Source: Deltaproteobacteria bacterium (GTDB taxonomy: Bacteria > Desulfobacterota > Binatia > HRBIN30 > JACQVA1). From it: DNA of 64,000 nt. The stretch lies in assembly GCA_016178705.1 (NCBI GenBank), contig JACOST010000003.1, positions 1-64,000 of the forward strand. The letters are read 5' to 3'. The first letter of the stretch is position 1; the number at the start of each line of letters is the position of its first letter. Below the pieces are notes generated by a model. The model did not search any database. It was not told the DNA's origin and saw only the letters and a list, made by a program, of their open reading frames with translations. Below, piece after piece: positions 1 through 64,000 of this stretch. The translations under genes were made by a program, and so were the position numbers.

Positions 1-44
1 ATCATCTTGGCCTGCTTCAGATTGTACGGCTTGTACCGCGCCAT
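1..44 (-). CDS. Partial transposase N-terminus (IS1182-like)
   Basis: The first 14 residues of a minus-strand gene that runs off the left edge are visible, beginning MARYKPYNLKQAKM. This resembles the opening of IS1182-type DDE transposases (compare MARYK..N/D), recognised from memory. A strong GGGGAGGGG ribosome site sits just upstream of the ATG at 44. No inverted-repeat end could be placed in 45-245. If right, an insertion sequence borders this window. Only 14 residues are available, so the family call is tentative. Confidence 0.4.
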   Translation of the reverse strand, partial: MARYKPYNLKQAKM

Positions 45-245
45 CCGCCCCTCCCCATCACCTCAGCCGTCCGAACATCCCCCAGATGCTCGCTGACCCT
101 TGATTTACACCGACCCGCGCAGTTTTTCTACAGCCTCAACGACATCGTTTAGTCCTCCGGTGAGTAATGCGTCGGCCGACATTGACATTGCGCCCTCGCA
201 ATGTCGATACAGCGCACACCTCTTGCGGAAAGGATCGCCTCACCC

Positions 246-641
246 ATGAACGATCATCCCAATGCGACGCTGGTGCGCACCATGTTCCAAGCCCTTCGTG
301 ACGCCGACGTGGCGACGATTCAGGCGATGATTCCAGTCGACGCGACCTGGCACTTCCCCGGGCGGCACGGCCAACTCGCCGGCGCCCATCGCGGCCGCGA
401 CGCGATCTTCGCGTTCCTACTCAAGGTGCAAGCGCTGACGGATCACACCTTCCACCTCAACCTGCTCGACGTGATCGCCAATGACCAGCACGCGGTGGCA
501 CTCTTCACCGGCCACGGCACCCGCAACGGCAAGACGCTCGACAATCCCACCTGCTTGCGGATGCGCATCGTCGACGGACAGATCGCCGAGGTGTGGGAAT
601 TTGTGTGGGACCTCTACGACGTGGATGACTTCTGGGCCTAG
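246..641 (+). CDS. SnoaL-like / NTF2-fold protein
   Basis: A 131-aa cystatin-like alpha+beta barrel protein of the SnoaL/ketosteroid-isomerase type. It has an N-terminal helix (TLVRTMFQALRDAD), the W-x-F-P-G segment (TWHFPGRHG), the G-x-xAI-F helix (GRDAIFAFLLKV) and the closing strand IAEVWEFVWDLYDVDDFW. The ATG at 246 is preferred over the upstream in-frame ATG at 201 because GGAAAGGA lies 11 nt before it and the family begins near this point. No signal peptide, so it is cytoplasmic. The substrate cannot be read from sequence; such proteins may be isomerases, cyclases or ligand binders. The helicase gene follows on the same strand with almost no gap. Confidence 0.75.
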   Translation: MNDHPNATLVRTMFQALRDADVATIQAMIPVDATWHFPGRHGQLAGAHRGRDAIFAFLLKVQALTDHTFHLNLLDVIANDQHAVALFTGHGTRNGKTLDNPTCLRMRIVDGQIAEVWEFVWDLYDVDDFWA

Positions 642-715
642 GCGGTGCGCGCACGAACCCGGCCCACGCATCGCCGCTGCCCATCGATCTGCTGCTGCCC
701 GACCTCGTCGCCGGG

Positions 716-3238
716 TTGCGAGCGGGATCGCGTGTCGTGCTGCGCGCCCCGCCGGGCGCAGGCAAGACCACACGCGTGCCGAGCGCGCTGCTCGACGCCG
801 GGCTCGCGGGCAACAAGCAGGTGCTGGTGCTCGAACCGCGCCGCATCGCGGCACGCGCTGCCGCGGAGTTCGTCGCGCACGAGCGCGGTGGCAATGTCGG
901 CGGCGAGATCGGCTACCGCGTGCGCTTCGAGACCCACGGCACGCGCGCAACCCGCGTGTGGTTCCTCACCGAGGGCATCTTCAGCCGGCAACTGGTGCGC
1001 GATCCGTTTCTGGAATCGGTCGCCATCGTCGTGCTCGACGAGTTCCATGAGCGCCACCTCCAAGGCGACGTTGCGCTGGCGGTGATCCGCGAACTGCAAC
1101 AGACCGTACGACCCGATCTCAAATTGGTCGTGATGTCGGCCACGCTCGACACCGAGCGCGTCGCCGCCTATCTCGACAACTGCGGGGTCCTCACCTCCGA
1201 GGGCAAGCTGTACCCGGTGCAGGTCGAGTACACCGATCAGCTTGACGACCGCCCCTTGCCCGGCCGCGTTGCCACAGCCCTGCGCCGCGTACTTGCCAGC
1301 GCCGACGATCGCGGCGATGTCTTGGTGTTCCTTCCCGGCGCCGCGGAGATTCGCCGCACGGCAACCGCCATCGAGCCGATCGCCACCGCGCACGACTTGG
1401 ATGTCGTGCCATTGCACGGCGATCTGCCGCTCGATGCGCAGCAACGGGCGCTGCACCGTGGCGCGCGGCGGAAGGTGGTGTTGTCGACCAACGTCGCCGA
1501 GACGTCGTTGACGATCGATGGCGTCACGACGGTCATCGACTCGGGCCTGGCGCGGATCAATCGCTTCGATGCACGGCACGGCCTCAATGCATTGCGGGTC
1601 GTACCGATCAGCCGTTCGGCGACCGATCAGCGCGCTGGCCGCGCCGGACGGACAGCGCCGGGCCGCTGTCTCCGGCTGTGGACCCAGGCCGAGCACACGG
1701 CGCGGCGCGATCACGACGTGCCCGAGGTGTTGCGCCTCGATCTCAGCGCGACGGTGTTGGAGCTGCGCGCGTGGGGGCTGGGCGACTTGCGCAGCTTCGG
1801 GTGGCTCGATGCTCCCAGCGTGGCGAGCCTCGCCCGCGCGGAGCAATTGCTCCAACTCCTCGGCGCCGTCGACGACACCGGTGCGCTCACTGAAGTCGGC
1901 CGCCGAATGCTCGACTTGTCGGCCCCGCCGCGTCTGGCGCGCATGTTGATCGAAGCCGAACGACGGGGCTGCGCCGACAGAGGAGCGCTGCTCGCCGCGC
2001 TCGCATCGGAGCGCGACATTTGTCTCGATCAGCGCGCGTTCGCAGTCGATGGGCTGCGCGCCACGTCGAGCCCGTCGGTTGGCGCATCCGACCTCTTGCT
2101 GCGCGCGCAGTTGTTCGACGAGGCGGCACGCAGCCACTTTGACCCACACGTCTGTCATACGCGCGGGCTTGATCTCCGCGGCGTACGCGCCGTCGAACGG
2201 GCGCGGCGGCAATTGCGCCAGGCTATCAAGACGGATCACCGCGTCGACCGCGAGGCGGACGAGTCGACGCTGTTGCGCTGCGTGCTGGCGGGGTTTCCCG
2301 ACCGCGTCGTTCGGCGCCGCGCCGCCAACTCGCCTCGCGGCGTGATGGTGGGAGCAACGGGTATCGTGCTCGCCGACAGCAGCGTCGTCCGCGACGCGGA
2401 GTTCTTCGTCGCCATCGAGATCGAAGCGGGTCGACAGGAGCAACGATCGGAATCGCGCGTGCGGCTGGCTAGCGCGGTCGAACCTGAATGGCTGAGCGAG
2501 TTGTTCCCCGCCATGGTGCGAACGCATGGCGAGCTGCGGTTCGATGCCGCGCGTGAGTGCGTGGTTGAATGCGTGCAGACGCGCTTTCACGATCTCGTCC
2601 TACGCGAGACGACGCGTTTCGACGTCGATCCGGTGGCGGCAGGTGCGGTGCTCGCAGCCGCCGCACAACGCGATCCGGCGGCGGCGGTCGCGCTCGACGA
2701 CCGCACGCGCGATTGGCTCGCCCGCCTGCGTTTCGTTGCGCACTGGATGCCAGAGTTGCAATTGCCGACCGACAGCGACGCGCTGGTGGCCGACGCGGTG
2801 GCCGATCTCTGCGCGGGCCGGCGCAGCTTTGCCGAGCTGCGTCGAGCCGATCTGCTCACCGCGCTGCGGCACCGTCTCACCCGCACCCAGCAACACGGAC
2901 TCGATCGCGACGCTCCAACCGACTACGTGTTGCCGAGCGGCCGCCACGCCCCCGTGTTCTACGAAGACAACAAACCGCCGGCGGTCGCGGCACGCATTCA
3001 GGAACTGTTCGGACTCACTCGTACGCCGCGTCTGGCCGGTGGACGCGTGGCGTTGGTATTCCAACTCCTCGGCCCCAATCAACGCCCGGTGCAGATCACC
3101 GACGACTTGGAAAGCTTCTGGCGGCAGACCTATCCCGAGGTGCGCAAGCAATTGCGCGGGCGGCATCCTAAACACGCCTGGCCCGAAGATCCGCTGCACG
3201 TACAGCCGACCTCGCGTGTGCGCAGCGCTCGCAAGTAG
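716..3238 (+). CDS. hrpB: ATP-dependent helicase HrpB
   Basis: DEAH-box helicase of the HrpB family, about 840 aa, the usual length. Motif I APPGAGKTT is at residues 10-18, the DEFH box at about 107, motif III SATL, motif V STNVAETSLTIDG, and motif VI QRAGRAGR, followed by helicase-associated and HrpB C-terminal domains. It is an NTP-dependent RNA or RNA:DNA helicase whose cellular role is not settled. The only conventional start is TTG at 716, but the family's N-terminal segment LPIDLLLPDLVAGL is encoded in frame just upstream (677-715), and no ATG, GTG or TTG occurs there before the stop at 626-628. Translation may begin at CTG 677 or another unusual codon. Confidence 0.93.
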   Translation: MRAGSRVVLRAPPGAGKTTRVPSALLDAGLAGNKQVLVLEPRRIAARAAAEFVAHERGGNVGGEIGYRVRFETHGTRATRVWFLTEGIFSRQLVRDPFLESVAIVVLDEFHERHLQGDVALAVIRELQQTVRPDLKLVVMSATLDTERVAAYLDNCGVLTSEGKLYPVQVEYTDQLDDRPLPGRVATALRRVLASADDRGDVLVFLPGAAEIRRTATAIEPIATAHDLDVVPLHGDLPLDAQQRALHRGARRKVVLSTNVAETSLTIDGVTTVIDSGLARINRFDARHGLNALRVVPISRSATDQRAGRAGRTAPGRCLRLWTQAEHTARRDHDVPEVLRLDLSATVLELRAWGLGDLRSFGWLDAPSVASLARAEQLLQLLGAVDDTGALTEVGRRMLDLSAPPRLARMLIEAERRGCADRGALLAALASERDICLDQRAFAVDGLRATSSPSVGASDLLLRAQLFDEAARSHFDPHVCHTRGLDLRGVRAVERARRQLRQAIKTDHRVDREADESTLLRCVLAGFPDRVVRRRAANSPRGVMVGATGIVLADSSVVRDAEFFVAIEIEAGRQEQRSESRVRLASAVEPEWLSELFPAMVRTHGELRFDAARECVVECVQTRFHDLVLRETTRFDVDPVAAGAVLAAAAQRDPAAAVALDDRTRDWLARLRFVAHWMPELQLPTDSDALVADAVADLCAGRRSFAELRRADLLTALRHRLTRTQQHGLDRDAPTDYVLPSGRHAPVFYEDNKPPAVAARIQELFGLTRTPRLAGGRVALVFQLLGPNQRPVQITDDLESFWRQTYPEVRKQLRGRHPKHAWPEDPLHVQPTSRVRSARK

Positions 3239-3261
3239 TCCGCGTGGTTCAGAGCTTAGGG

Positions 3262-3520
3262 CCCTCGATACGATCGCTACGCGATCTACTCGGGCAAACG
3301 GATATTGGACCCCTTTGAAAATCCCCGCAGGGGCGGGGCTGTACGGGCCGCGCTTGCCCGGCCCGGTGGGGGCGCAGCGAGCAGCGCCCCTACAAGAATT
3401 CCCGTTTCGTCGTCTTGGAGCGAGCGCAGCTTATGACCACTTCGTGAGGAAAAAAGCGCTTCCCCGAGTAGCCGCAAGTAGAAGCCGAAGGCTTCGTATC
3501 GAAGGGCGGCGTATCGAGGG
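3262..3520. repeat. Dispersed element copy A with CCCTCGATACG ends
   Basis: A 259-bp intergenic element bounded by CCCTCGATACG and its reverse complement CGTATCGAGGG. It contains small hairpins (GATCGCTACGCGATC, GAAGCCGAAGGCTTC), the words CTACTCGGG and GAGTAG near the ends, and an internal CGCCCCTACAAGAATTCCC block. Copies B (18451-18710, inverted) and C (27657-27786, core deleted) share ends and hairpins. No coding capacity, so it is a non-autonomous or REP/BIME-like element. It fills most of the 3239-3617 gap. Confidence 0.8.
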
Positions 3521-3554
3521 GCCACGTCTGATGCAAAGTCGCCCTCAAGAGCTG

Positions 3555-3588
3555 AAAAAAACCGGGCGGCCTCCGATGAGGCCGCCCG
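3555..3588 (-). terminator. Rho-independent terminator
   Basis: An 11-bp GC-rich stem (CGGGCGGCCTC, 3563-3573, with GAGGCCGCCCG, 3578-3588) and a 4-nt loop, followed on the minus strand by seven U (A-run at 3555-3561). It lies 30 nt past the stop of the minus-strand gene at 3618. Confidence 0.85.
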
Positions 3589-3617
3589 ACAACTCCGAGG
3601 TCTGATTGCGACGAGAC

Positions 3618-4928
3618 TCAGCGCGCGACGTTCGCGCGGCGCAACCCGAACGCCGCAACGCCAAACAGGAGCGCAATGCCGAGCAAGAGTCCGGTTCGGT
3701 CGAGCGTCGGCGCTGACGTCGGGTTGAGCGAGAAAAACGCCTGTCCGTTTCCAAACCGGGGCGAGCCATCGATGATCGCGAGCCCTTCCGCTTCGTCGAA
3801 CTCAGCCTGATCGCCGGGCACGCCTGTTTCCTGTCCCTCTTCACCGCTGATGCTGAACGCGTTGCTCAGCGCCACTGCTCCGCCCGTCCCCGTCGCCTTG
3901 GCACCGTAAGCCTCTTCCTCGTTCTCGTTGCCGACGTAAAGGAATTGACCGCTGAGTAGCGAGGTGAACGCCGAGCCCTCGTTTTCCGGCCCCCCGTCCC
4001 CCGGCAGGTCGAAGATCTTGGTAAAGCTTCCGGGTGTTATGCCGCTCGGACCGGTGGTTGTGAACACTTCGTTGTTCTGGCTCAGAAACAGGTTGGCATT
4101 GCCCGGGCCGAACACGATCGTATTGTCACTCATGATGTTGGGGGCGTCACCACCGGTGCTGGCATCCGCCCACACGCTGACGAGACCCGTGCATGGCGCC
4201 TCAATAATGCAGATTTTGAACACGAACTCCGAGCCGCTGTCCGACGCGAAGATGCAGGTGCCATCGGTCGTCAGCCGAATGTCCGAGCCGGTCGCCTCGT
4301 GACCCGAGCCATCGGCAATCGTGACGACAAAGTTCGGCGCCCCGAGATCACCGTTGGTCGGATTGATCGGCAGGCGCCACAGTTCTTTGCCATCGCTGTT
4401 CACCACCGCGTAGAGGAAGTTGCCAAGCACCGCCAGGCCCGTACCTTGCCAATCGGGTTTGAACGTGAACCGCTTGATGTGACCGCTGCCACCATTGGTG
4501 TCGACGTGCTGCAGATCGAAGCGGTAGAACGCGAGCCCAGACTCTTCCGCGTTCTCTTCCTGCACATAGGCGAAGTGTCCGTTCGGCGTCACCGCCACCG
4601 GGTCGGGATCTCCACTCTCGAAGGTTTGATTGCCTGTCGTCGAATTCGCCAGGGCGATGCCCTGCTTCGGGTTTACGGTGCCATCGTTGAGGATCGGCAG
4701 CGCAATGAGATTGCGCCCCTCATCAACAGGCTCACCAAAGCTCTCTTCGTTGACGATCAGCAGCGTCTTACCCGACCAGTTCGGCACGAACAACGGGAAC
4801 CGAGCCTGGCTCGCCCGTGACAACCCCGTCACGACGAGAAACGATACCACCAGGGTATGCAGGGCCGTGCGAACGATCACGCCCGTCAATGTCGTTGCCT
4901 TCGGTACCAACAAAGACTCCAGCCTCAT
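3618..4928 (-). CDS. Secreted IPTL-type-anchored protein, paralog 1
   Basis: A 436-aa exported protein: Sec signal peptide (about residues 1-43), two-block ectodomain, and a C-terminal tripartite sorting tail. Block A runs from NWSGKTLLIVNEE to FVFKIC; block B from SVWADAS to GSPRFGNGQAFFSLN. The tail has APTL, then a hydrophobic helix (GLLLGIALLFGVAAFGL), then basic RRANVAR, an IPTL-CTERM-like signal expected to be cut by exosortase H (gene at 49053). The start at 4928 is chosen by the paralog's N-terminus and an AAGGAGGAGGAG site directly upstream. It lies about 70 bp downstream of paralog 2, to which it is near-identical in many stretches: a recent tandem duplication. Ectodomain function is unknown; a beta-propeller-like closed fold is inferred. 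Confidence 0.85.
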   Translation of the reverse strand: MRLESLLVPKATTLTGVIVRTALHTLVVSFLVVTGLSRASQARFPLFVPNWSGKTLLIVNEESFGEPVDEGRNLIALPILNDGTVNPKQGIALANSTTGNQTFESGDPDPVAVTPNGHFAYVQEENAEESGLAFYRFDLQHVDTNGGSGHIKRFTFKPDWQGTGLAVLGNFLYAVVNSDGKELWRLPINPTNGDLGAPNFVVTIADGSGHEATGSDIRLTTDGTCIFASDSGSEFVFKICIIEAPCTGLVSVWADASTGGDAPNIMSDNTIVFGPGNANLFLSQNNEVFTTTGPSGITPGSFTKIFDLPGDGGPENEGSAFTSLLSGQFLYVGNENEEEAYGAKATGTGGAVALSNAFSISGEEGQETGVPGDQAEFDEAEGLAIIDGSPRFGNGQAFFSLNPTSAPTLDRTGLLLGIALLFGVAAFGLRRANVAR

Positions 4929-5001
4929 GGTTCTCCTCCTCCTTGAAACGTGGGCCAGACCGTGGCTCAAGCCGGCAAACTTACAGTAGTGTGACTAGAC
5001 T

Positions 5002-6282
5002 TCAGCGCGCAATGTTCGCGCGGCGCAACCCGAAGGTCGCAACACCGAACAGGAGCGCGATGCCGAGCAAGAGTCCGGTTCGGTCGAGCGTCGGTGCCGA
5101 CGTGGGGTTGAGGGAGAAGAATGCCTGTCCGTTGCCGAACCGTGGCGAGCCATCGATAATGGCGAGCCCTTCCGCTTCATCGAACTCGGCGAGATCGCCG
5201 GGCACGGCCGTTTCCGCGCCTTCTTCACCACTGATGTCGAACGCGCCGCTCAGGGCCACGGCCCCGCCCGTTCCGGTTACCTTGGCGCCGTAGGCCTCCT
5301 CTTCGTCCTCGTTACCCACGTAGAGGAACTGACCACTGAGGAGAGACGTGAACGCGGAACCTTCGTTTTCCGGGCCCTTACCCGGCAGATCGAAGATCTT
5401 GGCAAAACTCCCGGGCGTTATGCCGCTCGGGCCAGTAGTAGTGAACACTTCGTTGTTCTGGCTCAGAAACAGGTTGCCGTTACCCGGGCCGAACACGATG
5501 GTGTGGTCGCTCATGATATTCGGGGCGTCACCGCCGCTGCCCGCATCCGCCCACAGGCTGACGACGGTGCCGCAGATTTTGAACACAAATTCCGAGCCGT
5601 TGTCCGAGGCGAAGATGCACGTACCATCGGTGGTCAATCGAACATCCGAGCCGAACGCCTGGTGGCCCGAGCCATCGTCGATCGTCGCGACAAAGCTCGG
5701 TGTCCCGAGATTGCCGTTGCTCGGATTGATCGGCATCCGCCACAGCTCGTCTGTATCGTTGTCCACCACCGCGTAGAGGAAGTTGTCGAGCACCGCCAAG
5801 CCTTTACCTTGCCATGACTCATCGAACTGAAATCTCTTGATGTGGCCGCTGCCACCGTTGGTGTCGACGTGCTGCAAGTCGAAACGGTAGAACGCGAGCC
5901 CAGGGTCATCGCTGTCCTCTTCTTGCACATAGGCGAAGCGGCCATCCGGCGTCACGGCCACTGGATCGGGGTCTTCCGAGAAAGTTTGATTGCCCTGGGT
6001 TGAATTCGCCAGGGCAATGCCCTGCTTCGGGTTCACGGTGCCATCGTTGAGGATCGGCAGCGCAATGAGATTGCGCCCCTCATTGAACTCCAAAGTCTCT
6101 TCGTTGACGATCAGGAGCGTCTTCCCCGACCAGTTCGGCACCCACAAGGGGAAGCGGGCGTGACTCGTGCCCGCCAGCCCGGTTACGATCAGGAGCGACA
6201 CCATCAGGGTTTGCAGTCCGGTGCGAATGATCGCGCCCGCCCATACGGTTGCCTTCGGTGCCGATGAAGATTTGAGTCTCAT
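5002..6282 (-). CDS. Secreted IPTL-type-anchored protein, paralog 2
   Basis: A 426-aa paralog of the downstream gene: signal peptide to about residue 42 (ending SHA), block A at residues 49-237, block B at 241-392, sorting tail at 396-426 (APTLDRTG, hydrophobic stretch, RRANIAR). It lacks the short Cys-containing insert (IIEAPC) that paralog 1 carries between blocks. The ATG at 6282 follows GGAGGGAG. Same strand as paralog 1 with a short gap, so they are probably co-transcribed and end at the terminator at 3555-3588. Repeated phrases such as AEFDEAEGLAIIDGSPRF and VAVTPDGRFAYVQEE suggest a protein of related beta-sheet blades. Likely exported, then processed at PTL and held at the cell surface. 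Confidence 0.85.
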   Translation of the reverse strand: MRLKSSSAPKATVWAGAIIRTGLQTLMVSLLIVTGLAGTSHARFPLWVPNWSGKTLLIVNEETLEFNEGRNLIALPILNDGTVNPKQGIALANSTQGNQTFSEDPDPVAVTPDGRFAYVQEEDSDDPGLAFYRFDLQHVDTNGGSGHIKRFQFDESWQGKGLAVLDNFLYAVVDNDTDELWRMPINPSNGNLGTPSFVATIDDGSGHQAFGSDVRLTTDGTCIFASDNGSEFVFKICGTVVSLWADAGSGGDAPNIMSDHTIVFGPGNGNLFLSQNNEVFTTTGPSGITPGSFAKIFDLPGKGPENEGSAFTSLLSGQFLYVGNEDEEEAYGAKVTGTGGAVALSGAFDISGEEGAETAVPGDLAEFDEAEGLAIIDGSPRFGNGQAFFSLNPTSAPTLDRTGLLLGIALLFGVATFGLRRANIAR

Positions 6283-6451
6283 GGCTCTCCCTCCGCGAAG
6301 CTGGGTTAGACCGCTGTGTAAACCCGCAACACGCGGGCAGGGTGCGTTGAGTAGCCGCCAAAGTCAAGCGCAAAGCCCCAGAAATCAGCCGTCGGCCGCG
6401 CGTCACGTCCCTTCCACGCTTTCCCTACAGCCCTCTCGCCCGAGGCGCGTT

Positions 6452-7105
6452 TCAGGCGCGCCGATGGAGTCCGTGTTGCTGCATTCGCCACACCAGCAGC
6501 TCGATGCGATCTTGGCCGAAGAACGGCTCGCCTTCGAACACCATGGTCGGCACGCCCCAATGCCCGGCGGCGAGGTGATCGCCCTGGTTCTGTTCGATGA
6601 CCGCATCGTACCGTTTCGGATCGGCGGCGACCGCCGCATCCATCTCGGTCAAGTTGAGCCCGGCGCGGGCCGCCGCCGCGGCCAGGTGCGGGCCCTCGTG
6701 CCAGCCGACCACCGTCCCGTCCCAGATGATCCGCGAGACTTCATCGATGAACGCTAGACCGTGCCCACGCTGAACGGCGTCGATCCCCAGCCGTGTGAGG
6801 CGATAGATGTACGGCTGCTCGGCCGCCACCGCGCGGCTGGGAAATTCTTGGACGATCGGATCGGGGCGCGGCCAGCCGTACGGAATACCGAGCGACTCGG
6901 CAATGCGCATGGTGTCGCGCAACACGTACGGCGGCCACAAGGGATTGACCCGCTCGAAGAAGTCCGGTTGCCGCACCGCCAGCGGCAGTACCGGCCGCAC
7001 GCGCAGGTCGAGGTCGTACTCGCGCGCGAGCTGCACCAAGCGGCGCGTGGCCAAGTAGGAATACGGGCTGCGGAAGGACCAGAAGAGATCAACGGTAAGC
7101 GTCAT
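6452..7105 (-). CDS. DsbA-family 2-hydroxychromene-2-carboxylate isomerase-like
   Basis: A 217-aa thioredoxin-fold protein of the DSBA/HCCA-isomerase (kappa GST) type. It opens LTVDLFWSFRSPYSYLA, where the SPYSYL segment holds the catalytic Ser used by HCCA isomerases with glutathione instead of a CxxC. The all-alpha insert is in the middle, and the conserved GVPTMVFEGEPFFGQDRIELL is near the end (cis-Pro loop and C-terminal helix). No signal peptide. The family isomerises chromene carboxylates in naphthalene-type degradation, or more generally does glutathione-dependent isomerisation. It lies 49 bp downstream of a same-strand TetR gene and may be under its control. The exact substrate is unknown. 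Confidence 0.82.
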   Translation of the reverse strand: MTLTVDLFWSFRSPYSYLATRRLVQLAREYDLDLRVRPVLPLAVRQPDFFERVNPLWPPYVLRDTMRIAESLGIPYGWPRPDPIVQEFPSRAVAAEQPYIYRLTRLGIDAVQRGHGLAFIDEVSRIIWDGTVVGWHEGPHLAAAAARAGLNLTEMDAAVAADPKRYDAVIEQNQGDHLAAGHWGVPTMVFEGEPFFGQDRIELLVWRMQQHGLHRRA

Positions 7106-7154
7106 GGTCAGCCTCTTCGCGCATCCGGCGCGCTGAATCAAACGAGGCCGCCAC

Positions 7155-7787
7155 CTACTGCGTCCGGCGCACGGCTCCCGTGAGGTGACGCCGCACCAGA
7201 TCGCGCAGCACTTTGACCGTCGGCGCCAGACCCAGACCGAGATCGCGCAGTTCGCCGTTGGCGATCGCGTCGCAGGTGCGCTCGAGCGTGTAGAGCAACA
7301 CCGCATCCGCTTCGGGCGAGTGCACCGGTCCATGCGCAGTCTTGCGGAGTTCGGCCAGCATATGGAGTTGGCGCTGGCGTTGCGCGCGATAGAAGCGCCG
7401 CACTTCCGGATCCGTCGCCGCGAGCGCGAGCAGACTGCTGCGCAGCCCACGCCAGCGGCGATGATGGTCAAGCACGAGGTCGATGATGCGCGCGGCCACC
7501 GTCGCAGCGCGCTTGCCGGCGCCGAGTTCCTGTTCGATCGCGCCCCACTCCGTGCCGACCCACGCCGCATACGCCGCCAACAGGATCGCGCGCTTGTCGG
7601 GGAAGTGTTTGTAGAACGTACCCGGCGCGTAACCGGCGGCGCGCGCCAGGCGATTGGAGTCGGTGCCGTGGTAACCGTCGCGGTTGAACACCTCGGCCGC
7701 CGCCTCCACCAAGCGGGCGCGCGTGTTCGCAGGATCGCCGCGCAGCGGTCGTTGGGCTGCAACCCGCGAGTCTCGTCGGCCGACCAT
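7155..7787 (-). CDS. TetR/AcrR family transcriptional regulator
   Basis: A 210-aa one-component regulator. The N-terminal helix-turn-helix is at residues 22-66 (TRARLVEAAAEVFNRDG, then GYAPGTFYKHFPDKRAILL, the classic TetR signature). The remaining helices form a ligand-binding and dimerisation domain with no recognisable effector signature. It is divergent from the alpha/beta hydrolase at 7859 with a 71-bp gap holding a TGATA-N4-TATCA palindrome, and it precedes the isomerase gene on its own strand. The simplest reading is autorepression plus control of both neighbours, with an aromatic or lipophilic inducer. That is inferred from the arrangement. Confidence 0.9.
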   Translation of the reverse strand: MVGRRDSRVAAQRPLRGDPANTRARLVEAAAEVFNRDGYHGTDSNRLARAAGYAPGTFYKHFPDKRAILLAAYAAWVGTEWGAIEQELGAGKRAATVAARIIDLVLDHHRRWRGLRSSLLALAATDPEVRRFYRAQRQRQLHMLAELRKTAHGPVHSPEADAVLLYTLERTCDAIANGELRDLGLGLAPTVKVLRDLVRRHLTGAVRRTQ

Positions 7788-7827
7788 ACCCGGCTGGCTA
7801 CCATACTGGACAGCGCTCCGCCACTAG

Positions 7828-7841
7828 TGATATATCTATCA
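7828..7841. promoter_or_regulatory. Candidate TetR operator palindrome
   Basis: TGATATATCTATCA has perfect 5-bp half sites (TGATA/TATCA) around 4 bp. It lies between the divergent tetR-type gene and the hydrolase gene, just before the hydrolase AAGGAGG site at 7847-7853. Position and symmetry support an operator; no binding data. Confidence 0.45.
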
Positions 7842-7858
7842 TCACCAAGGAGGTTGTC

Positions 7859-8728
7859 ATGCTCGAACGATCGGCCGTCGGTGCCACCCACCCGTGGCAT
7901 CAGGTGCAGCTCGATGGAGTCTCACTGGCGTACAACGACGAGGGCGACGGGCCAGCGGTGATCTGTCTCCACGCCATCGGTCATGGCGCAGGCGACTTCG
8001 CCCGGCTGCGCCAACAACTCCGATCGCGCTATCGTGTCATCGCGCTCGATTGGCCGGGTCAGGGCAACTCGGGCACGGACCACACTCCCGCCAGCGCCGC
8101 CCGTTACACCGACCTCCTGATGCGCTTTCTCGATGCGCTGGCGATCGAGCGCGCGGTGCTGCTCGGCAACTCGATCGGCGGCGCCGCGGCCATCCGCTGC
8201 GCGGCGGCTCACCCCGAGCGAGTGCGAGCACTGGTCCTGGCGAACCCGGGCGGACTCGATCGCGGCGGCGCGCGCGGCTTCGCCCGGGTCGTCACCGCTC
8301 TGATGGCGCGCTTCTTCGCCGCTGGGGCACGCGGCGCGCGCTGGTACCCGCGCGCCTTCGCGGCCTACTACCGCATGGTCCTGTCGGCGCCGGCAGCGGC
8401 CGAGCAACGCGCGCGCATCGTCGCCTCTGCGGTCGAGATCGCTGCCATCTTAGCGCAAGCGTGGACGAGCTTCGGCGAACCGGATGCCGACATCCGCGCG
8501 CTCGCGCCACAGGTGAGCTGCCCGGTGTTGTTCACTTGGGCCACCGGCGACCGCATCAATCAGCTGAGTCGCTGTCGCGCCGCGATCCAACAGTTTCCAA
8601 ACGAGCGGCTGGAGACGTTTGCCGGTGGGCACGCCGCGTTTCTCGAAGCGCCCGACGCGTTCGAGTCGTCGCTCACGCGTTTTCTCGCTGAACTCGCGGA
8701 TAGCGGCGAGTGCGCGCGACCAAATTGA
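7859..8728 (+). CDS. Alpha/beta hydrolase
   Basis: A 289-aa alpha/beta-hydrolase-fold enzyme. The oxyanion segment is LHAIGHGAGDF, the strand-4 DWPGQGNS is present, and the nucleophile elbow is GNSIGG (Ser). The acid lies in TWATGDRI and the catalytic His in FAGGHAAF, with C-terminal helix to residue 289. A cytoplasmic esterase, lactonase or C-C hydrolase is possible. AAGGAGG sits 5 nt upstream of the ATG. Divergent from a TetR regulator, across which also lies an HCCA-isomerase-like gene, so a small aromatic or lipid catabolic module is plausible. Substrate unknown. Confidence 0.88.
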   Translation: MLERSAVGATHPWHQVQLDGVSLAYNDEGDGPAVICLHAIGHGAGDFARLRQQLRSRYRVIALDWPGQGNSGTDHTPASAARYTDLLMRFLDALAIERAVLLGNSIGGAAAIRCAAAHPERVRALVLANPGGLDRGGARGFARVVTALMARFFAAGARGARWYPRAFAAYYRMVLSAPAAAEQRARIVASAVEIAAILAQAWTSFGEPDADIRALAPQVSCPVLFTWATGDRINQLSRCRAAIQQFPNERLETFAGGHAAFLEAPDAFESSLTRFLAELADSGECARPN

Positions 8729-8734
8729 AAAGAA

Positions 8735-8762
8735 AACGGGCAGCTCGCGCGAGCTGCCCGTT
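8735..8762. terminator. Bidirectional terminator between convergent genes
   Basis: A perfect 28-bp palindrome (AACGGGCAGCTCGC and its complement) just after the hydrolase stop. It is preceded by an A-rich run (AAAAGAAAA) that becomes a U tract for the convergent minus-strand gene ending at 8790. Confidence 0.75.
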
Positions 8763-8789
8763 CGTCATGACGATGCTGTCGCGATCGCG

Positions 8790-10061
8790 CTACACTGAAA
8801 ACAAGCGCCGACGGCCCAGCGTACCGGCGCCGATGGCGAGCAGGATCGCCGCGCACAACAGCAAGCCCCACGTACTCAGCGTCGGGGCGGCACCGGCCTC
8901 GCAGATCTTGAAGATCAAGTTGGTCCCGGAGTCCGACGCCAACAGACATCCGCCCAACGTTGTGAGCCGCGAGCCGCTGCCGTTGGCCACGTTACCGTTG
9001 CCATCGTCGATCGCGGTGACGAACCGCAGATCGCTGAGATTGCCCGTGGCGGAGTCCATCGCCATGCTGAAGAGACCGTGGGTGCCGCCACCGATGTTTG
9101 CCGTCGCGTACAGTCTCCAGCCCAAGACCGCCAACCCGTCATGGAGCCACTTCTCGACGAAGTCGAACCGCTGCAGGTGGCTGGTCCCGCCGCTTGAATC
9201 GACGTTCTGCAGGTCGAAGCGATAGAAGTCCTTGTCCTCATTCGCGTTGCCTTCGTCGTGGACATACGCGAAGCGGGCGTCCGGCGTCACCGCCAAGCTA
9301 CCCGGGTCCGGCGCGTTGACGAAGGGACCGCTATTCGGTGACGCCAACGCGTACCCGGTCGGATCGACGCTACCGTTCTTACGAATGATCAAGGCCACCA
9401 GATTCTGGTCCTCCTCGTTCACGATCAGCAGCGTCTTGCCCGACCAATTGGCATCGACGACGGGAAAGTTCTGACCGTTCACGCTCAGTGGAGTGCCCGA
9501 GAACGACGTGGCAAAGAACGGCGTCCTGTTCACGTCGTTGAAGCGCGGTGATCCCGCGATGACCGCGAGACCTTCCGCCTCGTCGAAGTCCGCCGGCTCA
9601 CCGGTGTCGGCGATATCCGGCGGATTCGTCGTACCGTCGGGGTCGGTAGTACGCGCGGTGCCGAGGCTGATGCCGATCCCGCTGCCGGTAATCGGCACCT
9701 GGTAGGCTTCCTCCTCGGACTCGTTACCGACGAAGAGGTACGACATGCCATTGATGTCCGACACGGCCGAGCCTTCGTTGGTACCAGAGTTCGGCAGGGT
9801 CTTCACGTGCGTGAATATTCCCGGTATGCCGCCAGACGGACCGGTGGTCGCGAATACGTTGCCGCTCTGACTCAGGAAGAGATTGCCTGCACCGACGGCA
9901 ATCGTGTGAGAGGTACTGATGCCGGGGCCCTTCTTCGAGTTCGCATTGGCCCAGACGGTCACCTTGAGGTCGACACCAACCGCTCGCACTGTAGCCGGCT
10001 GCACCAATCCAATCGCTAGAAAGATGAAGAGTAACGCGCGTCGAGCCGTCTTGCTTCGCAT
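8790..10061 (-). CDS. Circularly permuted paralog with IPTL tail
   Basis: A 423-aa exported protein related to the genes at 3618 and 5002 but with ectodomain blocks swapped. After the signal peptide (1-27) comes block B (residues 33-192, VTVWANANS to GSPRFNDVNRTPFFA), then block A (203-387, ANWSGKTLLIVNEE to NLIFKIC), then the sorting tail at 392-423 (APTLSTWG, hydrophobic helix, GRRRLFSV). The PTLSTWG motif is a very good IPTLxxWG match, so this is the most typical exosortase H substrate in the window. Preserving both blocks while reversing order indicates circular permutation, which implies a closed fold with neighbouring termini, such as a beta-propeller. Function is unknown. Confidence 0.85.
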   Translation of the reverse strand: MRSKTARRALLFIFLAIGLVQPATVRAVGVDLKVTVWANANSKKGPGISTSHTIAVGAGNLFLSQSGNVFATTGPSGGIPGIFTHVKTLPNSGTNEGSAVSDINGMSYLFVGNESEEEAYQVPITGSGIGISLGTARTTDPDGTTNPPDIADTGEPADFDEAEGLAVIAGSPRFNDVNRTPFFATSFSGTPLSVNGQNFPVVDANWSGKTLLIVNEEDQNLVALIIRKNGSVDPTGYALASPNSGPFVNAPDPGSLAVTPDARFAYVHDEGNANEDKDFYRFDLQNVDSSGGTSHLQRFDFVEKWLHDGLAVLGWRLYATANIGGGTHGLFSMAMDSATGNLSDLRFVTAIDDGNGNVANGSGSRLTTLGGCLLASDSGTNLIFKICEAGAAPTLSTWGLLLCAAILLAIGAGTLGRRRLFSV

Positions 10062-10223
10062 GTCTTCTTCCTCCGTTTCCCTTCTCGTCAGATTCCAGCC
10101 GCGAGCGGCATCAGCAGTGCCCAGAGCACCCGCGGCAGAGTACGTTCAGGTTCAGTCCTCGTCAAGGGCAAAGCCAGCAAAGTGCCTTGCTGGCGTCAAC
10201 GCTGCTGCGTAGGATCGTGGACA

Positions 10224-11333
10224 GTGGACTCCATCACCGCGAAAATCTACGAAGCCCACGCCGCCGAGTGGACGGCGGCACGCCGGCCGCGGGCGATTGA
10301 GGACGGCCGTCTGGCCGCCTTCGCCCGCCGCCTGCGACGCAAGGGGCGGGTCGCCGATCTCGGCTGCGGTCCCGGCTGGTACGCTGAGCACTTGAACGCG
10401 CTCGGCTTCCGCGCCGTGGCGCTCGACGCATCGCCGGCGATGTTGGCCGAAGCCGGGTGCCGTGCCCCGGCAATGGCGCGCGTGTGCGCCGATCTGCTGG
10501 CACCACCGTTCGCCGATCGCTCGCTCGACGGTGCGTGGGCTTCGGCGTGCTACCAACATCTTCCGCGCCGCGATCTGCCGCTGGCGCTGGCGCGGCTTCA
10601 GCTCGCGTTGCGTCCCGGCGCCCCCATCGAACTGACGCTGGCAGATCTGGCGCAGCAACCGACCACCGCCGCCGCGCGGGCGCGCGGCGAGACCGACCGG
10701 CGATTGCACGACGATGCGTTCGCCGGCCGGCTGTTCGCGTTTCACAGCGCCGAGCGTGCTCGCGCGTTGCTGACAGGCGCCGGCTTCGATCGCATCAGTA
10801 TCGAACCGCTGCGCAATACGTTTTGGCTGCGCATCCGTGCGCGCCGCGGCCGCACCCTGCCTGACTTCGTACGGCCGCGACTGCGGCTGCTCGTCTGTGG
10901 CTTGAATCCTTCGCTGTACAGCGCCGAGCGCGGCATTCCGTTCGCCCGCCCCGGCAATCGCTTCTGGCCAGCGATGCGCGCGGCGCGACTGATCGTGCAC
11001 GAGCGCGATCCGCTCGATGCCTTGCGACGCGGCATCGGCATGACCGATCTGGTCAAGCGCGCCACCGTCAGCGCCAGCGAGATCGGTCGCGCCGAGTATC
11101 GCGCCGGTGTCGTGCGCATCGAATCGCTGGTGCGGATCTATCGCCCGCGCGCACTCTGCTTCGTCGGCCTCGACGGCTGGCGCGCCGCGGTCGATCGCAA
11201 CGCTCAATCGGGATGGCTTCGCGGTGGCTTCGGCGGCTGTCCAGCATACCTGATGCCCTCGACATCGGGACGCAATGCGAACGCGCGATTGAATGACCTC
11301 GTCCGACACTTGCGGCGCGCCGCGCGGTGCTGA
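10224..11333 (+). CDS. SAM methyltransferase fused to MUG-type uracil-DNA glycosylase
   Basis: A 369-aa two-domain protein. Residues 1-210 are a class I SAM-dependent methyltransferase: motif I VADLGCGPGWYAEHL, motif II VALDASPAML, YQHLPR region. Residues about 215-365 match mismatch-specific uracil/thymine-DNA glycosylase (MUG/TDG): LLVCGLNPSLYSA, IPFARPGNRFWPAM, IGMTDLVKRAT, and the second motif MPSTSGRNA. The Asn of GLNPS and the SG of the second motif match the Mug active site (compare E. coli GINPG and LPNPSG). The start is GTG 10224, with AGGAT upstream; the longer ATG start at 10182 adds unrelated residues. The glycosylase half would remove U or damaged bases in base-excision repair; the methyltransferase substrate is unknown. 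Confidence 0.85.
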   Translation: MDSITAKIYEAHAAEWTAARRPRAIEDGRLAAFARRLRRKGRVADLGCGPGWYAEHLNALGFRAVALDASPAMLAEAGCRAPAMARVCADLLAPPFADRSLDGAWASACYQHLPRRDLPLALARLQLALRPGAPIELTLADLAQQPTTAAARARGETDRRLHDDAFAGRLFAFHSAERARALLTGAGFDRISIEPLRNTFWLRIRARRGRTLPDFVRPRLRLLVCGLNPSLYSAERGIPFARPGNRFWPAMRAARLIVHERDPLDALRRGIGMTDLVKRATVSASEIGRAEYRAGVVRIESLVRIYRPRALCFVGLDGWRAAVDRNAQSGWLRGGFGGCPAYLMPSTSGRNANARLNDLVRHLRRAARC

Positions 11334-11354
11334 CAACTCTGACCAAAATACTTT

Positions 11355-11467
11355 AACGCAAAGTCGCAAAGGCGCGAAGGCGCAAGGCCAGCATGCCATG
11401 AAGAGAACCCATCTCTCCGAGAGTCGCTTCGGTGGCTTGCGCCTCTGCGCCTTTGCGACTTTGCGTT
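11355..11467. repeat. 35-bp inverted repeat of the GCAAAGTCGCAAAGG type
   Basis: Left arm 11355-11390 begins AACGCAAAGTCGCAAAGGCGC; right arm 11433-11467 is its near-exact reverse complement, with a 42-nt spacer between. It fills the gap between convergent genes and could act as a bidirectional terminator. The same motif type (ACGCAAAG.CGC.AAGGCGC) is widely dispersed in environmental genomes. Confidence 0.8.
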
Positions 11468-11490
11468 GAGTTCCCTTCTTCGGATTGAGG

Positions 11491-13299
11491 CTAGACGTCG
11501 AGCCCCACCGCGCGCATCAGTTCGAGCGCATTGCTCTTCTCCACCACACCTAACCGCATACGGTAGTCGAACTGCATCTGACCGTTCTCGATGTGATCCT
11601 CGAAATGAACATTGATCGCTTGTGCGCCGTCGGCAATCTCCGCCAAAGCGAGGTCGTGCGTCGTCACCAGACCGATGGCGTGATGAGCCAAGAGTCCCTT
11701 GACCAACGCCTCCGCGCCGATGCGGCGGTCGTGCGAGTTGGTGCCGTGGAGGATCTCATCGAGCAAGAACAGCAGCGGGCGCGCGCCGGCGGCTAGATCG
11801 ACGAGCTGGCGCAGCCGCAGGATCTCGGCGTAGAAGCGCGAAGTGCCGGCCTGTAGCGAGTCGTTGATCCGTATCGACGCGCCCACCGCGAGCGACGACA
11901 GCGACAGGTGCCGCGCGCGCACCGGCGCACCCATCTGCGCCAGCACAGCGTTGATGCCGACCGCGCGCAGCAGCGTGCTCTTGCCTGACATGTTCGAGCC
12001 GCTCACGATCAACGCGCGCACGGCACCGCCGAGGTGAACGTCGTTGCGCACACAGCGCGCTTCCGCGAGCAGCGGGTGACCCAACCCTTCGGCCTCGAAG
12101 CGCGGCGCGTCCATCACCAACTCCGGAAACGGATCGCTCGGATGTTCGTAACTGTAACTCGCCAGCGCGCACAGCGCTTCCATTTCGCCGACAACGGCGA
12201 TCCACTGCGCGATCGCCGGTCCAACGGACGCTCGCCAGGCTTCGATGGCCAACGCACACTGTGTGGCCCACAACAGCAACGCCGACGCTGGCGCGAACAG
12301 TTCGTTGTTGCGGGCGTACAGCAAGTCAACCCAGCGACGCAGCCGGGCAATTTGACGCGACGGCTGGACGCCGCCCGTCGCCAGCGCGGCTTGCAGCGCG
12401 ACCAAGCGCGGCGCGCTGAAGCGCTCGCGCTCGATGCGCGCGAGCAAGTGCGACAACAGCGCGAGATCACGCGCGGGCCGGTCGATTGCGCGCAGCACCG
12501 GCAATACGCGGTCGCGCAGCGTCCACCCGAAGAGTGTCTGCGCCAGCAACGCGAGCGCAAACCAGCGCGGACCGAGCGCAGCGAGTCCCCACCCGGCCAG
12601 CGTCACCAACGTGCATGACACCAGCGCCAGCGCGCCGACGCGCAGCGCGTGACTCGACAACGACGATGGCGCCGCGCCCCATTTCGCCAGCGCGTCGGGA
12701 TTCATTCCATCGCGCACATCGCGTCCGAGCACCGCCAATGCCTCGCGCAGATCGAGCAACGGACGCAGCTCCGCGATCGCGGTCTGCCGCGCGCGAATCA
12801 CGTCGAGATCGGCGGGCGTCCGCAGCCATGCGGCCAACGTCTCCTCACCGGCGCGCGTACGCGCGGTGCACAGCAATTCAAACAGCGAGCCGCGCCCGAA
12901 CAGATCGAGATCCGCCGCGTAGAGATGTGCGTCGTCGTGAAAGCGCTCGCCGGTTTCGCCGCCGCCCATCCAACGATGCTCCACACGCGCCAGGCCGCGC
13001 GCGTAGAACGCAACGATCCGCTGCGCCACTTCACTCGCGCTGCGGACACGATGATGCGCCACGACCAGCCCCACAAACCCCGCGAGCGGAACCAGCAGCC
13101 ACCATGCCGAACACATCTTTGCACTCAATGCTGCCCATCCGAGCAGCACGGCCACACAGACGATCAGCAACCGCGCGCGAGAGAGTTGGCGATCGCGCTG
13201 CGCTTGTCGATCCACGATGGCAAGGTGCACATCGCGCCGCCGGCGGTACTCGCTGTCGGCGGAGATCGAGTCAGGTGCAGCGTCGCTCGTCGCGGTCAT
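11491..13299 (-). CDS. Membrane MutS-like ATPase
   Basis: About 602 aa. The C-terminal MutS domain V ABC-type ATPase has Walker A SGSNMSGKST (about residues 430-440), Walker B LLFLLDEIL (about 512), the signature-like GTNSHDR loop and the TTHDLALAE His switch. A core/lever-like helical region precedes it. Unlike mismatch-repair MutS, the N-terminal mismatch-reading domain is absent. Instead two hydrophobic pairs are seen, near residues 40-80 and 215-260, so the protein is predicted to be membrane-anchored. This is the MutS-related family of unknown role found in many phyla. ATG 13299 is preferred over the upstream TTG at 13317. Not expected to act in canonical mismatch repair. Confidence 0.85.
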   Translation of the reverse strand: MTATSDAAPDSISADSEYRRRRDVHLAIVDRQAQRDRQLSRARLLIVCVAVLLGWAALSAKMCSAWWLLVPLAGFVGLVVAHHRVRSASEVAQRIVAFYARGLARVEHRWMGGGETGERFHDDAHLYAADLDLFGRGSLFELLCTARTRAGEETLAAWLRTPADLDVIRARQTAIAELRPLLDLREALAVLGRDVRDGMNPDALAKWGAAPSSLSSHALRVGALALVSCTLVTLAGWGLAALGPRWFALALLAQTLFGWTLRDRVLPVLRAIDRPARDLALLSHLLARIERERFSAPRLVALQAALATGGVQPSRQIARLRRWVDLLYARNNELFAPASALLLWATQCALAIEAWRASVGPAIAQWIAVVGEMEALCALASYSYEHPSDPFPELVMDAPRFEAEGLGHPLLAEARCVRNDVHLGGAVRALIVSGSNMSGKSTLLRAVGINAVLAQMGAPVRARHLSLSSLAVGASIRINDSLQAGTSRFYAEILRLRQLVDLAAGARPLLFLLDEILHGTNSHDRRIGAEALVKGLLAHHAIGLVTTHDLALAEIADGAQAINVHFEDHIENGQMQFDYRMRLGVVEKSNALELMRAVGLDV

Positions 13300-13483
13300 G
13301 GGTTTACACCCTGACAACGTCCGACGCGGAAAGCAAAACGGATCAGGCGAGACGAAGCAGCCGTGACAAAGCGAACCCGCCGCCGAGATCGCCGAGACCG
13401 CAGAGAGATTCGACCCACAGCATCATTGGCGCACTCGCGCCGCGTGTGCTTACGGTGTGAGCACGCCTCGGGAGGTCGCCAGA

Positions 13484-13714
13484 ATGAAGGCCCGCATTGT
13501 CCGCATCGGCAACTCGAAGGGGATTCGCATCCCCAAATCTCTCATCGAACAGACCGGGTTGAGCGACGAGGTGACGATTGAGGCAGAGGGAAATCAGCTT
13601 GTCATCCGCGCGGCGCGGCAGCCGCGGGCTGGATGGGCGGAGGCGTTTCAGGCGATGGCGGCAACGGGCGATGATCACTTGCTCGACGCGGCGCCCGTCG
13701 CAGCTTCCAAATAG
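13484..13714 (+). CDS. MazE-type AbrB-fold antitoxin
   Basis: A 76-aa swapped-hairpin AbrB/MazE protein: MKARIVRIGNSKGIRIPKSL is the canonical DNA-binding N-terminus, followed by EVTIEAEGNQLVIR, and a flexible C-terminal tail (GWAEAFQAMAATGDD) that in MazE wraps the toxin. The ATG at 13484 follows GGGAGGT; the upstream in-frame start at 13457 is rejected. It should bind its own promoter. The expected partner immediately downstream is present only as a remnant (13732-13846), so this is an orphan antitoxin. Confidence 0.88.
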   Translation: MKARIVRIGNSKGIRIPKSLIEQTGLSDEVTIEAEGNQLVIRAARQPRAGWAEAFQAMAATGDDHLLDAAPVAASK

Positions 13715-13731
13715 GATGAACGCGAGTGGCG

Positions 13732-13846
13732 GTGAATCGTTTTGAGTGATGTCGATATCGATCGGCTGGTGCGAAGGCTCGGGCGAATTGACAGTCGGGC
13801 CGGCGGTACTGTCTTGGCCGTGCTGCAGGAAATGTTTGCGCCGTGA
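13732..13846 (+). pseudogene. mazF toxin remnant (internal deletion and frameshift)
   Basis: Starting 18 nt after the mazE stop, GTG AAT CGT TTT GAG reads VNRFE, the usual opening of MazF in this family. A stop follows at 13747-13749. In the adjacent frame the sequence from 13748 reads DIDRLVRRLGRIDS then TVLAVLQEMFAP and a stop at 13844-13846, which is the standard MazF C-terminus. The middle (about 70 codons including the catalytic core) is missing. The toxin is dead; what stays is head and tail joined by a deletion. Confidence 0.7.
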
Positions 13847-14112
13847 GCGCCAGGCCGAGACCTGATCTGAGCCGCACCTCGAGCGTGCGCCGCTTCGCGA
13901 CCAGCCGTGTCGGCTTTACGCAGACCGGCGTAACGCGGCTGCGTCTGCGTCACGCTGTCAGTCGAAGGACTTGTCACGTCGGAGCCTTCCAACCGTTTGC
14001 GACTCAAGCGTGGCCGGTGTTAGGTTCTGAGTCGTGCAGCGTTTCTCGGCACGCGGAGATCGGCCGATTGCTTGTTCGGCGGGCACGGGTAGGTCCGCCT
14101 TCGGGAAGTGAC

Positions 14113-14925
14113 ATGGAACGGGTGCCGCCATTCGAGTCCGAGCACTTGACTTCTATCGCGAGGATACTCGCGGATACTGCGGAAGGATTAACCGGCTCGC
14201 AGATCGAGCACATGCTGCGGGAGTGCCGGATACCCGACCCCAGCCCCGGCATGACGAAGTGGAAGCGCCTTTACAACGCCTTCGTCGAGTTCCAAAACCA
14301 ACGCCATTTCGGCAACCATGTTGTCATCTTCATCAACCGCACCATGAAGCCAGTTCAGTACACTGCCGATCCTGGTGGGTTCGAGAGTCGGCGTGATCAG
14401 CTGAATGCCGTACTCTCATTTTCTGGCCTGTACGTTGGTGATGACGGCAAGATCCGGTGGGCGCGCAAGGCCACCAATCTCGACGAAGCTTTGGAGAGAG
14501 CCGGGCGCCTACACTCTGCCCTGATCAACCGCGGCGTTCACGACGACGTGCTGCACTACTGTAGGGCGGAGCTGCTCCAGGAGAACTATTTCCACGCTGT
14601 TTTTGAAGCCACGAAGAGCATCGCCGTCAAGATCCGCACCCTCTCCGGGCTCACCTCTGACGGCGCGGAACTTGCCCAAGGCGCGTTCGGCCAACCCAAG
14701 GACGGTAGTCCGTCACTCCTCGCGATCAACGATCTCAGAACCGACACAGACCGCGGTGAGCAGAGGGGGTTCACCAACCTCCTCATCGGTCTCTTTGGCA
14801 CGGTCAGAAACCCTTTGGCTCACAACCCGAAGGTCGAATGGCCGATGGAGGAGCGGGACGCCCTCGACATATTGACTCTGACCTCTCTGATTCATCGGAA
14901 ACTCGATCAAGCGCGAAAGCCATGA
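14113..14925 (+). CDS. TIGR02391 (Ymh) family HEPN-like protein
   Basis: A 270-aa protein. Its C-terminal half (about residues 150-265) is the TIGR02391/Ymh domain: ENYFHAVFEATKSIAVKIR, GFTNLLIGLFGTVRNPLAH, DILTLTSLIHRKLD. The RNPLAH stretch gives R232-x4-H237, the Rx4-6H signature of HEPN ribonucleases. The N-terminal half (LTSIARILADTAEGLTGSQI, then a helical region) could bind partner or nucleic acid. The ATG at 14113 is chosen because the upstream 90 codons of the open frame are Arg-rich and unconserved. It lies beside an orphan mazE and a second gene of the same family, a defence-like setting. Function is inferred only. Confidence 0.7.
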   Translation: MERVPPFESEHLTSIARILADTAEGLTGSQIEHMLRECRIPDPSPGMTKWKRLYNAFVEFQNQRHFGNHVVIFINRTMKPVQYTADPGGFESRRDQLNAVLSFSGLYVGDDGKIRWARKATNLDEALERAGRLHSALINRGVHDDVLHYCRAELLQENYFHAVFEATKSIAVKIRTLSGLTSDGAELAQGAFGQPKDGSPSLLAINDLRTDTDRGEQRGFTNLLIGLFGTVRNPLAHNPKVEWPMEERDALDILTLTSLIHRKLDQARKP

Positions 14926-15036
14926 GAACAGGGCCGGCGGCGACCTTCGTGCTGGAACCGACCACTTCGCAGCGCCGCTCGTCACACGCGTTGGCCGAAT
15001 CGTGACGCGGGCTGTGCGATGGAGGTGAACTGACGA

Positions 15037-15741
15037 ATGAGCCTAGCGCTGACACCTCAGGGGCTGCTCCATCCCAGGATACTGAAGAATTGCCTGACCC
15101 TCTATGCTGACGGTCACTACAAGCACGCGGCGCAGGAGGCAATGACTCAGGTCGAACGGGCCATCAAGGAGAAGACTGGATTTGAGCATCGATACGGTGT
15201 GAATCTCGCGACGCGGATCTTTGGCCATGGACATGGGATAAAGTTGCGCGTCCCATTCGGGTCTCGGATGCAGGCAGAAGCCGAGCGGCTATTCGCCGCC
15301 GCGTTTTCGTACTATCGGAATTACGCCACCCACGAGGGGGACAATATTGACGAGATGTGCGCTCTTCGGGTGATGGTGTTGGCGACTGAGCTACTCGAAC
15401 TCGTCGGTGCATCGCTCCTCAGCTCCGCGGACATCGGAGGCGCCCCCGGGCTCGTGTCAGAGGGCGTCTTCGCGTCGGTGACCCAGGTCGCTGAACTTCT
15501 GAAGTTCCTGGACGGCCAGCCGCTCCCAGACGACGTGTGCGACGGGTTCTATGAGGACCTCGGAACTCACGGGTTCACAGAGTCACAGCTCCAGTCGCTC
15601 CTCGACTGCGGGCTGGTGGAATACCGCAGCGTACCGGTTGATGATCCTACCGGACAGACGGACTCGGTCGGATTCTTCCACCTAACCGCGCTTGGTGAAG
15701 AGGTTTCTGATAACCCTGAATCAGCGGTAACAAGCGCGTGA
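15037..15741 (+). CDS. TIGR02391/Ymh-like HEPN-like protein, second copy
   Basis: A 234-aa protein whose first half is a compact Ymh/TIGR02391-like domain: HPRILKNCLTLYADGHYKHA, AAQEAMTQVERAIKEKTG, FSYYRNYATHEGD, ALRVMVLATELLELV. RNYATH supplies R94-x4-H99, the HEPN Rx4-6H motif. The second half (residues 130-234) is a separate helical domain with a DDP/winged-helix-like end (QLQSLLDCGLVEYRSV, FFHLTALGEEV). A GGAGGTG site precedes the ATG. It follows the other family member by 111 bp on the same strand. The order of domains is reversed between the two, which hints at partners rather than simple duplicates. Confidence 0.65.
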   Translation: MSLALTPQGLLHPRILKNCLTLYADGHYKHAAQEAMTQVERAIKEKTGFEHRYGVNLATRIFGHGHGIKLRVPFGSRMQAEAERLFAAAFSYYRNYATHEGDNIDEMCALRVMVLATELLELVGASLLSSADIGGAPGLVSEGVFASVTQVAELLKFLDGQPLPDDVCDGFYEDLGTHGFTESQLQSLLDCGLVEYRSVPVDDPTGQTDSVGFFHLTALGEEVSDNPESAVTSA

Positions 15742-16074
15742 ACCTGCCGACCCGTGCCGCAGGTTACGTGCAGCGTTCGGCAGCGACGAAAAGCGCGTCG
15801 GAAATTGACTACAACAGCTGAGCATCCACCTACGACGCCTCACGCGAGCGCCGGCGTCGCTTCAGCGATCCTCGAAGCTTTCGGGCCGTCGAAGACGCAG
15901 TGGTTGCGTCATCGTTTCTGCTTCCTGACGCGTTGGTTGCCCAAGGCCGAGCCGGCCTAAGACCTTACGCTCTTTGTTCTCTTGCGATCGCGCACCGCAC
16001 CACGTTAGGAAGCACGCATCGTTCGCACTCACACGTTGATTCGCTCCGCGGATGCGGAGCGTGGGAGGTGATTC
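15742..16074. other. Gap with no recognised feature
   Basis: About 330 bp between the second HEPN-like gene and the peptidoglycan-binding gene. Open frames here are short, Arg/Pro-rich and lack ribosome sites. Only the GGGAGGTG site of the next gene (just before 16075) is recognisable. Confidence 0.6.
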
Positions 16075-17031
16075 ATGGCGTTGTATCAGCGCGGGTCGAA
16101 AGGTCCTGAGGTTTCGCACATCCAAACTCGGCTCACGGAGTTGCACTTCTACGCCGGACCGATCGACGGCGACTTCGGCGGCGGCACCGAAAGCGCAGTG
16201 AAAGGTTTTCAGAAGCAACAGCACCTCGACGTCGATGGCCGCGTCGGTCCCGCCACGTTTGCCGCCCTGTTCGCCGGCGCGGTGATCGCCGCACCGGCGA
16301 TTGCCAGCGCGCCGATCGAACGGCGCTGCTTGGCGCTCACCGGTTCATTCGAAACCGGGGCGCCGCCGCCCGAGTGCTTCGCGGGTTTGTCGGGCGACTT
16401 CGACGGCCAAGGTATCAGCCTCGGTGTGTGTCAGTGGAATTTCGGACAAGGCAGTCTGCAGCCCTTGTTGCTCGCCATGGATCAGGCGCATACCGATGTG
16501 GTCGACGCGGTCTTCCACGACCTCGCCGCGGAGCTGCGCCAGGTGTTGCAGACGTCGCACGGCGAACAGCTCGATTGGACGCGCTCGATTCAAGACGCGC
16601 ATCAGCGTGTCATCGAGCCGTGGCGCGGGTTGTTCAAGGCGCTGTGCCGGCGCGACGAATTCCAAGCGATCCAAGTGAAGGCCGCGCAGAACCTGCTCGA
16701 TTCCGCGCGCGGTCTGTGTGCAGACTTCGGCGTGCGCTCGCAACGCGCGCTGGCGCTGCTGTTCGACATCAAGGTGCAGAACGGCAGCATCAACTCAGTG
16801 GTGCGGACGCAGATCCAGAGCGACATCGCCGCCCTGGCGCCGACTGACGCCGCGGCAGCGGAAGTCGCGCGCTTGCGCATCATCGCCAACCGCCGCGCCG
16901 AAGCCGCGAATCCGAAGTGGATCGAGGACGTGCGCACGCGCAAGCTCACCATCGCCAACGGTGAAGGCAACGTGCACGGCCGCGTCTACAACCTCGCCGA
17001 GCAGTACGGCATCGGCTTGCAGGCGATTTGA
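16075..17031 (+). CDS. Peptidoglycan-binding domain protein, lysozyme-like
   Basis: A 318-aa protein. Residues 1-65 are a PG_binding_1 domain (GSKGPEVSHIQTRLTELHFY, GDFGGGTESAVKGFQ, VDGRVGPATFAAL). After an Ala-rich linker, residues 80-318 form an all-helical domain opening LTGSFETGAPPPECFAGLSG and DFDGQGISLGVCQWNFGQG, with a Glu (FETG) placed like the catalytic acid of lysozyme/chitosanase-type folds. There is no Sec signal peptide, which is usual for phage endolysins and type VI or contractile-system cargo. GGGAGGTG precedes the ATG. No other phage genes are near, so a domesticated endolysin is possible. Confidence 0.7.
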   Translation: MALYQRGSKGPEVSHIQTRLTELHFYAGPIDGDFGGGTESAVKGFQKQQHLDVDGRVGPATFAALFAGAVIAAPAIASAPIERRCLALTGSFETGAPPPECFAGLSGDFDGQGISLGVCQWNFGQGSLQPLLLAMDQAHTDVVDAVFHDLAAELRQVLQTSHGEQLDWTRSIQDAHQRVIEPWRGLFKALCRRDEFQAIQVKAAQNLLDSARGLCADFGVRSQRALALLFDIKVQNGSINSVVRTQIQSDIAALAPTDAAAAEVARLRIIANRRAEAANPKWIEDVRTRKLTIANGEGNVHGRVYNLAEQYGIGLQAI

Positions 17032-17056
17032 GGCGGCCGGCTGATGCAATCATCGG

Positions 17057-17341
17057 AGGGCGCACGCCGTGCGCCCCTACAGAACTCCAACCTAACCCCA
17101 GGGTAACAATAGATTGCTGGGCGAATCTGGGAGGGCGAGCCTTCCGGCGAGCCGCCGGCGCGGTGATGGTGTGGCGGCTCGGCGGAAGCCTCGCCCTCCC
17201 AAAACCTCATTCTCCATGACGTTAGGAATGGCACGTCGAGCCCCTTCCTGACCGCGCAACTGGTGCGGGCAAGTCGTGACCCCAGCGCCCGTATTCTGTC
17301 ACATCAAGGCCAACTCTGTAGGGGCGCACGGCGTGCGCCCT
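17057..17341. repeat. Inverted pair of GGGCGCACGCCGTGCGCCCC palindromes around a MITE
   Basis: Unit 17057-17083 (AGGGCGCACGCCGTGCGCC, then CCTACAGA) and unit 17315-17341 are reverse complements, each internally palindromic, and face each other about 230 bp apart. The MITE-like element at 17096-17309 sits between them. Together they fill the 17032-17413 gap. Confidence 0.7.
17096..17309. mobile_element. MITE-like element, degraded copy
   Basis: Roughly 214 bp that matches, in reverse orientation, the element at 42616-42830. Shared blocks are AATCTGGGAGGGCGAGCC, GCCTCGCCCTCCCAAAACC, TCATTCTC.ATGACGTTA and CGACC/GACCGCGCAACTGGTG. The right end TGTCACATCAAGG is kept; the left end is eroded (CCAGGGTAACAATAG). 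No coding capacity. Confidence 0.65.
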
Positions 17342-17413
17342 CTTCAGAACGCGTGCTCGTGCTTGGCACGATGACCTTGCGGCGCGGCGGCGCGGCGCCA
17401 TAGAATGCGCGAC

Positions 17414-18403
17414 ATGAGCGCACCCGACCTCAGTCTCGCCGAGCTGACGAAGTTCGGTATCACGCCCGAAGACGAACGCCCGCATCCGTTCAGCCCCGAC
17501 TACGAATGGTGGAACGAGTCGGTCTTCTACGATTGGTACGACGCCGGCGGCGCCAACGCCGGGCACTGCCGCATCGGTTGGCATCCGAATCAACAACGCC
17601 TGTGGGTGTGGCTCTTCCTTTACAACGGCGCCGAGTGGGTGGCGATCGAGGAGCCGCGGCTGCCGTTCTCCTCGCTCAAGCTGCCGGCGATCGCCTACGA
17701 CGACGGCTGGGGCTTGAAGTTCTCATACATGGTGAAGGAACCGCTGCGCTCCGGCCGCTTCGAGATCGACGGCTTCGGGCGCGTTATCAGCGGGCCGCGC
17801 GCTGGGATGATTCTTCCGGTGTCCGTCGCGCTCGACGTCACCACCGTCGGCGCCGCGCACTCGCACGGGCAGAGCACGGTAGCCGGCCACAAGGCCGAGC
17901 AATTCTCGACCAGCCGATTCGAGCAGCCGATCCGCGCGCACGGCGTGTACACGATCGGCGGCGAGCGACGTACGATCGAGTGCCGCGGCGAACGCGATCA
18001 CTCGTGGGGCCCGCGGCTGTGGAACATGGAGTGGAATTTTCTCGTCCTCAACAACGAGGCGTTCCGGGCGCAATGCGTCATCGTGCGCATTCCCGATGTC
18101 TCCGAGATCCGCGTCGGCTACCTCCACCGCGCCACGACGGTGAGCGTCAATCAGGTCGAGTTGGATCTGAGCTTCGACGACGCGAGCCTGCAGCATCCCG
18201 TACGCGGGCGCTTTGTGCTGCAAGCCGAAGACGGCGATCGTGTCGCCGGCACCATCGAGCCCATCAGTGGCGCCGAGATCGACATCACGCACACCTTCGT
18301 GCCACCGCGCCGCTCGGCGTATCGCCGCACGCTGATCCGCTGCACGACCGACGACGGCCAGCGCGCGCTGGGCTGGCTGGAGTCGAATCGGTTTGTGGAT
18401 TGA
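17414..18403 (+). CDS. CrtC-like/DUF7064-type lipocalin-like protein
   Basis: A 329-aa protein with paired beta-rich domains as in the CrtC/AttH/DUF7064 group. An N-terminal segment YEWWNESVFYDWYD is followed by multiple strands, then the hallmark RGERDHSWGPR and LWNMEWNFL at the start of the second domain, ending GQRALGWLESNRF. Related proteins include carotenoid 1,2-hydratase, Diels-Alderase-like lipocalins and many unknowns in actinobacterial and deltaproteobacterial lipid/steroid loci. No signal peptide. ATG 17414 is used rather than the nearby 17405. Its neighbours are repeats on both sides, so it may be a single-gene unit. Substrate unknown. Confidence 0.7.
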   Translation: MSAPDLSLAELTKFGITPEDERPHPFSPDYEWWNESVFYDWYDAGGANAGHCRIGWHPNQQRLWVWLFLYNGAEWVAIEEPRLPFSSLKLPAIAYDDGWGLKFSYMVKEPLRSGRFEIDGFGRVISGPRAGMILPVSVALDVTTVGAAHSHGQSTVAGHKAEQFSTSRFEQPIRAHGVYTIGGERRTIECRGERDHSWGPRLWNMEWNFLVLNNEAFRAQCVIVRIPDVSEIRVGYLHRATTVSVNQVELDLSFDDASLQHPVRGRFVLQAEDGDRVAGTIEPISGAEIDITHTFVPPRRSAYRRTLIRCTTDDGQRALGWLESNRFVD

Positions 18404-18450
18404 GACTGCGGATTCGCTTCACTGCTGACGGTGGGTTTTACGGAAGGTGC

Positions 18451-18710
18451 CCCTCGATACGCCGCCCCTCGATTCGAAGCCTTCGGCTCCTACTCGGGGC
18501 GGCTACTCGGGGAAGCGGTTGTTTTTTTCTACGGAGCGGCCATGAGCTGCGCTCGCCCGAAGACGACGAAACGGGAATTCTTGTAGAGGCGCTGCTCGCT
18601 GCGCCCCGCCGGGCCGGGCAAGCGCGGCCCCGACGGCTTCCCCTGTGAGAATTTTCACGGAGCCCAATACCCGTTTGCCCGAGTAGATCGCGAAGCGATC
18701 GTATCGAGGG
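18451..18710. repeat. Dispersed element copy B with CCCTCGATACG ends
   Basis: A 260-bp copy, inverted relative to copy A (3262-3520) and almost the same length. It has terminal CCCTCGATACG/CGTATCGAGGG, internal GAAGCCTTCGGCTCC hairpin and GATCGCGAAGCGATC hairpin, and an ACGGGAATTCTTGTAG block matching copy A. It occupies most of the 18404-18743 gap. Confidence 0.8.
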
Positions 18711-18743
18711 CTTGCTTGCACCAAGCAGATCCCAACCAAGACG

Positions 18744-19043
18744 CTACTTCTTGCCGCCCAATTCTTCGAACATCTTGATCTCCGGCCGTCCCGCCAACAG
18801 AGTTCCAAGAGCACCAAAGAACTGCTGCATCGGCTCGCTGCCGCCGTGCGCCGCGAACGCGCCTTGGTCGGCGTAGAGCTCGTAGAACAGAAACTCGGTC
18901 GGATCGCTGGTCGAGCGGTTGAGGATATACATCAGCGTGCCCGGCTCGTTGGCCTTCACATGCGCAATCATCTTTTCGGCCGCCTGTTGAAACGCCGCCT
19001 CGTTGCCCGCTTTCACTTTCAAAGTTGCCACTACGGTCATCAT
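18744..19043 (-). CDS. Antibiotic biosynthesis monooxygenase (ABM) domain protein
   Basis: A 99-aa dimeric ferredoxin-like (ABM/YgiN) protein: MTVVATLKVKAGNEAAFQQA, PGTLMYILNRSTSDPTEFLF, YELYADQGAFAAHGGSEPMQQF. The family includes quinol monooxygenases and heme-degrading or cofactor-free oxygenases; here no haem-binding residues are diagnostic. The start at 19043 is set by AGGAGG 9 nt upstream. It is the first of a minus-strand group with a methyltransferase and nitroreductase upstream. Cytoplasmic. Confidence 0.85.
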   Translation of the reverse strand: MMTVVATLKVKAGNEAAFQQAAEKMIAHVKANEPGTLMYILNRSTSDPTEFLFYELYADQGAFAAHGGSEPMQQFFGALGTLLAGRPEIKMFEELGGKK

Positions 19044-19100
19044 GCGCAAGATCCTCCTGTCGTCTTGTGGCGCAAGTCGCGCGCTCACGTCAACCACCGC

Positions 19101-19778
19101 TCACTTGAAGCCGCCGAAGACGGCGAAGCGGTAGTGCTTGTACCAACAGTCCACATCGCGAAAGCCCGCGTCCGCGAGCCACTGCGATTGATCGGCGAGC
19201 GTAGCGCTGCGATCGGCGCGCATGCGTTCCAACGCGGCGGCGAGGTCGGCGTCGCTGACGCCGTTTGCCTGCGCGCTGCGTAGCCACATCGCTTGATGGC
19301 GCGCCTCCGCGGCCGGCGTCGGGCCGAGGGCTTGATCGGCATTGATGAACGCGCCGCCAGCGCGCAGCGCCGCGAAGACGGCGCGAAACAACCGCTGCTT
19401 GTCGTCGTGACTGAGGTGATGAATGGCGAGCGCGGAGATGACGAGATCGAACGATCCGGGCAGCGTGGCCCTGCCGAAATCCATTACCACAAATTCCACC
19501 GCCGCTGAGCCGGCGAAGCGCGCACGCGCTTGCGCCAGCATCTCTTCGGAGATGTCCGCCAGCGTGACCTGCGCCTGCGGGAAAGCAGCGAGGACGAACG
19601 ATGACAACAGCCCCGTGCCGGCGCCGAGATCGAGGACGCGGATCGCCGCATCGGGTTGAAACGGAATGGCCTCGATTGCAGTGCGGTAGAAGGCGTCGAA
19701 GCCCGGCACCAATTGGCGGCGCGAGCGATCGTAGATCGCCGCGTCGGCGTCGAAGGCATCTTTTGCGTTCATCGTCAT
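19101..19778 (-). CDS. Class I SAM-dependent methyltransferase
   Basis: A 225-aa Rossmann methyltransferase: motif I VLDLGAGTGLLSSFVL, motif II VTLADISEEMLAQA, post-motif VVMDFGRATLPGSFDLVIS, and the common LAIHHLSHDDKQRLF region. C-terminal helical cap (ATLADQSQWLADAGF) and strand DCWYKHYRFAVFGG. A small-molecule methyl transfer to an unknown acceptor is likely. It overlaps no neighbour; the nitroreductase gene ends 16 bp upstream on the same strand, suggesting co-transcription. Confidence 0.88.
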   Translation of the reverse strand: MTMNAKDAFDADAAIYDRSRRQLVPGFDAFYRTAIEAIPFQPDAAIRVLDLGAGTGLLSSFVLAAFPQAQVTLADISEEMLAQARARFAGSAAVEFVVMDFGRATLPGSFDLVISALAIHHLSHDDKQRLFRAVFAALRAGGAFINADQALGPTPAAEARHQAMWLRSAQANGVSDADLAAALERMRADRSATLADQSQWLADAGFRDVDCWYKHYRFAVFGGFK

Positions 19779-19794
19779 GCTTGGGCGTTCATGG

Positions 19795-20451
19795 TCACGA
19801 TTTCGCGCGCTTGGTGCCGAAGCGATTCCAGTGCGTGATGTCTTCGATCGCGCGACGGCGGCCGACGGCGAACGGCTTCTGCGGCCGCCCCATCGGAATC
19901 AACGCCACCACCTCGTAGCGCTCGGGGATCGCACACAGCGCGCGCACCTCATCTTGGTAGATGCGATACACGGTGGTCAGGGTCGTGCCAATGCCGAGAC
20001 CGCGCGCGGCGAGCATGAAATTTTCCACGGCTGGATACACCGAGGCGAACGGCGTGCCGACATCGAGCGGCCCCTGCTCGTCCTGCAACGTCATCGAGAT
20101 GTTGGGCATCAGCACCAACACGAGCGCGGGCGCTTCGCCGAGATGCTCGGCGAGGTGGCCCGAGGCGCGCATCATGCGCTCAGAGCTGGCGCGATGCTCG
20201 TCGGAGCGAAACGGCGGCATCGCGCGCGCCAGCGCCGGCTCGTAGCGAGCGTAGGCACGACGATAGACATCGCCCAACGCGCGCTTGGTGCTAGCTTCGG
20301 TCACCACCAGGAATTGCCACGGCTGAATGTTGCCGCCGCTCGGCGCCTGAATCGCTGCGCGAATGCAAGTGCGTATCTCCTCGTCCGTCACCGGCTCGGC
20401 AGTGAAGCGCCGCACCGCGCGGGTGGTGTTGATGGCTTCGAAAACATCCAT
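19795..20451 (-). CDS. Nitroreductase family protein
   Basis: A 218-aa FMN-dependent oxidoreductase: AINTTRAVRRFTAEPVTDEE, the FMN-binding IQAPSGGNIQPWQFLVV, VYPAVENFMLAARGLGIGTT, and ALIPMGRPQKPFAVGRR near the C-terminus. The family reduces nitroaromatics, quinones or enones, or performs dehalogenation, with NAD(P)H. Cytoplasmic homodimer expected. Probably in one transcript with the methyltransferase and ABM genes downstream. Paired palindromic repeats (20501-20580) lie just upstream. Confidence 0.9.
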   Translation of the reverse strand: MDVFEAINTTRAVRRFTAEPVTDEEIRTCIRAAIQAPSGGNIQPWQFLVVTEASTKRALGDVYRRAYARYEPALARAMPPFRSDEHRASSERMMRASGHLAEHLGEAPALVLVLMPNISMTLQDEQGPLDVGTPFASVYPAVENFMLAARGLGIGTTLTTVYRIYQDEVRALCAIPERYEVVALIPMGRPQKPFAVGRRRAIEDITHWNRFGTKRAKS

Positions 20452-20500
20452 GGTGCAAACTCTCTCTCTCCAGCCTCCCTGCTACCCGCACGCCATTCGG

Positions 20501-20580
20501 AGGGCGACGCATGCGTCGCCCCTACAAGGATACCGGTCGCCGCAATCTCGTTCCGGCGTAGGGGCGATGCATGCATCGCC
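20501..20580. repeat. Paired GTAGGGGCG palindromes, converging
   Basis: Units AGGGCGACGCATGCGTCGCC-CCTACA (20501-20526) and GTAGGGGCGATGCATGCATC-GCC (20558-20580) are each palindromic and inverted to each other, with CCCCTAC ends facing inward. The same pair occurs in the opposite arrangement at 52613-52694. Confidence 0.75.
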
Positions 20581-20604
20581 GTCCGGTGTGCGTGTCGCTG
20601 CCTG

Positions 20605-21786
20605 TCACAGTTGTCCCGTATCCACATCCACGCCGAGAAAAACTCGGCCTGTCAATTCGAACGTCGCGGGCGCGACCATCATGTGTTGGGTGACGACGTG
20701 GATGTCGCGGAAGCAGCGCTGCAACGGCGAGGTCGCGTAGACCGAGGTACCGCCCCCGGCGTTGTACATGAGGTCGACGACGTTCGCAGCATTGACGGTG
20801 GCGTGAGTCGCGGCGAGCCGCAACAGCGCGCGCTGTTGCACGGCAATCGCGCCCTCGCTGAGTGCGGCCTGCCAGGTCTCGTCGATTGTTCCGAACAGAA
20901 ACGCGCGTGCCGCCCGCAACGTTGCCTCCGCTTGGGCTACCTGCACCTGCACCAACGCACGATCGGCGAGACGCTTGCGACTGCCGGTCGGCGCTTTGCC
21001 GCCTGCCAGCCGAGTCACCTCATCGATGGCGTTGCGCGCCACACCGAGCGCCACACCGGCAATGCCGAGCGCGAGCATGCCGAACACGGGGAACGCATAG
21101 AGCGGTCCGGAGTGACGCGGTCGGTCCGTCATCAACGAGACCGAGCGCGCCGCCGGCACGAAGCGGTCCGCCACCTGCATGTCGTGGCTGCCGGTTCCGC
21201 GCAGACCCGAGACCGTCCACGTGTCGAGGATCTCGACCTCGGCGGCCGGCAGCAACATCATGCGCGAGTCAGGCAATTCGTTTGGGAGCAATCGCGGCGC
21301 GCCGTTCTCGATCACCACGCAGCCGCCCATCAACCAGTCGCAGTGCTGGCAGCCGCTGGCGAATGGCCAGCGACCGCTGACGCGATAGCCGCCGTCGACT
21401 ACGATCGCTTTACCGAAGGGCGCGAACACGCCGCCAATGACGGCGCGCGGTGGACCATGGATTTCGCGCGCCGCATCGGCCGGCAGATAGCCGCTCACCA
21501 GGCCGCTGGTGGCGCCGATCATCAGACACCAGCCGGCGGAGCCATCGGCGTAGGCCAGTTCTTCGATGGCCCGCACCATTGTCGCCGCTTCGACCTCTCC
21601 TCCACCGAAGCGCCTGGGAACGCACATGCGGAACAGGCCGGCATCGGCCATCGCTCCGACGAGTTCGAGCGGCAAGCGGCGATCTCGTTCGATTTGGTCG
21701 GCGCGCGTGCGAATGCCGTCGGCAAGCGCGCGCGCCGCATCGATCAATTGCGTGGTCTGCTCGGGCACGGGCGGCGTTGTAGCCAA
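20605..21786 (-). CDS. Acyl-CoA dehydrogenase-like flavin monooxygenase (HsaA type)
   Basis: About 393 aa in the ACAD fold with an Acyl-CoA_dh_2 C-terminal domain. N-terminal helices are DRRLPLELVGAMADAGLFRM, then VPRRFGGGEVEAATMVRAIE, FAD-binding DGSAGWCLMIGATSGL and GYRVSGRWPFASGCQH. The C-terminal four-helix part ends LYNAGGGTSVYATSPLQRCF with RDIHVVTQHMMV. It resembles flavin-dependent hydroxylases such as HsaA or the Pep monooxygenases rather than true acyl-CoA dehydrogenases (no catalytic Glu is evident). The start is uncertain: TTG 21786 or GTG 21768; the longer open frame to 21948 has no family match. Substrate unknown. Confidence 0.82.
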   Translation of the reverse strand: MATTPPVPEQTTQLIDAARALADGIRTRADQIERDRRLPLELVGAMADAGLFRMCVPRRFGGGEVEAATMVRAIEELAYADGSAGWCLMIGATSGLVSGYLPADAAREIHGPPRAVIGGVFAPFGKAIVVDGGYRVSGRWPFASGCQHCDWLMGGCVVIENGAPRLLPNELPDSRMMLLPAAEVEILDTWTVSGLRGTGSHDMQVADRFVPAARSVSLMTDRPRHSGPLYAFPVFGMLALGIAGVALGVARNAIDEVTRLAGGKAPTGSRKRLADRALVQVQVAQAEATLRAARAFLFGTIDETWQAALSEGAIAVQQRALLRLAATHATVNAANVVDLMYNAGGGTSVYATSPLQRCFRDIHVVTQHMMVAPATFELTGRVFLGVDVDTGQL

Positions 21787-21868
21787 TTCGTTTCCGAATG
21801 GGTAGCGGCGCTGGACGCCTGAGCGGTTCCGCAGTATGTCCCGCTGGCAAATTGTGGCGGGAGGAACC

Positions 21869-22288
21869 ATGTTCAAACGTGTTGCGTGGATCGTCGGACT
21901 CGTTTTGTTGTTCAACGGCTCGGCCCGCAGTGCCGACGAACCGAGCAAAGCAACTCCCGGCCACCCGCCGGCGTTCGGCGCTCAGCAACACGAGTGGGCC
22001 GAGCGATTTCAGAAATCGCTGCAGCAGCGGGCACCGGGCCCCACCTCGGGTAAGCCAGCGGGCGGTGCATGCCCCGGCCCCGATTCCTGCGAGCTCAAGT
22101 TTACTCCGCCGGAAAATGAAGTGTTGGTGCTGACCGCAGTGTGGGCCGCGACCAAGCTGCAATGCGATGACGCGACCGCGGCATCGCCACGGGGCGGCGC
22201 GCCGATCGCGCCCGGTTGGCGGTGCGAACATCGGTTGCTCGTTGAGGGTCCCGGGGCCGGCTGGACCGGTTTTACCACCGCCAAGTAG
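21869..22288 (+). CDS. Small secreted Cys-containing protein of unknown function
   Basis: A 139-aa exported protein not recognised. The signal peptide is MFKRVAWIVGLVLLFNGSA-RSA, cleavage near residue 22. The mature part carries four Cys (GGACPGPDSCELK, LQCDD, WRCEH), which could form two disulfides. A GGCGGGAGG site 5 nt before the ATG at 21869 decides the start over the upstream in-frame ATG. It stands between a divergent flavoenzyme gene and the large beta-helix gene. Periplasmic or extracellular; no further clue. Confidence 0.6.
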   Translation: MFKRVAWIVGLVLLFNGSARSADEPSKATPGHPPAFGAQQHEWAERFQKSLQQRAPGPTSGKPAGGACPGPDSCELKFTPPENEVLVLTAVWAATKLQCDDATAASPRGGAPIAPGWRCEHRLLVEGPGAGWTGFTTAK

Positions 22289-22374
22289 CCTTTGCCCTTG
22301 ACGGCGCCCGCGATCAATGAGACCAAATGACCTGCATGCAAGGCGGCCGTTGGCCGGCCGGGGGAGGGTTTAAC

Positions 22375-25374
22375 GTGAGCATCCACGATAGACAAAAGCG
22401 CGTTTGCCTTTGGCTTCGCACAATCGGCGTGAGCGTGATTCTCCTCGGCGTCGGGACATTGCGTCCACCGACTGCATCAGCGGCGGTGTTCAACGTCGAT
22501 CGTTTCGACGACCCCAGCCCGGTAGCGATGGCCTGTACGGCCGCGGCCAACAACTGCAGCCTGCGCGGTGCGATCGCGAAGGCCAACGGCAACGGTCTCA
22601 CCGACACCATCAACGTGCCGGCAGGCATCTACACATTGGACTTCGCAACCTTTGACGAGTTGACGATATCGAGCGACCTGACGATTCAAGGGGCGGGCGC
22701 GGGCACCTGCGACGGCACCGACACCTGCATTCAGGCGAGCAGCAGCGAGCCAGGAGATATCGGCGCCGCCGACAACGGCGTCTTCCTCGTCACCGCCGGC
22801 ATGGTCACGATCCGCGGCGTCACCATTCGACATGGCGTTGGGCGCTTTCCAATGAGTTTCCCGCTCGCCGGCGGGGTCACGGTTGAAGCCGGCGCGACGC
22901 TCGATCTGCGCGACAGCACGATCACGTTAAACCGAGCCGAATTTGGCGCCGGGGTGGTGAACTTCGGCACGACCACGGTTCGCGACACCCAGGTGATCGG
23001 AAACCCCCCGCCGGCCAGCTTTCCAAGCGGCCTGGCGCTGTGCGGCGGCGGACTCGCGAATTTCGGATCGTTGACGCTCATCGACTCGCTCGTGGGCGGC
23101 AATGCCGCCGCGTTTGGCGGCGGCATCTGCAACCTGTCCGTACCCGGCGGCGGCGACGCCGCGCTCATGCTCACCAACACCGAAGTGGTCGAGAACCTCG
23201 CCGTCTTCGGCGGTGGGATCTACAACGATGTCGGCGATCTCTTCTTCTCGTTTACGAGCAACGCCGAGTCGGCACCGGGAATCGCGCCGGTCCTTGGCGC
23301 CGCCACGGTGACAACGAATGGCCACACCGCCATCGGCGGGAATCTCGCCCTTTATGACGGCGGGGGCGTGGTCAATACGCGCTTCCCCTTCTTCGACCCG
23401 ACGGCGGACCCAATCCCGGGTGACGCCACCGCCACGTTCACAGAGAGCCTCATCGTGGAAAACACCGCCGCGTGCGGTGGCGGTGGCGTGTTCAACGACG
23501 GCCTCATCATTCCAGTGTTCGCCGAGGAAAACCTGCTCTTCCAGCTTGTTGAGTTTATCATCTTCAACGGACCGCACGGCTGCGGAGTTCCGGTCGGTGC
23601 CGACTCCACTAGCGCCGCGGATGGAATCCCAACCTTCGACCATCCGCCAACGCTGACGACCACACGTTCCGACGTCCTCGGCAACGTGGCCATCTTCGGT
23701 AGCGGGGTCGCGAACACCGGGGGGCAGGCGAGCCTGTCCGACGGCACGATCAACCAGAACGGCTTCACGCCCCCCTGTCTCTCGATCGGCTCCACCGTGT
23801 GCGCGCAATCGTTACCGCTCATTATGATGGTGATCCCAGAGTTCGGCGGCGGCATCTACAACACGGCAGGCGACCTCACGGTCGATCGCTGCACGGTCGA
23901 CAGCAACATTGTGGAACTCGCCGGCGGCGGCATCCTCAATGACGCGGGATTTCTTCTTTCCGAGGTGTTCTTCCCGATTCCACCCAACTTGTTGCCGCCC
24001 GCAACCTTGACGCTGACGAACAGCACGATCAGCCGCAACCAAGCTGATGCCGGCGCCGGCCTGGAGAATTTCGCCGCCAGCACGACCGCCACCAACAGCA
24101 CCTTTTCCGGCAATGTCGCGCAATTCGACGGGGGCGGGATCGAAAACGATGCGCTCGGCGAGGTGGTGCTCAACAACGTGACGATCACCAACAACACCGC
24201 CGGCGACGGCGGGAGTTCCGGCAACGGCGGCGGGATCTTCGAGACGTCGGGCGATGACACCATCGTCGTGAAGAACAGCATCATCGCCGGCAACATCGAC
24301 GCCGTCGGCGACGACGGCAGCACGCCGGATTGTGCGAACCCGAACGGCACCGTGATGTCATTGGGTTACAACCTCATCGGCGACGCCACCGGCTGCCCGA
24401 GTACCTTTACCGAGACCGGCGATCAGGCCGGCGATTCCACCACCCCGATCGACCCACGCCTGGCCAAGCTCGCCAACAACGGCGGACCGACCAAGACGCA
24501 TCGGCCGCTCAGCAACAGTCCAGCGTCCCTGGCCATCGACGGCGTCGGCATGGACGCGTGCAAGGACAAGAACGGCGACCCGATCACCACCGATCAGCGC
24601 GGCTACGCGCGGCCGCAGCGCAACAGTTGCGACATCGGCGCCTACGAAGTCGGCTGCGGCGACGGCGTCGTCGATGACGGCGAAGAGTGCGACGACGGCA
24701 ACACCACCGACGGCGACTGTTGCTCATCGACCTGCCAAGCCGAGGTGCCCGGTTCGCCGTACGACACCGACGGCGACGGGGTGTGCGACGGCTTCGAATC
24801 CCCCAGCGGCACCGACGACGATCCCATGACCGCCTCGTATCAACCCCCCGGGGGCCCGCTCCTCGTCCAACTCAAGCTGGTGAGCGGCTGCGACCGCATC
24901 CTCAATTTCCATTTCCTGCACGAGAGCGACTTGCCCGTGCAGGATCCTGTCCTGCAATTCCCGTTCGGTCTGGTCAGTTTCAAACTCTGCAGCGACAGCA
25001 ACCCCCGCGACAACGACCCCTGCGACGGCACGTGTACTCAGGCCACGGTCAAGATCACCTTCCCCAACGCCAATCTCACGCAGCCGGGATTCGTCTATCG
25101 GAAGTTCGACCCGACGACGAACATGTACTTCAATCCGCACGGCGTGACGTTGAATGGAAACATGGCGACCTTCACCCTCACCGATGGCGGGGTGAACGAT
25201 ACCGATCACAAGATCAACGGCATGATCACCGACCCGAGCGGCCCCGGCACCGCCGGAACGGGGCCGAGGCGCGATACCGCCCCGGTGCTGTCCCCCTCTG
25301 GGCTCGGGTTGGCTGCGCTGGCCTTGCTGGGCCTCGCTGTCTTCCAATTGCGGCGACGGCGTCCCATCCAATAG
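22375..25374 (+). CDS. Surface beta-helix protein with choice-of-anchor Q/U and IPTL-like tail
   Basis: A 999-aa exported protein. Signal peptide to about residue 37. The CSLRGAIAKANGN motif opens a long right-handed beta-helix (polymorphic outer-membrane repeats with GGGI..N turns, residues about 60-690). Next is a choice-of-anchor Q end (LANNGGPTKTHRPL, TDQRGYARPQ, CDIGAYEVG), a DUF4215-like Cys repeat (CGDGVVDDGEECDDGN), a choice-of-anchor U-like domain (TLTDGGVNDTDHKINGMI), and a sorting tail APVLSPSG, hydrophobic helix, RRRR. GTG 22375 follows GGGAGGG and fits the signal peptide better than ATG 22327. Probably an exosortase H substrate displayed on the surface; beta-helix proteins of this type may adhere or degrade polysaccharide, but no catalytic motif was seen. 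Confidence 0.85.
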   Translation: MSIHDRQKRVCLWLRTIGVSVILLGVGTLRPPTASAAVFNVDRFDDPSPVAMACTAAANNCSLRGAIAKANGNGLTDTINVPAGIYTLDFATFDELTISSDLTIQGAGAGTCDGTDTCIQASSSEPGDIGAADNGVFLVTAGMVTIRGVTIRHGVGRFPMSFPLAGGVTVEAGATLDLRDSTITLNRAEFGAGVVNFGTTTVRDTQVIGNPPPASFPSGLALCGGGLANFGSLTLIDSLVGGNAAAFGGGICNLSVPGGGDAALMLTNTEVVENLAVFGGGIYNDVGDLFFSFTSNAESAPGIAPVLGAATVTTNGHTAIGGNLALYDGGGVVNTRFPFFDPTADPIPGDATATFTESLIVENTAACGGGGVFNDGLIIPVFAEENLLFQLVEFIIFNGPHGCGVPVGADSTSAADGIPTFDHPPTLTTTRSDVLGNVAIFGSGVANTGGQASLSDGTINQNGFTPPCLSIGSTVCAQSLPLIMMVIPEFGGGIYNTAGDLTVDRCTVDSNIVELAGGGILNDAGFLLSEVFFPIPPNLLPPATLTLTNSTISRNQADAGAGLENFAASTTATNSTFSGNVAQFDGGGIENDALGEVVLNNVTITNNTAGDGGSSGNGGGIFETSGDDTIVVKNSIIAGNIDAVGDDGSTPDCANPNGTVMSLGYNLIGDATGCPSTFTETGDQAGDSTTPIDPRLAKLANNGGPTKTHRPLSNSPASLAIDGVGMDACKDKNGDPITTDQRGYARPQRNSCDIGAYEVGCGDGVVDDGEECDDGNTTDGDCCSSTCQAEVPGSPYDTDGDGVCDGFESPSGTDDDPMTASYQPPGGPLLVQLKLVSGCDRILNFHFLHESDLPVQDPVLQFPFGLVSFKLCSDSNPRDNDPCDGTCTQATVKITFPNANLTQPGFVYRKFDPTTNMYFNPHGVTLNGNMATFTLTDGGVNDTDHKINGMITDPSGPGTAGTGPRRDTAPVLSPSGLGLAALALLGLAVFQLRRRRPIQ

Positions 25375-25381
25375 CTCGCCT

Positions 25382-25418
25382 GACAGCGGCGCACGGCAAC
25401 AGCCGGTGCGCCGCTGTC
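25382..25418 (+). terminator. Hairpin terminator after the beta-helix gene
   Basis: GACAGCGGCGCAC (25382-25394) pairs with GTGCGCCGCTGTC (25406-25418), a 13-bp stem with an 11-nt loop, 7 nt after the stop. There is no clear U tract. Confidence 0.6.
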
Positions 25419-25585
25419 GGGCGGTGGCGCAGATTGAAACGTCTCGCTCCCGGTCGTGTCAAAGTGACAATTTTGCGTGGTGATTGCTCGGCAAATGGCC
25501 GCTGCCGCCTCCGACTTTCGTGCGTCGAGGTCATGGCGAGTGCCTTGCAAGGAATCTCCTCGATCGACGAGGGAGATCTGCATCG

Positions 25586-26494
25586 ATGTCGACGAAGTTC
25601 ACGGTTCGCTTTTGGGGAGTTCGCGGCAGCATCGCGACCGGCGGCCCCCAATACGCCGAGGTCGGCGGTAACACCACCTGTGTCGAGGTACGGGCGGGTA
25701 ACGAACTGATCATCCTCGATGCCGGGACCGGATTGTTCCCGCTTGGACAGACTCTAACCGGCGCGGTGCGGGCGAGCTTCCTGTTCAGCCACTTCCACTG
25801 GGATCACATCCAAGGTTTGCCCCTGTTCCGGCCGGCCTACCAGGCGGGTAACGAATTCACCCTCTTCGGCCAAGCTGCCGACGCGGCGGAGCTGGAAGGT
25901 GTGTTCGTCCGCCAGATGCAACCGCCCAATTTTCCCGTGCCGATGCACGCGCTGGGCGCCCAGTTTGCGTTCAAGGCGTTGGCCGCCGGCGATGAGTTCC
26001 ACATTGGTCCCGCGCGCATCCGCACCACCCTGCTGCATCATCCGCAATCGTGCCTTGGCTACCGGATCAGCGTCGGCGCCTTCAGCGTCGTGTTCGCCAC
26101 CGACACCGAGCCGCGCGAAGCCGGCGCGTTCGACCCGGCCGTGCTCGACCTCGCACGCGACGCTGACTTGCTCATTCACGATGGCCAGTACACCACCGAT
26201 GAGTACAACGGACATCGCGGGCCGTGCCGCAAGGGCTGGGGACATTCGACGTACGAAGTCGCCTGCCGCGTCGCGCGCTGGGCCGGGGTGAAGCAGCTTG
26301 CTCTTTTCCACCACGACCCCGGCCACGACGACGCGTTCGTCGAGCAGATCGGCGAGGCCGCCTGCGAACTGTTTCCCAACACGATCATCGCGCGGGAGGG
26401 AACGACCCTGGACGTGACCCACCTCGACGCTGGCTACGCCGAGGAGTCGCGAACCAGCCGCCGCATTCCCCAAGCGCTGGCGTCGGTCGGCTGA
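25586..26494 (+). CDS. MBL-fold metallo-hydrolase
   Basis: A 302-aa metallo-beta-lactamase-fold enzyme of the PhnP/cyclic-phosphodiesterase-like group. It starts VRFWGVRGSIATGGPQY, then GGNTTCVEV, ILDAGTGLFPLG, the metal motif FSHFHWDHIQGLPLF (HxHxDH), HHPQSCLGYRI, FATDTEP and ADLLIHDGQYT. A final His is in LFHHDPGHDD. This pattern suggests a phosphodiesterase acting on cyclic nucleotides or phosphonates; many homologs are fused to or sit by signalling genes. ATG 25586 is preferred because the family begins there and GGGAGA lies upstream; the longer frame from 25484 is spurious. Cytoplasmic. Confidence 0.88.
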   Translation: MSTKFTVRFWGVRGSIATGGPQYAEVGGNTTCVEVRAGNELIILDAGTGLFPLGQTLTGAVRASFLFSHFHWDHIQGLPLFRPAYQAGNEFTLFGQAADAAELEGVFVRQMQPPNFPVPMHALGAQFAFKALAAGDEFHIGPARIRTTLLHHPQSCLGYRISVGAFSVVFATDTEPREAGAFDPAVLDLARDADLLIHDGQYTTDEYNGHRGPCRKGWGHSTYEVACRVARWAGVKQLALFHHDPGHDDAFVEQIGEAACELFPNTIIAREGTTLDVTHLDAGYAEESRTSRRIPQALASVG

Positions 26495-26522
26495 CGTTGA
26501 TGGCACTCATCGAGGAACACCA

Positions 26523-26657
26523 ATGACGTGGCAACAAGCTGACTTCGTGGCTGCGGCGATCGAGATCGCGACCATGGCGATAATCGTCTCAGGCACCACA
26601 TCAATTGTGCTGCGAAGCCTCGTGGGCTTGCGACGACGCTCGCAAAAATCGAAGTAG
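26523..26657 (+). CDS. Possible 44-aa single-span membrane protein
   Basis: An open frame from ATG 26523 to TAG 26657, with GAGG upstream, 28 nt after the MBL gene. It encodes one hydrophobic span (residues 8-33, with IEIATMAIIVSG) and a basic end (RRRSQKSK). The opening resembles DUF1622-type membrane proteins but is far shorter, so it may be a truncated relic. Protein-level conservation cannot be judged from here. Confidence 0.3.
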   Translation: MTWQQADFVAAAIEIATMAIIVSGTTSIVLRSLVGLRRRSQKSK

Positions 26658-26714
26658 CTACCGATCGCGTGGCGGGCTTGAAACTCGCCGCGGACCCGCA
26701 TATGGCTTGGCGCC

Positions 26715-27596
<882 letters not shown>

Positions 27597-27656
27597 TGCT
27601 CGGTGATGCAGCCGAGATTCCCTCTCCCAGAGGGAGCTTTGTGCGAAGAGGTTGCC

Positions 27657-27786
27657 CCCTCGATACGCCGCCCTTCGATACGAAGCCTTCGGCTTCTACT
27701 CAGTGCGACTACTCGGGGAAACGGGGCTTTTGGACAACCCAACGTCCGTCTGCCCGAGTAGATCGCGAAGCGATCGTATCGAGGGC
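27657..27786. repeat. Dispersed element copy C, core deleted
   Basis: A 130-bp copy in the same orientation as copy B, with ends CCCTCGATACG and CGTATCGAGGG and both end hairpins (GAAGCCTTCGGCTTC, GATCGCGAAGCGATC). The central block of about 130 bp found in A and B is absent. It fills most of the 27597-27885 gap between convergent genes. Confidence 0.8.
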
Positions 27787-27885
27787 CTACTTGTTCAAAG
27801 CTCTCCAGGCCGGTGGCGGAACGGACGCTCGATCGACATGCGGCGACACGCCCCCGCGAGACACCACACTAGAGAATTGATCGGG

Positions 27886-29583
27886 TCAGTCGTTCATGCG
27901 GTACGCGCCCTTCAGCGCGTACACGTGCTCCGTCCACACATGCTGGTAGCGGGTCGCGTCGACCGCCGGTTTGCGAATCATCCGCAGGCAATGCGCCATC
28001 TGCGCCGGCGTCGCCGACGGCTTGCTGTAGAGTTGCAGCGCGTAGCGTGAGTAGTCGCGCACGAAGACGTCGAAGATCTGATCCACCAGCGCATCGTCGA
28101 TGGCATAGATGCGGGCGTTCTCCAGCACCAATTGGGCGTAGACGATCAACGCGAAGATCTCCCCGATCGCGAACAGAAAATCAATGTCGCGGCTCTGCTC
28201 CTGATCCGGCGGTGCGTGTGTCAGCAACTCTTTGAAGACTTCGATCTGCTCGCGCAGCAGCGTGACGTTGGGCAACGCGTAACGCTCGAAGGCGGCGTTG
28301 TAGTCGTGGAAGCGCACGCTGCCCAATCCCCGCGTCGGTCCCTGGTCGAACAAGAAGCCGTCGTTGGCCGCATCGCTGCGCTTCGGCACCTCGGGATACT
28401 CGGCCGGGTTGAGGAAGTAGTTCGGCATGAACTTGAGAATGAGGGCGACATTGACGTGCACGGTTCCTTCGAGCTTTGGGAGCCCACGGATGTCACGCGC
28501 CGCCATCTCGAAGTACGTGTCCTTCTCGAATCCCTTGGCAGCGATCACGTCCCACAGATGATTGATCACGTCCTCGCCCTGCGTCGTCACCTTCATCTTC
28601 ACCACCGGATTGTAGAGCAGGTAGCGGCGATCCTGCGCTGAGGCCGAGCGCATGTAGTCGGCGGCGCGCAGCGCGACGAGCTTCATCGCGACCAGGCGCG
28701 CATACGCATCGGTGAAGTTCTGGCGCACGTGCGGGAAGTCGGTGACCGACATGTTGTAGAGCCGGCGGGCGGCGGCATGATCGATGGCTTCGTAGAACGC
28801 ATGGGTACAGATGCCGATCGAAGCCCAGCCGAGGTTGAACTTGCCGATGTTGACGGTGTTGAGCGACGCGTTCCACGCCTCGTCGCCCTTGGAGAGAATG
28901 TCGCCCTCGCTGATCGGATAGTCGTGCAGCGCGTACTCGGAGACGTACGACTGGCTGTTCACGACGTTCTGGACGCACTCGTACTGCGGATGCTGCGAAT
29001 CGACCGCGAAGAAGACGTAGAGGTCGGAGTCGGCGATCTTGCCGAACGTGGAGACCATCGCCGCCGCGTTGCCGTTGCCGATGTAGTACTTGCGCCCGCT
29101 AGCCGTGTAGGTACCTTCGCCACACGGCACCAATTTCATTTCGGAGGAATACAGATCGGCACCGTGAGCCTTCTCCGAGAGACCGAACGCGAAGATCCCT
29201 CCCTCGCGCAATAGCTGGGCGGCTTTGCGTTTGAGCGCTTCGTTCTTGCTCATCCAGATCGGTCCGAGACCGAGGATCGACACTTGCCACGTGTACCAAT
29301 ACGCGAGTCCATAGAAGCCAAGGATCTCGTTGAACTCGCAGATGCGCCACGTGTCCCAGCGCGCGTCGGCGTCGCCGTAATCGGCCGGCGTCAGCAGGGT
29401 CGCGAAGATTTTTTCCTGCTTCACGAACTCCAGAAAGTCGGCGTACCAGACCCGCTCGCAGTCGTCGTGCTTGAGCTGCCGCTTGCCCTTGCGCTCGAAG
29501 AAGTCGATGGTCTTGCGCATGATCGCGCGCGAGCGGTCATCCGGATACTCGCGATCGTGGTGTTTCGGGTTCAACAAGATCAT
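27886..29583 (-). CDS. Acyl-CoA dehydrogenase
   Basis: A 565-aa ACAD-fold enzyme, longer than the usual 380-aa enzymes. Features: N-terminal helices (KTIDFFERKGKRQLKHDD), FAD-binding FAFGLSEKAHGADLYSSEM, KYYIGNGNAAAMVSTFGK, VNIGKFNLGWASIGICTHAF, and a C-terminal helical extension of about 150 residues. The GGSQG-like motif typical of short-chain enzymes is replaced by KLEGTVHVNVALI. This variant is seen in acyl-CoA dehydrogenases of actinobacteria and related soil lineages acting on unknown or bulky acyl-CoAs. GAAGGAG precedes the ATG. Divergent from the big regulator at 29710 across about 125 bp, which could control it. Confidence 0.88.
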   Translation of the reverse strand: MILLNPKHHDREYPDDRSRAIMRKTIDFFERKGKRQLKHDDCERVWYADFLEFVKQEKIFATLLTPADYGDADARWDTWRICEFNEILGFYGLAYWYTWQVSILGLGPIWMSKNEALKRKAAQLLREGGIFAFGLSEKAHGADLYSSEMKLVPCGEGTYTASGRKYYIGNGNAAAMVSTFGKIADSDLYVFFAVDSQHPQYECVQNVVNSQSYVSEYALHDYPISEGDILSKGDEAWNASLNTVNIGKFNLGWASIGICTHAFYEAIDHAAARRLYNMSVTDFPHVRQNFTDAYARLVAMKLVALRAADYMRSASAQDRRYLLYNPVVKMKVTTQGEDVINHLWDVIAAKGFEKDTYFEMAARDIRGLPKLEGTVHVNVALILKFMPNYFLNPAEYPEVPKRSDAANDGFLFDQGPTRGLGSVRFHDYNAAFERYALPNVTLLREQIEVFKELLTHAPPDQEQSRDIDFLFAIGEIFALIVYAQLVLENARIYAIDDALVDQIFDVFVRDYSRYALQLYSKPSATPAQMAHCLRMIRKPAVDATRYQHVWTEHVYALKGAYRMND

Positions 29584-29709
29584 GGCGGGCTCCTTCGCGG
29601 GCTGACAGCTCTGCCGCTGGGTCTATACCCGCGGCGCGCAGCGGTCCAGGTTGAGTGTGCTTTGCTCGCCGCTTGGCAAAGAACGGCACGTTTGCGGTAT
29701 GAGGGCGGC

Positions 29710-32700
29710 GTGCGGTCGGCCAGCAGCGTGCGCTTCGGATGCTTTCGTCTCGATCTTGCCAATGAGTGCTTGTGGCGGGACGGGGACTCGATCGCGTTGA
29801 CGCCCAAAGCCTTCGCGGTCTTGGCGCTCCTCGCGGATCATCCGGATCAGTTGGTCACCAAGAACGAGCTGCTCGATCGTGTGTGGCCGAACACGTTCGT
29901 GTCGGAAGCGGTGCTCAAGGTCATCATCTCTGAGCTCAGGAAAGTTCTCGGTGATGACGCGAGAGAGCCGCGCTTCATCGCGACGGCGCACCGGCGCGGC
30001 TATCGCTTCGTCGCCACGGTCGAGGCGGACTCATCCGCGCCGCTCGCAACGACGCCGACACCTTCGTCGCTGCGTCTAGTCGGGCGCGATGACGAGATGA
30101 AGCGTCTCAACGAGACGTACGCGCGCGCCTGCGGCGGCGAACGGCAGATGGTATTCATCACCGGCGAAGGCGGGATCGGCAAAAGCGCGCTCGTGGATGC
30201 GTTTGAGGCGACGCTGCCGAGCGCGGGTGTGCAGCGGGTGCGCGGCCAATGCCTCGAACATCACGGCAGCGGCGAAGCGTACTTGCCGATTCTCGAAGCT
30301 GTGGCGCAACTCTGCCGCGGGGAACAGGGTCCCAACGTCATCGAGTTGCTACGGCGCCACGCGCCGAGTTGGTTGGCACAACTGCCCTGGTTGCTCGACG
30401 AGAAGGATCGCGTGACCGCGCCGGGCTACATCGCCACGAACTCGCGCGAAAGTATGCAGCGCGAAATGGCGGACGCGCTGGAAGTCTACACCACGGCGCA
30501 GCCGCTGGTATTGATTCTGGAGGACCTGCACTGGAGCGACGCGTCGACAGTCGATCTGCTGTCGCGCGTCGCGCACCGGCGCGCGCCCGCTCGGCTGCTC
30601 ATCGTGGCGACGTTCCGGCCCGTCGATCTCATCCTCAGCCAGCATCCGTTGAAAGCGCTCAAGCAACGACTCGACCAGCAACACCTGTGCACGGAACTGC
30701 GCTTGCCCTATCTGGGCGCGGCCGACGTGGGACGCTACATCGAAGTGCGCCTGCCGGGTCGCGCCGTTCCGGATGGGCTCGTGGACACCATTGTCGAGCG
30801 CACCGGCGGCAACGCGCTCTTCGTCGTCAATCTGGTGGACGACCTTCTCGCGCGAGGCTGGTTGGTTGCCGATGCGCAGGCGCTGCGCTTGAGCGTGCCG
30901 CTGGAACGCATCCACGCCGAGGTGCCTGAGGGTGTGCGGCAGATGATCGATGCGCAGATCGATCGTCTACCGGCACCCCACGCGGCGCAATTCGAAGCCG
31001 CCAGCGTCGTGGGCGAGGAGTTCTCGACGGCTGCCGTCGCCGCGGCGGTCGGGCAACCGTTGGCAGAGGTCGAGCGGTTCTGCGAACTGCTGCAGCAGCA
31101 GTCGCCGTACCTGCACACGCTCGGCGTCACCACCGTCGACACGGGAGAGGTGTGCGGACGGTATCGCTTTTCGCACGCGCTGTACCGCGACGTATTCTAC
31201 CAGCGCATTGGCGGCTCACGTCGCGTCGTGTTGCACCGGCGGATCGGCGACTGGCTCGAAGCGCAGCATGGAAGCCCCGCGGAACTGGCGCGGCACTTCG
31301 TCGCAGCAGTCGACTCCGGCTGCGCTGATAAGGCGGTGAACTACTCGCGCCGCGCGGCCGAGCGTGCGGTCGAGTTGTTCGCCTATGCGGAGGCGGCCGG
31401 TCACTACCAGACGGCGCTGGATGTTCTCGCGTCGGCCGATGCCGGCGCATCTCATCGCGAGGAAGCCTGTCGCCTGCGCATCGCGCTCGGCGAAAGCCTC
31501 GAGCGCAACGGCACCGTCGCGCTCGCCGGGGAGGCTTTCACGCGCGCGGCCGAGTTGGCGCGCGAGATCGATTCGTCCGAGTTGTTCGCCAAAGCGGCGC
31601 TGGGTCGCGGGCGCGGTCATCATCCCGTCAGCGCCGTGGACCCCGATCTCGTCGCGCTGCTTGAAGAGGCGCTGCAGCGCATCGGACCGCAGCCCGGCGC
31701 CCTGCGCGCCTGCTTGCTGGCCCGGCTCGACACAGCCTTGTCGCCGATCCCCGGTGCGCATGAACGGCGCGAGCCGATGGCGCGCGAGGCCTTGGCCTAT
31801 GCGCGTCAGAGCGACGATCCGGAAACACTGTTGTTGGTGCTCCAGTACACGCGCTGGGCTTTCAACGGGCGCGAGTCGCCGGAAGAATTGCGCGAGTCGG
31901 CTGAGCGCTTGGGCCGACTCGCGGCAGCGGTGCCGAATAGCGAGCAGGCGCTCCAGTTCTTGCTGCTGCGCCTCACCCAACTCCATGAGCTCGGCGATAC
32001 TGCCACTGCTTCCGCCAACCTCACGCGCCTCCGCGAATCAGCCGACGCCGCGGGGATCGTGTGGTTTCAGTGGTTCGCGCAGCGCCTGGTCGCGTATCGC
32101 GCACTGGAAGAAGGGCGCTTCGCCGACGCCGAGCGGTGTATGGAGGAAGCGCTGACCCTCGGCCAGCGGAGCGATCATCCCAACGTGCTGCCGGTCTACG
32201 GGGCGCAACGCATCTGCCTGCACTTGCAACGCGGCTGGTTCGCCGAGATCGAGCCGCAGTTGACGGCGATGAGCAAGCGCCGGCCCGAGCAGTTCACGAC
32301 GCGCGCCGCGCTGGCGTACGCACGCGCGCAACTCGGCGACGCGGCGGGAGCGCGGCGCGAGTTCGAAGCATTGGTCGCCGATGACTTCGCCCACATTCCG
32401 CGCGACTCATTGTGGCTGATGGTGCTCGCTCGTCTAACAGAAGTGTGCGTCGAACTCCGTGACGCACCGCGCGCCAGCACGTTGCACGAACTCTTCGCAC
32501 CATACGCCGAGCGCGTGATCGGCGCCGGCGCGGGCTTCGCTTCGGTCGGGCACGGCAGCCGCTACCTGGCGCTGCTGGCGCACACCTGCGGCCGCTGGGA
32601 TGAAGCGGCGGCGCAGTTCGCGCGCGCCATCGAAATACACGAGCGCATGGGCGCACAGCCGTGGCTCGCGCAAGGCCTGTACGAGTACGGCCGCCTGCTG

Positions 32701-32838
32701 CGCGAACAGCCTCTCAAGGGTACGGCGCGCGCCGCGGCGCGGCGGCGCGCCGCAACGCTGTTGAGCCGCGCCCACGAGCTGGCAGCGCAGCTCGACATGC
32801 GCGGGCTTGACGCCGCCCTGCGGCGGCTCAACGCGTGA
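29710..32838 (+). CDS. Winged-helix / AAA ATPase / TPR transcriptional regulator
   Basis: A 1042-aa regulator. Residues 1-100 are an OmpR/PhoB-type winged helix (FGCFRLDLANECLWRDG, ALTPKAFAVLALLADHP, VSEAVLKVIISELRKVLGDD, FIATAHRRGYRFVA). Residues about 120-400 hold a STAND-type AAA ATPase: Walker A GEGGIGKSALV near 152, Walker B LVLILEDLHWSD near 266. The rest is alpha-helical TPR-like repeats. Start GTG 29710 follows GAGGG and lies right where the winged-helix domain begins; the upstream in-frame region to 29284 overlaps the divergent gene and is not conserved. It probably senses a signal through the TPR part. Divergent to the acyl-CoA dehydrogenase. Confidence 0.88.
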   Translation: MRSASSVRFGCFRLDLANECLWRDGDSIALTPKAFAVLALLADHPDQLVTKNELLDRVWPNTFVSEAVLKVIISELRKVLGDDAREPRFIATAHRRGYRFVATVEADSSAPLATTPTPSSLRLVGRDDEMKRLNETYARACGGERQMVFITGEGGIGKSALVDAFEATLPSAGVQRVRGQCLEHHGSGEAYLPILEAVAQLCRGEQGPNVIELLRRHAPSWLAQLPWLLDEKDRVTAPGYIATNSRESMQREMADALEVYTTAQPLVLILEDLHWSDASTVDLLSRVAHRRAPARLLIVATFRPVDLILSQHPLKALKQRLDQQHLCTELRLPYLGAADVGRYIEVRLPGRAVPDGLVDTIVERTGGNALFVVNLVDDLLARGWLVADAQALRLSVPLERIHAEVPEGVRQMIDAQIDRLPAPHAAQFEAASVVGEEFSTAAVAAAVGQPLAEVERFCELLQQQSPYLHTLGVTTVDTGEVCGRYRFSHALYRDVFYQRIGGSRRVVLHRRIGDWLEAQHGSPAELARHFVAAVDSGCADKAVNYSRRAAERAVELFAYAEAAGHYQTALDVLASADAGASHREEACRLRIALGESLERNGTVALAGEAFTRAAELAREIDSSELFAKAALGRGRGHHPVSAVDPDLVALLEEALQRIGPQPGALRACLLARLDTALSPIPGAHERREPMAREALAYARQSDDPETLLLVLQYTRWAFNGRESPEELRESAERLGRLAAAVPNSEQALQFLLLRLTQLHELGDTATASANLTRLRESADAAGIVWFQWFAQRLVAYRALEEGRFADAERCMEEALTLGQRSDHPNVLPVYGAQRICLHLQRGWFAEIEPQLTAMSKRRPEQFTTRAALAYARAQLGDAAGARREFEALVADDFAHIPRDSLWLMVLARLTEVCVELRDAPRASTLHELFAPYAERVIGAGAGFASVGHGSRYLALLAHTCGRWDEAAAQFARAIEIHERMGAQPWLAQGLYEYGRLLREQPLKGTARAAARRRAATLLSRAHELAAQLDMRGLDAALRRLNA

Positions 32839-32904
32839 CGCGCCGCCGCACAGCCATGACCGCGAGGCCGCGGTGAGCAGTTGGGCCGCGGAAGGAGCCG
32901 CGGT

Positions 32905-33149
32905 TCACCCGCAATTTGGCGTATCTTGTGCGCTGTTGTAGCCGGTCCCAGGGCAGGAGGAGTCGTTGCGGGCGCAATTGTTGAACGTGGGTTCGTTGCC
33001 GATCTCGTCCAACTTGGCGACCGCGTGATCTTTCATTTGGATCGCCTGCAGCCGTTTCTTCCCCTTGAGACCTTGATTTCCTCGTTCATGAAACTGATGA
33101 AGCAGCGCTGGCTCTCGTGTTCGCACCAGGCACCGTTGCAATCGAAATC
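32905..33149 (-). pseudogene. Frameshifted duplicate of a Cys-rich C-terminal domain
   Basis: The minus strand first reads DFDCNGAWCEHESQRCFISF and continues to NEEIKVS. After a frameshift it reads KKRLQAIQMKDHAVAKLDEI, then NCARNDSSCPGTGYNSA and PNCG with a stop at 32905. The intact neighbour (33313-34203) ends FFDCNQGWCDYESESCFINN, then RARAAAVIRQDAISNDL, MCAGNGSFCPGTGFDN, SAPNC. Spacing of the Cys matches. So this is a decayed second copy of that domain; no start codon or signal peptide is attached. Together with a GC hairpin at 33187-33214 it explains most of the 32839-33312 gap. Confidence 0.6.
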
Positions 33150-33312
33150 CCGCCGGCGACGGCCTTCTCCAACTTGTTCGCGAACCGGCGGCGCTGCGAA
33201 CTCGCAGCGCCGCCGGGCGCGAGCAGCTGGCGGAGTTACTGGCGCTCGTCGACGACGCCTCCGCCGCTGCCCTGCCCCTGTCTGTCCGTGGCCCGCAGGA
33301 GGCTTTGCCGCT

Positions 33313-34203
33313 CTAGCAGTTCGGTGCGGAGCAACACGGCGCGTTTATACTTTCGTTGTCGAAGCCCGTACCGGGGCAGAACGACCCGTTACCAGCGCAC
33401 ATGTTGCCGACTAGGTCGTTGGAGATGGCGTCCTGTCTTATGACTGCCGCTGCTCGCGCTCGTTTCGCCGCGATCAGCGTTTTCTTTGACTTGGAGTCGC
33501 GAATTATCTCGTCCAGGTTATTGATGAAGCACGACTCCGACTCGTAGTCGCACCATCCTTGGTTGCAATCGAAGAATGGCACCGGCGTCGGTTTAGGCGG
33601 CGGACCGAGACCCGTCCCGCTGCCGGTGGCGCTCCCGACACCGTTGACCGAGACAGTGCCGACGACGTGTCTGCCGCTATTCTCATCGGCGCCGCGCCAC
33701 TCGCCGTCGAAGAAGATCCATCCGGTTACAATCTGCTCGCCGTTGTCGGTTTCGGCGATGCGGTAGATCCCACCCTGGTTCTCGATTGCCGGCTGCGTGG
33801 AGAACGCCTGCGTGCTGCTTCCGGCGGTGACGCTGCCCGCGACGCTGTCGCCGCTCAACTGCGCGCCAAGCTGACCGCCTTTCTCCCCGTTCAACTGAAT
33901 CGCCGCGCCGGTTTGCGTGCCGAGGAACCACTCGGAGATTGCGTTGCCATCGCACACGTAGGCGACGGCGACGTGCCCGTTGGTGACAACGGCGATCAGC
34001 GCATCGGTGCCGCTGACTTTCCCCACGTAGGTTGTCTTCGCCTGCGGCGCCGGATCGGCGTCCGGCTGCGGAATGGTGGCGCGCAGCGATTCGGGGGTGC
34101 TTGTGCTGTTGCTGCTGTCATCTCCCCCGCAACCTGCCAGCAACGGCAGTAGGGCTAAGCTCATCAGCCCGCGGGTCAATACTCGTCTCGTCCAGTTGCT
34201 CAT
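33313..34203 (-). CDS. Lipoprotein with Cys-rich C-terminal domain
   Basis: A 296-aa predicted lipoprotein. Lipobox LLAGC is near residue 25 with Gly-Gly-Asp-Asp after the Cys. A middle beta-rich domain (residues about 50-180: TYVGKVSGTDALIAVVTNGH, VAVAYVCDGNAISEWFLG, LSGDSVAGSVTAG) is followed by a Gly/Pro linker and a C-terminal domain with eight Cys in paired spacing (CNQGWCDYESESC, MCAGNGSFC, CCSAPNC). The Cys-rich domain has a decayed duplicate next door. AAGGGAGA lies upstream of ATG 34203. It is likely on the outer or inner membrane facing the periplasm; function unknown. Confidence 0.75.
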   Translation of the reverse strand: MSNWTRRVLTRGLMSLALLPLLAGCGGDDSSNSTSTPESLRATIPQPDADPAPQAKTTYVGKVSGTDALIAVVTNGHVAVAYVCDGNAISEWFLGTQTGAAIQLNGEKGGQLGAQLSGDSVAGSVTAGSSTQAFSTQPAIENQGGIYRIAETDNGEQIVTGWIFFDGEWRGADENSGRHVVGTVSVNGVGSATGSGTGLGPPPKPTPVPFFDCNQGWCDYESESCFINNLDEIIRDSKSKKTLIAAKRARAAAVIRQDAISNDLVGNMCAGNGSFCPGTGFDNESINAPCCSAPNC

Positions 34204-34334
34204 GTCGTCTCCCTTTCTGTGCGCAAATGTGGTGTGGCTTGTCGTAGCGATCGTGCACGAAACGTCCGGCGGCGGTCGCGGCGTGCTCGGCATCCGCGTT
34301 CCGCGCGCGAAACACTGCGCCCTGCGGCCCGCCT

Positions 34335-35204
34335 TCATTGCGGCTCCGGTTCCCCGAAGAGGAAATCGTCCATCACCGCGACGTCCACCCCGGGGCCCTC
34401 ATTGGGGCCGAGGGCCGACGTGCCGTAGATGATGTGCACCCGCGCCACCACCGCGGTTGGAAACGCGACGCCCAAGAACGACAGACCACCGTTGCTCGGG
34501 GGAACGCGAAAGCGCCCGAGCGAACGATCGTTCCGGTCGAAGTACTCGAACGAACTGCTGCCGCCGTCGACGTCGGTGTAGACCGCACCGAAACCACGCA
34601 CCACAGCGGGTGTCTGCGTCCCGGCCACGAAGAACGTCAGGTTGACGATGTTGCTGCCGATCGGTGAGAACAGTCGCTCGGCGCTGTAGGTCTTGAAGGT
34701 GCTCGTATAGGCTGGATTGATGTTGCCGAAACGCACGGCGGCTCCCGAGGGATTGTCGCTGTCGGCACTGACTTGCACGCCGGTTCCCGGGGTGTTGAGG
34801 ACGGCGCCGCGGGCGCGCGGCGCCACAGTGTCGTTGAAGAAATCCGGCGGGAGAAAGTTGGGAGCGGCTTGCGCATCGGGCACCGCGTCCCAGTTGAGCT
34901 CGCGCCGACCGGAAGGTTGCTGCCCCGGCACGCCGGCATTGTCGGGGTCGCCTAGTAAGGCCCGGAACTGACGGACCCCCGCGCTGATGTCGCCGGAGGT
35001 GGAGACCACCACCGGCGCCGTAGCGGCGGGCGTGCCGTCACTGCCGCCGCAGGCCACCAGGCACTGGATCATCAGCACTCCTACCAGCGCGGTTACCCAG
35101 GTCGTGCGTGGCCTGATGCAGATCGTTGAGTGCGGCCGTCGAACCGTCGTCGACATTGGCAGCTTCACTTCCTCTCGAACTGGTGACGTGATTCTCGCTG
35201 TCAT
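34335..35204 (-). CDS. Predicted lipoprotein, unknown function
   Basis: A 289-aa lipoprotein: basic N-terminus, hydrophobic stretch, and lipobox LVACGG near residue 52. The mature C-terminal half (NIVNLTFFVAGTQTPAVVRG, FGAVYTDVDGGSSSFEYFD, GRFRVPPSNGGLSFLGVAFP, VARVHIIYG, DVAVMDDFLFGEP) looks like a jelly-roll or carbohydrate-binding-type sandwich as in several secreted bacterial proteins. The AAAGGAGGA site just before ATG 35204 settles the start. It lies in a minus-strand run of three secreted-protein genes (33313 to 37015). Ligand unknown. Confidence 0.7.
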   Translation of the reverse strand: MTARITSPVREEVKLPMSTTVRRPHSTICIRPRTTWVTALVGVLMIQCLVACGGSDGTPAATAPVVVSTSGDISAGVRQFRALLGDPDNAGVPGQQPSGRRELNWDAVPDAQAAPNFLPPDFFNDTVAPRARGAVLNTPGTGVQVSADSDNPSGAAVRFGNINPAYTSTFKTYSAERLFSPIGSNIVNLTFFVAGTQTPAVVRGFGAVYTDVDGGSSSFEYFDRNDRSLGRFRVPPSNGGLSFLGVAFPTAVVARVHIIYGTSALGPNEGPGVDVAVMDDFLFGEPEPQ

Positions 35205-35227
35205 CGAATCCTCCTTTCCGGTTCAAA

Positions 35228-37015
35228 CTAGTTCTGTTGGTGTCGTCGGGGCAGAGTCGATGCCCGCTCTCGTGCGCGCTGGCGCCGTCGTGCGAACCGA
35301 AGGGCCGCCAACGCCAGGAGCGATAGCGCGCCTGCGCGCGGCGAGCGGCGGGGCGCTAAACTGCAGCCGTCACCATCGTCACCATTCGAAGGCACCGACA
35401 CGCTGCCGACCGTGTCGAAGGATTGCTCGTCGCCGTTATCGCCAGTGGCCGCGGCTTCGACCCGGAATGTTCGCCCGGTGGTGTTGGCGTTCAGACTGAC
35501 GGCAAACGTCAGATCAACGCTCGGTCCGTCGGGACCGCTGCCATGCACCACGCTGCTCGCGGGATGAAAGGTCGACTTCCCGGTGTCGACTGGATCGCCC
35601 GCTCCGGGTACGAAACTGCCGTTGCACGTATCTCCATCACACAGACTGAAGCGGTCGTCACCTTCAGTGAAGCGGCCCCAAAACGCCACGCCAGAGTTGT
35701 CGATCAGGCGCAGATCGACCGTATGCAGGTCGCGCCAGCGTCCGGGATGGGTCCAGCGCAACGTGAGCGGGATGAGATCGCCGGCGGCGACATCTCCGCT
35801 GCCTGCGACGAGCTCAGCGATACCCACCAGCAGATCGTCGTCCACGATCGTACCGGTGGCCTGACCCAGCGTGATCGCCGCGTTGGTTGGACGGCCGATG
35901 GCCACGATGAACGTCTCGTTCCCTTCGCGCCGTTTGTCGCCGAGGACAGGAACCGACACCTTAATCTGGTTAACTCCCCCCGGTAGCGAGACGGTCTTGT
36001 TCACTGCGGTGTAGTCCGAGCCGGCCGTTGCGGTGTTGTTGGCCGTCGCGAAGCGCGCCGTGATCGGCAAGCTGTGCGGGATATCGACGTCGATAGTGAA
36101 CATCATCGAGCGAGTGCCCGTGTTACCCTCGACGACTGAAGCATTGTGGATGCTCAACTTGGGGAGCGGTGTGGGCGTCGACGTTGGCGTCGGTGTCGAT
36201 GTCGGCGTGCGTGTTGCCGTCGCAGTCGGGGTGCGTGTCGGTGTTGGCGTCGAGGGGGCCGCCGTGAGGGCAACCGCGACCCGGAGCCCATCCCCCGAGT
36301 GTACGGCGTCCGGAAAGCCGAAGCTGACGTCGCAGTCTAGCCCGTTGCCAATTTGGTGGACGACCTGCGACTTGCACTGGGCCTCCCAAAACCATTGGAA
36401 CTCATAGTGCGTGCTCGCCGCGGGATCGCCGGGAAACACCGCTGAGTTGGACGCGGCGACCACGGTGTCGCCGGTGAACGTGGTTGGTCCTCGTGTCGTC
36501 GCCGATAGCAGCGTCATACCTGGCCCATTGATGAAGTGGCCGACGATATTGTCGATCGAGGCGGTTGCTGTGCCATTGTCACCCTCGAAGAGGCCGTCGT
36601 TCGTGGTGCGTAAGACCCCACTGATCGCGCCGTCGATCCGGATTCCGTACGGCGCGGTGGCGTTCAACACGTCGAACCTCAGGGTCACACTGCCGACGTA
36701 ATCCGTCGTCGTCGACTTTGGTCCACTAATGGTCGAATGCTGGTCGGCGCGTGCGTTGAACTCAACCGCCCATGTCGACGAGACCCCCGGCACTTCGTCG
36801 ATCGGCCCGACCAGCCTCGATCCTCTCTCGGTGAGTCTGAGCACGCTCGAGTCCAACGCATCTGGTGATTGAAGGACGTTGAACACCAGGGCCACATTGG
36901 CGAGCGTCGCCCCCCACACGGGCGCGCTGCTGCCGAGCACCGCCACCAGCGCGACGAGGACGCCGCTCGCTGTTGCCGTCGTGAGACGCGAGAAGAATCG
37001 ATGTTGATTGGTCAT
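35228..37015 (-). CDS. Surface protein with Calx-beta domain and GCS-type C-terminal anchor
   Basis: A 595-aa exported protein. Signal peptide residues 1-35. An N-terminal domain (VALVFNVLQSPDALD to FGFPDAVHSGDGLRV) with Cys is followed by a Thr/Pro linker of TPT repeats (about residues 260-290), then a Calx-beta domain (LSIHNASVVEGNTG to GTIVDDD), then a beta domain (LRWTHPGRWRDLHTVDLRL to VPSNGDDGDG). The C-terminal tail is GCSLAPRRSPRAGALSLLAL, then ALRFARRRQRAR: a Cys motif, hydrophobic helix and basic end that resemble MYXO-CTERM rather than IPTL. GGAGGT precedes ATG 37015. Likely surface anchored by a different sortase-like enzyme. Confidence 0.78.
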   Translation of the reverse strand: MTNQHRFFSRLTTATASGVLVALVAVLGSSAPVWGATLANVALVFNVLQSPDALDSSVLRLTERGSRLVGPIDEVPGVSSTWAVEFNARADQHSTISGPKSTTTDYVGSVTLRFDVLNATAPYGIRIDGAISGVLRTTNDGLFEGDNGTATASIDNIVGHFINGPGMTLLSATTRGPTTFTGDTVVAASNSAVFPGDPAASTHYEFQWFWEAQCKSQVVHQIGNGLDCDVSFGFPDAVHSGDGLRVAVALTAAPSTPTPTRTPTATATRTPTSTPTPTSTPTPLPKLSIHNASVVEGNTGTRSMMFTIDVDIPHSLPITARFATANNTATAGSDYTAVNKTVSLPGGVNQIKVSVPVLGDKRREGNETFIVAIGRPTNAAITLGQATGTIVDDDLLVGIAELVAGSGDVAAGDLIPLTLRWTHPGRWRDLHTVDLRLIDNSGVAFWGRFTEGDDRFSLCDGDTCNGSFVPGAGDPVDTGKSTFHPASSVVHGSGPDGPSVDLTFAVSLNANTTGRTFRVEAAATGDNGDEQSFDTVGSVSVPSNGDDGDGCSLAPRRSPRAGALSLLALAALRFARRRQRARERASTLPRRHQQN

Positions 37016-37089
37016 CTTGTACCTCCAGTGTGAGTGTTGGTGTGAGTGCAGGAGTCCGGCTCCTTCAGTTGCAGGATGCTGGCGAGGGG

Positions 37090-37326
37090 TCATGGATTGT
37101 GTCCATTCTTCGTTTCAAGTTCCGCGGCGAGCGATGTGTCACAGACCGCCGCCAACACCGCCGTGAAGAACGCCAGCAGTTCATCCGCCGAGCGGAACCG
37201 GCTCGCGCGTCCAGATTCAACGTGCTCGACGCGGCCAGCAGTCGCACCACGTTGCGCGCCGCTACTGACCGCGAACTGCACGACGAAGGCTCCTTGCGGC
37301 GGAAGCGTCTGGTCTGCTGCGCTCAT
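37090..37326 (-). CDS. Small conserved-looking hypothetical protein
   Basis: About 78 aa, no signal peptide. It has a globular pattern: FVVQFAVSSGAQRGATAGR, VEHVESGRASRFRSADELLA, FFTAVLAAV. This phrase structure (a beta hairpin with GRVEHV.SGR..RF followed by the helix ELLAFF..VL) occurs in many short hypothetical proteins of environmental bacteria, recognised only by pattern. ATG 37326 or 37338 are both possible; neither has a good ribosome site. Divergent from the TrmO-like gene (82-bp gap). Confidence 0.5.
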   Translation of the reverse strand: MSAADQTLPPQGAFVVQFAVSSGAQRGATAGRVEHVESGRASRFRSADELLAFFTAVLAAVCDTSLAAELETKNGHNP

Positions 37327-37420
37327 GGCGGCAATCACTAGCCACCCGCGCTGCGGATGTCGTAAGGGAATGGTAAGGAAACAGTAAATTATCGAGGGCG
37401 ACGAAGGCGAGGTGTCGGCG

Positions 37421-37894
37421 ATGAAGATCGAGCTACAACCAATCGGATTTGTCCGCGCGGCGCGCGATCAGGCGGAGGACGACTACTGGGGCGGGGTTGA
37501 ATCGGCGATCGTGCTCACCGACACCTTCGATCCCGACTGCCTCCTGGGGATCGACGAGTTCTCGCACGCGGAGGTCGTATTCTATTTCGACCGGGTCGAC
37601 GAGCAGAAGGTCACCCGCGACGCCAGGCATCCACGCAACAATCCGAACTGGCCACGCGTCGGCATCTTCGCCCAGCGCGGTAAGAACCGTCCCAACCGGA
37701 TCGGCACGACCATCGTCCGAATCCTGCGCCGCGACGGTCGCACGTTGCATGTCGCTGAACTGGATGCCATCGAAGGCACTCCCGTGCTCGACATCAAGCC
37801 GGTGATGCAGGAGTTTCTCCCTCGCGAACCGGTGCGTCAGCCGGAGTGGTCGCGGGCGTTGATGGAAAAGTACTGGGCGAGCGCGAGTGACTGA
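37421..37894 (+). CDS. TsaA/TrmO-like tRNA methyltransferase family protein
   Basis: A 157-aa protein of the TrmO/TsaA (UPF0066) beta-barrel SAM-methyltransferase group. It opens with QPIGFVRAARDQAED, has VLTDTFDPDCLLGIDEFSHA, VVFYFDRVDEQ, and the family signature GIFAQRGKNRPNRIGTTIV, then ELDAIEGTPVLDIKPVMQEF. E. coli TrmO N6-methylates threonylcarbamoyl-A37 of tRNA-Thr; this shorter relative lacks TrmO's C-terminal domain, so the substrate may differ. ATG 37421 has GCGAGG 8 nt upstream. Confidence 0.85.
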   Translation: MKIELQPIGFVRAARDQAEDDYWGGVESAIVLTDTFDPDCLLGIDEFSHAEVVFYFDRVDEQKVTRDARHPRNNPNWPRVGIFAQRGKNRPNRIGTTIVRILRRDGRTLHVAELDAIEGTPVLDIKPVMQEFLPREPVRQPEWSRALMEKYWASASD

Positions 37895-37906
37895 GCGCCG
37901 TGCACT

Positions 37907-39790
<1,884 letters not shown>

Positions 39791-39951
39791 AAGCGGCGAA
39801 ACTGAGCGAAGCGCATGCCGCGAGACTCAGCGGTGTTTCCAGCGCGCACGGCTCTCGGACGCGACTGTCCTTTACCGAAGAGTCGGAAATCGCCTGTTTT
39901 CTGACACCCGCCAAGTCTCGGGTTCCGGCGTACCGAAGTCCCTGACTGCTG

Positions 39952-41139
39952 CTAGGTAGATGCGAACACCACGGGCATGCGGACGATCCCGTTCATGATG
40001 GTGGAGCGAAGCACCTCGACCTCACCGGCCGGCGCGAAGTCTGGGAAGCGGGCAAGTAGTTCCTCGAAGAGCACGCAGCCCTCGAGTTGCGCGAGGTTGG
40101 CGCCTAGGCACGAATGCGGTCCGATGCCGAACGACAGGTGGTCCGAATCCGTTGCCCGCGTCACGTCGAAGCGATCGGCCGTCGGCCCCCACACCTCTTC
40201 GTCACGATTGGCCGAGGCGTAGAGGAGGACGACGTAGTCCCCTGCGGCGATCCGTTGGCCCCGAATCATCGTGTCCTGTGTGGCGGTGCGGGCGAACGTC
40301 TTCACCGGCGTCACCCAACGGAGCATCTCGTCGATGGCGCGCGGCAACAACGCTGGGTCGGCCGCGAGCGTGCGGCGCTCGTCGGGAAATTGCATCAACG
40401 CCCGCGCGCCTCCGGCGATGAGATTGCGCGTCGTCTCGTTGCCGGCGACCAGCAACGTCAGGCAGAACATGAGGACCTCGTCGTCGGCCAGGCGCTCGCC
40501 ATCGACTTCAGCGACCGCCAGCGCCGAGATGAGATCTTCGCGGGGGACGCGGCGACGTTCTTCGAGCACGCGCAGGAAGTAGCCGAAGAGCTCCTGCACG
40601 GTAACCATCGTCGACATCACCCCGAGATCGGCTCCGGCGATGATCGCGTCGGACCAGCGCTTGAAGTCGGCGCGGTCCTGCTTCGGAACGCCGAGCATTT
40701 CAGCGATGACGATCATCGGGAGCGGGACCGCGACTTGCTCGACGAAATCGATCGGCACCCCGGGCGTCACCGCGTCGAGGCTCTCGCACGCATACTGGCG
40801 GATGCGTGGTTCCAGTTCCTTGACCATGCGCGGCGTGAACGCTTTGCTCACTAGGCGGCGGTAGCGCAGGTGCGCCGGCGAATCCATGTAGATGATGGAT
40901 TGCGGCTGATCCGGCATAGTGCCATCGCGCATCGGATCCTTCACCAGCACGCCCTGCCCGGAACAGAATAGCTGCGCGTTGCGCGAGACGTGATCGATGT
41001 CGGCGTATTTCGTGAGCGCCCAGAAACCCGCGCGCTCGCACCAGTACACCGGGGCTTCGTTTCGCAGGCGCCGGTAAGCGGTCTCGACGTCGTCGAGGTA
41101 GAAGTCGGGATCGTCGATCGCATAGGATGGAAGTGACAC
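39952..41139 (-). CDS. Cytochrome P450
   Basis: A 395-aa soluble bacterial P450. The I-helix is LLVAGNETTRNLIAGG, the ExxR-like K helix is DEMLRWVTPVKTFAR, and the heme loop is LSFGIGPHSCLGANLAQLEG with the proximal Cys. N-terminal SRS and the meander (EEVWGPTADRFDVTR) are in place; the protein is complete. It fits CYP families that hydroxylate sterols, terpenoids or fatty acids. Start: GTG 41139 has TGGAG upstream; the longer open frame to 41175 reads unrelated residues. It needs ferredoxin partners, not seen here. Divergent from the CrtC-like gene at 41188 with a 48-bp shared promoter region, so they may act in one pathway. Confidence 0.93.
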   Translation of the reverse strand: MSLPSYAIDDPDFYLDDVETAYRRLRNEAPVYWCERAGFWALTKYADIDHVSRNAQLFCSGQGVLVKDPMRDGTMPDQPQSIIYMDSPAHLRYRRLVSKAFTPRMVKELEPRIRQYACESLDAVTPGVPIDFVEQVAVPLPMIVIAEMLGVPKQDRADFKRWSDAIIAGADLGVMSTMVTVQELFGYFLRVLEERRRVPREDLISALAVAEVDGERLADDEVLMFCLTLLVAGNETTRNLIAGGARALMQFPDERRTLAADPALLPRAIDEMLRWVTPVKTFARTATQDTMIRGQRIAAGDYVVLLYASANRDEEVWGPTADRFDVTRATDSDHLSFGIGPHSCLGANLAQLEGCVLFEELLARFPDFAPAGEVEVLRSTIMNGIVRMPVVFAST

Positions 41140-41187
41140 GATGGCTCCAGTCGTTGACAAACGGCAGTGGCACACGTTGATTGACGC

Positions 41188-42615
41188 ATGTCAATGAAAT
41201 CGGACACAGGTTCTGTCCGTCCGGCGCTCGACGCGTCGGCGCCGTGGAAGCACTACCCGTACGTCCTGTCACCGTCCGATCCCCAACTCGCGTTCCCCGC
41301 CGCCGAAGGAGACCAGGGTGCGGACGGCAACACTTACTATCTGGCCGGCCGGCTAAGAGGCCTGCGGAGCCGGCGCGAGTGGGCCTACTTCGTAGTCTTC
41401 ACCTTCAACAACATGGGCGGCTGGTTACGCTCCGATTTCTACACGTTCGCGCTCTTCGATCTTGCCAACGGAGATTTTGCGACCTATTCGGAGCACGACC
41501 TGCCGCGGCCTGGCCGCCTCCGGCGTACCTACAAGCTCTCAGTCGCCGTGGGACATCTGGATGTCACGTTCGCATCAGCGCTTGGACCGTGTCAGTGGAC
41601 GACACGCCGGCGCCCCGATGGCTCGCTTGAACCGTTCGCGTATCATCTCCAGCTTCGCGGTCGTGACGCGCAGGGAAAGATGATGCGCCTCGACATCGAT
41701 GCCGATCCCGGCAAGCCACCGCTGCCCGTGGGCGGCGCCGAGTACGCCGGGGTGAAGACCTGCCTGGGGCAATACGGCACGCACTCGTATTTCCAGAGTA
41801 ACGTCCGGGCGGTGGGCACGCTGGTGTGGGGCGACGTCCAGGAAGAGGTGGAGGGCGACGCCGGCTGGATCGATCGGCAGTGGACGCCGCGTCACCTGGG
41901 CGTCCACCAAGGCCTGCGTAGCCGGAACTATCGCCACGAGTGGCGCCAGTTGCATCTGGACAACGGCGTCGAGCTGAGCGTGTGGCTGCAGGTCGACCGC
42001 CGCCGCCACAATCGCCTGGTCCCGTTCTCGGGCGTGACGATGGCGAACGCCGCGGGCGACGTCACGGCGACCAGCCAGTTCGAGATCGAGCGCCTGACGT
42101 TCGTACGCGACCCCGGCGTGATCCGTCCACGTCTCTCCCTCACTCGCGGCGCAAAGTACTTCACAGATTGTTATCGGCTGCGCGTCCCGTTGTACGAACT
42201 CGACATCTACTCTGAACCGCTGATTGCCGCCCCCGCGCACGCCTTTCCGATCGAGTACTGGAGCGGCCCCACGCGGCTGCGTGGAACGATGCAGGGGCGC
42301 GAGGTGACGGGCTTCGGCTTCCACGAGCGCACGCTGGTGTTCGCCCGCGACTTCGAACTGGTCGACGTACTGCGTTCGAGCGTGCGGCACCTCGCGCCGG
42401 CAGTGTTCGCGCCGAACACTCCTGGGCCTCTGGAAGCGGCGAACATCATCTGGGAACTCGACGCGTTCCTCAGCCACGGCGACCGGGCGGCGGCGCGCCG
42501 GCATCTCGCGCTACATGTGCGGCCGATTCTCGAGCAGGTCCGTGACGACTGCCTCGCGCACTTGCTCACGATCGCCGACGACCTCGACGCGGCCCTCGCC
42601 CGGCGACGCGGTTAA
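41188..42615 (+). CDS. CrtC/AttH-like lipocalin-fold hydrolase or hydratase
   Basis: A 475-aa cytoplasmic protein of the CrtC/AttH-like (lipocalin-like, two beta-barrel) family. REWAYFVVFTFNNMGGW lies in the first domain; the hinge contains EGDAGWIDRQWTPR, equivalent to the GxxWxDREWG signature of the family. After the second barrel (to about residue 380) there is a helical extension of about 90 residues ending DDLDAALARRRG. Homologs include carotenoid 1,2-hydratase and secreted hydrolases. The P450 is divergent 48 bp away. Its TAA stop is part of the TTAA at which a MITE-like element inserted. Confidence 0.75.
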   Translation: MSMKSDTGSVRPALDASAPWKHYPYVLSPSDPQLAFPAAEGDQGADGNTYYLAGRLRGLRSRREWAYFVVFTFNNMGGWLRSDFYTFALFDLANGDFATYSEHDLPRPGRLRRTYKLSVAVGHLDVTFASALGPCQWTTRRRPDGSLEPFAYHLQLRGRDAQGKMMRLDIDADPGKPPLPVGGAEYAGVKTCLGQYGTHSYFQSNVRAVGTLVWGDVQEEVEGDAGWIDRQWTPRHLGVHQGLRSRNYRHEWRQLHLDNGVELSVWLQVDRRRHNRLVPFSGVTMANAAGDVTATSQFEIERLTFVRDPGVIRPRLSLTRGAKYFTDCYRLRVPLYELDIYSEPLIAAPAHAFPIEYWSGPTRLRGTMQGREVTGFGFHERTLVFARDFELVDVLRSSVRHLAPAVFAPNTPGPLEAANIIWELDAFLSHGDRAAARRHLALHVRPILEQVRDDCLAHLLTIADDLDAALARRRG

Positions 42616-42830
42616 CCCTGATGTGACAGAACAGGGGTGGTGGGGTCGCAGTTTGCCAGCACCAGTTGCGCGGTCGGGGAGGGTTCCAACGTGCCGTTCT
42701 TTAACGTCATTGAGAATGAGGTTTTGGGAGGGCGAGGCTCCCGCCGAGCCACCGCACCATCAACGCGCCAGCGGCTCGCCGGAAGGCTCGCCCTCCCAGA
42801 TTCTCCCACCGATCTATTGTCACATCAGGA
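42616..42830. mobile_element. MITE-like element with TTAA target duplication
   Basis: A 215-bp element bounded by CCCTGATGTGACA on the left and TGTCACATCAGGA on the right (12 of 13 match as inverted repeats). It is flanked by TTAA on both sides (42612-42615 and 42831-42834), a target-site duplication. The interior has the inverted pair GGGAGGGCGAGGC/GCTCGCCCTCCC and no coding capacity. A degraded inverted copy lies at 17096-17309. It sits exactly at the stop codon of the CrtC-like gene and just past the RNase HI stop. Confidence 0.8.
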
Positions 42831-42837
42831 TTAATGT

Positions 42838-43575
42838 TCAGACGTCGTTCGGTTCGAAACCCCACGCGCGTAAGATCGCGGCCTCGTCGGTCACGCTCGT
42901 CGCCTTCTTGAAGCGCGCGCCTGAGCGTCCCTTCACACGCCGTTCGCAATCTGGCCAAGTCGAGTGCTTCATCGGCTTGCCGTCGACGACACTGAGATAG
43001 GAGTACGCTGCCACCTTGCTCTTGCCGCTCGAACCGGCGGAGCGCTTGGGCACACTCGTGTCGTCCGGGATATCGAGAATCGGAATCGGGTAGCCGATCA
43101 GAGGGCCGTCGTAGAGATCGGGCGGGTGCGCAAGCGCGAACCCGTCGGCGATCTCGTCGACGCGCTCGTTGCCCGGGACGCCGGTATGGCCGCGGACATA
43201 ATTCCAGGCAATGGCGCCTCTGCCGCGCGCTTCCACTAGACCTGCGAGTTGCTCCCAGAGCTCGCGATTCAGCACATCCCCGCCGGCGGCGGTTTTCCAA
43301 CCGCGTCGGCGCCACGCCCAGATCCATTCGCGGATACCGCGGATGACGTAGGTCGAGTCGGTGTAGAGCGCCAACGCGCCCGGTGTATCGCGCAAACGCC
43401 GCAGCGCCTCGATCGGGCCGGTGAGCTCCATCCGATTGTTGGTCGTGTGCGGCGCGCCGCCGCCAAGCTCGGAGACGTGACCGTCGGGCGTGACGATGAC
43501 GACCCCCCACCCGCCACGCCCAGGGTTGCCCTTGGCCGCACCGTCGCTGAACACCACGATCGCCTGCTCGTACAT
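42838..43575 (-). CDS. rnhA: Ribonuclease HI with C-terminal HBD-like domain
   Basis: A 245-aa RNase H. Residues 1-150 carry the catalytic set: FSDGAAKGNPG (Asp), NNRMELTGPIEAL (Glu), YTDSTYVIRGI (Asp), and HTGVPGNERVDEIAD (His loop and Asp). It cuts RNA in RNA:DNA hybrids (R-loops, Okazaki primers). After a linker of about 40 residues the end (AAYSYLSVVDGKPMKHSTW, ERRVKGRSGARFKKA, EAAILRAWGF) resembles the hybrid-binding/viroplasmin-like domain of RNase H1 enzymes, usually found at the N-terminus. Its basic K/R and Trp would help bind duplex. Convergent with the MITE-flanked CrtC-like gene. Confidence 0.9.
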   Translation of the reverse strand: MYEQAIVVFSDGAAKGNPGRGGWGVVIVTPDGHVSELGGGAPHTTNNRMELTGPIEALRRLRDTPGALALYTDSTYVIRGIREWIWAWRRRGWKTAAGGDVLNRELWEQLAGLVEARGRGAIAWNYVRGHTGVPGNERVDEIADGFALAHPPDLYDGPLIGYPIPILDIPDDTSVPKRSAGSSGKSKVAAYSYLSVVDGKPMKHSTWPDCERRVKGRSGARFKKATSVTDEAAILRAWGFEPNDV

Positions 43576-43747
43576 TCCGATTCCTCACGCGTGCCTGTGC
43601 CCGGTTTGCGCGGATCGCGCAACTGCAGCCAACCGCGCGCAGCGGATCATTGCGTGGTCGACAAGGTGACCCCATGACCCATCTGCCGATTGCGTTGCTG
43701 CTCACCTGGTGCGATAGGCTGCCACACGAACCGACTGAGGGGAGGCG

Positions 43748-44992
43748 ATGGAACCGGCGCAGATCGAACGCTTCTACCGCGACGAGTTCGGGCGCATCTT
43801 GGCGACCGTGATCCGGCTCGTCGGGGACTTCCATCTCGCCGAGGAGGCGGTGCAGGATGCGTTCACGGTGGCGCTCGACCAGTGGCCACGCGAAGGACCT
43901 CCCGCGAATCCGCGCGCGTGGATCATCTCGACCGCGCGCCACAAGGCCATCGACGCGCTGCGACGGACCGGACGCTTCGAGGAGATTCGCGGCGAGCTCG
44001 GCCACATCACAGAGTCGAGCCACGGTCCCGATGTCCCGAGCGAATCGGACTCGGCAATTCCCGACGAACGCCTGCGCCTGATTTTTACCTGCTGCCACCC
44101 GGCACTCGCGCCCGAGGCGCAGGTGGCGCTGTCGCTGCGCACGCTGTGTGGGCTGTCGACCGACGAGATCGCGCGCGCCTTCCTGGTCCCATTGCCGACT
44201 ATGGCGCAACGCCTGGTGCGGGCGCAGCGCAAGATCCACGACGCGCGCATCCCCTACGAAGTTCCACCACCGGCGCTGTTGCCCGAGCGCCTCGACGCCG
44301 TGATGGCGGTCGTCTATCTGGCCTTCAATGAGGGCTACGCCGCAACTGCCGGCGACGCATTGCTGCGCCCCGACCTCTGTCGCGAGGCGATCACACTCGG
44401 CCGGCTGCTGTGCCAACTGCTGCCAGATCAAGCCGAGCCGCGCGCCTTGCTCGCCTTGATGCTACTCCACGATGCGCGCCGGGCGACGCGCACAACAGCC
44501 AACGGCGAACTGGTGCTGCTCGAAAGCCAAGACCGTTCACGCTGGGACCGTGTCCAAATCGCCGAAGGCCTTGCGCTGGTCGAGTCGCTGGGCCTAGCAG
44601 CGCAGTCCGCTTCATACGCCCTGGAAGCTGGGATCGCCGCGGAACATGTTCGCGCGCGTCGCGCCGCCGAGACCAACTGGCGAGCCATCGCTCGACTCGA
44701 CGAGGGGCTCGCACGCGCGCGGCCCTCACCTGTGGTCGAGCTCAACCGCGCGGTTGCGGTCGCCATGGCCGAGGGACCAGAGGCCGGCTTGGCGCTCATC
44801 AGCGAGTTGGCTTCGCGGGGCGAACTCCGCGGCTACTACTTGCTGTGGTCGGCTGAAGCCGATCTGCTGCGACGGCTCAAGCGATTCGACGAAGCAGCGC
44901 AGTCCTATCGACGCGCTTTGGCTCTCGTCACCACCGAGCCCGAGCGGCGATTTCTCGAGAAGCGGCTCCGCGAAGTGATCGCCGCGCATTGA
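43748..44992 (+). CDS. ECF42-like RNA polymerase sigma factor
   Basis: A 414-aa sigma factor. Region 2 ([57 protein letters not shown]) and region 4 ([33 protein letters not shown]) are followed by a long C-terminal TPR-like domain (DUF6596-type: [59 protein letters not shown]). This is the ECF42-type organisation, normally encoded beside a YCII/DGPF protein; none is seen here. GAGGGGAGG precedes the ATG. The extension probably modulates activity in place of a classical anti-sigma. Confidence 0.9.
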
Positions 44993-45081
44993 GGGAACAA
45001 ACGCGCCCAGCGAACAATCGTCCGATCGCACCGCCACCGACCGCGCTTGACTGAAGACTGACAGAGGATGAAAGTCACCGC

Positions 45082-48000
45082 ATGCGCTGCGCCAGTTGCG
45101 GAACCGAGTTGCTGCCGGGCAAACAGTTTTGCCACGTGTGCGGAACGCGAGCGGTGCAGGCGTGCCCGAACTGCGGCGTCACCGTCAGCCCCGGCATGCG
45201 TTTCTGCGCCGACTGCGGTTTTCAACTCATACCGGACGCGCCGGCGACGGCGCCTCCGGCCAACGCACCGGCGCTAGCGGCAGGCAACGGCGATCGCCTG
45301 GAACGCCTCTCACGCCACATTCCCAACGAACTGGCGCAGAAGATCCTCGCCAGCAAGGGCTCGATTGCCGGCGAGCGCAAACTCGTCACCGTGCTCTTCT
45401 GCGATCTGGTGGGCTCCACGGCGATCGCCGAACGGCTCGATCCGGAGGAGTATCACGAGCTGCTGGAGCGCTATCTCGAACTCGCCTTCGCCGAAATCTA
45501 TCGCTTCGACGGCATCGTCAACCAGCTCGCGGGCGACGGCATGATGGCGTTGTTCGGCGCGCCCGTGGCCCACGAAGACGCCCCGCATCGCGCCATCCGC
45601 GCCGCACTCGCCATCCGCGACGCGCTCACGCGGTTCAACGAGCAGGGTCAGATGGCGGCGCGCTTGGCCGGCCGCGCGCTGCGCGCCCGCGTCGGCATCC
45701 ACACCGGCCCGGTCGTCGTCGGCACCGTCGGCAACGACTTCAAAATGGATTACTCCGCGATCGGCGACACCACCAATCTCGCCGCCCGCCTGCAAGCGCT
45801 CGCGCAACCCGGCACCGTGCTGATCAGCGAAGCGACGCACCGCCTGGTGCGCGGCTTCTTCGAAGTGCAGCCGGCAGGCACTTTCGAAGTGAAGGGCAAG
45901 AGTCAACCGGTGGCGGTGTACGAGGTCCAGCGCTTGAGCGGCGTGACCTCTCCGATGGCGATCGCGCAGGCCCGCGGCATGACGCCGTTTGTCGGGCGCG
46001 GCGAAGAGCTGGCGCAACTCATCGCGTGCTACGAGCGGCTCAGCGGCAGTCTCGCGCAGGTGGTCGCGATTGTCGGCGAGGCCGGCAGCGGCAAATCGCG
46101 CTTGGTGTACGAGTTCAAGCAGCAACTCGGCGGCGAGGACGTGGTGTTCTTCGAATCGCGCTGCTCTTCGCTCACGCAAACGCAGCCGCACTCACCCTGG
46201 GTGCACATGCTGCGACAATATTTCGGACTGACCGCGGGCGAGTCACCCGAGTGCGCATGCGACAAGATCCAGAGCAAGCTGGCGCCTCTCGATCTGCCGC
46301 CGGCCGTGTACACCAACTTGTGCCATCTGCTGTCGCTCCATGGCGATGCGGCGCCTGAGGAATCGGAGGACGAGATCCGGCGCCACGTCTTTGAAGCCGT
46401 TGCCCACTTCATGGGGGCTGTCAGCAAAAGCGCGCCGGTCGTTATCGTGATCGAGGATCTGCACTGGATCGACGATGCCTCGCGCGAGATGCTGGAGCTG
46501 GCCGTGACGCAGATCCGCAGCGTGCGGGTCATGCTGCTGGTGAGCCACCGCCCCGACTTCCAACCCTCGTGGCGACCGCAGGCGGCCTTCACGCTGCTCA
46601 ACTTGCGGCCGCTGACGGATCACACGACCGCGGAGATCATCCGTGCGGTCGCCGGCGGCGCGCTGCCGCCGGAGTTGGAGCACACGATTCAACTCCGTGC
46701 CGAAGGCAACCCGTTTTTCGCCGAGGAACTCACCCGCGCGCTGGTCGAGGAAGGCTACGTGGTCCGCACCAACGGGCACGTGCGTTTGACGCGGCCGGCG
46801 GAACAGATCCGCATTCCCGGTTCAGTGGAGGAAGTGCTCGGCGCCCGCGTCGACCGCCTCGGCCCGCACGCCAAGCGCGTGATTCAAGTCGCGGCGGTGC
46901 TCGGCCGGCAATTTCGCCGCGAACAAGTCGAGCAATTGCTGAGCGACGAAGGGATCGACATCGCCAGCCAACTCGAAGAACTCGAGCGACGGGGCGTGAT
47001 TCATCGCAAGAGCGTGCATTCCGCGGACGAGTATCGCTTCGGCGAGAGCCTGACGCAGGAGGTCGCGTACGAAGGGTTGCTCCTCCGCGAGCGGCGGCAG
47101 TTACACGATCGTATCGGTCGCATCCTGGAAGCCGAGCATGGCGGCTCACCCAGTGAGCACGCCGCTCTGCTCGCGCATCACTTCAGCCGCAGCGACAGCC
47201 ACGAGAAGGCGGTCGACGCGCTCATCCGCGCCGGCCGTCACGCCGAGCAGGTGCCATCGTATCGCAGTGCCGTCGAGTTGTATCGCCGTGCGTGGGATCT
47301 GGCGAACGCGGCGTTGGTGGAGACGACCGAGCCGGCGACGCAGACGCGATTGCGCCGCGCCGCCATCAATGCCGCGGTCGCGTTCTGCCGCATGACGGTG
47401 ATCTATAGCGGGACCGAAACCGCCGACAGCGAGCAGGTGGCGGTTCATGCGCAGGAACTCGCCGAGTCCACCGGCGACCCCCAGGATATGGCTTCGCTCT
47501 ACACCTATCACGGCATGATCATTCTCGGCGGCGCGCGCGAACGCTTCGGTGAAGGCTTGGCGCTGGTCGAGCGCGGCGCCGAGGTCGCGGCGCGCGCCGG
47601 CTTGACCGCCGCCACGATGAACATCACCCGCGCAGTGGCGTGGGGTTACATGGTCGACGGTCAATTCGCCCGGTCTCTGGGGTCGTTCGAACAACTCCTC
47701 GCCGGCCTCGAACAATCGGGCGATGCCGCCAAGCTCTCGGACATCTATCTGGGCTCGCTATCGATGCGCACGGCAATTCATCTTTATGGCGATGATCTCG
47801 CCGCCTCCCAAACCGCCGCAACCCGGACCTACGAGTTGGCGGTGCGGGCCTCGAATCGCACCATCCAGAGCATGAACGCTGGCCACCTGGCACTCGTCCA
47901 TCTCGTCCGCGCCGAGTATGCCGACGCCAAGCGCTGGGCCGATCGCTCGCTCGAAATCGCCGAAGCCATCGGCAACCTCGCCGCGGTGCGCACCGGTGCC

Positions 48001-48513
48001 ATCACGGCCCTGGCGTCGCGCATCGAGCTGGGCGAACCCGTGGCGGTCTCGCGCTATCTCGACCAGATTGAGCAGCGCTTCACCGCGCTCGGTGACTTGG
48101 CACTTAAGATCCACGTCGCGATCGATGCTTATCTGATGGTTGGTGAACTCAAACGCGCGCGACGCCTCGCCGAGCAGGCCTTTGCGCACGCCGGCGGGCG
48201 CCTCCGCGAGGCAATCAGCGCGACCGCGCTCGGCGACGTCATGCGGCGACTCGGGCCGGAACACTGGGACGAGTCTCAACAGTGGTACGATCGCGCCGTG
48301 ACCACAGCGCGCGCCATCGGATCACAGTCAACGCTGGCGATCGCGACCCTCGGTGCGGCCGAGTTGGCCGCCGCGCGCGGCGACCACGCGCTGGCCGTGG
48401 CGCACGCCGACATGGCGCGGACGCTGCTGCGCGACCTCGGCGCGGCGCGTTACGAGGCGCGAGCGGAACGCCTCCTCGCGACGCTGCACGCCGGCGCCAC
48501 CGCCACCGCATAG
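45082..48513 (+). CDS. Zinc-ribbon adenylate/guanylate cyclase with AAA ATPase and TPR
   Basis: An 1143-aa signalling protein. Residues 1-50 form a double zinc ribbon (CASCG, CHVCG, CPNCG, CADCG). Residues about 95-285 are a class III nucleotide cyclase: KLVTVLFCDLVGSTAIAERL with a metal Asp, LAGDGMMALFGAP, and RVGIHTGPVVVGTVGNDFKM. A STAND-type AAA domain follows: Walker A VGEAGSGKSRLV near 331, Walker B VIVIEDLHWIDD near 454. TPR-like helices fill 620-1143. The predicted role is cAMP or cGMP synthesis coupled to an ATPase and protein-sensing repeats. Cytoplasmic. Its end converges 3 bp from the exosortase-associated gene. Confidence 0.9.
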   Translation: MRCASCGTELLPGKQFCHVCGTRAVQACPNCGVTVSPGMRFCADCGFQLIPDAPATAPPANAPALAAGNGDRLERLSRHIPNELAQKILASKGSIAGERKLVTVLFCDLVGSTAIAERLDPEEYHELLERYLELAFAEIYRFDGIVNQLAGDGMMALFGAPVAHEDAPHRAIRAALAIRDALTRFNEQGQMAARLAGRALRARVGIHTGPVVVGTVGNDFKMDYSAIGDTTNLAARLQALAQPGTVLISEATHRLVRGFFEVQPAGTFEVKGKSQPVAVYEVQRLSGVTSPMAIAQARGMTPFVGRGEELAQLIACYERLSGSLAQVVAIVGEAGSGKSRLVYEFKQQLGGEDVVFFESRCSSLTQTQPHSPWVHMLRQYFGLTAGESPECACDKIQSKLAPLDLPPAVYTNLCHLLSLHGDAAPEESEDEIRRHVFEAVAHFMGAVSKSAPVVIVIEDLHWIDDASREMLELAVTQIRSVRVMLLVSHRPDFQPSWRPQAAFTLLNLRPLTDHTTAEIIRAVAGGALPPELEHTIQLRAEGNPFFAEELTRALVEEGYVVRTNGHVRLTRPAEQIRIPGSVEEVLGARVDRLGPHAKRVIQVAAVLGRQFRREQVEQLLSDEGIDIASQLEELERRGVIHRKSVHSADEYRFGESLTQEVAYEGLLLRERRQLHDRIGRILEAEHGGSPSEHAALLAHHFSRSDSHEKAVDALIRAGRHAEQVPSYRSAVELYRRAWDLANAALVETTEPATQTRLRRAAINAAVAFCRMTVIYSGTETADSEQVAVHAQELAESTGDPQDMASLYTYHGMIILGGARERFGEGLALVERGAEVAARAGLTAATMNITRAVAWGYMVDGQFARSLGSFEQLLAGLEQSGDAAKLSDIYLGSLSMRTAIHLYGDDLAASQTAATRTYELAVRASNRTIQSMNAGHLALVHLVRAEYADAKRWADRSLEIAEAIGNLAAVRTGAITALASRIELGEPVAVSRYLDQIEQRFTALGDLALKIHVAIDAYLMVGELKRARRLAEQAFAHAGGRLREAISATALGDVMRRLGPEHWDESQQWYDRAVTTARAIGSQSTLAIATLGAAELAAARGDHALAVAHADMARTLLRDLGAARYEARAERLLATLHAGATATA

Positions 48514-48516
48514 CGG

Positions 48517-49056
48517 CTACTTCTTCTTCGCCTTCTGTCGCTTCGCCGGCTGCGGCGCGGGCGGCACCAGCTGCCACAACGCGCGCAGCTCCGGATAGGT
48601 CATGACAAACCACAAGCCCAGCGGCGCCACGACGAAGGCCACCAAGCCGGAGAACACCCCGAGCGTGTCTTTGAAAACATTGGGCTGATCCATGATGAAC
48701 GGATAGGTGAGCACCACGCCCACATCGATCAGGACGTACAACACGCTGCCCAGCGCGGCGGCAATCGCCGCGCGCTTGATACGGATGCCCGGCGTCGCCG
48801 CCACCAGCGCGAGGAACGGCACCATCCCCATCGACAACTGGGGTAACTGCACCAGCAGGTGCAGCTTACGAGTGCCGGAGTGAAAGATCGCATCGGTGGG
48901 TTTGATGTCGATCCACCACCCATTCACCAGCGGACTGATGGCGCGGGCGATCGTCAACACGGCGCTCCGAAACAGCGTCGCTACGTCAGCCGCCCACCAC
49001 AGGACGAGCAGGAGTGCGAAGCTCAGCAGAAAGATGCCGGCGAAGCGCCACTTCAT
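48517..49056 (-). CDS. Exosortase H-associated membrane protein
   Basis: A 179-aa integral membrane protein with about four transmembrane helices (FAGIFLLSFALLLVLWWAAD, MGMVPFLALVAATPG, AALGSVLYVLIDVGVVLTYP, FSGLVAFVVAPLGLWFVMTY) and a basic tail (KRQKAKKK). It matches the protein found next to XrtH in exosortase H loci. The ATG overlaps the xrtH stop as ATGA (49053-49056), so translation is coupled and the two are likely partners. The longer open frame to 49122 lies inside xrtH and is rejected. Its biochemical role in sorting is not known. Confidence 0.85.
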   Translation of the reverse strand: MKWRFAGIFLLSFALLLVLWWAADVATLFRSAVLTIARAISPLVNGWWIDIKPTDAIFHSGTRKLHLLVQLPQLSMGMVPFLALVAATPGIRIKRAAIAAALGSVLYVLIDVGVVLTYPFIMDQPNVFKDTLGVFSGLVAFVVAPLGLWFVMTYPELRALWQLVPPAPQPAKRQKAKKK

Positions 49057-49532
49057 CGACGCGACCACTCCACCCAGCTCATGGCGTACAACGTCACCAG
49101 CATCAGAAACGCGCCCTGCCACACGTACTCGTGAAAGTACGGGAACAACTGCGGCTTGAACTCGACCACGCGCACCAGCGTCGCAATACGAAACATGTTG
49201 ACGAACGTGAGGAGCACGACGCCCACCACCATCCCGATAGCCTTGGCGCTAAGCTTGGCCGGATAGGCGGCGATGAAACTCGCGAGGACGAACAACACGA
49301 ACACGCCGGTACACTCGTGGTTGATGTCGAGGGTCATCCCCGCCACTGCGATGAGGTTGTCGTTCACGGTCGCCTCGCTGCCGACGAGTTGCGCCATCCA
49401 GGCGGCGGACACAGCAATGCCCTTCTCGAAGACGTGCAGATGATTCTGCAGCGAGGTGACCACGCTGAGCACACTGAACCCGATGAGGAAGGTAAAGAAG
49501 AGCACACTGAAGCGAACGATCGGCGATTTCAT
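49053..49532 (-). CDS. xrtH: Exosortase H (IPTLxxWG-CTERM-specific)
   Basis: A 159-aa membrane transpeptidase. Catalytic Cys74 is in NHECTGVFVLFVLASF, Arg115 in VNMFRIATLV, and His134 in PYFHEYVWQG: the Cys/Arg/His triad of exosortases. The short length and neighbour (XrtH-associated protein) mark it as exosortase H, whose known signal is IPTLxxWG. Several transmembrane spans. ATG 49532 is preferred; an in-frame ATG at 49544 also exists. It lies 56 bp downstream of an L,D-transpeptidase on the same strand, making a three-gene set with peptidoglycan crosslinking. Expected substrates in this window end PTL(S/D)..G or PVLSPSG, at 3618, 5002, 8790 and 22375. Confidence 0.88.
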   Translation of the reverse strand: MKSPIVRFSVLFFTFLIGFSVLSVVTSLQNHLHVFEKGIAVSAAWMAQLVGSEATVNDNLIAVAGMTLDINHECTGVFVLFVLASFIAAYPAKLSAKAIGMVVGVVLLTFVNMFRIATLVRVVEFKPQLFPYFHEYVWQGAFLMLVTLYAMSWVEWSRR

Positions 49533-49588
49533 GCAGCGCACCATAGAGAGCGGCGCCGGTGGACTCAAGCGCCGAGCTTGGCGCCGGC

Positions 49589-50113
49589 TTACGGCTCGAT
49601 GTCGATCGGCGTGCCGTCGTCCACCGCGCGCCAAATTTCTTCTATCGCAGTGTCGGTCACAGCAATGCAGCCATTGGTCCAGTCGCGCCAGTGATAGAGG
49701 CGGCCGAGCCAACTCGATCCGTTACGGAAGCCGTGAATCATGATGTCGCCACCCGGCGACACGCCGGCAGCATCCGCCTGCTCAACGTCGGCAGCGTCGG
49801 GATACGAGACGTGCAGTGAGAGATGAAATCGGCTCTCCGGGTTACGCCAGTCGAGCACGTAGTGGCCTTCGGGCGTCCTGCCGTCGCCCTCGCGTTGTTT
49901 GTGGCCAGCCGGATCCCAGCCCAATGCAACCCGGTACGACTTCAGGACGACCTCGCCCTGCATCAGACGCAGCCAGCGCTCACGCTTGCGGACCACGACG
50001 CGGTCCGCCTTCACGCCCGACGGCAATGGCGAAGGCAACCACATCGTGTACGCCAGGCACAGCAGCAGGCCGGTCGTCAGCAACGTCAGCGCTCGAGACC
50101 TTGCCTCAACCAT
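49589..50113 (-). CDS. L,D-transpeptidase (YkuD family)
   Basis: A 174-aa protein with one N-terminal membrane anchor (ALTLLTTGLLLCLAYTMWLP) and a YkuD catalytic domain: VRKRERWLRLMQGEVVLKSY, GRTPEGHYVLDWRNPESRFH, IMIHGFRNGSSW, and the active site DWTNGCIAVTDTAIEEIW with catalytic Cys. It would form 3-3 crosslinks in peptidoglycan or attach proteins to it. First gene of the exosortase H cluster on the minus strand. ATG 50113 gives a clean signal anchor; the longer start is not needed. Confidence 0.88.
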   Translation of the reverse strand: MVEARSRALTLLTTGLLLCLAYTMWLPSPLPSGVKADRVVVRKRERWLRLMQGEVVLKSYRVALGWDPAGHKQREGDGRTPEGHYVLDWRNPESRFHLSLHVSYPDAADVEQADAAGVSPGGDIMIHGFRNGSSWLGRLYHWRDWTNGCIAVTDTAIEEIWRAVDDGTPIDIEP

Positions 50114-50291
50114 CGACTGTCGATTATCCGCATGGCGGCGATCACTCAACCGTGAAGCATAGTGGAAGCGCGACGGGCTTTGAGTCTACCTCCGGAGTCA
50201 GCGCTTGAAAGTAGAAGTAAGCCGTTCCGACGCCAGCCGGCTTCTCCGTCGCCTGCCCTATCTCTTATTTCAATGGCTGACCCCGGCGGCC

Positions 50292-50384
50292 CTAGGTGAG
50301 CGCGATCTCGGCACCGATGCTGCGGGCCGCGCCGGTGACGAGCGCGGACTTACCCGCGAGCCGTAGCGGAGTCGTGGTGCTCAT
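50292..50384 (-). pseudogene. Truncated SDR gene start, coupled to intact SDR
   Basis: An ATG overlapping the stop of the upstream SDR (ATGA) opens a 30-residue frame reading LRLAGKSALVTGAARSIGAE then IALT, the Rossmann start (TGAxRSIG) of a second short-chain dehydrogenase. AAGGAGAGC precedes it. A TAG at 50292-50294 ends it and no further SDR sequence follows in any frame. So a second SDR was co-transcribed here and has been cut off. Confidence 0.65.
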
Positions 50385-51256
50385 TTGCTCTCCTTGGGAA
50401 AGTGGGGACGCAGAGCGGCGGCAAAGAGGAGGTCGAGTATCCGGTCGGGCAGGATGCGCGCCACGCGGGTGAGCAGTGCGGCGTCGCGGCCGATGGTGTA
50501 GCGAGTGCGCGGCTTGCGCGCCGTCACTGCCTTGGCGATCACCTTGGCCGCGGCGTCAGCGGGCAGGCCCGACTTGGTGAACGACGCGGTCTGCGCGGCG
50601 ATGGCTTGCACCAGCCCGCCGTAGCGCTGGCTTTGCTCGGGCGTCATGGTCGACGCCAGCTCATGGGCGGTGGCGATTGCCCGGCCGGCCATTTCCGTAC
50701 GCACGGCGCCCGGTTCGACCACGACCACCTGGACGCCGAACGGGGCGATTTCGCGTCGCAAGGAGTCACTGACCGCTTCGAGCGCGAACTTCGTGCCTGC
50801 GTAAGGACCATAAGTGGCCATGGCGATCTTGCCGCCCACGGAGCTGATGTTGACCACGCGACCCTTGCTGCGGATCAGGGCCGGTAGGAGTGTCTGGGTA
50901 ACGGCGATGTGGCCGAAGAGGTTGACCTCGAACAGGCGTCGCCACTCGTCGATCGCGAAGGCCTCGACCGGTGCGTTGACCGCGATGGCGGCGTTGTTTA
51001 CCAGCGCCCGCACTGCCCGGCCCTGCGGGTCCCCGTGCACCCGAGTAGCTAGCGCCCGGATGTGGTCCGGGTTGGTGATGTCGATGATCAGCGGCTCTAT
51101 ACCCGGCCCCCGGATTGCGTCGGCGTCCCGGTCGCGCCGGACACCCGCGAGGACGTGGAACCCCCGCCGGGCCAGTTCGCGTGCCGTGGCCGCGCCGATG
51201 CCGGTAGACGCACCGGTTATTATGGCGATCTCTTGGATTTCAGGTGACCCTGTCAT
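50381..51256 (-). CDS. Short-chain dehydrogenase/reductase (SDR)
   Basis: A 291-aa classical SDR: cofactor loop TGASTGIGAATA, NNAAIAV, catalytic Ser in NISSVGGKIAM, and YAGTK (Tyr and Lys), followed by VEPGAVRTEM. An extended C-terminal helix region (AAAKVIAKAVTARKPRTRYT) matches the SDR5-like group of NAD(P)-dependent oxidoreductases. ATG 51256 follows AAAGGAG. A remnant gene end overlaps its start as ATGA, and a truncated SDR overlaps its stop as ATGA. Substrate unknown; perhaps a sterol, retinoid-like or fatty alcohol. Confidence 0.92.
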   Translation of the reverse strand: MTGSPEIQEIAIITGASTGIGAATARELARRGFHVLAGVRRDRDADAIRGPGIEPLIIDITNPDHIRALATRVHGDPQGRAVRALVNNAAIAVNAPVEAFAIDEWRRLFEVNLFGHIAVTQTLLPALIRSKGRVVNISSVGGKIAMATYGPYAGTKFALEAVSDSLRREIAPFGVQVVVVEPGAVRTEMAGRAIATAHELASTMTPEQSQRYGGLVQAIAAQTASFTKSGLPADAAAKVIAKAVTARKPRTRYTIGRDAALLTRVARILPDRILDLLFAAALRPHFPKESK

Positions 51257-51477
51257 GACCGCGCTCCTTTCTTCGACGAGCGAGGAGCGAAGCGCGCCGC
51301 GAGGAGCTGCGTTCGCTGCTCCATCAGTTCCATCGCGGGCTGATCCGCGAGCAACCCGTCCAGCGCGAGGAGGAAGACCTCGGCGCTCGCCTCGTCGCCC
51401 AGGATGGCGGCCACGCACTCCAGCGCGACCTTGCGGTGGAGCGCCTCGCCTAAAGGCGATGCGCAACGTTCGCGCCA
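51253..51477 (-). pseudogene. C-terminal remnant of a gene upstream of the SDR
   Basis: In the minus strand, 74 codons run open and end at the TGA that overlaps the SDR start. They read ALHRKVALECVAAILGDEAS then EVFLLALDGLLADQ and RTQLLAARFAPRSSKKGARS. The helical pattern would fit the effector end of a TetR-type regulator, common before SDR genes, but no start or DNA-binding part remains. It is overlapped to the left by tandem repeats at 51540-51614. Confidence 0.35.
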
Positions 51478-51539
51478 TCACCAAGACCCCTACTACGGCC
51501 GCCCGAACCGGTCCATCGCTGTTCCTACTTTCCAGGCTT

Positions 51540-51614
51540 GACCCTAGTTGTTCCGCTCATGACCCTAGTTGTTATTGACCCTAGTTGTTGCGCTCACTAG
51601 TTGTTCCGCTCAAC
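51540..51614. repeat. Short tandem repeats of GACCCTAGTTGTTCCGCTCA
   Basis: Four imperfect units: GACCCTAGTTGTTCCGCTCA (51540-51559), GACCCTAGTTGTTATT (51561-51576), GACCCTAGTTGTTGCGCTCA (51577-51596) and CTAGTTGTTCCGCTCAAC (51597-51614). They lie at the boundary between the gene remnant and the DMT transporter and may mark a recombination joint. Confidence 0.7.
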
Positions 51615-51674
51615 GTGAAACTTCGTGGAAACGCGGCGGTTGACTGCACCGCGGCACTCCGCCAGTCGTACGCG

Positions 51675-52550
51675 ATGGTCACCATCGCCGCCCCGCTGGA
51701 TCGTCGCGCCGTGTGGGTGCGTGGCGTCGGGGTGATCGTGCTGGCTTCATTTCTGTTCGGCGCGATGGCGGTGTGCGTGCGAGTTGCCACGCTTGGCATG
51801 CAGTCGTCTCAGGTTGCCTTCGTGCGCTTTGCCGGCTCGTTACTCGTGCTGCTCGTCGTCGGTCACGGGCGCGGGCTACGGCCGCGGCCGGGCAATCTCC
51901 GCCGCGTGCTGTTGCGCGGCGTGCTCGGCGCCGGCTCGATCGTCCTCTACTACCGTGGCATCGAAGGCGCGGGTGCCGGCTTTGCGACCCTGATTCACTG
52001 CACCTACCCGGTATCGACCGCACTGTTCGCAACCACGTTGATGGGCGAGCGCTTCCACGCCCGTCTTGGGGTGGGTTTGGCGCTCAATCTGCTCGGCGTG
52101 TTCATCGTGCTCGGGCCAAGCGCGCACGTGAGTCACGCCACCATGCTCGGCGGCCTCAGCGCGATGGGCGCGTCGGTCCTTGCTGGCGGCGCAGTGGCGA
52201 CCGCTCGGCAACTGCGCGCGAGCGAGGGCGCGTTCTTGATCACGACCTACTTCATGTTGGTCGGTATGGTCATCACGGCGCCGGCTCTACTGGCCGGCCT
52301 GCCGCCACCATCGCCGGCGCTGCTGCTCGCACTCGCCGGCGTGGTGCTGACCTCCGTCGGCGGGCAAGTGCTGCTGCACCAAGGCCTCGGCTTCACGCCG
52401 GCAATCCAAGGGAGCCTGGCGGCGGCCACCAGTGTGATCAGCGCAGCGGTGCTCAAAGCACTCTGGCTTGGCGACCGTCTCAGTCCGCACACACTGATCG
52501 GTGCGTGTTTGATGACTGCCGCCGTGAGTCTCGCCGTCAGCCGACGGTGA
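51675..52550 (+). CDS. DMT (EamA) family transporter
   Basis: A 291-aa ten-helix membrane protein with two EamA repeats: VIVLASFLFGAMAVCVRVAT, VLYYRGIEGAGAGFATLIHC, TLMGERFHARLGVGLALNLL and, in the second half, MVITAPALLAGLPPPSPALL, LLHQGLGFTPAIQGSLAAA, LWLGDRLSPHTLIGACLMTA. The family exports metabolites or amino acids in the drug/metabolite superfamily. ATG 51675 starts the first helix; a longer frame begins inside the tandem repeats. Substrate unknown. Confidence 0.9.
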   Translation: MVTIAAPLDRRAVWVRGVGVIVLASFLFGAMAVCVRVATLGMQSSQVAFVRFAGSLLVLLVVGHGRGLRPRPGNLRRVLLRGVLGAGSIVLYYRGIEGAGAGFATLIHCTYPVSTALFATTLMGERFHARLGVGLALNLLGVFIVLGPSAHVSHATMLGGLSAMGASVLAGGAVATARQLRASEGAFLITTYFMLVGMVITAPALLAGLPPPSPALLLALAGVVLTSVGGQVLLHQGLGFTPAIQGSLAAATSVISAAVLKALWLGDRLSPHTLIGACLMTAAVSLAVSRR

Positions 52551-52612
52551 TCCGCTGGGCGTCCCGATCTCGTATTTCGCAAACGTCCGTAAAATGCGAT
52601 CTTCTCCGAAGG

Positions 52613-52694
52613 GTAGGGGCGATGCATGTATCGCCTCCCGTCTTCTCCGCAGTGGGCACGCCCATTCGCGGGCGACGCATGCGTCGCCCCTACA
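52613..52694. repeat. Paired GTAGGGGCG palindromes, diverging
   Basis: Units GTAGGGGCGATGCATGTATC-GCC (52613-52635) and GGGCGACGCATGCGTCGCCC-CTACA (52670-52694) are inverted with GTAGGGG ends facing outward, the reverse of the pair at 20501-20580. They lie in the gap between the transporter and the sigma54 activator. Confidence 0.75.
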
Positions 52695-52777
52695 GGGAAC
52701 GGGACACAGACAAGGCTACTACGCTGGCGATTGCGCGGTTCGTACAGTATGGAACCAGCGATGCGATCGAAGCCCCG

Positions 52778-54325
<1,548 letters not shown>

Positions 54326-54420
54326 GCTGCAAACTTTCGTCAGCAGCTAACTAGACCTAGCAGCACTCCAGCCTCAGCGATTCAGCGCGTTCTCCGCAGT
54401 TGCCGCAAAGAATAGTTTGC

Positions 54421-54448
54421 GCGAGTGCAGCGCGGCGACTGCGCTCGC
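54421..54448. promoter_or_regulatory. Candidate activator-binding inverted repeat
   Basis: GCGAGTGCAG (54421-54430) and CTGCGCTCGC (54439-54448) form a 10-bp inverted repeat with one mismatch, about 35 bp upstream of the -24 element. It is a possible binding site for the Fis-type activator, though closer than usual. Confidence 0.4.
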
Positions 54449-54483
54449 ATCGTTTGCGACAGCGTCAGTCGCGCGCACCAGCT

Positions 54484-54498
54484 TGGCACCGTGCTTGC
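54484..54498 (+). promoter_or_regulatory. Sigma54 (-24/-12) promoter
   Basis: TGGCAC-CGTGC-TTGC matches the sigma54 consensus TGGCAC-N5-TTGC exactly, with GG (54485-54486) and GC (54497-54498) 12 nt apart. It sits 29 nt upstream of the small membrane-protein operon and 159 nt after a sigma54 activator gene. Confidence 0.82.
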
Positions 54499-54526
54499 GA
54501 TGCAACACAAGCAGGAGGTCACGACA

Positions 54527-54625
54527 ATGGTACTCGACATGACGGCTCACTTGGCTCCGATGATGTGGGGGATGATCGCGTTGATGCTGGTCGCGGGCGC
54601 GTCGTTACTCGCGTCGCACAACTAG
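54527..54625 (+). CDS. 32-aa membrane microprotein behind a sigma54 promoter
   Basis: A very short protein: MVLDMTAHLAPMMWG then a hydrophobic span MIALMLVAGASLLA and SHN. GCAGGAGG lies 8 nt before the ATG, the best signal for it being real. It contains one transmembrane helix and is Met-rich. It follows the -24/-12 promoter and precedes a second membrane gene with its own GAGGAGG. No family recognised. Possible roles are a stress-type membrane peptide or regulator of a larger complex. Confidence 0.65.
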   Translation: MVLDMTAHLAPMMWGMIALMLVAGASLLASHN

Positions 54626-54654
54626 CGCGGATCGATCCGCGAGGAGGTTTCACC

Positions 54655-54921
54655 ATGACAAGCTTACTATCCTTCGCTTCACTGCCTGCGTACGGCACGC
54701 TGACGGGTGTGATTGCCGGCGGACCCACGGTGGTCGCGGTACTCGCCTGGGGACTGCTCGCGGCGCTGGTCGGATCGGGGTTGGGACTGTTGCGCAGCGG
54801 AACGTCGCGCAACGCGGCCCCGGTCCGCCATGAGTCGGGCCAGCCCGACGCGTGCATCGACGCGGATGCCGTCGCTGCGATTCATTTCGAACTCGAACAG
54901 CCGCATCAGGAAGCCGCCTGA
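54655..54921 (+). CDS. 88-aa membrane protein in the sigma54-controlled operon
   Basis: A small protein with hydrophobic stretches (LTGVIAGGPTVVAVLAWGLL, AALVGSGLGLL) forming one or two spans, and an acidic/His soluble end (DACIDADAVAAIHFELEQPH). GAGGAGGTTTCACC precedes the ATG at 54655, 29 nt after the microprotein stop. The longer open frame from 54400 overlaps the promoter and is rejected. No family recognised. Its expression should follow that of the 32-aa gene. Confidence 0.65.
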   Translation: MTSLLSFASLPAYGTLTGVIAGGPTVVAVLAWGLLAALVGSGLGLLRSGTSRNAAPVRHESGQPDACIDADAVAAIHFELEQPHQEAA

Positions 54922-54958
54922 AGCGAACCAGCGTCCTGTCGCTGTCCTCCCCTCCCCG

Positions 54959-54982
54959 CCCGCCGGGCCCGCGCCCGGCGGG
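54959..54982 (+). terminator. GC-rich hairpin after the small operon
   Basis: CCCGCCGGGC (54959-54968) pairs with GCCCGGCGGG (54973-54982) around a 4-nt loop, 38 nt after the stop. No U tract, so termination may be weak or Rho-assisted. Confidence 0.45.
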
Positions 54983-55094
54983 GCTCTCGCATGATTCAAA
55001 ACCCAGCCCGCCGCAAACACTCCCGCACCGTCCCGCCGAGCTGAGCGAAACATCTCGCTGCAACTTCTCCATCCGTGCGTTGCCTCCCTCGTAC

Positions 55095-55123
55095 TTGACA
55101 CCCCAGTGACCCGCGACTATAGC
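55095..55123 (+). promoter_or_regulatory. Sigma70-type promoter, possibly leaderless
   Basis: TTGACA (55095-55100), a 17-bp spacer, and TATAGC (55118-55123) form a near-consensus promoter. The next ATG is at 55132, only 8 nt after the -10 box, so the transcript would begin almost at the start codon and no ribosome site is present. Confidence 0.6.
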
Positions 55124-55131
55124 CGGCACGA

Positions 55132-55440
55132 ATGACTCGCCTCCGGCAACGGACCTTGCAGCGTGTGGGGACACTCCTCGTCCTCGCCCTACTGCTTGTG
55201 CCGCTTGCCTTCAGCGGCCACCGGCACAGCGCGAGTCAGCCGACTGCGTCAGATTCGTGCCCGGTTTGCGTCGCAACCCATCATTCACCTGTGATGGGCA
55301 GCGCGCCGGCGCCTCAACCCGTACTAGCGCTGCCGATCCTCTCGGTGGCAATCACGCGTCAGGCCGCGCCAGTCGCGGTCCACCGTCCGTTCACGAGCGG
55401 TCGGGCACCACCACTCTCCCACGCCTCGCACCTAGCGTAG
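55132..55440 (+). CDS. Small exported His/Cys-rich protein (DUF2946-like)
   Basis: A 102-aa protein with an N-terminal hydrophobic segment (VGTLLVLALLLVPLAFSG) ending in HRHS, followed by DSCPVCVATHHSPVM, a CxxC plus His cluster fit for metal binding. The rest is Pro/Ala-rich. DUF2946-type proteins have this layout and cluster with metal genes. It opens a plus-strand run of outer-membrane and zinc-type ABC genes. Probably periplasmic. A near-consensus promoter ends 8 nt upstream. Confidence 0.6.
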   Translation: MTRLRQRTLQRVGTLLVLALLLVPLAFSGHRHSASQPTASDSCPVCVATHHSPVMGSAPAPQPVLALPILSVAITRQAAPVAVHRPFTSGRAPPLSHASHLA

Positions 55441-55522
55441 CGCCGTCACGGTTCCACTCGTATCTGTTCGCGCGCTGGATCATGACGGCACGGCCGTTGT
55501 GTATCCGGACGAGGAGGAACCG

Positions 55523-56995
55523 ATGGGATACGTTCTCAGAATCCGCCATTTGGCCAGCGGGCTGATGGCACTCGTGATCATGAGCCTGAGCGCGGCGCGC
55601 GCGCCGGCACAGACCGCAGAACAGCTCCAGCAGGATTTGAAAGCGATGAAAACGCAGCTCGATCAACTGCAGCAGCAAATGAAGAAGCAGGAGGCGCTGA
55701 TCAACAAGCTCTCGAAGGAAAAGGCCGCTTCGCCCGCCGCCGCGCCGGTAGCGGAGGTTCCAGTACGCACAGCGCCAGCGGCGACGAGCCTCGTCGCCGA
55801 AGCGCTCCCGCCCGTCGTCGCCACGAGGCAACAAGAGGCTTGGTCTCCAACCGCACCGATGCGGCTGTTTGGTGTGGGTGGAGCGTACATGAATATCTCC
55901 TTTGACGTGCTTGTCGATGCCGGTTGGTCGACCCAGCAGGACGTGCCGCTCATCGAGACCGGAGACCACGACCCGCAGCAGCGTGGGTTTACGATTCCGA
56001 ATGCCGAGGTGGTCTTCGACGGCGCGGTCGATCCCTACTTCAAGGGCGTCGGCAACATCGTCTACAAGCTCGACCAGAACGGTCAGACCAGCGTCGAGTT
56101 GGAGGAGGCCTATCTTGTCACCAGTTCACTCCCTTGGAACCTGCAGCTCAAAGTGGGACAGCAGTTTGTTGAGTTTGGCCGCTTCAACCCACAACATCCC
56201 CACCAATGGGAGTTTGTGGATCAGAACCTCATCAACGGACGCATGTTCGGGCCGGACGGGTTGCGCTCCGTCGGCGCACGTCTCTCGTGGCTCACTCCGA
56301 CCTCGTTCTACTCTGAGCTCTTGCTCTCGGTGCTCAACAGCTCAGGAGAGAGCGCCTTCAGCTTCCGCAATTCTAGTGACGACCTCTTCGGACGACCGCC
56401 CGTCGATCGGCCGGTGCGTAGCCCAAGCGATATGATGTGGGTGCCCCGATACGTCGCCTCGTTTGATCTAACCGATTCGCAGACGCTGGTTGCCGGCATG
56501 TCCGGCGCCTTCGGCCCCAATGCATCCGGTAGCAACACCAGTACACAAATCTACGGGGTCGATGGCTTCTGGAAGTGGAAACCATCTTGGCAATCGGGTG
56601 GCTTCCCCTTCGTCGCGCTTCAAACAGAGGGTATGGCACGTCATTATCAGGCGGGGATGGCGGAAGCTGACCCGGCTGCGGGCGTTCCGATATCCCTTCC
56701 GCGTGAGACCCTCTACGACTACGGATTTTACGCCCAGGCTGTGTACGGCTTCACGCTCGGCTGGGTCGGTGGACTGCGCGGCGAGTGGGTAGCCAGTGAT
56801 GAGGGAGCGTTCAAGTCCGATCCTAATCGCGAAGGGCGGGTCCGTGTCTCTCCGAACCTGACGTTCTACCCGACCGAGTTCTCGAAGATTCGGCTGCAGT
56901 ATAACTTCGACCAGGGTCAGATCCTTGGCGACGACAGTTCCGCGTGGCTCCAGTTCGAGTTCCTGCTCGGCTCGCACGGGGCGCACAAGTTCTAG
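55523..56995 (+). CDS. Zinc-type outer-membrane protein
   Basis: A 490-aa outer-membrane protein. Signal peptide to AQTAEQ (about residue 32), a coiled coil of Gln/Lys (residues 35-65), then a beta-barrel in which GQQFVEFGRFNPQHPHQWEF, LINGRMFGPDGLRSVGARLS, WLTPTSFYSELLLSVLNSSG recall proteins annotated as zinc-regulated outer-membrane receptors. It ends in QFEFLLGSHGAHKF, an aromatic C-terminus (Phe) typical of barrels. Start ATG 55523 follows GAGGAGGAA. Likely passes metal ions or metallophores to the ZnuA-like protein encoded next. Confidence 0.72.
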   Translation: MGYVLRIRHLASGLMALVIMSLSAARAPAQTAEQLQQDLKAMKTQLDQLQQQMKKQEALINKLSKEKAASPAAAPVAEVPVRTAPAATSLVAEALPPVVATRQQEAWSPTAPMRLFGVGGAYMNISFDVLVDAGWSTQQDVPLIETGDHDPQQRGFTIPNAEVVFDGAVDPYFKGVGNIVYKLDQNGQTSVELEEAYLVTSSLPWNLQLKVGQQFVEFGRFNPQHPHQWEFVDQNLINGRMFGPDGLRSVGARLSWLTPTSFYSELLLSVLNSSGESAFSFRNSSDDLFGRPPVDRPVRSPSDMMWVPRYVASFDLTDSQTLVAGMSGAFGPNASGSNTSTQIYGVDGFWKWKPSWQSGGFPFVALQTEGMARHYQAGMAEADPAAGVPISLPRETLYDYGFYAQAVYGFTLGWVGGLRGEWVASDEGAFKSDPNREGRVRVSPNLTFYPTEFSKIRLQYNFDQGQILGDDSSAWLQFEFLLGSHGAHKF

Positions 56996-57012
56996 GCATG
57001 AGGAGCCGGAAT

Positions 57013-57927
57013 ATGAAATCAATTGGAATCGTCCTTGTGCTTGCTGCACTGCTTCCTGTTGTTGGTTCGGGGCAGGCCGCCGACAAGCTGCGTGTCGTGG
57101 CAACAACGCCTGACCTAGCTGCGATTGCGCGCGCTGTCGGCGGTGACTTCGTCGACGTAACATCGATCGCGCGCCCGAACGAGGACCCGCATTTTGTCGA
57201 TGCGCGACCGAGCTTCATCCGCGTCCTCAACCAAGCCGACGTCTTGATCGAGGGCGGAGCGCAGCTCGAAGCCGGCTGGCTCCCGCCCCTGGTTGAGGGT
57301 GCTCGTAACTCGCGTATCGCGGTCGGTAGTCCGGGCCGCGTCGTTGCATCCGAAGGCATCGCGTTGCTCGATGTCCCGGCGCAACTAAATCGCGCCATGG
57401 GTGATGTTCACGCCCTCGGCAATCCGCACTATCTGCTGGACCCGCTCAACGCGAAGACGGTTGCCGCTACCATCGTCACAGGGTTGTGCGTGTCCGATTC
57501 GACGCATTGCGCGAGCTATCAAGATGGGGCCCGCAAGTTCAGCGCTGACATCGACGCCAGGCTCATCGTGTGGCAAGCGCTGCTCGAACCCGTGCGTGGT
57601 ACGAAGGTGGTGACCTACCACAGGGACTTCGACTACTTCGCACAGCGCTTCGGGCTCGATGTGGTCGACACCTTGGAGCCCAAACCAGGCATTCCACCGT
57701 CGCCCACGCATCTCGTCGAGCTGATACCGAAGATGCAGAGCGATCACGTGCGGTTGATCATCGTCGAACCAAACCGCGAGCGGCAGAACCCAGACTTCGT
57801 GTCGGAGAAGACCGGCGCGCGCGTCCTATTGCTACCCATCATGCCGGGGGGCGAGCAGGCCGTCGAGTACATCGAGCTCATCGACTACAATGTCCGCCAA
57901 GTTGCGGCGGCACTGAAGACGACATGA
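57013..57927 (+). CDS. Zinc/manganese ABC transporter substrate-binding protein
   Basis: A 304-aa cluster A-I periplasmic binding protein. After the signal peptide (to about residue 22) come TTPDLAAIARAVGGDFVDV, EDPHFVDARPSFI (first metal His), NPHYLLDPLNAKTV (second His), TYHRDFDYFAQRFGL (third His) and a Glu-containing LIIVEPNRERQN segment near the fourth ligand. There is no long His-rich loop, so Mn or Zn both remain possible. AGGAG 7 nt before ATG 57013. Its stop overlaps the ATPase start as ATGA. Confidence 0.9.
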   Translation: MKSIGIVLVLAALLPVVGSGQAADKLRVVATTPDLAAIARAVGGDFVDVTSIARPNEDPHFVDARPSFIRVLNQADVLIEGGAQLEAGWLPPLVEGARNSRIAVGSPGRVVASEGIALLDVPAQLNRAMGDVHALGNPHYLLDPLNAKTVAATIVTGLCVSDSTHCASYQDGARKFSADIDARLIVWQALLEPVRGTKVVTYHRDFDYFAQRFGLDVVDTLEPKPGIPPSPTHLVELIPKMQSDHVRLIIVEPNRERQNPDFVSEKTGARVLLLPIMPGGEQAVEYIELIDYNVRQVAAALKTT

Positions 57928-58700
57928 TCCAACAACCTGCCGGCTCGGAGAATCCGCAGGACCTCGAACGCGCGGCCGGACTCGAAGGGTCGCCCGCGCT
58001 CGTATCCCTCGACGACGCCACGGTTGGGTACAACGGCACCGCTGTCTTGCGGCGGGTTTCTTTCGCCGTACACGCCCGTGAATGTGTGGCGCTGCTGGGG
58101 CCAAACGGCAGTGGCAAGACGACGCTCTTCAAGACGCTACTTGGCATCCTGCCACCCATCGCCGGCACGGTGCGCCGCGGTCCCGCCGATTCCGTGCGCT
58201 GCGGCTACGTTCCGCAGCGCGAGCAGCTCGATGCCATCTTCCCGGTCACGGTCCGTGAAGTCGTGCGCATGGGCGCGTATCGCCGACTGCGTCCGTTCAC
58301 GCGGCTTCCGGAAGCCTCTCATCAGATCGTGGCCGACGCGCTGGCGCGCGTTGGCGCCAAAGAGTGGGGAGGCCGTCTGCTCAGCGAACTCTCCGGCGGC
58401 GAACGCCAGCGCGTGTTGATCGCGCGCGCTCTCGTTTCGCGGCCGACGGTGCTGTTGCTGGACGAGCCGACAACCGGTGTCGACCTGGCAACCGAGTACG
58501 CGGTCATCGAGTTGGTGAAGGAGCTGCTGCGCAGTGGGCTCGCAATCGTCATGGTCAGCCACAACCTCCGCACGGTCGAGCAGGTCGCGAGCCGGGTGAT
58601 CTGGGTGCATCATGGCACGCTGCGCAGCGGATCGCCCGCCGAGATGCTCACGCCCGAACGCATCCGCGAGATGCTCATCCCGGAAGCGTCGATAGGCTGA
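57924..58700 (+). CDS. Zinc/manganese ABC transporter ATP-binding protein
   Basis: A 258-aa ATPase: Walker A GPNGSGKTTLFKTLLG, Q-loop VPQREQLDAIFPVTV, signature LSGGERQRVLIARAL, Walker B VLLLDEPTTGVD, and H-loop MVSHNLRTV. It pairs with the permease that starts at its own stop codon (TGATG, 1-nt overlap). The N-terminal 35 residues before VSLDDATVGYNG are an extension. The sequence is closest in pattern to ZnuC/MntB transporters. Confidence 0.93.
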   Translation: MIQQPAGSENPQDLERAAGLEGSPALVSLDDATVGYNGTAVLRRVSFAVHARECVALLGPNGSGKTTLFKTLLGILPPIAGTVRRGPADSVRCGYVPQREQLDAIFPVTVREVVRMGAYRRLRPFTRLPEASHQIVADALARVGAKEWGGRLLSELSGGERQRVLIARALVSRPTVLLLDEPTTGVDLATEYAVIELVKELLRSGLAIVMVSHNLRTVEQVASRVIWVHHGTLRSGSPAEMLTPERIREMLIPEASIG

Positions 58701-59608
58701 TGGCTACGCTCGTCGAGATCTTGCGATCGGATTTTCTGCTGCGGGAGGCGCTCCTGGCGGGCTTGCTCGTCGGCATCGTGTGTCCGTGGGTGGGGGTGTA
58801 CTTCGTCTTGCGTCGCATCATCTTTCTTGGGGTCGCGTTGCCGCAGGCGTCGGCCGCCGGGATCGCCCTCGCGTTCCTCTTGCACAATCTGGGTTGGCAC
58901 TTCCTGCCGCACCATGTCGCGGAACGCTGGATGGCGTTGGGCGGGTCGCTGTCGCTTACGTTCCTGACCATCCTTGGCCTCGCGCTGCTTGAGCGCCGCC
59001 CCGGCGTCTCTGAAGGTCGCATCGGCGCGGTCTTCAGCGTCGCGGGCGCGCTCAGCATTCTGTTCGTCGCCGCGAATCCCTTTGGCGAGGCCCACGTGTT
59101 GGCACTGCTGAAGGGCGACATCGTAACCGTCGGTCGCGACACGCTGGCCTTTATGACAGTGGCGTACAGCGCGTTGTTCCTCGCATTGCTAGCTTTTCAC
59201 CGCGAGTTGCTGCTGGTGTCGTACGATCCCGAGATGGCGATCACACTGGGGCGTTCCGTGACGTTGTGGCACGTGGTCTTGTTCTCCATCGTCGGCACCA
59301 CCATCGCCATCGGTGTCATGACGGTCGGGCCGATGGTCGTCTTCGGCTTGCTCCTGCTGCCGCCACTCGCCGCCTACCGCATGGTGCGGGGCGTGCTGCC
59401 TCTGTGCTGCGTTTCTTCGGTGCTGGGGCTGCTGAGTGCGTTCGTGGGCTTCTACGTCGCGTACCGATTCGACTTGCCGCTCGGGCCGACGGATGTTGTC
59501 ACTGCCGCGGGCGTGCTGGTCGCGGCGACGGTGTTCAACGCCGCCCGGCGCTGGACCGCGGCGAGGGCAAGCGCGCCGGGGCGAACGCAGCAACCGGGCC
59601 TTCGATAG
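58700..59608 (+). CDS. Zinc/manganese ABC transporter permease
   Basis: A 302-aa ABC-3 family permease with about eight transmembrane helices: FLLREALLAGLLVGIVCPWV, GVALPQASAAGIALAFLLHN, AVFSVAGALSILFVAANPFG, LLAFHRELLLVSYDPEMAIT, GVMTVGPMVVFGLLLLPPLA, FVGFYVAYRFDLPLGPTDVV. It starts at ATG 58700 overlapping the ATPase stop. The ZnuB/MntC-type fold transports the metal delivered by the 57013 protein. The efflux gene follows 55 bp later on the same strand. Confidence 0.93.
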   Translation: MATLVEILRSDFLLREALLAGLLVGIVCPWVGVYFVLRRIIFLGVALPQASAAGIALAFLLHNLGWHFLPHHVAERWMALGGSLSLTFLTILGLALLERRPGVSEGRIGAVFSVAGALSILFVAANPFGEAHVLALLKGDIVTVGRDTLAFMTVAYSALFLALLAFHRELLLVSYDPEMAITLGRSVTLWHVVLFSIVGTTIAIGVMTVGPMVVFGLLLLPPLAAYRMVRGVLPLCCVSSVLGLLSAFVGFYVAYRFDLPLGPTDVVTAAGVLVAATVFNAARRWTAARASAPGRTQQPGLR

Positions 59609-59663
59609 GCGAGCCCTTGCTCCTTTTGAAGCATGGCACGGCCGTGCTACGTGGGCGGGCAAC

Positions 59664-60914
59664 GTGCGTGCATCTTGGACACGGCTTCTGCTTGCGGCGA
59701 GCGCGATCATCGCGCCGTGGGGTGCGCGTGCCCTCAGCGCGGGCGAGCAGCTCACGCTCGCCGATGCGCTGACGCGGGCGCGCACGCAGCCGGCGTTGCG
59801 CGCCGCGCAGGCGGAGGTCGAGGCGGCGCGCGCGCGGTTGGCGCAAGCGGGACTGATTCAGGCCAACCCGGTGATCACCGGCGATGGCGCCTGGCATCGC
59901 ACGCCGCCGGATACTCACGTCGACAGCGCCATCACCCTCGGGCAAGAGGTCGAGGTCGGCGGACAGCGCGGGCTGCGACTCTCCTCGGGACAATACGATG
60001 TCGACCGCGCGGAGCATCTGTTCGCCGACAAGTCGCGGACAGTCGATGGCGAAGTGCGCCGCGCCTTCTTCGGCCTCGCAGCGACTGAACGGCGCAAGGC
60101 GCTCGCGGCAGAGAGCGCGACCATCGCCAAGCGAGTGCTCGAAACCACGCAGCGGCGCGCGCGCGCGGGTGATGTCGGCGACCTCGAAGTGCAACTGGCG
60201 CAAATCGAGAGCACGCGCGCGGCGCAAGCAGTCGCCACGGCCGAGACCGATCGCGCTCGCGCCGTCGCCCGCTTCGCCACTGCCATCGGCGCCGATGCGC
60301 AAGAGTCGCTCGTCATTGCGGTCGCGGATACAACGCCGGCGGCGTTGCCCGCACTGCCGCCGGAGGACACCTTGGTCACGCAGGCGCTCGACACACGTCC
60401 CGACCTCGCCGCCGCCCGCGCTGAACGCGCGCGCCTCGAAGCCGAAGCGCGGCTCACGCATCGCCGCGCACTGGTTCCGAATCCGACCATCCGCGGCTTC
60501 TATCGTCACGAGCAAGCCAACGAACAGATCGTCGGCGGCGAGATCGAAGTGCCACTGCCGGTATGGAATCGCGACCAGGGCACCGAAGCGGCGCTCTACG
60601 CCAACGCGCGCGGCGCCTCTGCCGAAGCCGATCGCTTGGCGCGCGAGATCCCGCGCCAGATCCATCTTGCCGTCGCTCGGCGCAACGCCGCGGCCGACGC
60701 CTGGACGCGCTACGAGCGCGACACCGTCCCGGCCACGAACAGTGCGCGCGATCTGATCGAGCGCGCCTATGCCAGCGGCTATCTCGGCTTACCCGACGTG
60801 CTGGCGCAACAAGACCGCTTGTTGCAGATTCGCTCCGCCGCGATCGCCGCGTGGCTGGACCTGCGCGAGGCAGAGGCCGATCTCATCGAGGCCGTAGGAG
60901 AGGAGCCGAAGTGA
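59664..60914 (+). CDS. TolC-family outer-membrane efflux protein (CzcC-like)
   Basis: A 416-aa outer-membrane factor. Signal peptide LLLAASAIIAPWGARALSAG, then TolC repeats: LTLADALTRARTQPALRAAQ, ARARLAQAGLIQANPVITGD, VDSAITLGQEVEVGG, TRPDLAAARAERARLEAEAR, VPNPTIRGFYRHEQANEQI, EIEVPLPVWNRDQGTEA. Start GTG 59664 fits the signal peptide; a longer frame reads Arg-rich nonsense inside the permease gene. Its stop overlaps the adaptor start (GTGA). Part of a CzcCBA-like tripartite pump. Confidence 0.88.
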   Translation: MRASWTRLLLAASAIIAPWGARALSAGEQLTLADALTRARTQPALRAAQAEVEAARARLAQAGLIQANPVITGDGAWHRTPPDTHVDSAITLGQEVEVGGQRGLRLSSGQYDVDRAEHLFADKSRTVDGEVRRAFFGLAATERRKALAAESATIAKRVLETTQRRARAGDVGDLEVQLAQIESTRAAQAVATAETDRARAVARFATAIGADAQESLVIAVADTTPAALPALPPEDTLVTQALDTRPDLAAARAERARLEAEARLTHRRALVPNPTIRGFYRHEQANEQIVGGEIEVPLPVWNRDQGTEAALYANARGASAEADRLAREIPRQIHLAVARRNAAADAWTRYERDTVPATNSARDLIERAYASGYLGLPDVLAQQDRLLQIRSAAIAAWLDLREAEADLIEAVGEEPK

Positions 60915-61828
60915 CCCGATCATTGACGCGGCACGCACTGGCGTTGCTCACCGCCCTCCTCCCGCTCTCCGCGTGCAACCGCAACGCGGACGAGCGCCAC
61001 GAACAAATCGAGCAGACCCAGCAGGCCACAGTGCCCGGCGTCGAGACGGTGAGCGTCGCACTCGAAGAAGTGCGCGACGTCGTTCGCGCGTTCGCCACGG
61101 TGACGGCGGAAGCGGATGCGCCGGAGTTGCGCGATGCGCGCGCGCAACTCGCCGAAGCGGACGCCCGCCAGCAACTCGCGACGCAGACCGTGCGCCGCCT
61201 CGAAGCGCTCGCACGGACCGCTGTTGCGCCTGAGAAGGAACTGCAAGCGGCGCGCGCGGAGCAAGCGGCGGCGGCGGCCACGGCGGCGCGCGCGCGCCAG
61301 GCGCTAACGGCATTCGGCAGCAGTCCCGAACGCACGCCGTTGGCGAGCGATGAGGTCTGGGTGCTCGCTCAGATCGTCCAAGCCGACGTGGGACAGATCA
61401 CCGTCGGCAGCAGCGCGCGCTTCATCGCAGACGCATTTCAGGCGCAGCCGTTCACCGGCACGGTCGACGCCACCCCGGCCTACATCGATCAGACAACGCG
61501 CACCGCGCCCGTCCGCTTGCGCGTGCGTGATGGCGGGCATCGCCTGCGCCCCGGCATGACCGGCGGCGCAGCGATCGAAGTCGGCGCGCTGCGGGCTGCG
61601 GTAGTGGTGCCGTCCGTCGCCGTCGTCTACGACGCCGAGCGACCGGTAGTGTTCATCGAAGAGAGCGCCGGCCACTACAGCGCGCAGGCCGTCCAGCTCG
61701 GCGTCGCGCGCGATGGGCGCATCGAGATCGCCGGCGGACTCAGCGCCGGCGCACGGGTTGCCACCACCGGTGCGGCCAGCTTGCTGTCGGCGGTCCGACT
61801 GCCCGGCGCTTCCGACGTGAGACCGTAA
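60911..61828 (+). CDS. RND efflux periplasmic adaptor, lipoyl region missing
   Basis: A 305-aa predicted lipoprotein (lipobox LPLSAC near residue 20). After the linker, a helical hairpin (APELRDARAQLAEADARQQL, QAARAEQAAAAATAARARQ), then a beta-barrel domain (DEVWVLAQIVQADVGQI, GSSARFIADAFQAQPFTGTV) and membrane-proximal domain (PSVAVVYDAERPVVFIEES, GGLSAGARVATTGAAS). The two lipoyl half-motifs (the G-x-V...G-D-x-V type segments) that should flank the hairpin are absent: TVTAEAD runs directly into APELRDAR, and FGSSPERT into LASDEVW. GTG 60911 overlaps the upstream stop. Confidence 0.82.
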   Translation: MTRSLTRHALALLTALLPLSACNRNADERHEQIEQTQQATVPGVETVSVALEEVRDVVRAFATVTAEADAPELRDARAQLAEADARQQLATQTVRRLEALARTAVAPEKELQAARAEQAAAAATAARARQALTAFGSSPERTPLASDEVWVLAQIVQADVGQITVGSSARFIADAFQAQPFTGTVDATPAYIDQTTRTAPVRLRVRDGGHRLRPGMTGGAAIEVGALRAAVVVPSVAVVYDAERPVVFIEESAGHYSAQAVQLGVARDGRIEIAGGLSAGARVATTGAASLLSAVRLPGASDVRP

Positions 61829-61830
61829 TC

Positions 61831-64000
61831 ATGGTCGCGCGATTGGTGCGCGCGGCGCTGACGCACCGCACTGTCGTCTTCCTGCTCGCCACGGTTGTCG
61901 TACTGCTCGGGCTCTACGAAGCGTGGCAGGCGCCGCTCGATGTCTTCCCCGAGTTCGCGCCACCGATCGTCGAGATTCAAACTGAAGCGCCGGGCTTCGC
62001 GGCGCCAGATGTCGAAGCATTGGTGACCACGCCGCTGGAGTTGGCGCTAGCCGGCGCGCCGGAGATCAAGAACCTGCGCTCGACATCGACGCCCGGCTTG
62101 TCGGTGATCACGGTCGTGTTTCCGTACGGCGCCAATCCGTTGCGCGCGCGGCAGTTCGTCATCGAGCGCTTGGCACTCGCCGCGGAACAGTTGCCACGCG
62201 GCGTCAAGCCAGCGGTCGCGCCGCTGTCGTCAGCGCTGACGTACATTCTCGCGATCGGGTTGCGGGCCGGACCGGAGATGTCGCCACTGACCTTGCGCGA
62301 TCTCGCCGAGTGGACGATTCGCCCCAGACTACTCGGCGTCGAAGGCATCGCCAACGTGTTGGTGTTCGGCGGCAACAGCCGTCAGATCCACATCACCACG
62401 ACTCCCGAACGCTTGTGGGCCGCGCGTACCTCGCTCGACGATCTCGCGGATGCGGTGGCGGCCACCGATGCGCCGGCCGGCTCCGGCTTCTTCGACCGCG
62501 CGGGGCAACGCTTGCCGACCTGGCTCGACGGTCGCATTCACACCCCGGCGGATCTCGCACGCGCGCCGTTGCCCGCGCACGACGGAATGGCGTTGTCTGT
62601 TGGCGCGGTCGCCGATGTCGCCGAAGGTCCCGGCGTCGCGGTCGGCGGCGCGACCGTCAACGGAGAGCCCGGCGTGGTGTTGCTGGTCACCAGACAACCC
62701 GGAGTAAACGTGGTCGCCGTGACAGCCGCAGTGGAAGACGCGCTGCAGGCGGTGACGCGCGTGCTACCGCCGGGCGTACGGGTAGACCCAGCGATGTTCC
62801 GTCAGGCGACATTCATCGCCCACGCGCTCGGCAACTTGCGCCGCGCATTGTTGGCGGGCGCGGTGCTGGTAGTGCTGGTGCTGATCGTGTTCATCGGCAA
62901 CCTGCGCGCCGCGCTGATCAGCGTCGTCGCCATCCCGCTCTCCTTACTCACCGCGGTGGCCGTGCTGCGCGCCGCCGGCGTAACCATCAACGTGATGGTT
63001 CTGGGCGGGCTCGCGATCGCCACCGGCGAAGTCGTCGATGACGCGATCATCGACGTCGAGAACGCGTGGCGCCGCCTGCGCAGCGCGCCGGCCGGATCGC
63101 GGGCCTTCGACATCGTGCTGGCCGCGTCGGTCGAAGTGCGCAGCGCGGTGGTCTACGCGACCGCGATGGTAGCGCTGGTGTTTCTGCCGGTGTTCATGCT
63201 CGGCGGCCTCGAAGGGGCATTATTCCGCCCGTTGGCCGCCGCATACGTATTGGCAACGCTCGCGTCGCTCGGTGTGGCGCTAACGGTCACGCCTGCGCTC
63301 GCGCTAGTGCTGTTGCCCGGTGCGGTGCGGCAGAATCCCAAGCCGCCGCGCTTGATGACCACGCTGCGCCGGCACTACGAGCGCGCGCTCCTGCGAGTGC
63401 TAGCCCACCCGGCAGCGGTGATCGTCGCGAGCGCGGTGACAGTGCTGGCGGGCGTCGCGTTGACGCCGCTGCTGCGGTTGGAATTCCTGCCGGATTTTCA
63501 CGAGACCAATTTCGTCATGCACATGACCGGCGCCCCCGGCGTGGGGCTCGATGAGTCGGCGCGTGTGGGCGCGGTGGCGGCTCGGGCACTACTCGACGTG
63601 CCGGGCGTACAGTCGGTGGCGCAACAGATCGGCCGCTCCACTCTGTCGGAGGACACCTGGGGGGCGGAGCGCAGCGAACTGTTGGTGCAGTTGGCGGCCG
63701 ATGTCGATGCCGCGCACATCACCCAGATGATCCGTGATCGGGTGGCGCAGATCGGCGGCTTCGCCTTCGATCTGAAGCAGTTTCTCAACGAGCGGATCGA
63801 GGAACTTTTGGAAGGGACCGGCGCTGCCATCGTCGTACACCTGCGCGGCCACGAGCTCGGCAGCCTGGAACAAGCCGCGCGCACGGTGAGCGAGCGCGTC
63901 GCCGCGGTTCCCGGCGCGGTGGACGTCTACGCGCCCGGCGCGCTGACCGCGCCGGGGATTCACATTCGCCCGCGCCGCGACGAGATGTTGCGGCTGGGCG
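61831..64000 (+). CDS. RND efflux pump permease, CzcA-like (partial)
   Basis: About 723 codons to the window edge of an inner-membrane RND pump. The N-terminus has [60 protein letters not shown]; transmembrane segment [20 protein letters not shown]; and [20 protein letters not shown] in TM4 with the paired Asp, typical of a heavy-metal/organic RND subgroup. Runs open to position 64000, where the remaining third is missing. It is the third gene of the GTGA-coupled pump operon; ATG 61831 follows the adaptor stop by 2 nt. Substrate (metal or other) is unresolved. Confidence 0.93.

Follow-up and report, generated by a model that had tools for sequence, protein, structure and literature searches.

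The exosortase/archaeosortase superfamily is defined by a cysteine, an arginine and a histidine residue. How exosortases recognise the tails of their cargo, and what that cargo is attached to, is the question on which the gene pair described here bears. For archaeosortase A of Haloferax volcanii, which recognises a tripartite tail, the portion of the source drawn on here proposes chemistry through a Cys thioester and an archaeal lipid amine as the acceptor (PMC7157517). In Methylomirabilis, an S-layer protein carries an IPTL-CTERM domain, according to the part of that report used here (PMC8671808), meaning that abundant proteins of the cell surface can carry IPTL-type tails.

The window (the whole stretch of DNA that was analysed, 64,000 nucleotides) contains a minus-strand run of an L,D-transpeptidase (LDT), an exosortase and a membrane protein, the last two genes overlapping by ATGA; all three genes are present in the sequence as originally predicted. 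The features considered were:

49589..50113, minus strand: LDT, a YkuD-fold protein (PF03734, 62.7 bits against a cut-off of 23.4)
49053..49532, minus strand: single-domain exosortase of clade alpha, 159 aa, with Cys74, Arg115 and His134 (TIGR04178, PF09721)
48517..49056, minus strand: partner membrane protein, 179 aa, a probable pseudo-exosortase subunit (from adjacency, profile alignment and an AF2 model)
3618..4970, minus strand: beta-propeller-like protein with the tail SAPTLDRTG..LRRANVAR (tail match 3627-3716; PF10282 22.1 against 21.7)
5002..6282, minus strand: paralogue of the 3618 gene, with the tail SAPTLDRTG (tail match 5014-5100)
8790..10061, minus strand: circularly permuted relative of the 3618 and 5002 products, with the tail AAPTLSTWG (tail match 8805-8891)
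22375..25374, plus strand: 999-aa protein with the tail TAPVLSPSG (tail match 25276-25362)

Assignment of the 159-aa protein as a Cys/Arg/His exosortase was confirmed by TIGR04178 (exosortase/archaeosortase; 55.8 bits, cut-off 23) and PF09721 (40.6 bits, cut-off 25.7), with Cys74, Arg115 and His134 invariant in 15/15 aligned sequences, the window copy included. Its AF2 model had a pLDDT of 91.1, and a profile search with this exosortase returned no relative among solved structures (best E 0.33). The best-scoring named model was exosortase H (XrtH, TIGR04177; 68.8-69.1 bits), whose curated cut-off of 86 was not reached, so the earlier name “exosortase H” places the protein in the right neighbourhood but claims more than its score allows. 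The window's genome (G000) encodes three XrtH-like exosortases, on contigs C3 (the window), C11 (beta) and C16 (gamma), and 15/15 genomes of the same order have 2-4 exosortases each. A tree of 40 single-domain copies resolved three clades (alpha, beta and gamma), which recurred after 8 outside rows were added, in a tree that carried long-branch warnings. Assigned by profile score, alpha (the window's clade, with the signature NHECTG..FHEYVWQG) comprised 25 copies in 15/15 order genomes, beta comprised 2 copies confined to the family of the window's genome, and gamma comprised 14 copies in 14/15 order genomes. The XrtH cut-off was exceeded in 7/20 genomes, with no alpha copy among them (the best alpha copy among the 15 order genomes, from G093, scored 85.4 bits); the beta copy of G001 reached 92.5-92.7 bits. 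Restriction of XrtH proper to the beta copy was considered and rejected, as two gamma copies (in G052 and G077) and four copies from outside the order (in G080, G064, G070 and G028) also passed the cut-off.

Several variations on the exosortase theme were seen along the way. CTA replaces CTG at the active site of two alpha exosortases (L081 and L058), and eight fused proteins likewise have ECTA; the single exosortase of G070 and that of G028 have CNG at the active Cys. Nine loci in class genomes (L032-L036 and L045-L048) hold 542-698-aa frames with an exosortase, continuing into EELAFRGYL in 7/9 (the sequence of 2/9 was read only to before this position); this motif resembles CPBP proteases, and the long frames are presumably the known exosortase-protease type. 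Gamma exosortases have conserved neighbour families (F3, F7, F8 and F9): a divergent F3 gene of 841-871 aa lies upstream of the exosortase in 6/14 gamma loci (L066, L075, L082, L085, L089 and L093), with an F8 gene, CBS-like by eye, beyond it in 5/6.

The original prediction took the window copy to be the genome's XrtH, sorting the window's IPTL-like tails, with the LDT tying them to peptidoglycan. LDT/YkuD proteins carry a Cys motif, and the window's LDT contains HGF..TNGCI; its YkuD domain exceeded the PF03734 cut-off, and its best NCBIfam match was a DpaA-type amidase (37.6 against a cut-off of 365). Adjacency within the window, the rank of XrtH as best-scoring named model, the presence of alpha in every order genome and the existence in G001 of tails other than IPTLSEWG while no gamma was found there are all consistent with this version. 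Yet the genome has three exosortases, the window copy falls below the XrtH cut-off, and no homologue of the LDT was found at any of 44 further order loci with an exosortase or at 20 species-collection loci (13 of which are order loci again). Upstream flanks at the order loci had a median of about 5 kb (998 bases at L083), and L090 is uninformative because only 40 bases lie upstream. Furthermore, the sister genus locus has a transporter of the same family (F44) directly before the exosortase and no LDT. The LDT is therefore probably, on synteny, an accidental neighbour; a peptidoglycan link through it is rejected because its homologues are missing at the other exosortase loci examined, and we consider the version as a whole highly improbable.

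The gene that did accompany the exosortase was the partner, which lay directly downstream at 40/41 order loci, its profile match starting 8-40 bases after that of the exosortase; at the 41st (L082, G071) the contig runs out after a further 61 bases. At 7 loci outside Binatia, the partner was separate in 5, fused in 1 (L176) and not found in 1 (L169). Its earlier description as an “exosortase H-associated membrane protein” holds at the level of family: the alpha partners of G037 and G065 exceed the cut-off of NF041730 (XrtH-associated membrane protein; 36.1 and 35.3 against 35) and cluster with the window partner in family F1, and others are recognised by the model below its cut-off. The window partner itself did not match NF041730, with 0 matches at E<=1 in its genome (curated cut-off 35). 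Because the model recognises the G037 and G065 partners, findings on the partner may hold for the NF041730 family.

Alignment of the exosortase and partner profiles (hhalign) gave a probability of 84.1 and an E-value of 7.5e-6 over 160 columns at 15% identity. Composition alone can make membrane proteins resemble one another, so shuffled controls were made by permuting partner columns within hydropathy bins. Six pairings scored 33.8-46.6 (probability 52-90), compared to 11.8-13.7 when reversed and to shuffle means of 14.8-16.3 (largest 31.0), with 0/60 shuffles reaching the observed score in each. Five further pairings, with halves of the fusion proteins described below added, scored 30.9-52.4 (probability 41-94) against shuffle means of 13.7-17.2, with 0/40 in each and a largest shuffle of 32.3, where the observed score was 51.0. 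The sets used in these pairings share rows (51 partner rows, 39 distinct; 54 exosortase rows, 42 distinct). Against the same exosortase profile, six non-exosortase membrane families scored 12.5-18.2, and F47, a distant EpsH-like exosortase family, 39.6. The AF2 model of the partner (pLDDT 92.7) has the element order H H E E E h H H H with one more short helix at its end, compared to H H E E E H H H in the exosortase; the shared order runs from two helices through a three-strand meander to a short helix and two long ones. Exosortase and partner may thus have the same fold, the likeness of the models lying in the order of their elements.

These comparisons bear on whether the partner might instead be an unrelated helical membrane protein that accompanies the exosortase, as a chaperone or in handling lipid, and matches it through shared membrane composition. 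Such a protein would fit the 15% identity and the near-failure of small clade-wise profiles, where the alpha exosortase gave a probability of 7.5 with alpha partners (score 24.4, reversed 12.2) and 7.9 with gamma partners, gamma and beta exosortases gave 1.8 and 0.4 with their own partners, and the beta partner had no detectable match to exosortases. It would also fit the weak scores of the partner against full-length EpsH-type exosortases (16.5-23.6) and the result of a PDB fold search, in which neither model found a match at E<=0.001. Composition as an explanation is, however, hard to reconcile with shuffles that keep hydropathy class and lose the signal in all eleven tests, with the low scores of the six other membrane families and with a three-strand meander at the same place in an equal order of helices and strands. 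We regard an unrelated partner as unlikely, and fusion and adjacency would make the protein a subunit even then. The notion that the partner is the missing N-terminal half of EpsH was rejected, as it scored only 17.1-18.3 against the N half of three EpsH-type sequences.

In the alignment with a probability of 84.1, on which the result depends, the position of Cys74 is occupied by Cys in 0/39 distinct partners (Ser, Ala, Gln, Met, Phe and others occur), and no conserved Arg or His was found in the partner regions aligned with those of Arg115 and His134. Near the invariant Asn112, the same alignment has a polar residue in 38/39 distinct partners (His 13, Gln 13, Asp 12). Some function at this residue is possible, and because it is kept, the term “dead” for the partner is one that we infer.

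Natural fusions of the two proteins occur in the phylum of Nitrospiraceae bacterium UBA6898, whose locus L176 encodes one 350-aa frame with an exosortase as its first half (91 bits to the local profile) and a second half that aligns weakly with partners. Among 295 genomes of this phylum, drawn from a larger group, 30 matched the fusion; 8 of these (9 loci, the query's genome included) matched over the exosortase half and the partner half alike within a single frame of 336-378 aa, and the remainder matched the first half only. The fused second half (8 aligned) matched the partner family with a probability of 93.7 (score 50.5; shuffle mean 12.8, 0/40), though it matched gamma partners poorly (23.2, 1/40 shuffles). 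Alone, it scored 18.3 against the exosortase profile, with 4/40 shuffles as good, and 15.7 against the fused first half. At 5/8 fusion loci, a protein with a Pro-hydrophobic-basic tail lies within about 1.5 kb; most of these tailed frames are incomplete at the end of the stretch. The 517-aa frame at L176 opens with a signal-like stretch (by eye). Neighbours at L189, L190, L191, L194 and L195 share the tail VP[VIA]GNWPL-hydrophobic-basic (ATPAGNRIL in L194), and no NCBIfam family exceeded its cut-off for the two neighbour tails scanned.

Four things were observed: the two genes are almost always adjacent, their products are distantly related when deep profiles are compared, the partner lacks the catalytic Cys, and the two are naturally fused in another phylum. 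The pair at 48517-49532 is, in our judgement, probably a two-subunit exosortase in which an active subunit is joined by a paralogue that has the same fold but is catalytically dead. With rather less assurance, we also lean towards a general form of this reading, where small XrtH-type exosortases would be obligate active/dead heterodimers that arose by duplication, the XrtH-associated family would be the dead subunit, the one-chain proteins of the Nitrospiraceae phylum would be its fused form, and the pair would have multiplied in genomes of this Binatia order, giving two or three sorters that work in parallel.

As for cargo, four exported-looking proteins with related tails had been predicted in the window, and all were recovered: SAPTLDRTG (3618 and 5002), AAPTLSTWG (8790) and TAPVLSPSG (22375), each a P-[TV]-L tail that leads into a hydrophobic stretch and a C-terminal Arg. 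Signal peptides were judged from the N-termini by eye, and those of the 3618 and 22375 products look signal-like. The 22375 product has choice-of-anchor Q and U domains (NF041518, 66.3 against 25; NF041766, 58.5 against 32). The 3618 and 5002 products are 81% identical and form one family with the 8790 product, so that the clustering in the window amounts to two independent cases. Within this family the 8790 product is a circular permutation (residues 34-191 correspond to 241-397 in the 5002 product, and 199-387 to 44-237), and the kind of tail is common to all three. The IPTL-CTERM model (TIGR04174, cut-off 20.5 bits) scored the 8790 product at 17.4 as a whole protein and 22.7 in a genome search, scored the 22375 product at 14.1 and 19.6, respectively, and did not match the 3618 and 5002 products; 1/4 window tails thus reached 20.5 bits in the genome search and 0/4 as whole proteins. 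Of the genome's 4 matches above 20.5 bits, 2 are C-terminal tails (on C14 and at C3:8808). Another match above the cut-off (G000:C31:327988-328059, L006) is not C-terminal and opens a 174-aa frame (GAPTMTTWALVILSLLAG), either as an N-terminal anchor or by chance.

To establish the distribution of these tails, a profile (A1) of 34 aligned tails from the order was searched against 35 genomes, comprising the 15 order genomes, 5 selected genomes of the class that have a single small exosortase (G082 and G091 are among class genomes with small frames outside these 5) and 15 class genomes in which no exosortase was found, the first on a list of 104 such genomes, with one 74% complete genome omitted. 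Tails were called from profile searches only, with matches listed down to an E-value of about 0.0096. At E<=1e-3, the profile matched 14/15 order genomes, 5/5 outside-order genomes with an exosortase and 0/15 without. The order count is partly circular because the profile was built from the order's tails (13/15 order genomes still matched at this threshold without the 34 training tails); the 5/5 result is not, since none of those genomes' tails are in the profile. The sole exception in the order was G008, with three exosortases and no tail at E<=1e-3. Among the matches listed for the window's genome at E<=0.1, 11 of 12 were C-terminal and 1 was internal to a frame (C13); 4 of the 11 C-terminal matches listed lie in the window. 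Tails therefore track exosortases, as anticipated, and those of the window are a degenerate form of IPTL enriched in exosortase-bearing genomes. Tails at L137, L138 and L141 (class genomes G070, G028 and G064) have the form VPATSPWSQAG.

Which exosortase handles which tail is a separate matter, and the window tails have three candidate sorters in this genome. The original view that sorter and cargo are seen together is correct insofar as the window holds both, but two more exosortases of the same kind are encoded elsewhere in the genome. The beta exosortase adjoins a tailed protein in 2/2 loci (IPTLSEWG in G001, VPATPIWG in G000 on C11) and is the only clade in the family of the window's genome with a profile-supported tailed neighbour. 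It goes at least halfway to being the other exosortase with a better-matched signal that would count against the window copy as sorter (beta on C11; its sister in G001 with 92.5-92.7 bits and IPTLSEWG). Within the stretches examined, no profile-supported tail was found beside any of the order's alpha or gamma exosortases, and at one EpsH-type locus a tail occurs at a distance of about 3 kb. The single exosortase of G080 has a VPTLSEWG protein within 0.9 kb, and that of G086 an IPTLSQWG protein within 2.4 kb. In G093, a 90-aa frame ending VPELDPGSASMGLALLAGGLLVFRGRRRRR (L092, C150, oriented 4072-4342; PEP-CTERM-like by eye, local E 0.036) immediately precedes one of the longer exosortases.

It is a serious possibility, if short of even, that gamma (C16) or beta (C11) sorts the window tails and that the window's alpha copy has other, unseen cargo. 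The near-universal presence of gamma in the order (14/15 genomes) and the tailed neighbour of beta in both its loci point that way, as do the three f9 class genomes with VPATSPWSQAG tails, whose single exosortase groups with gamma in 2/2 tested of the 3. On the other hand, no gamma was found in G001 (a 97% complete assembly), which still has the tails AAPVTSPWG and AAPLVSPP besides IPTLSEWG, and a Hydrogenedentota contig carries an alpha-like exosortase and, some 3 kb from it, a protein with the C-terminus EPIPAQSRFGL..TRRNHRGKGTQ (local E 0.001). In G001, the second gene from one of the alpha copies also ends, by eye, in AAPMSSPLALL..YRRVVRARPAEPVMS, where the tail profile gives no match. Overall, alpha and gamma are the likelier handlers of the four window tails. 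An attempt to assign one tail type to each exosortase yielded no pairing: the number of tails depends on genome and family no less than on exosortase clade.

A two-subunit exosortase could work as follows. Exosortase and partner, given their adjacency and fusion, would form a heterodimer in the cytoplasmic membrane, where the dead subunit may hold either the cargo's hydrophobic tail or the acceptor. The degenerate signal [AIV]P-[TVAL]-[LMS]-S-x-x-[GA] would mark where the live Cys cuts exported proteins, and the resulting thioester would pass the protein to an amine, a chemistry borrowed from archaeosortase A. By the same precedent, the acceptor would be a lipid rather than peptidoglycan. The genome's three exosortases would have the four tailed proteins of the window among their cargo. 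Should the partner be a dead copy of the enzyme, then the pair is the working unit and the exosortase alone may be inactive, and expression, purification and assay of these enzymes would have to change accordingly. It would also suggest where the tail binds, and the fused one-chain form would be a ready test object. A literature search that missed most subscription papers found no account of a dead exosortase subunit in print, which is weak evidence that this account is new.

Among described systems, the locus is closest to exosortase H (TIGR04177) with IPTL-CTERM (TIGR04174), with which it shares its best named model, single-domain size, tail shape and a partner directly downstream; it departs from that system in its score (69 against 86 bits), its own alpha signature and its degenerate tails. 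The XrtH-associated membrane protein (NF041730) occupies the same position as the partner, and the alpha partners of G037 and G065 pass its model. In contrast, the window partner has no match to it, and a family described only as a membrane protein here aligns with the exosortase profile. EpsH and PEP-CTERM share membership of the exosortase family, the C-terminal tripartite sorting tail and the logic of co-occurrence, in the part of the source used here (PMC1569441). EpsH is longer, as the window exosortase covers PF09721 positions 100-250 of 254. Archaeosortase A differs in its archaeal lipid acceptor and in that no dead partner subunit is described in the portion of the source cited, but its Cys thioester and tripartite tail provide the mechanistic precedent for the pair (PMC7157517).
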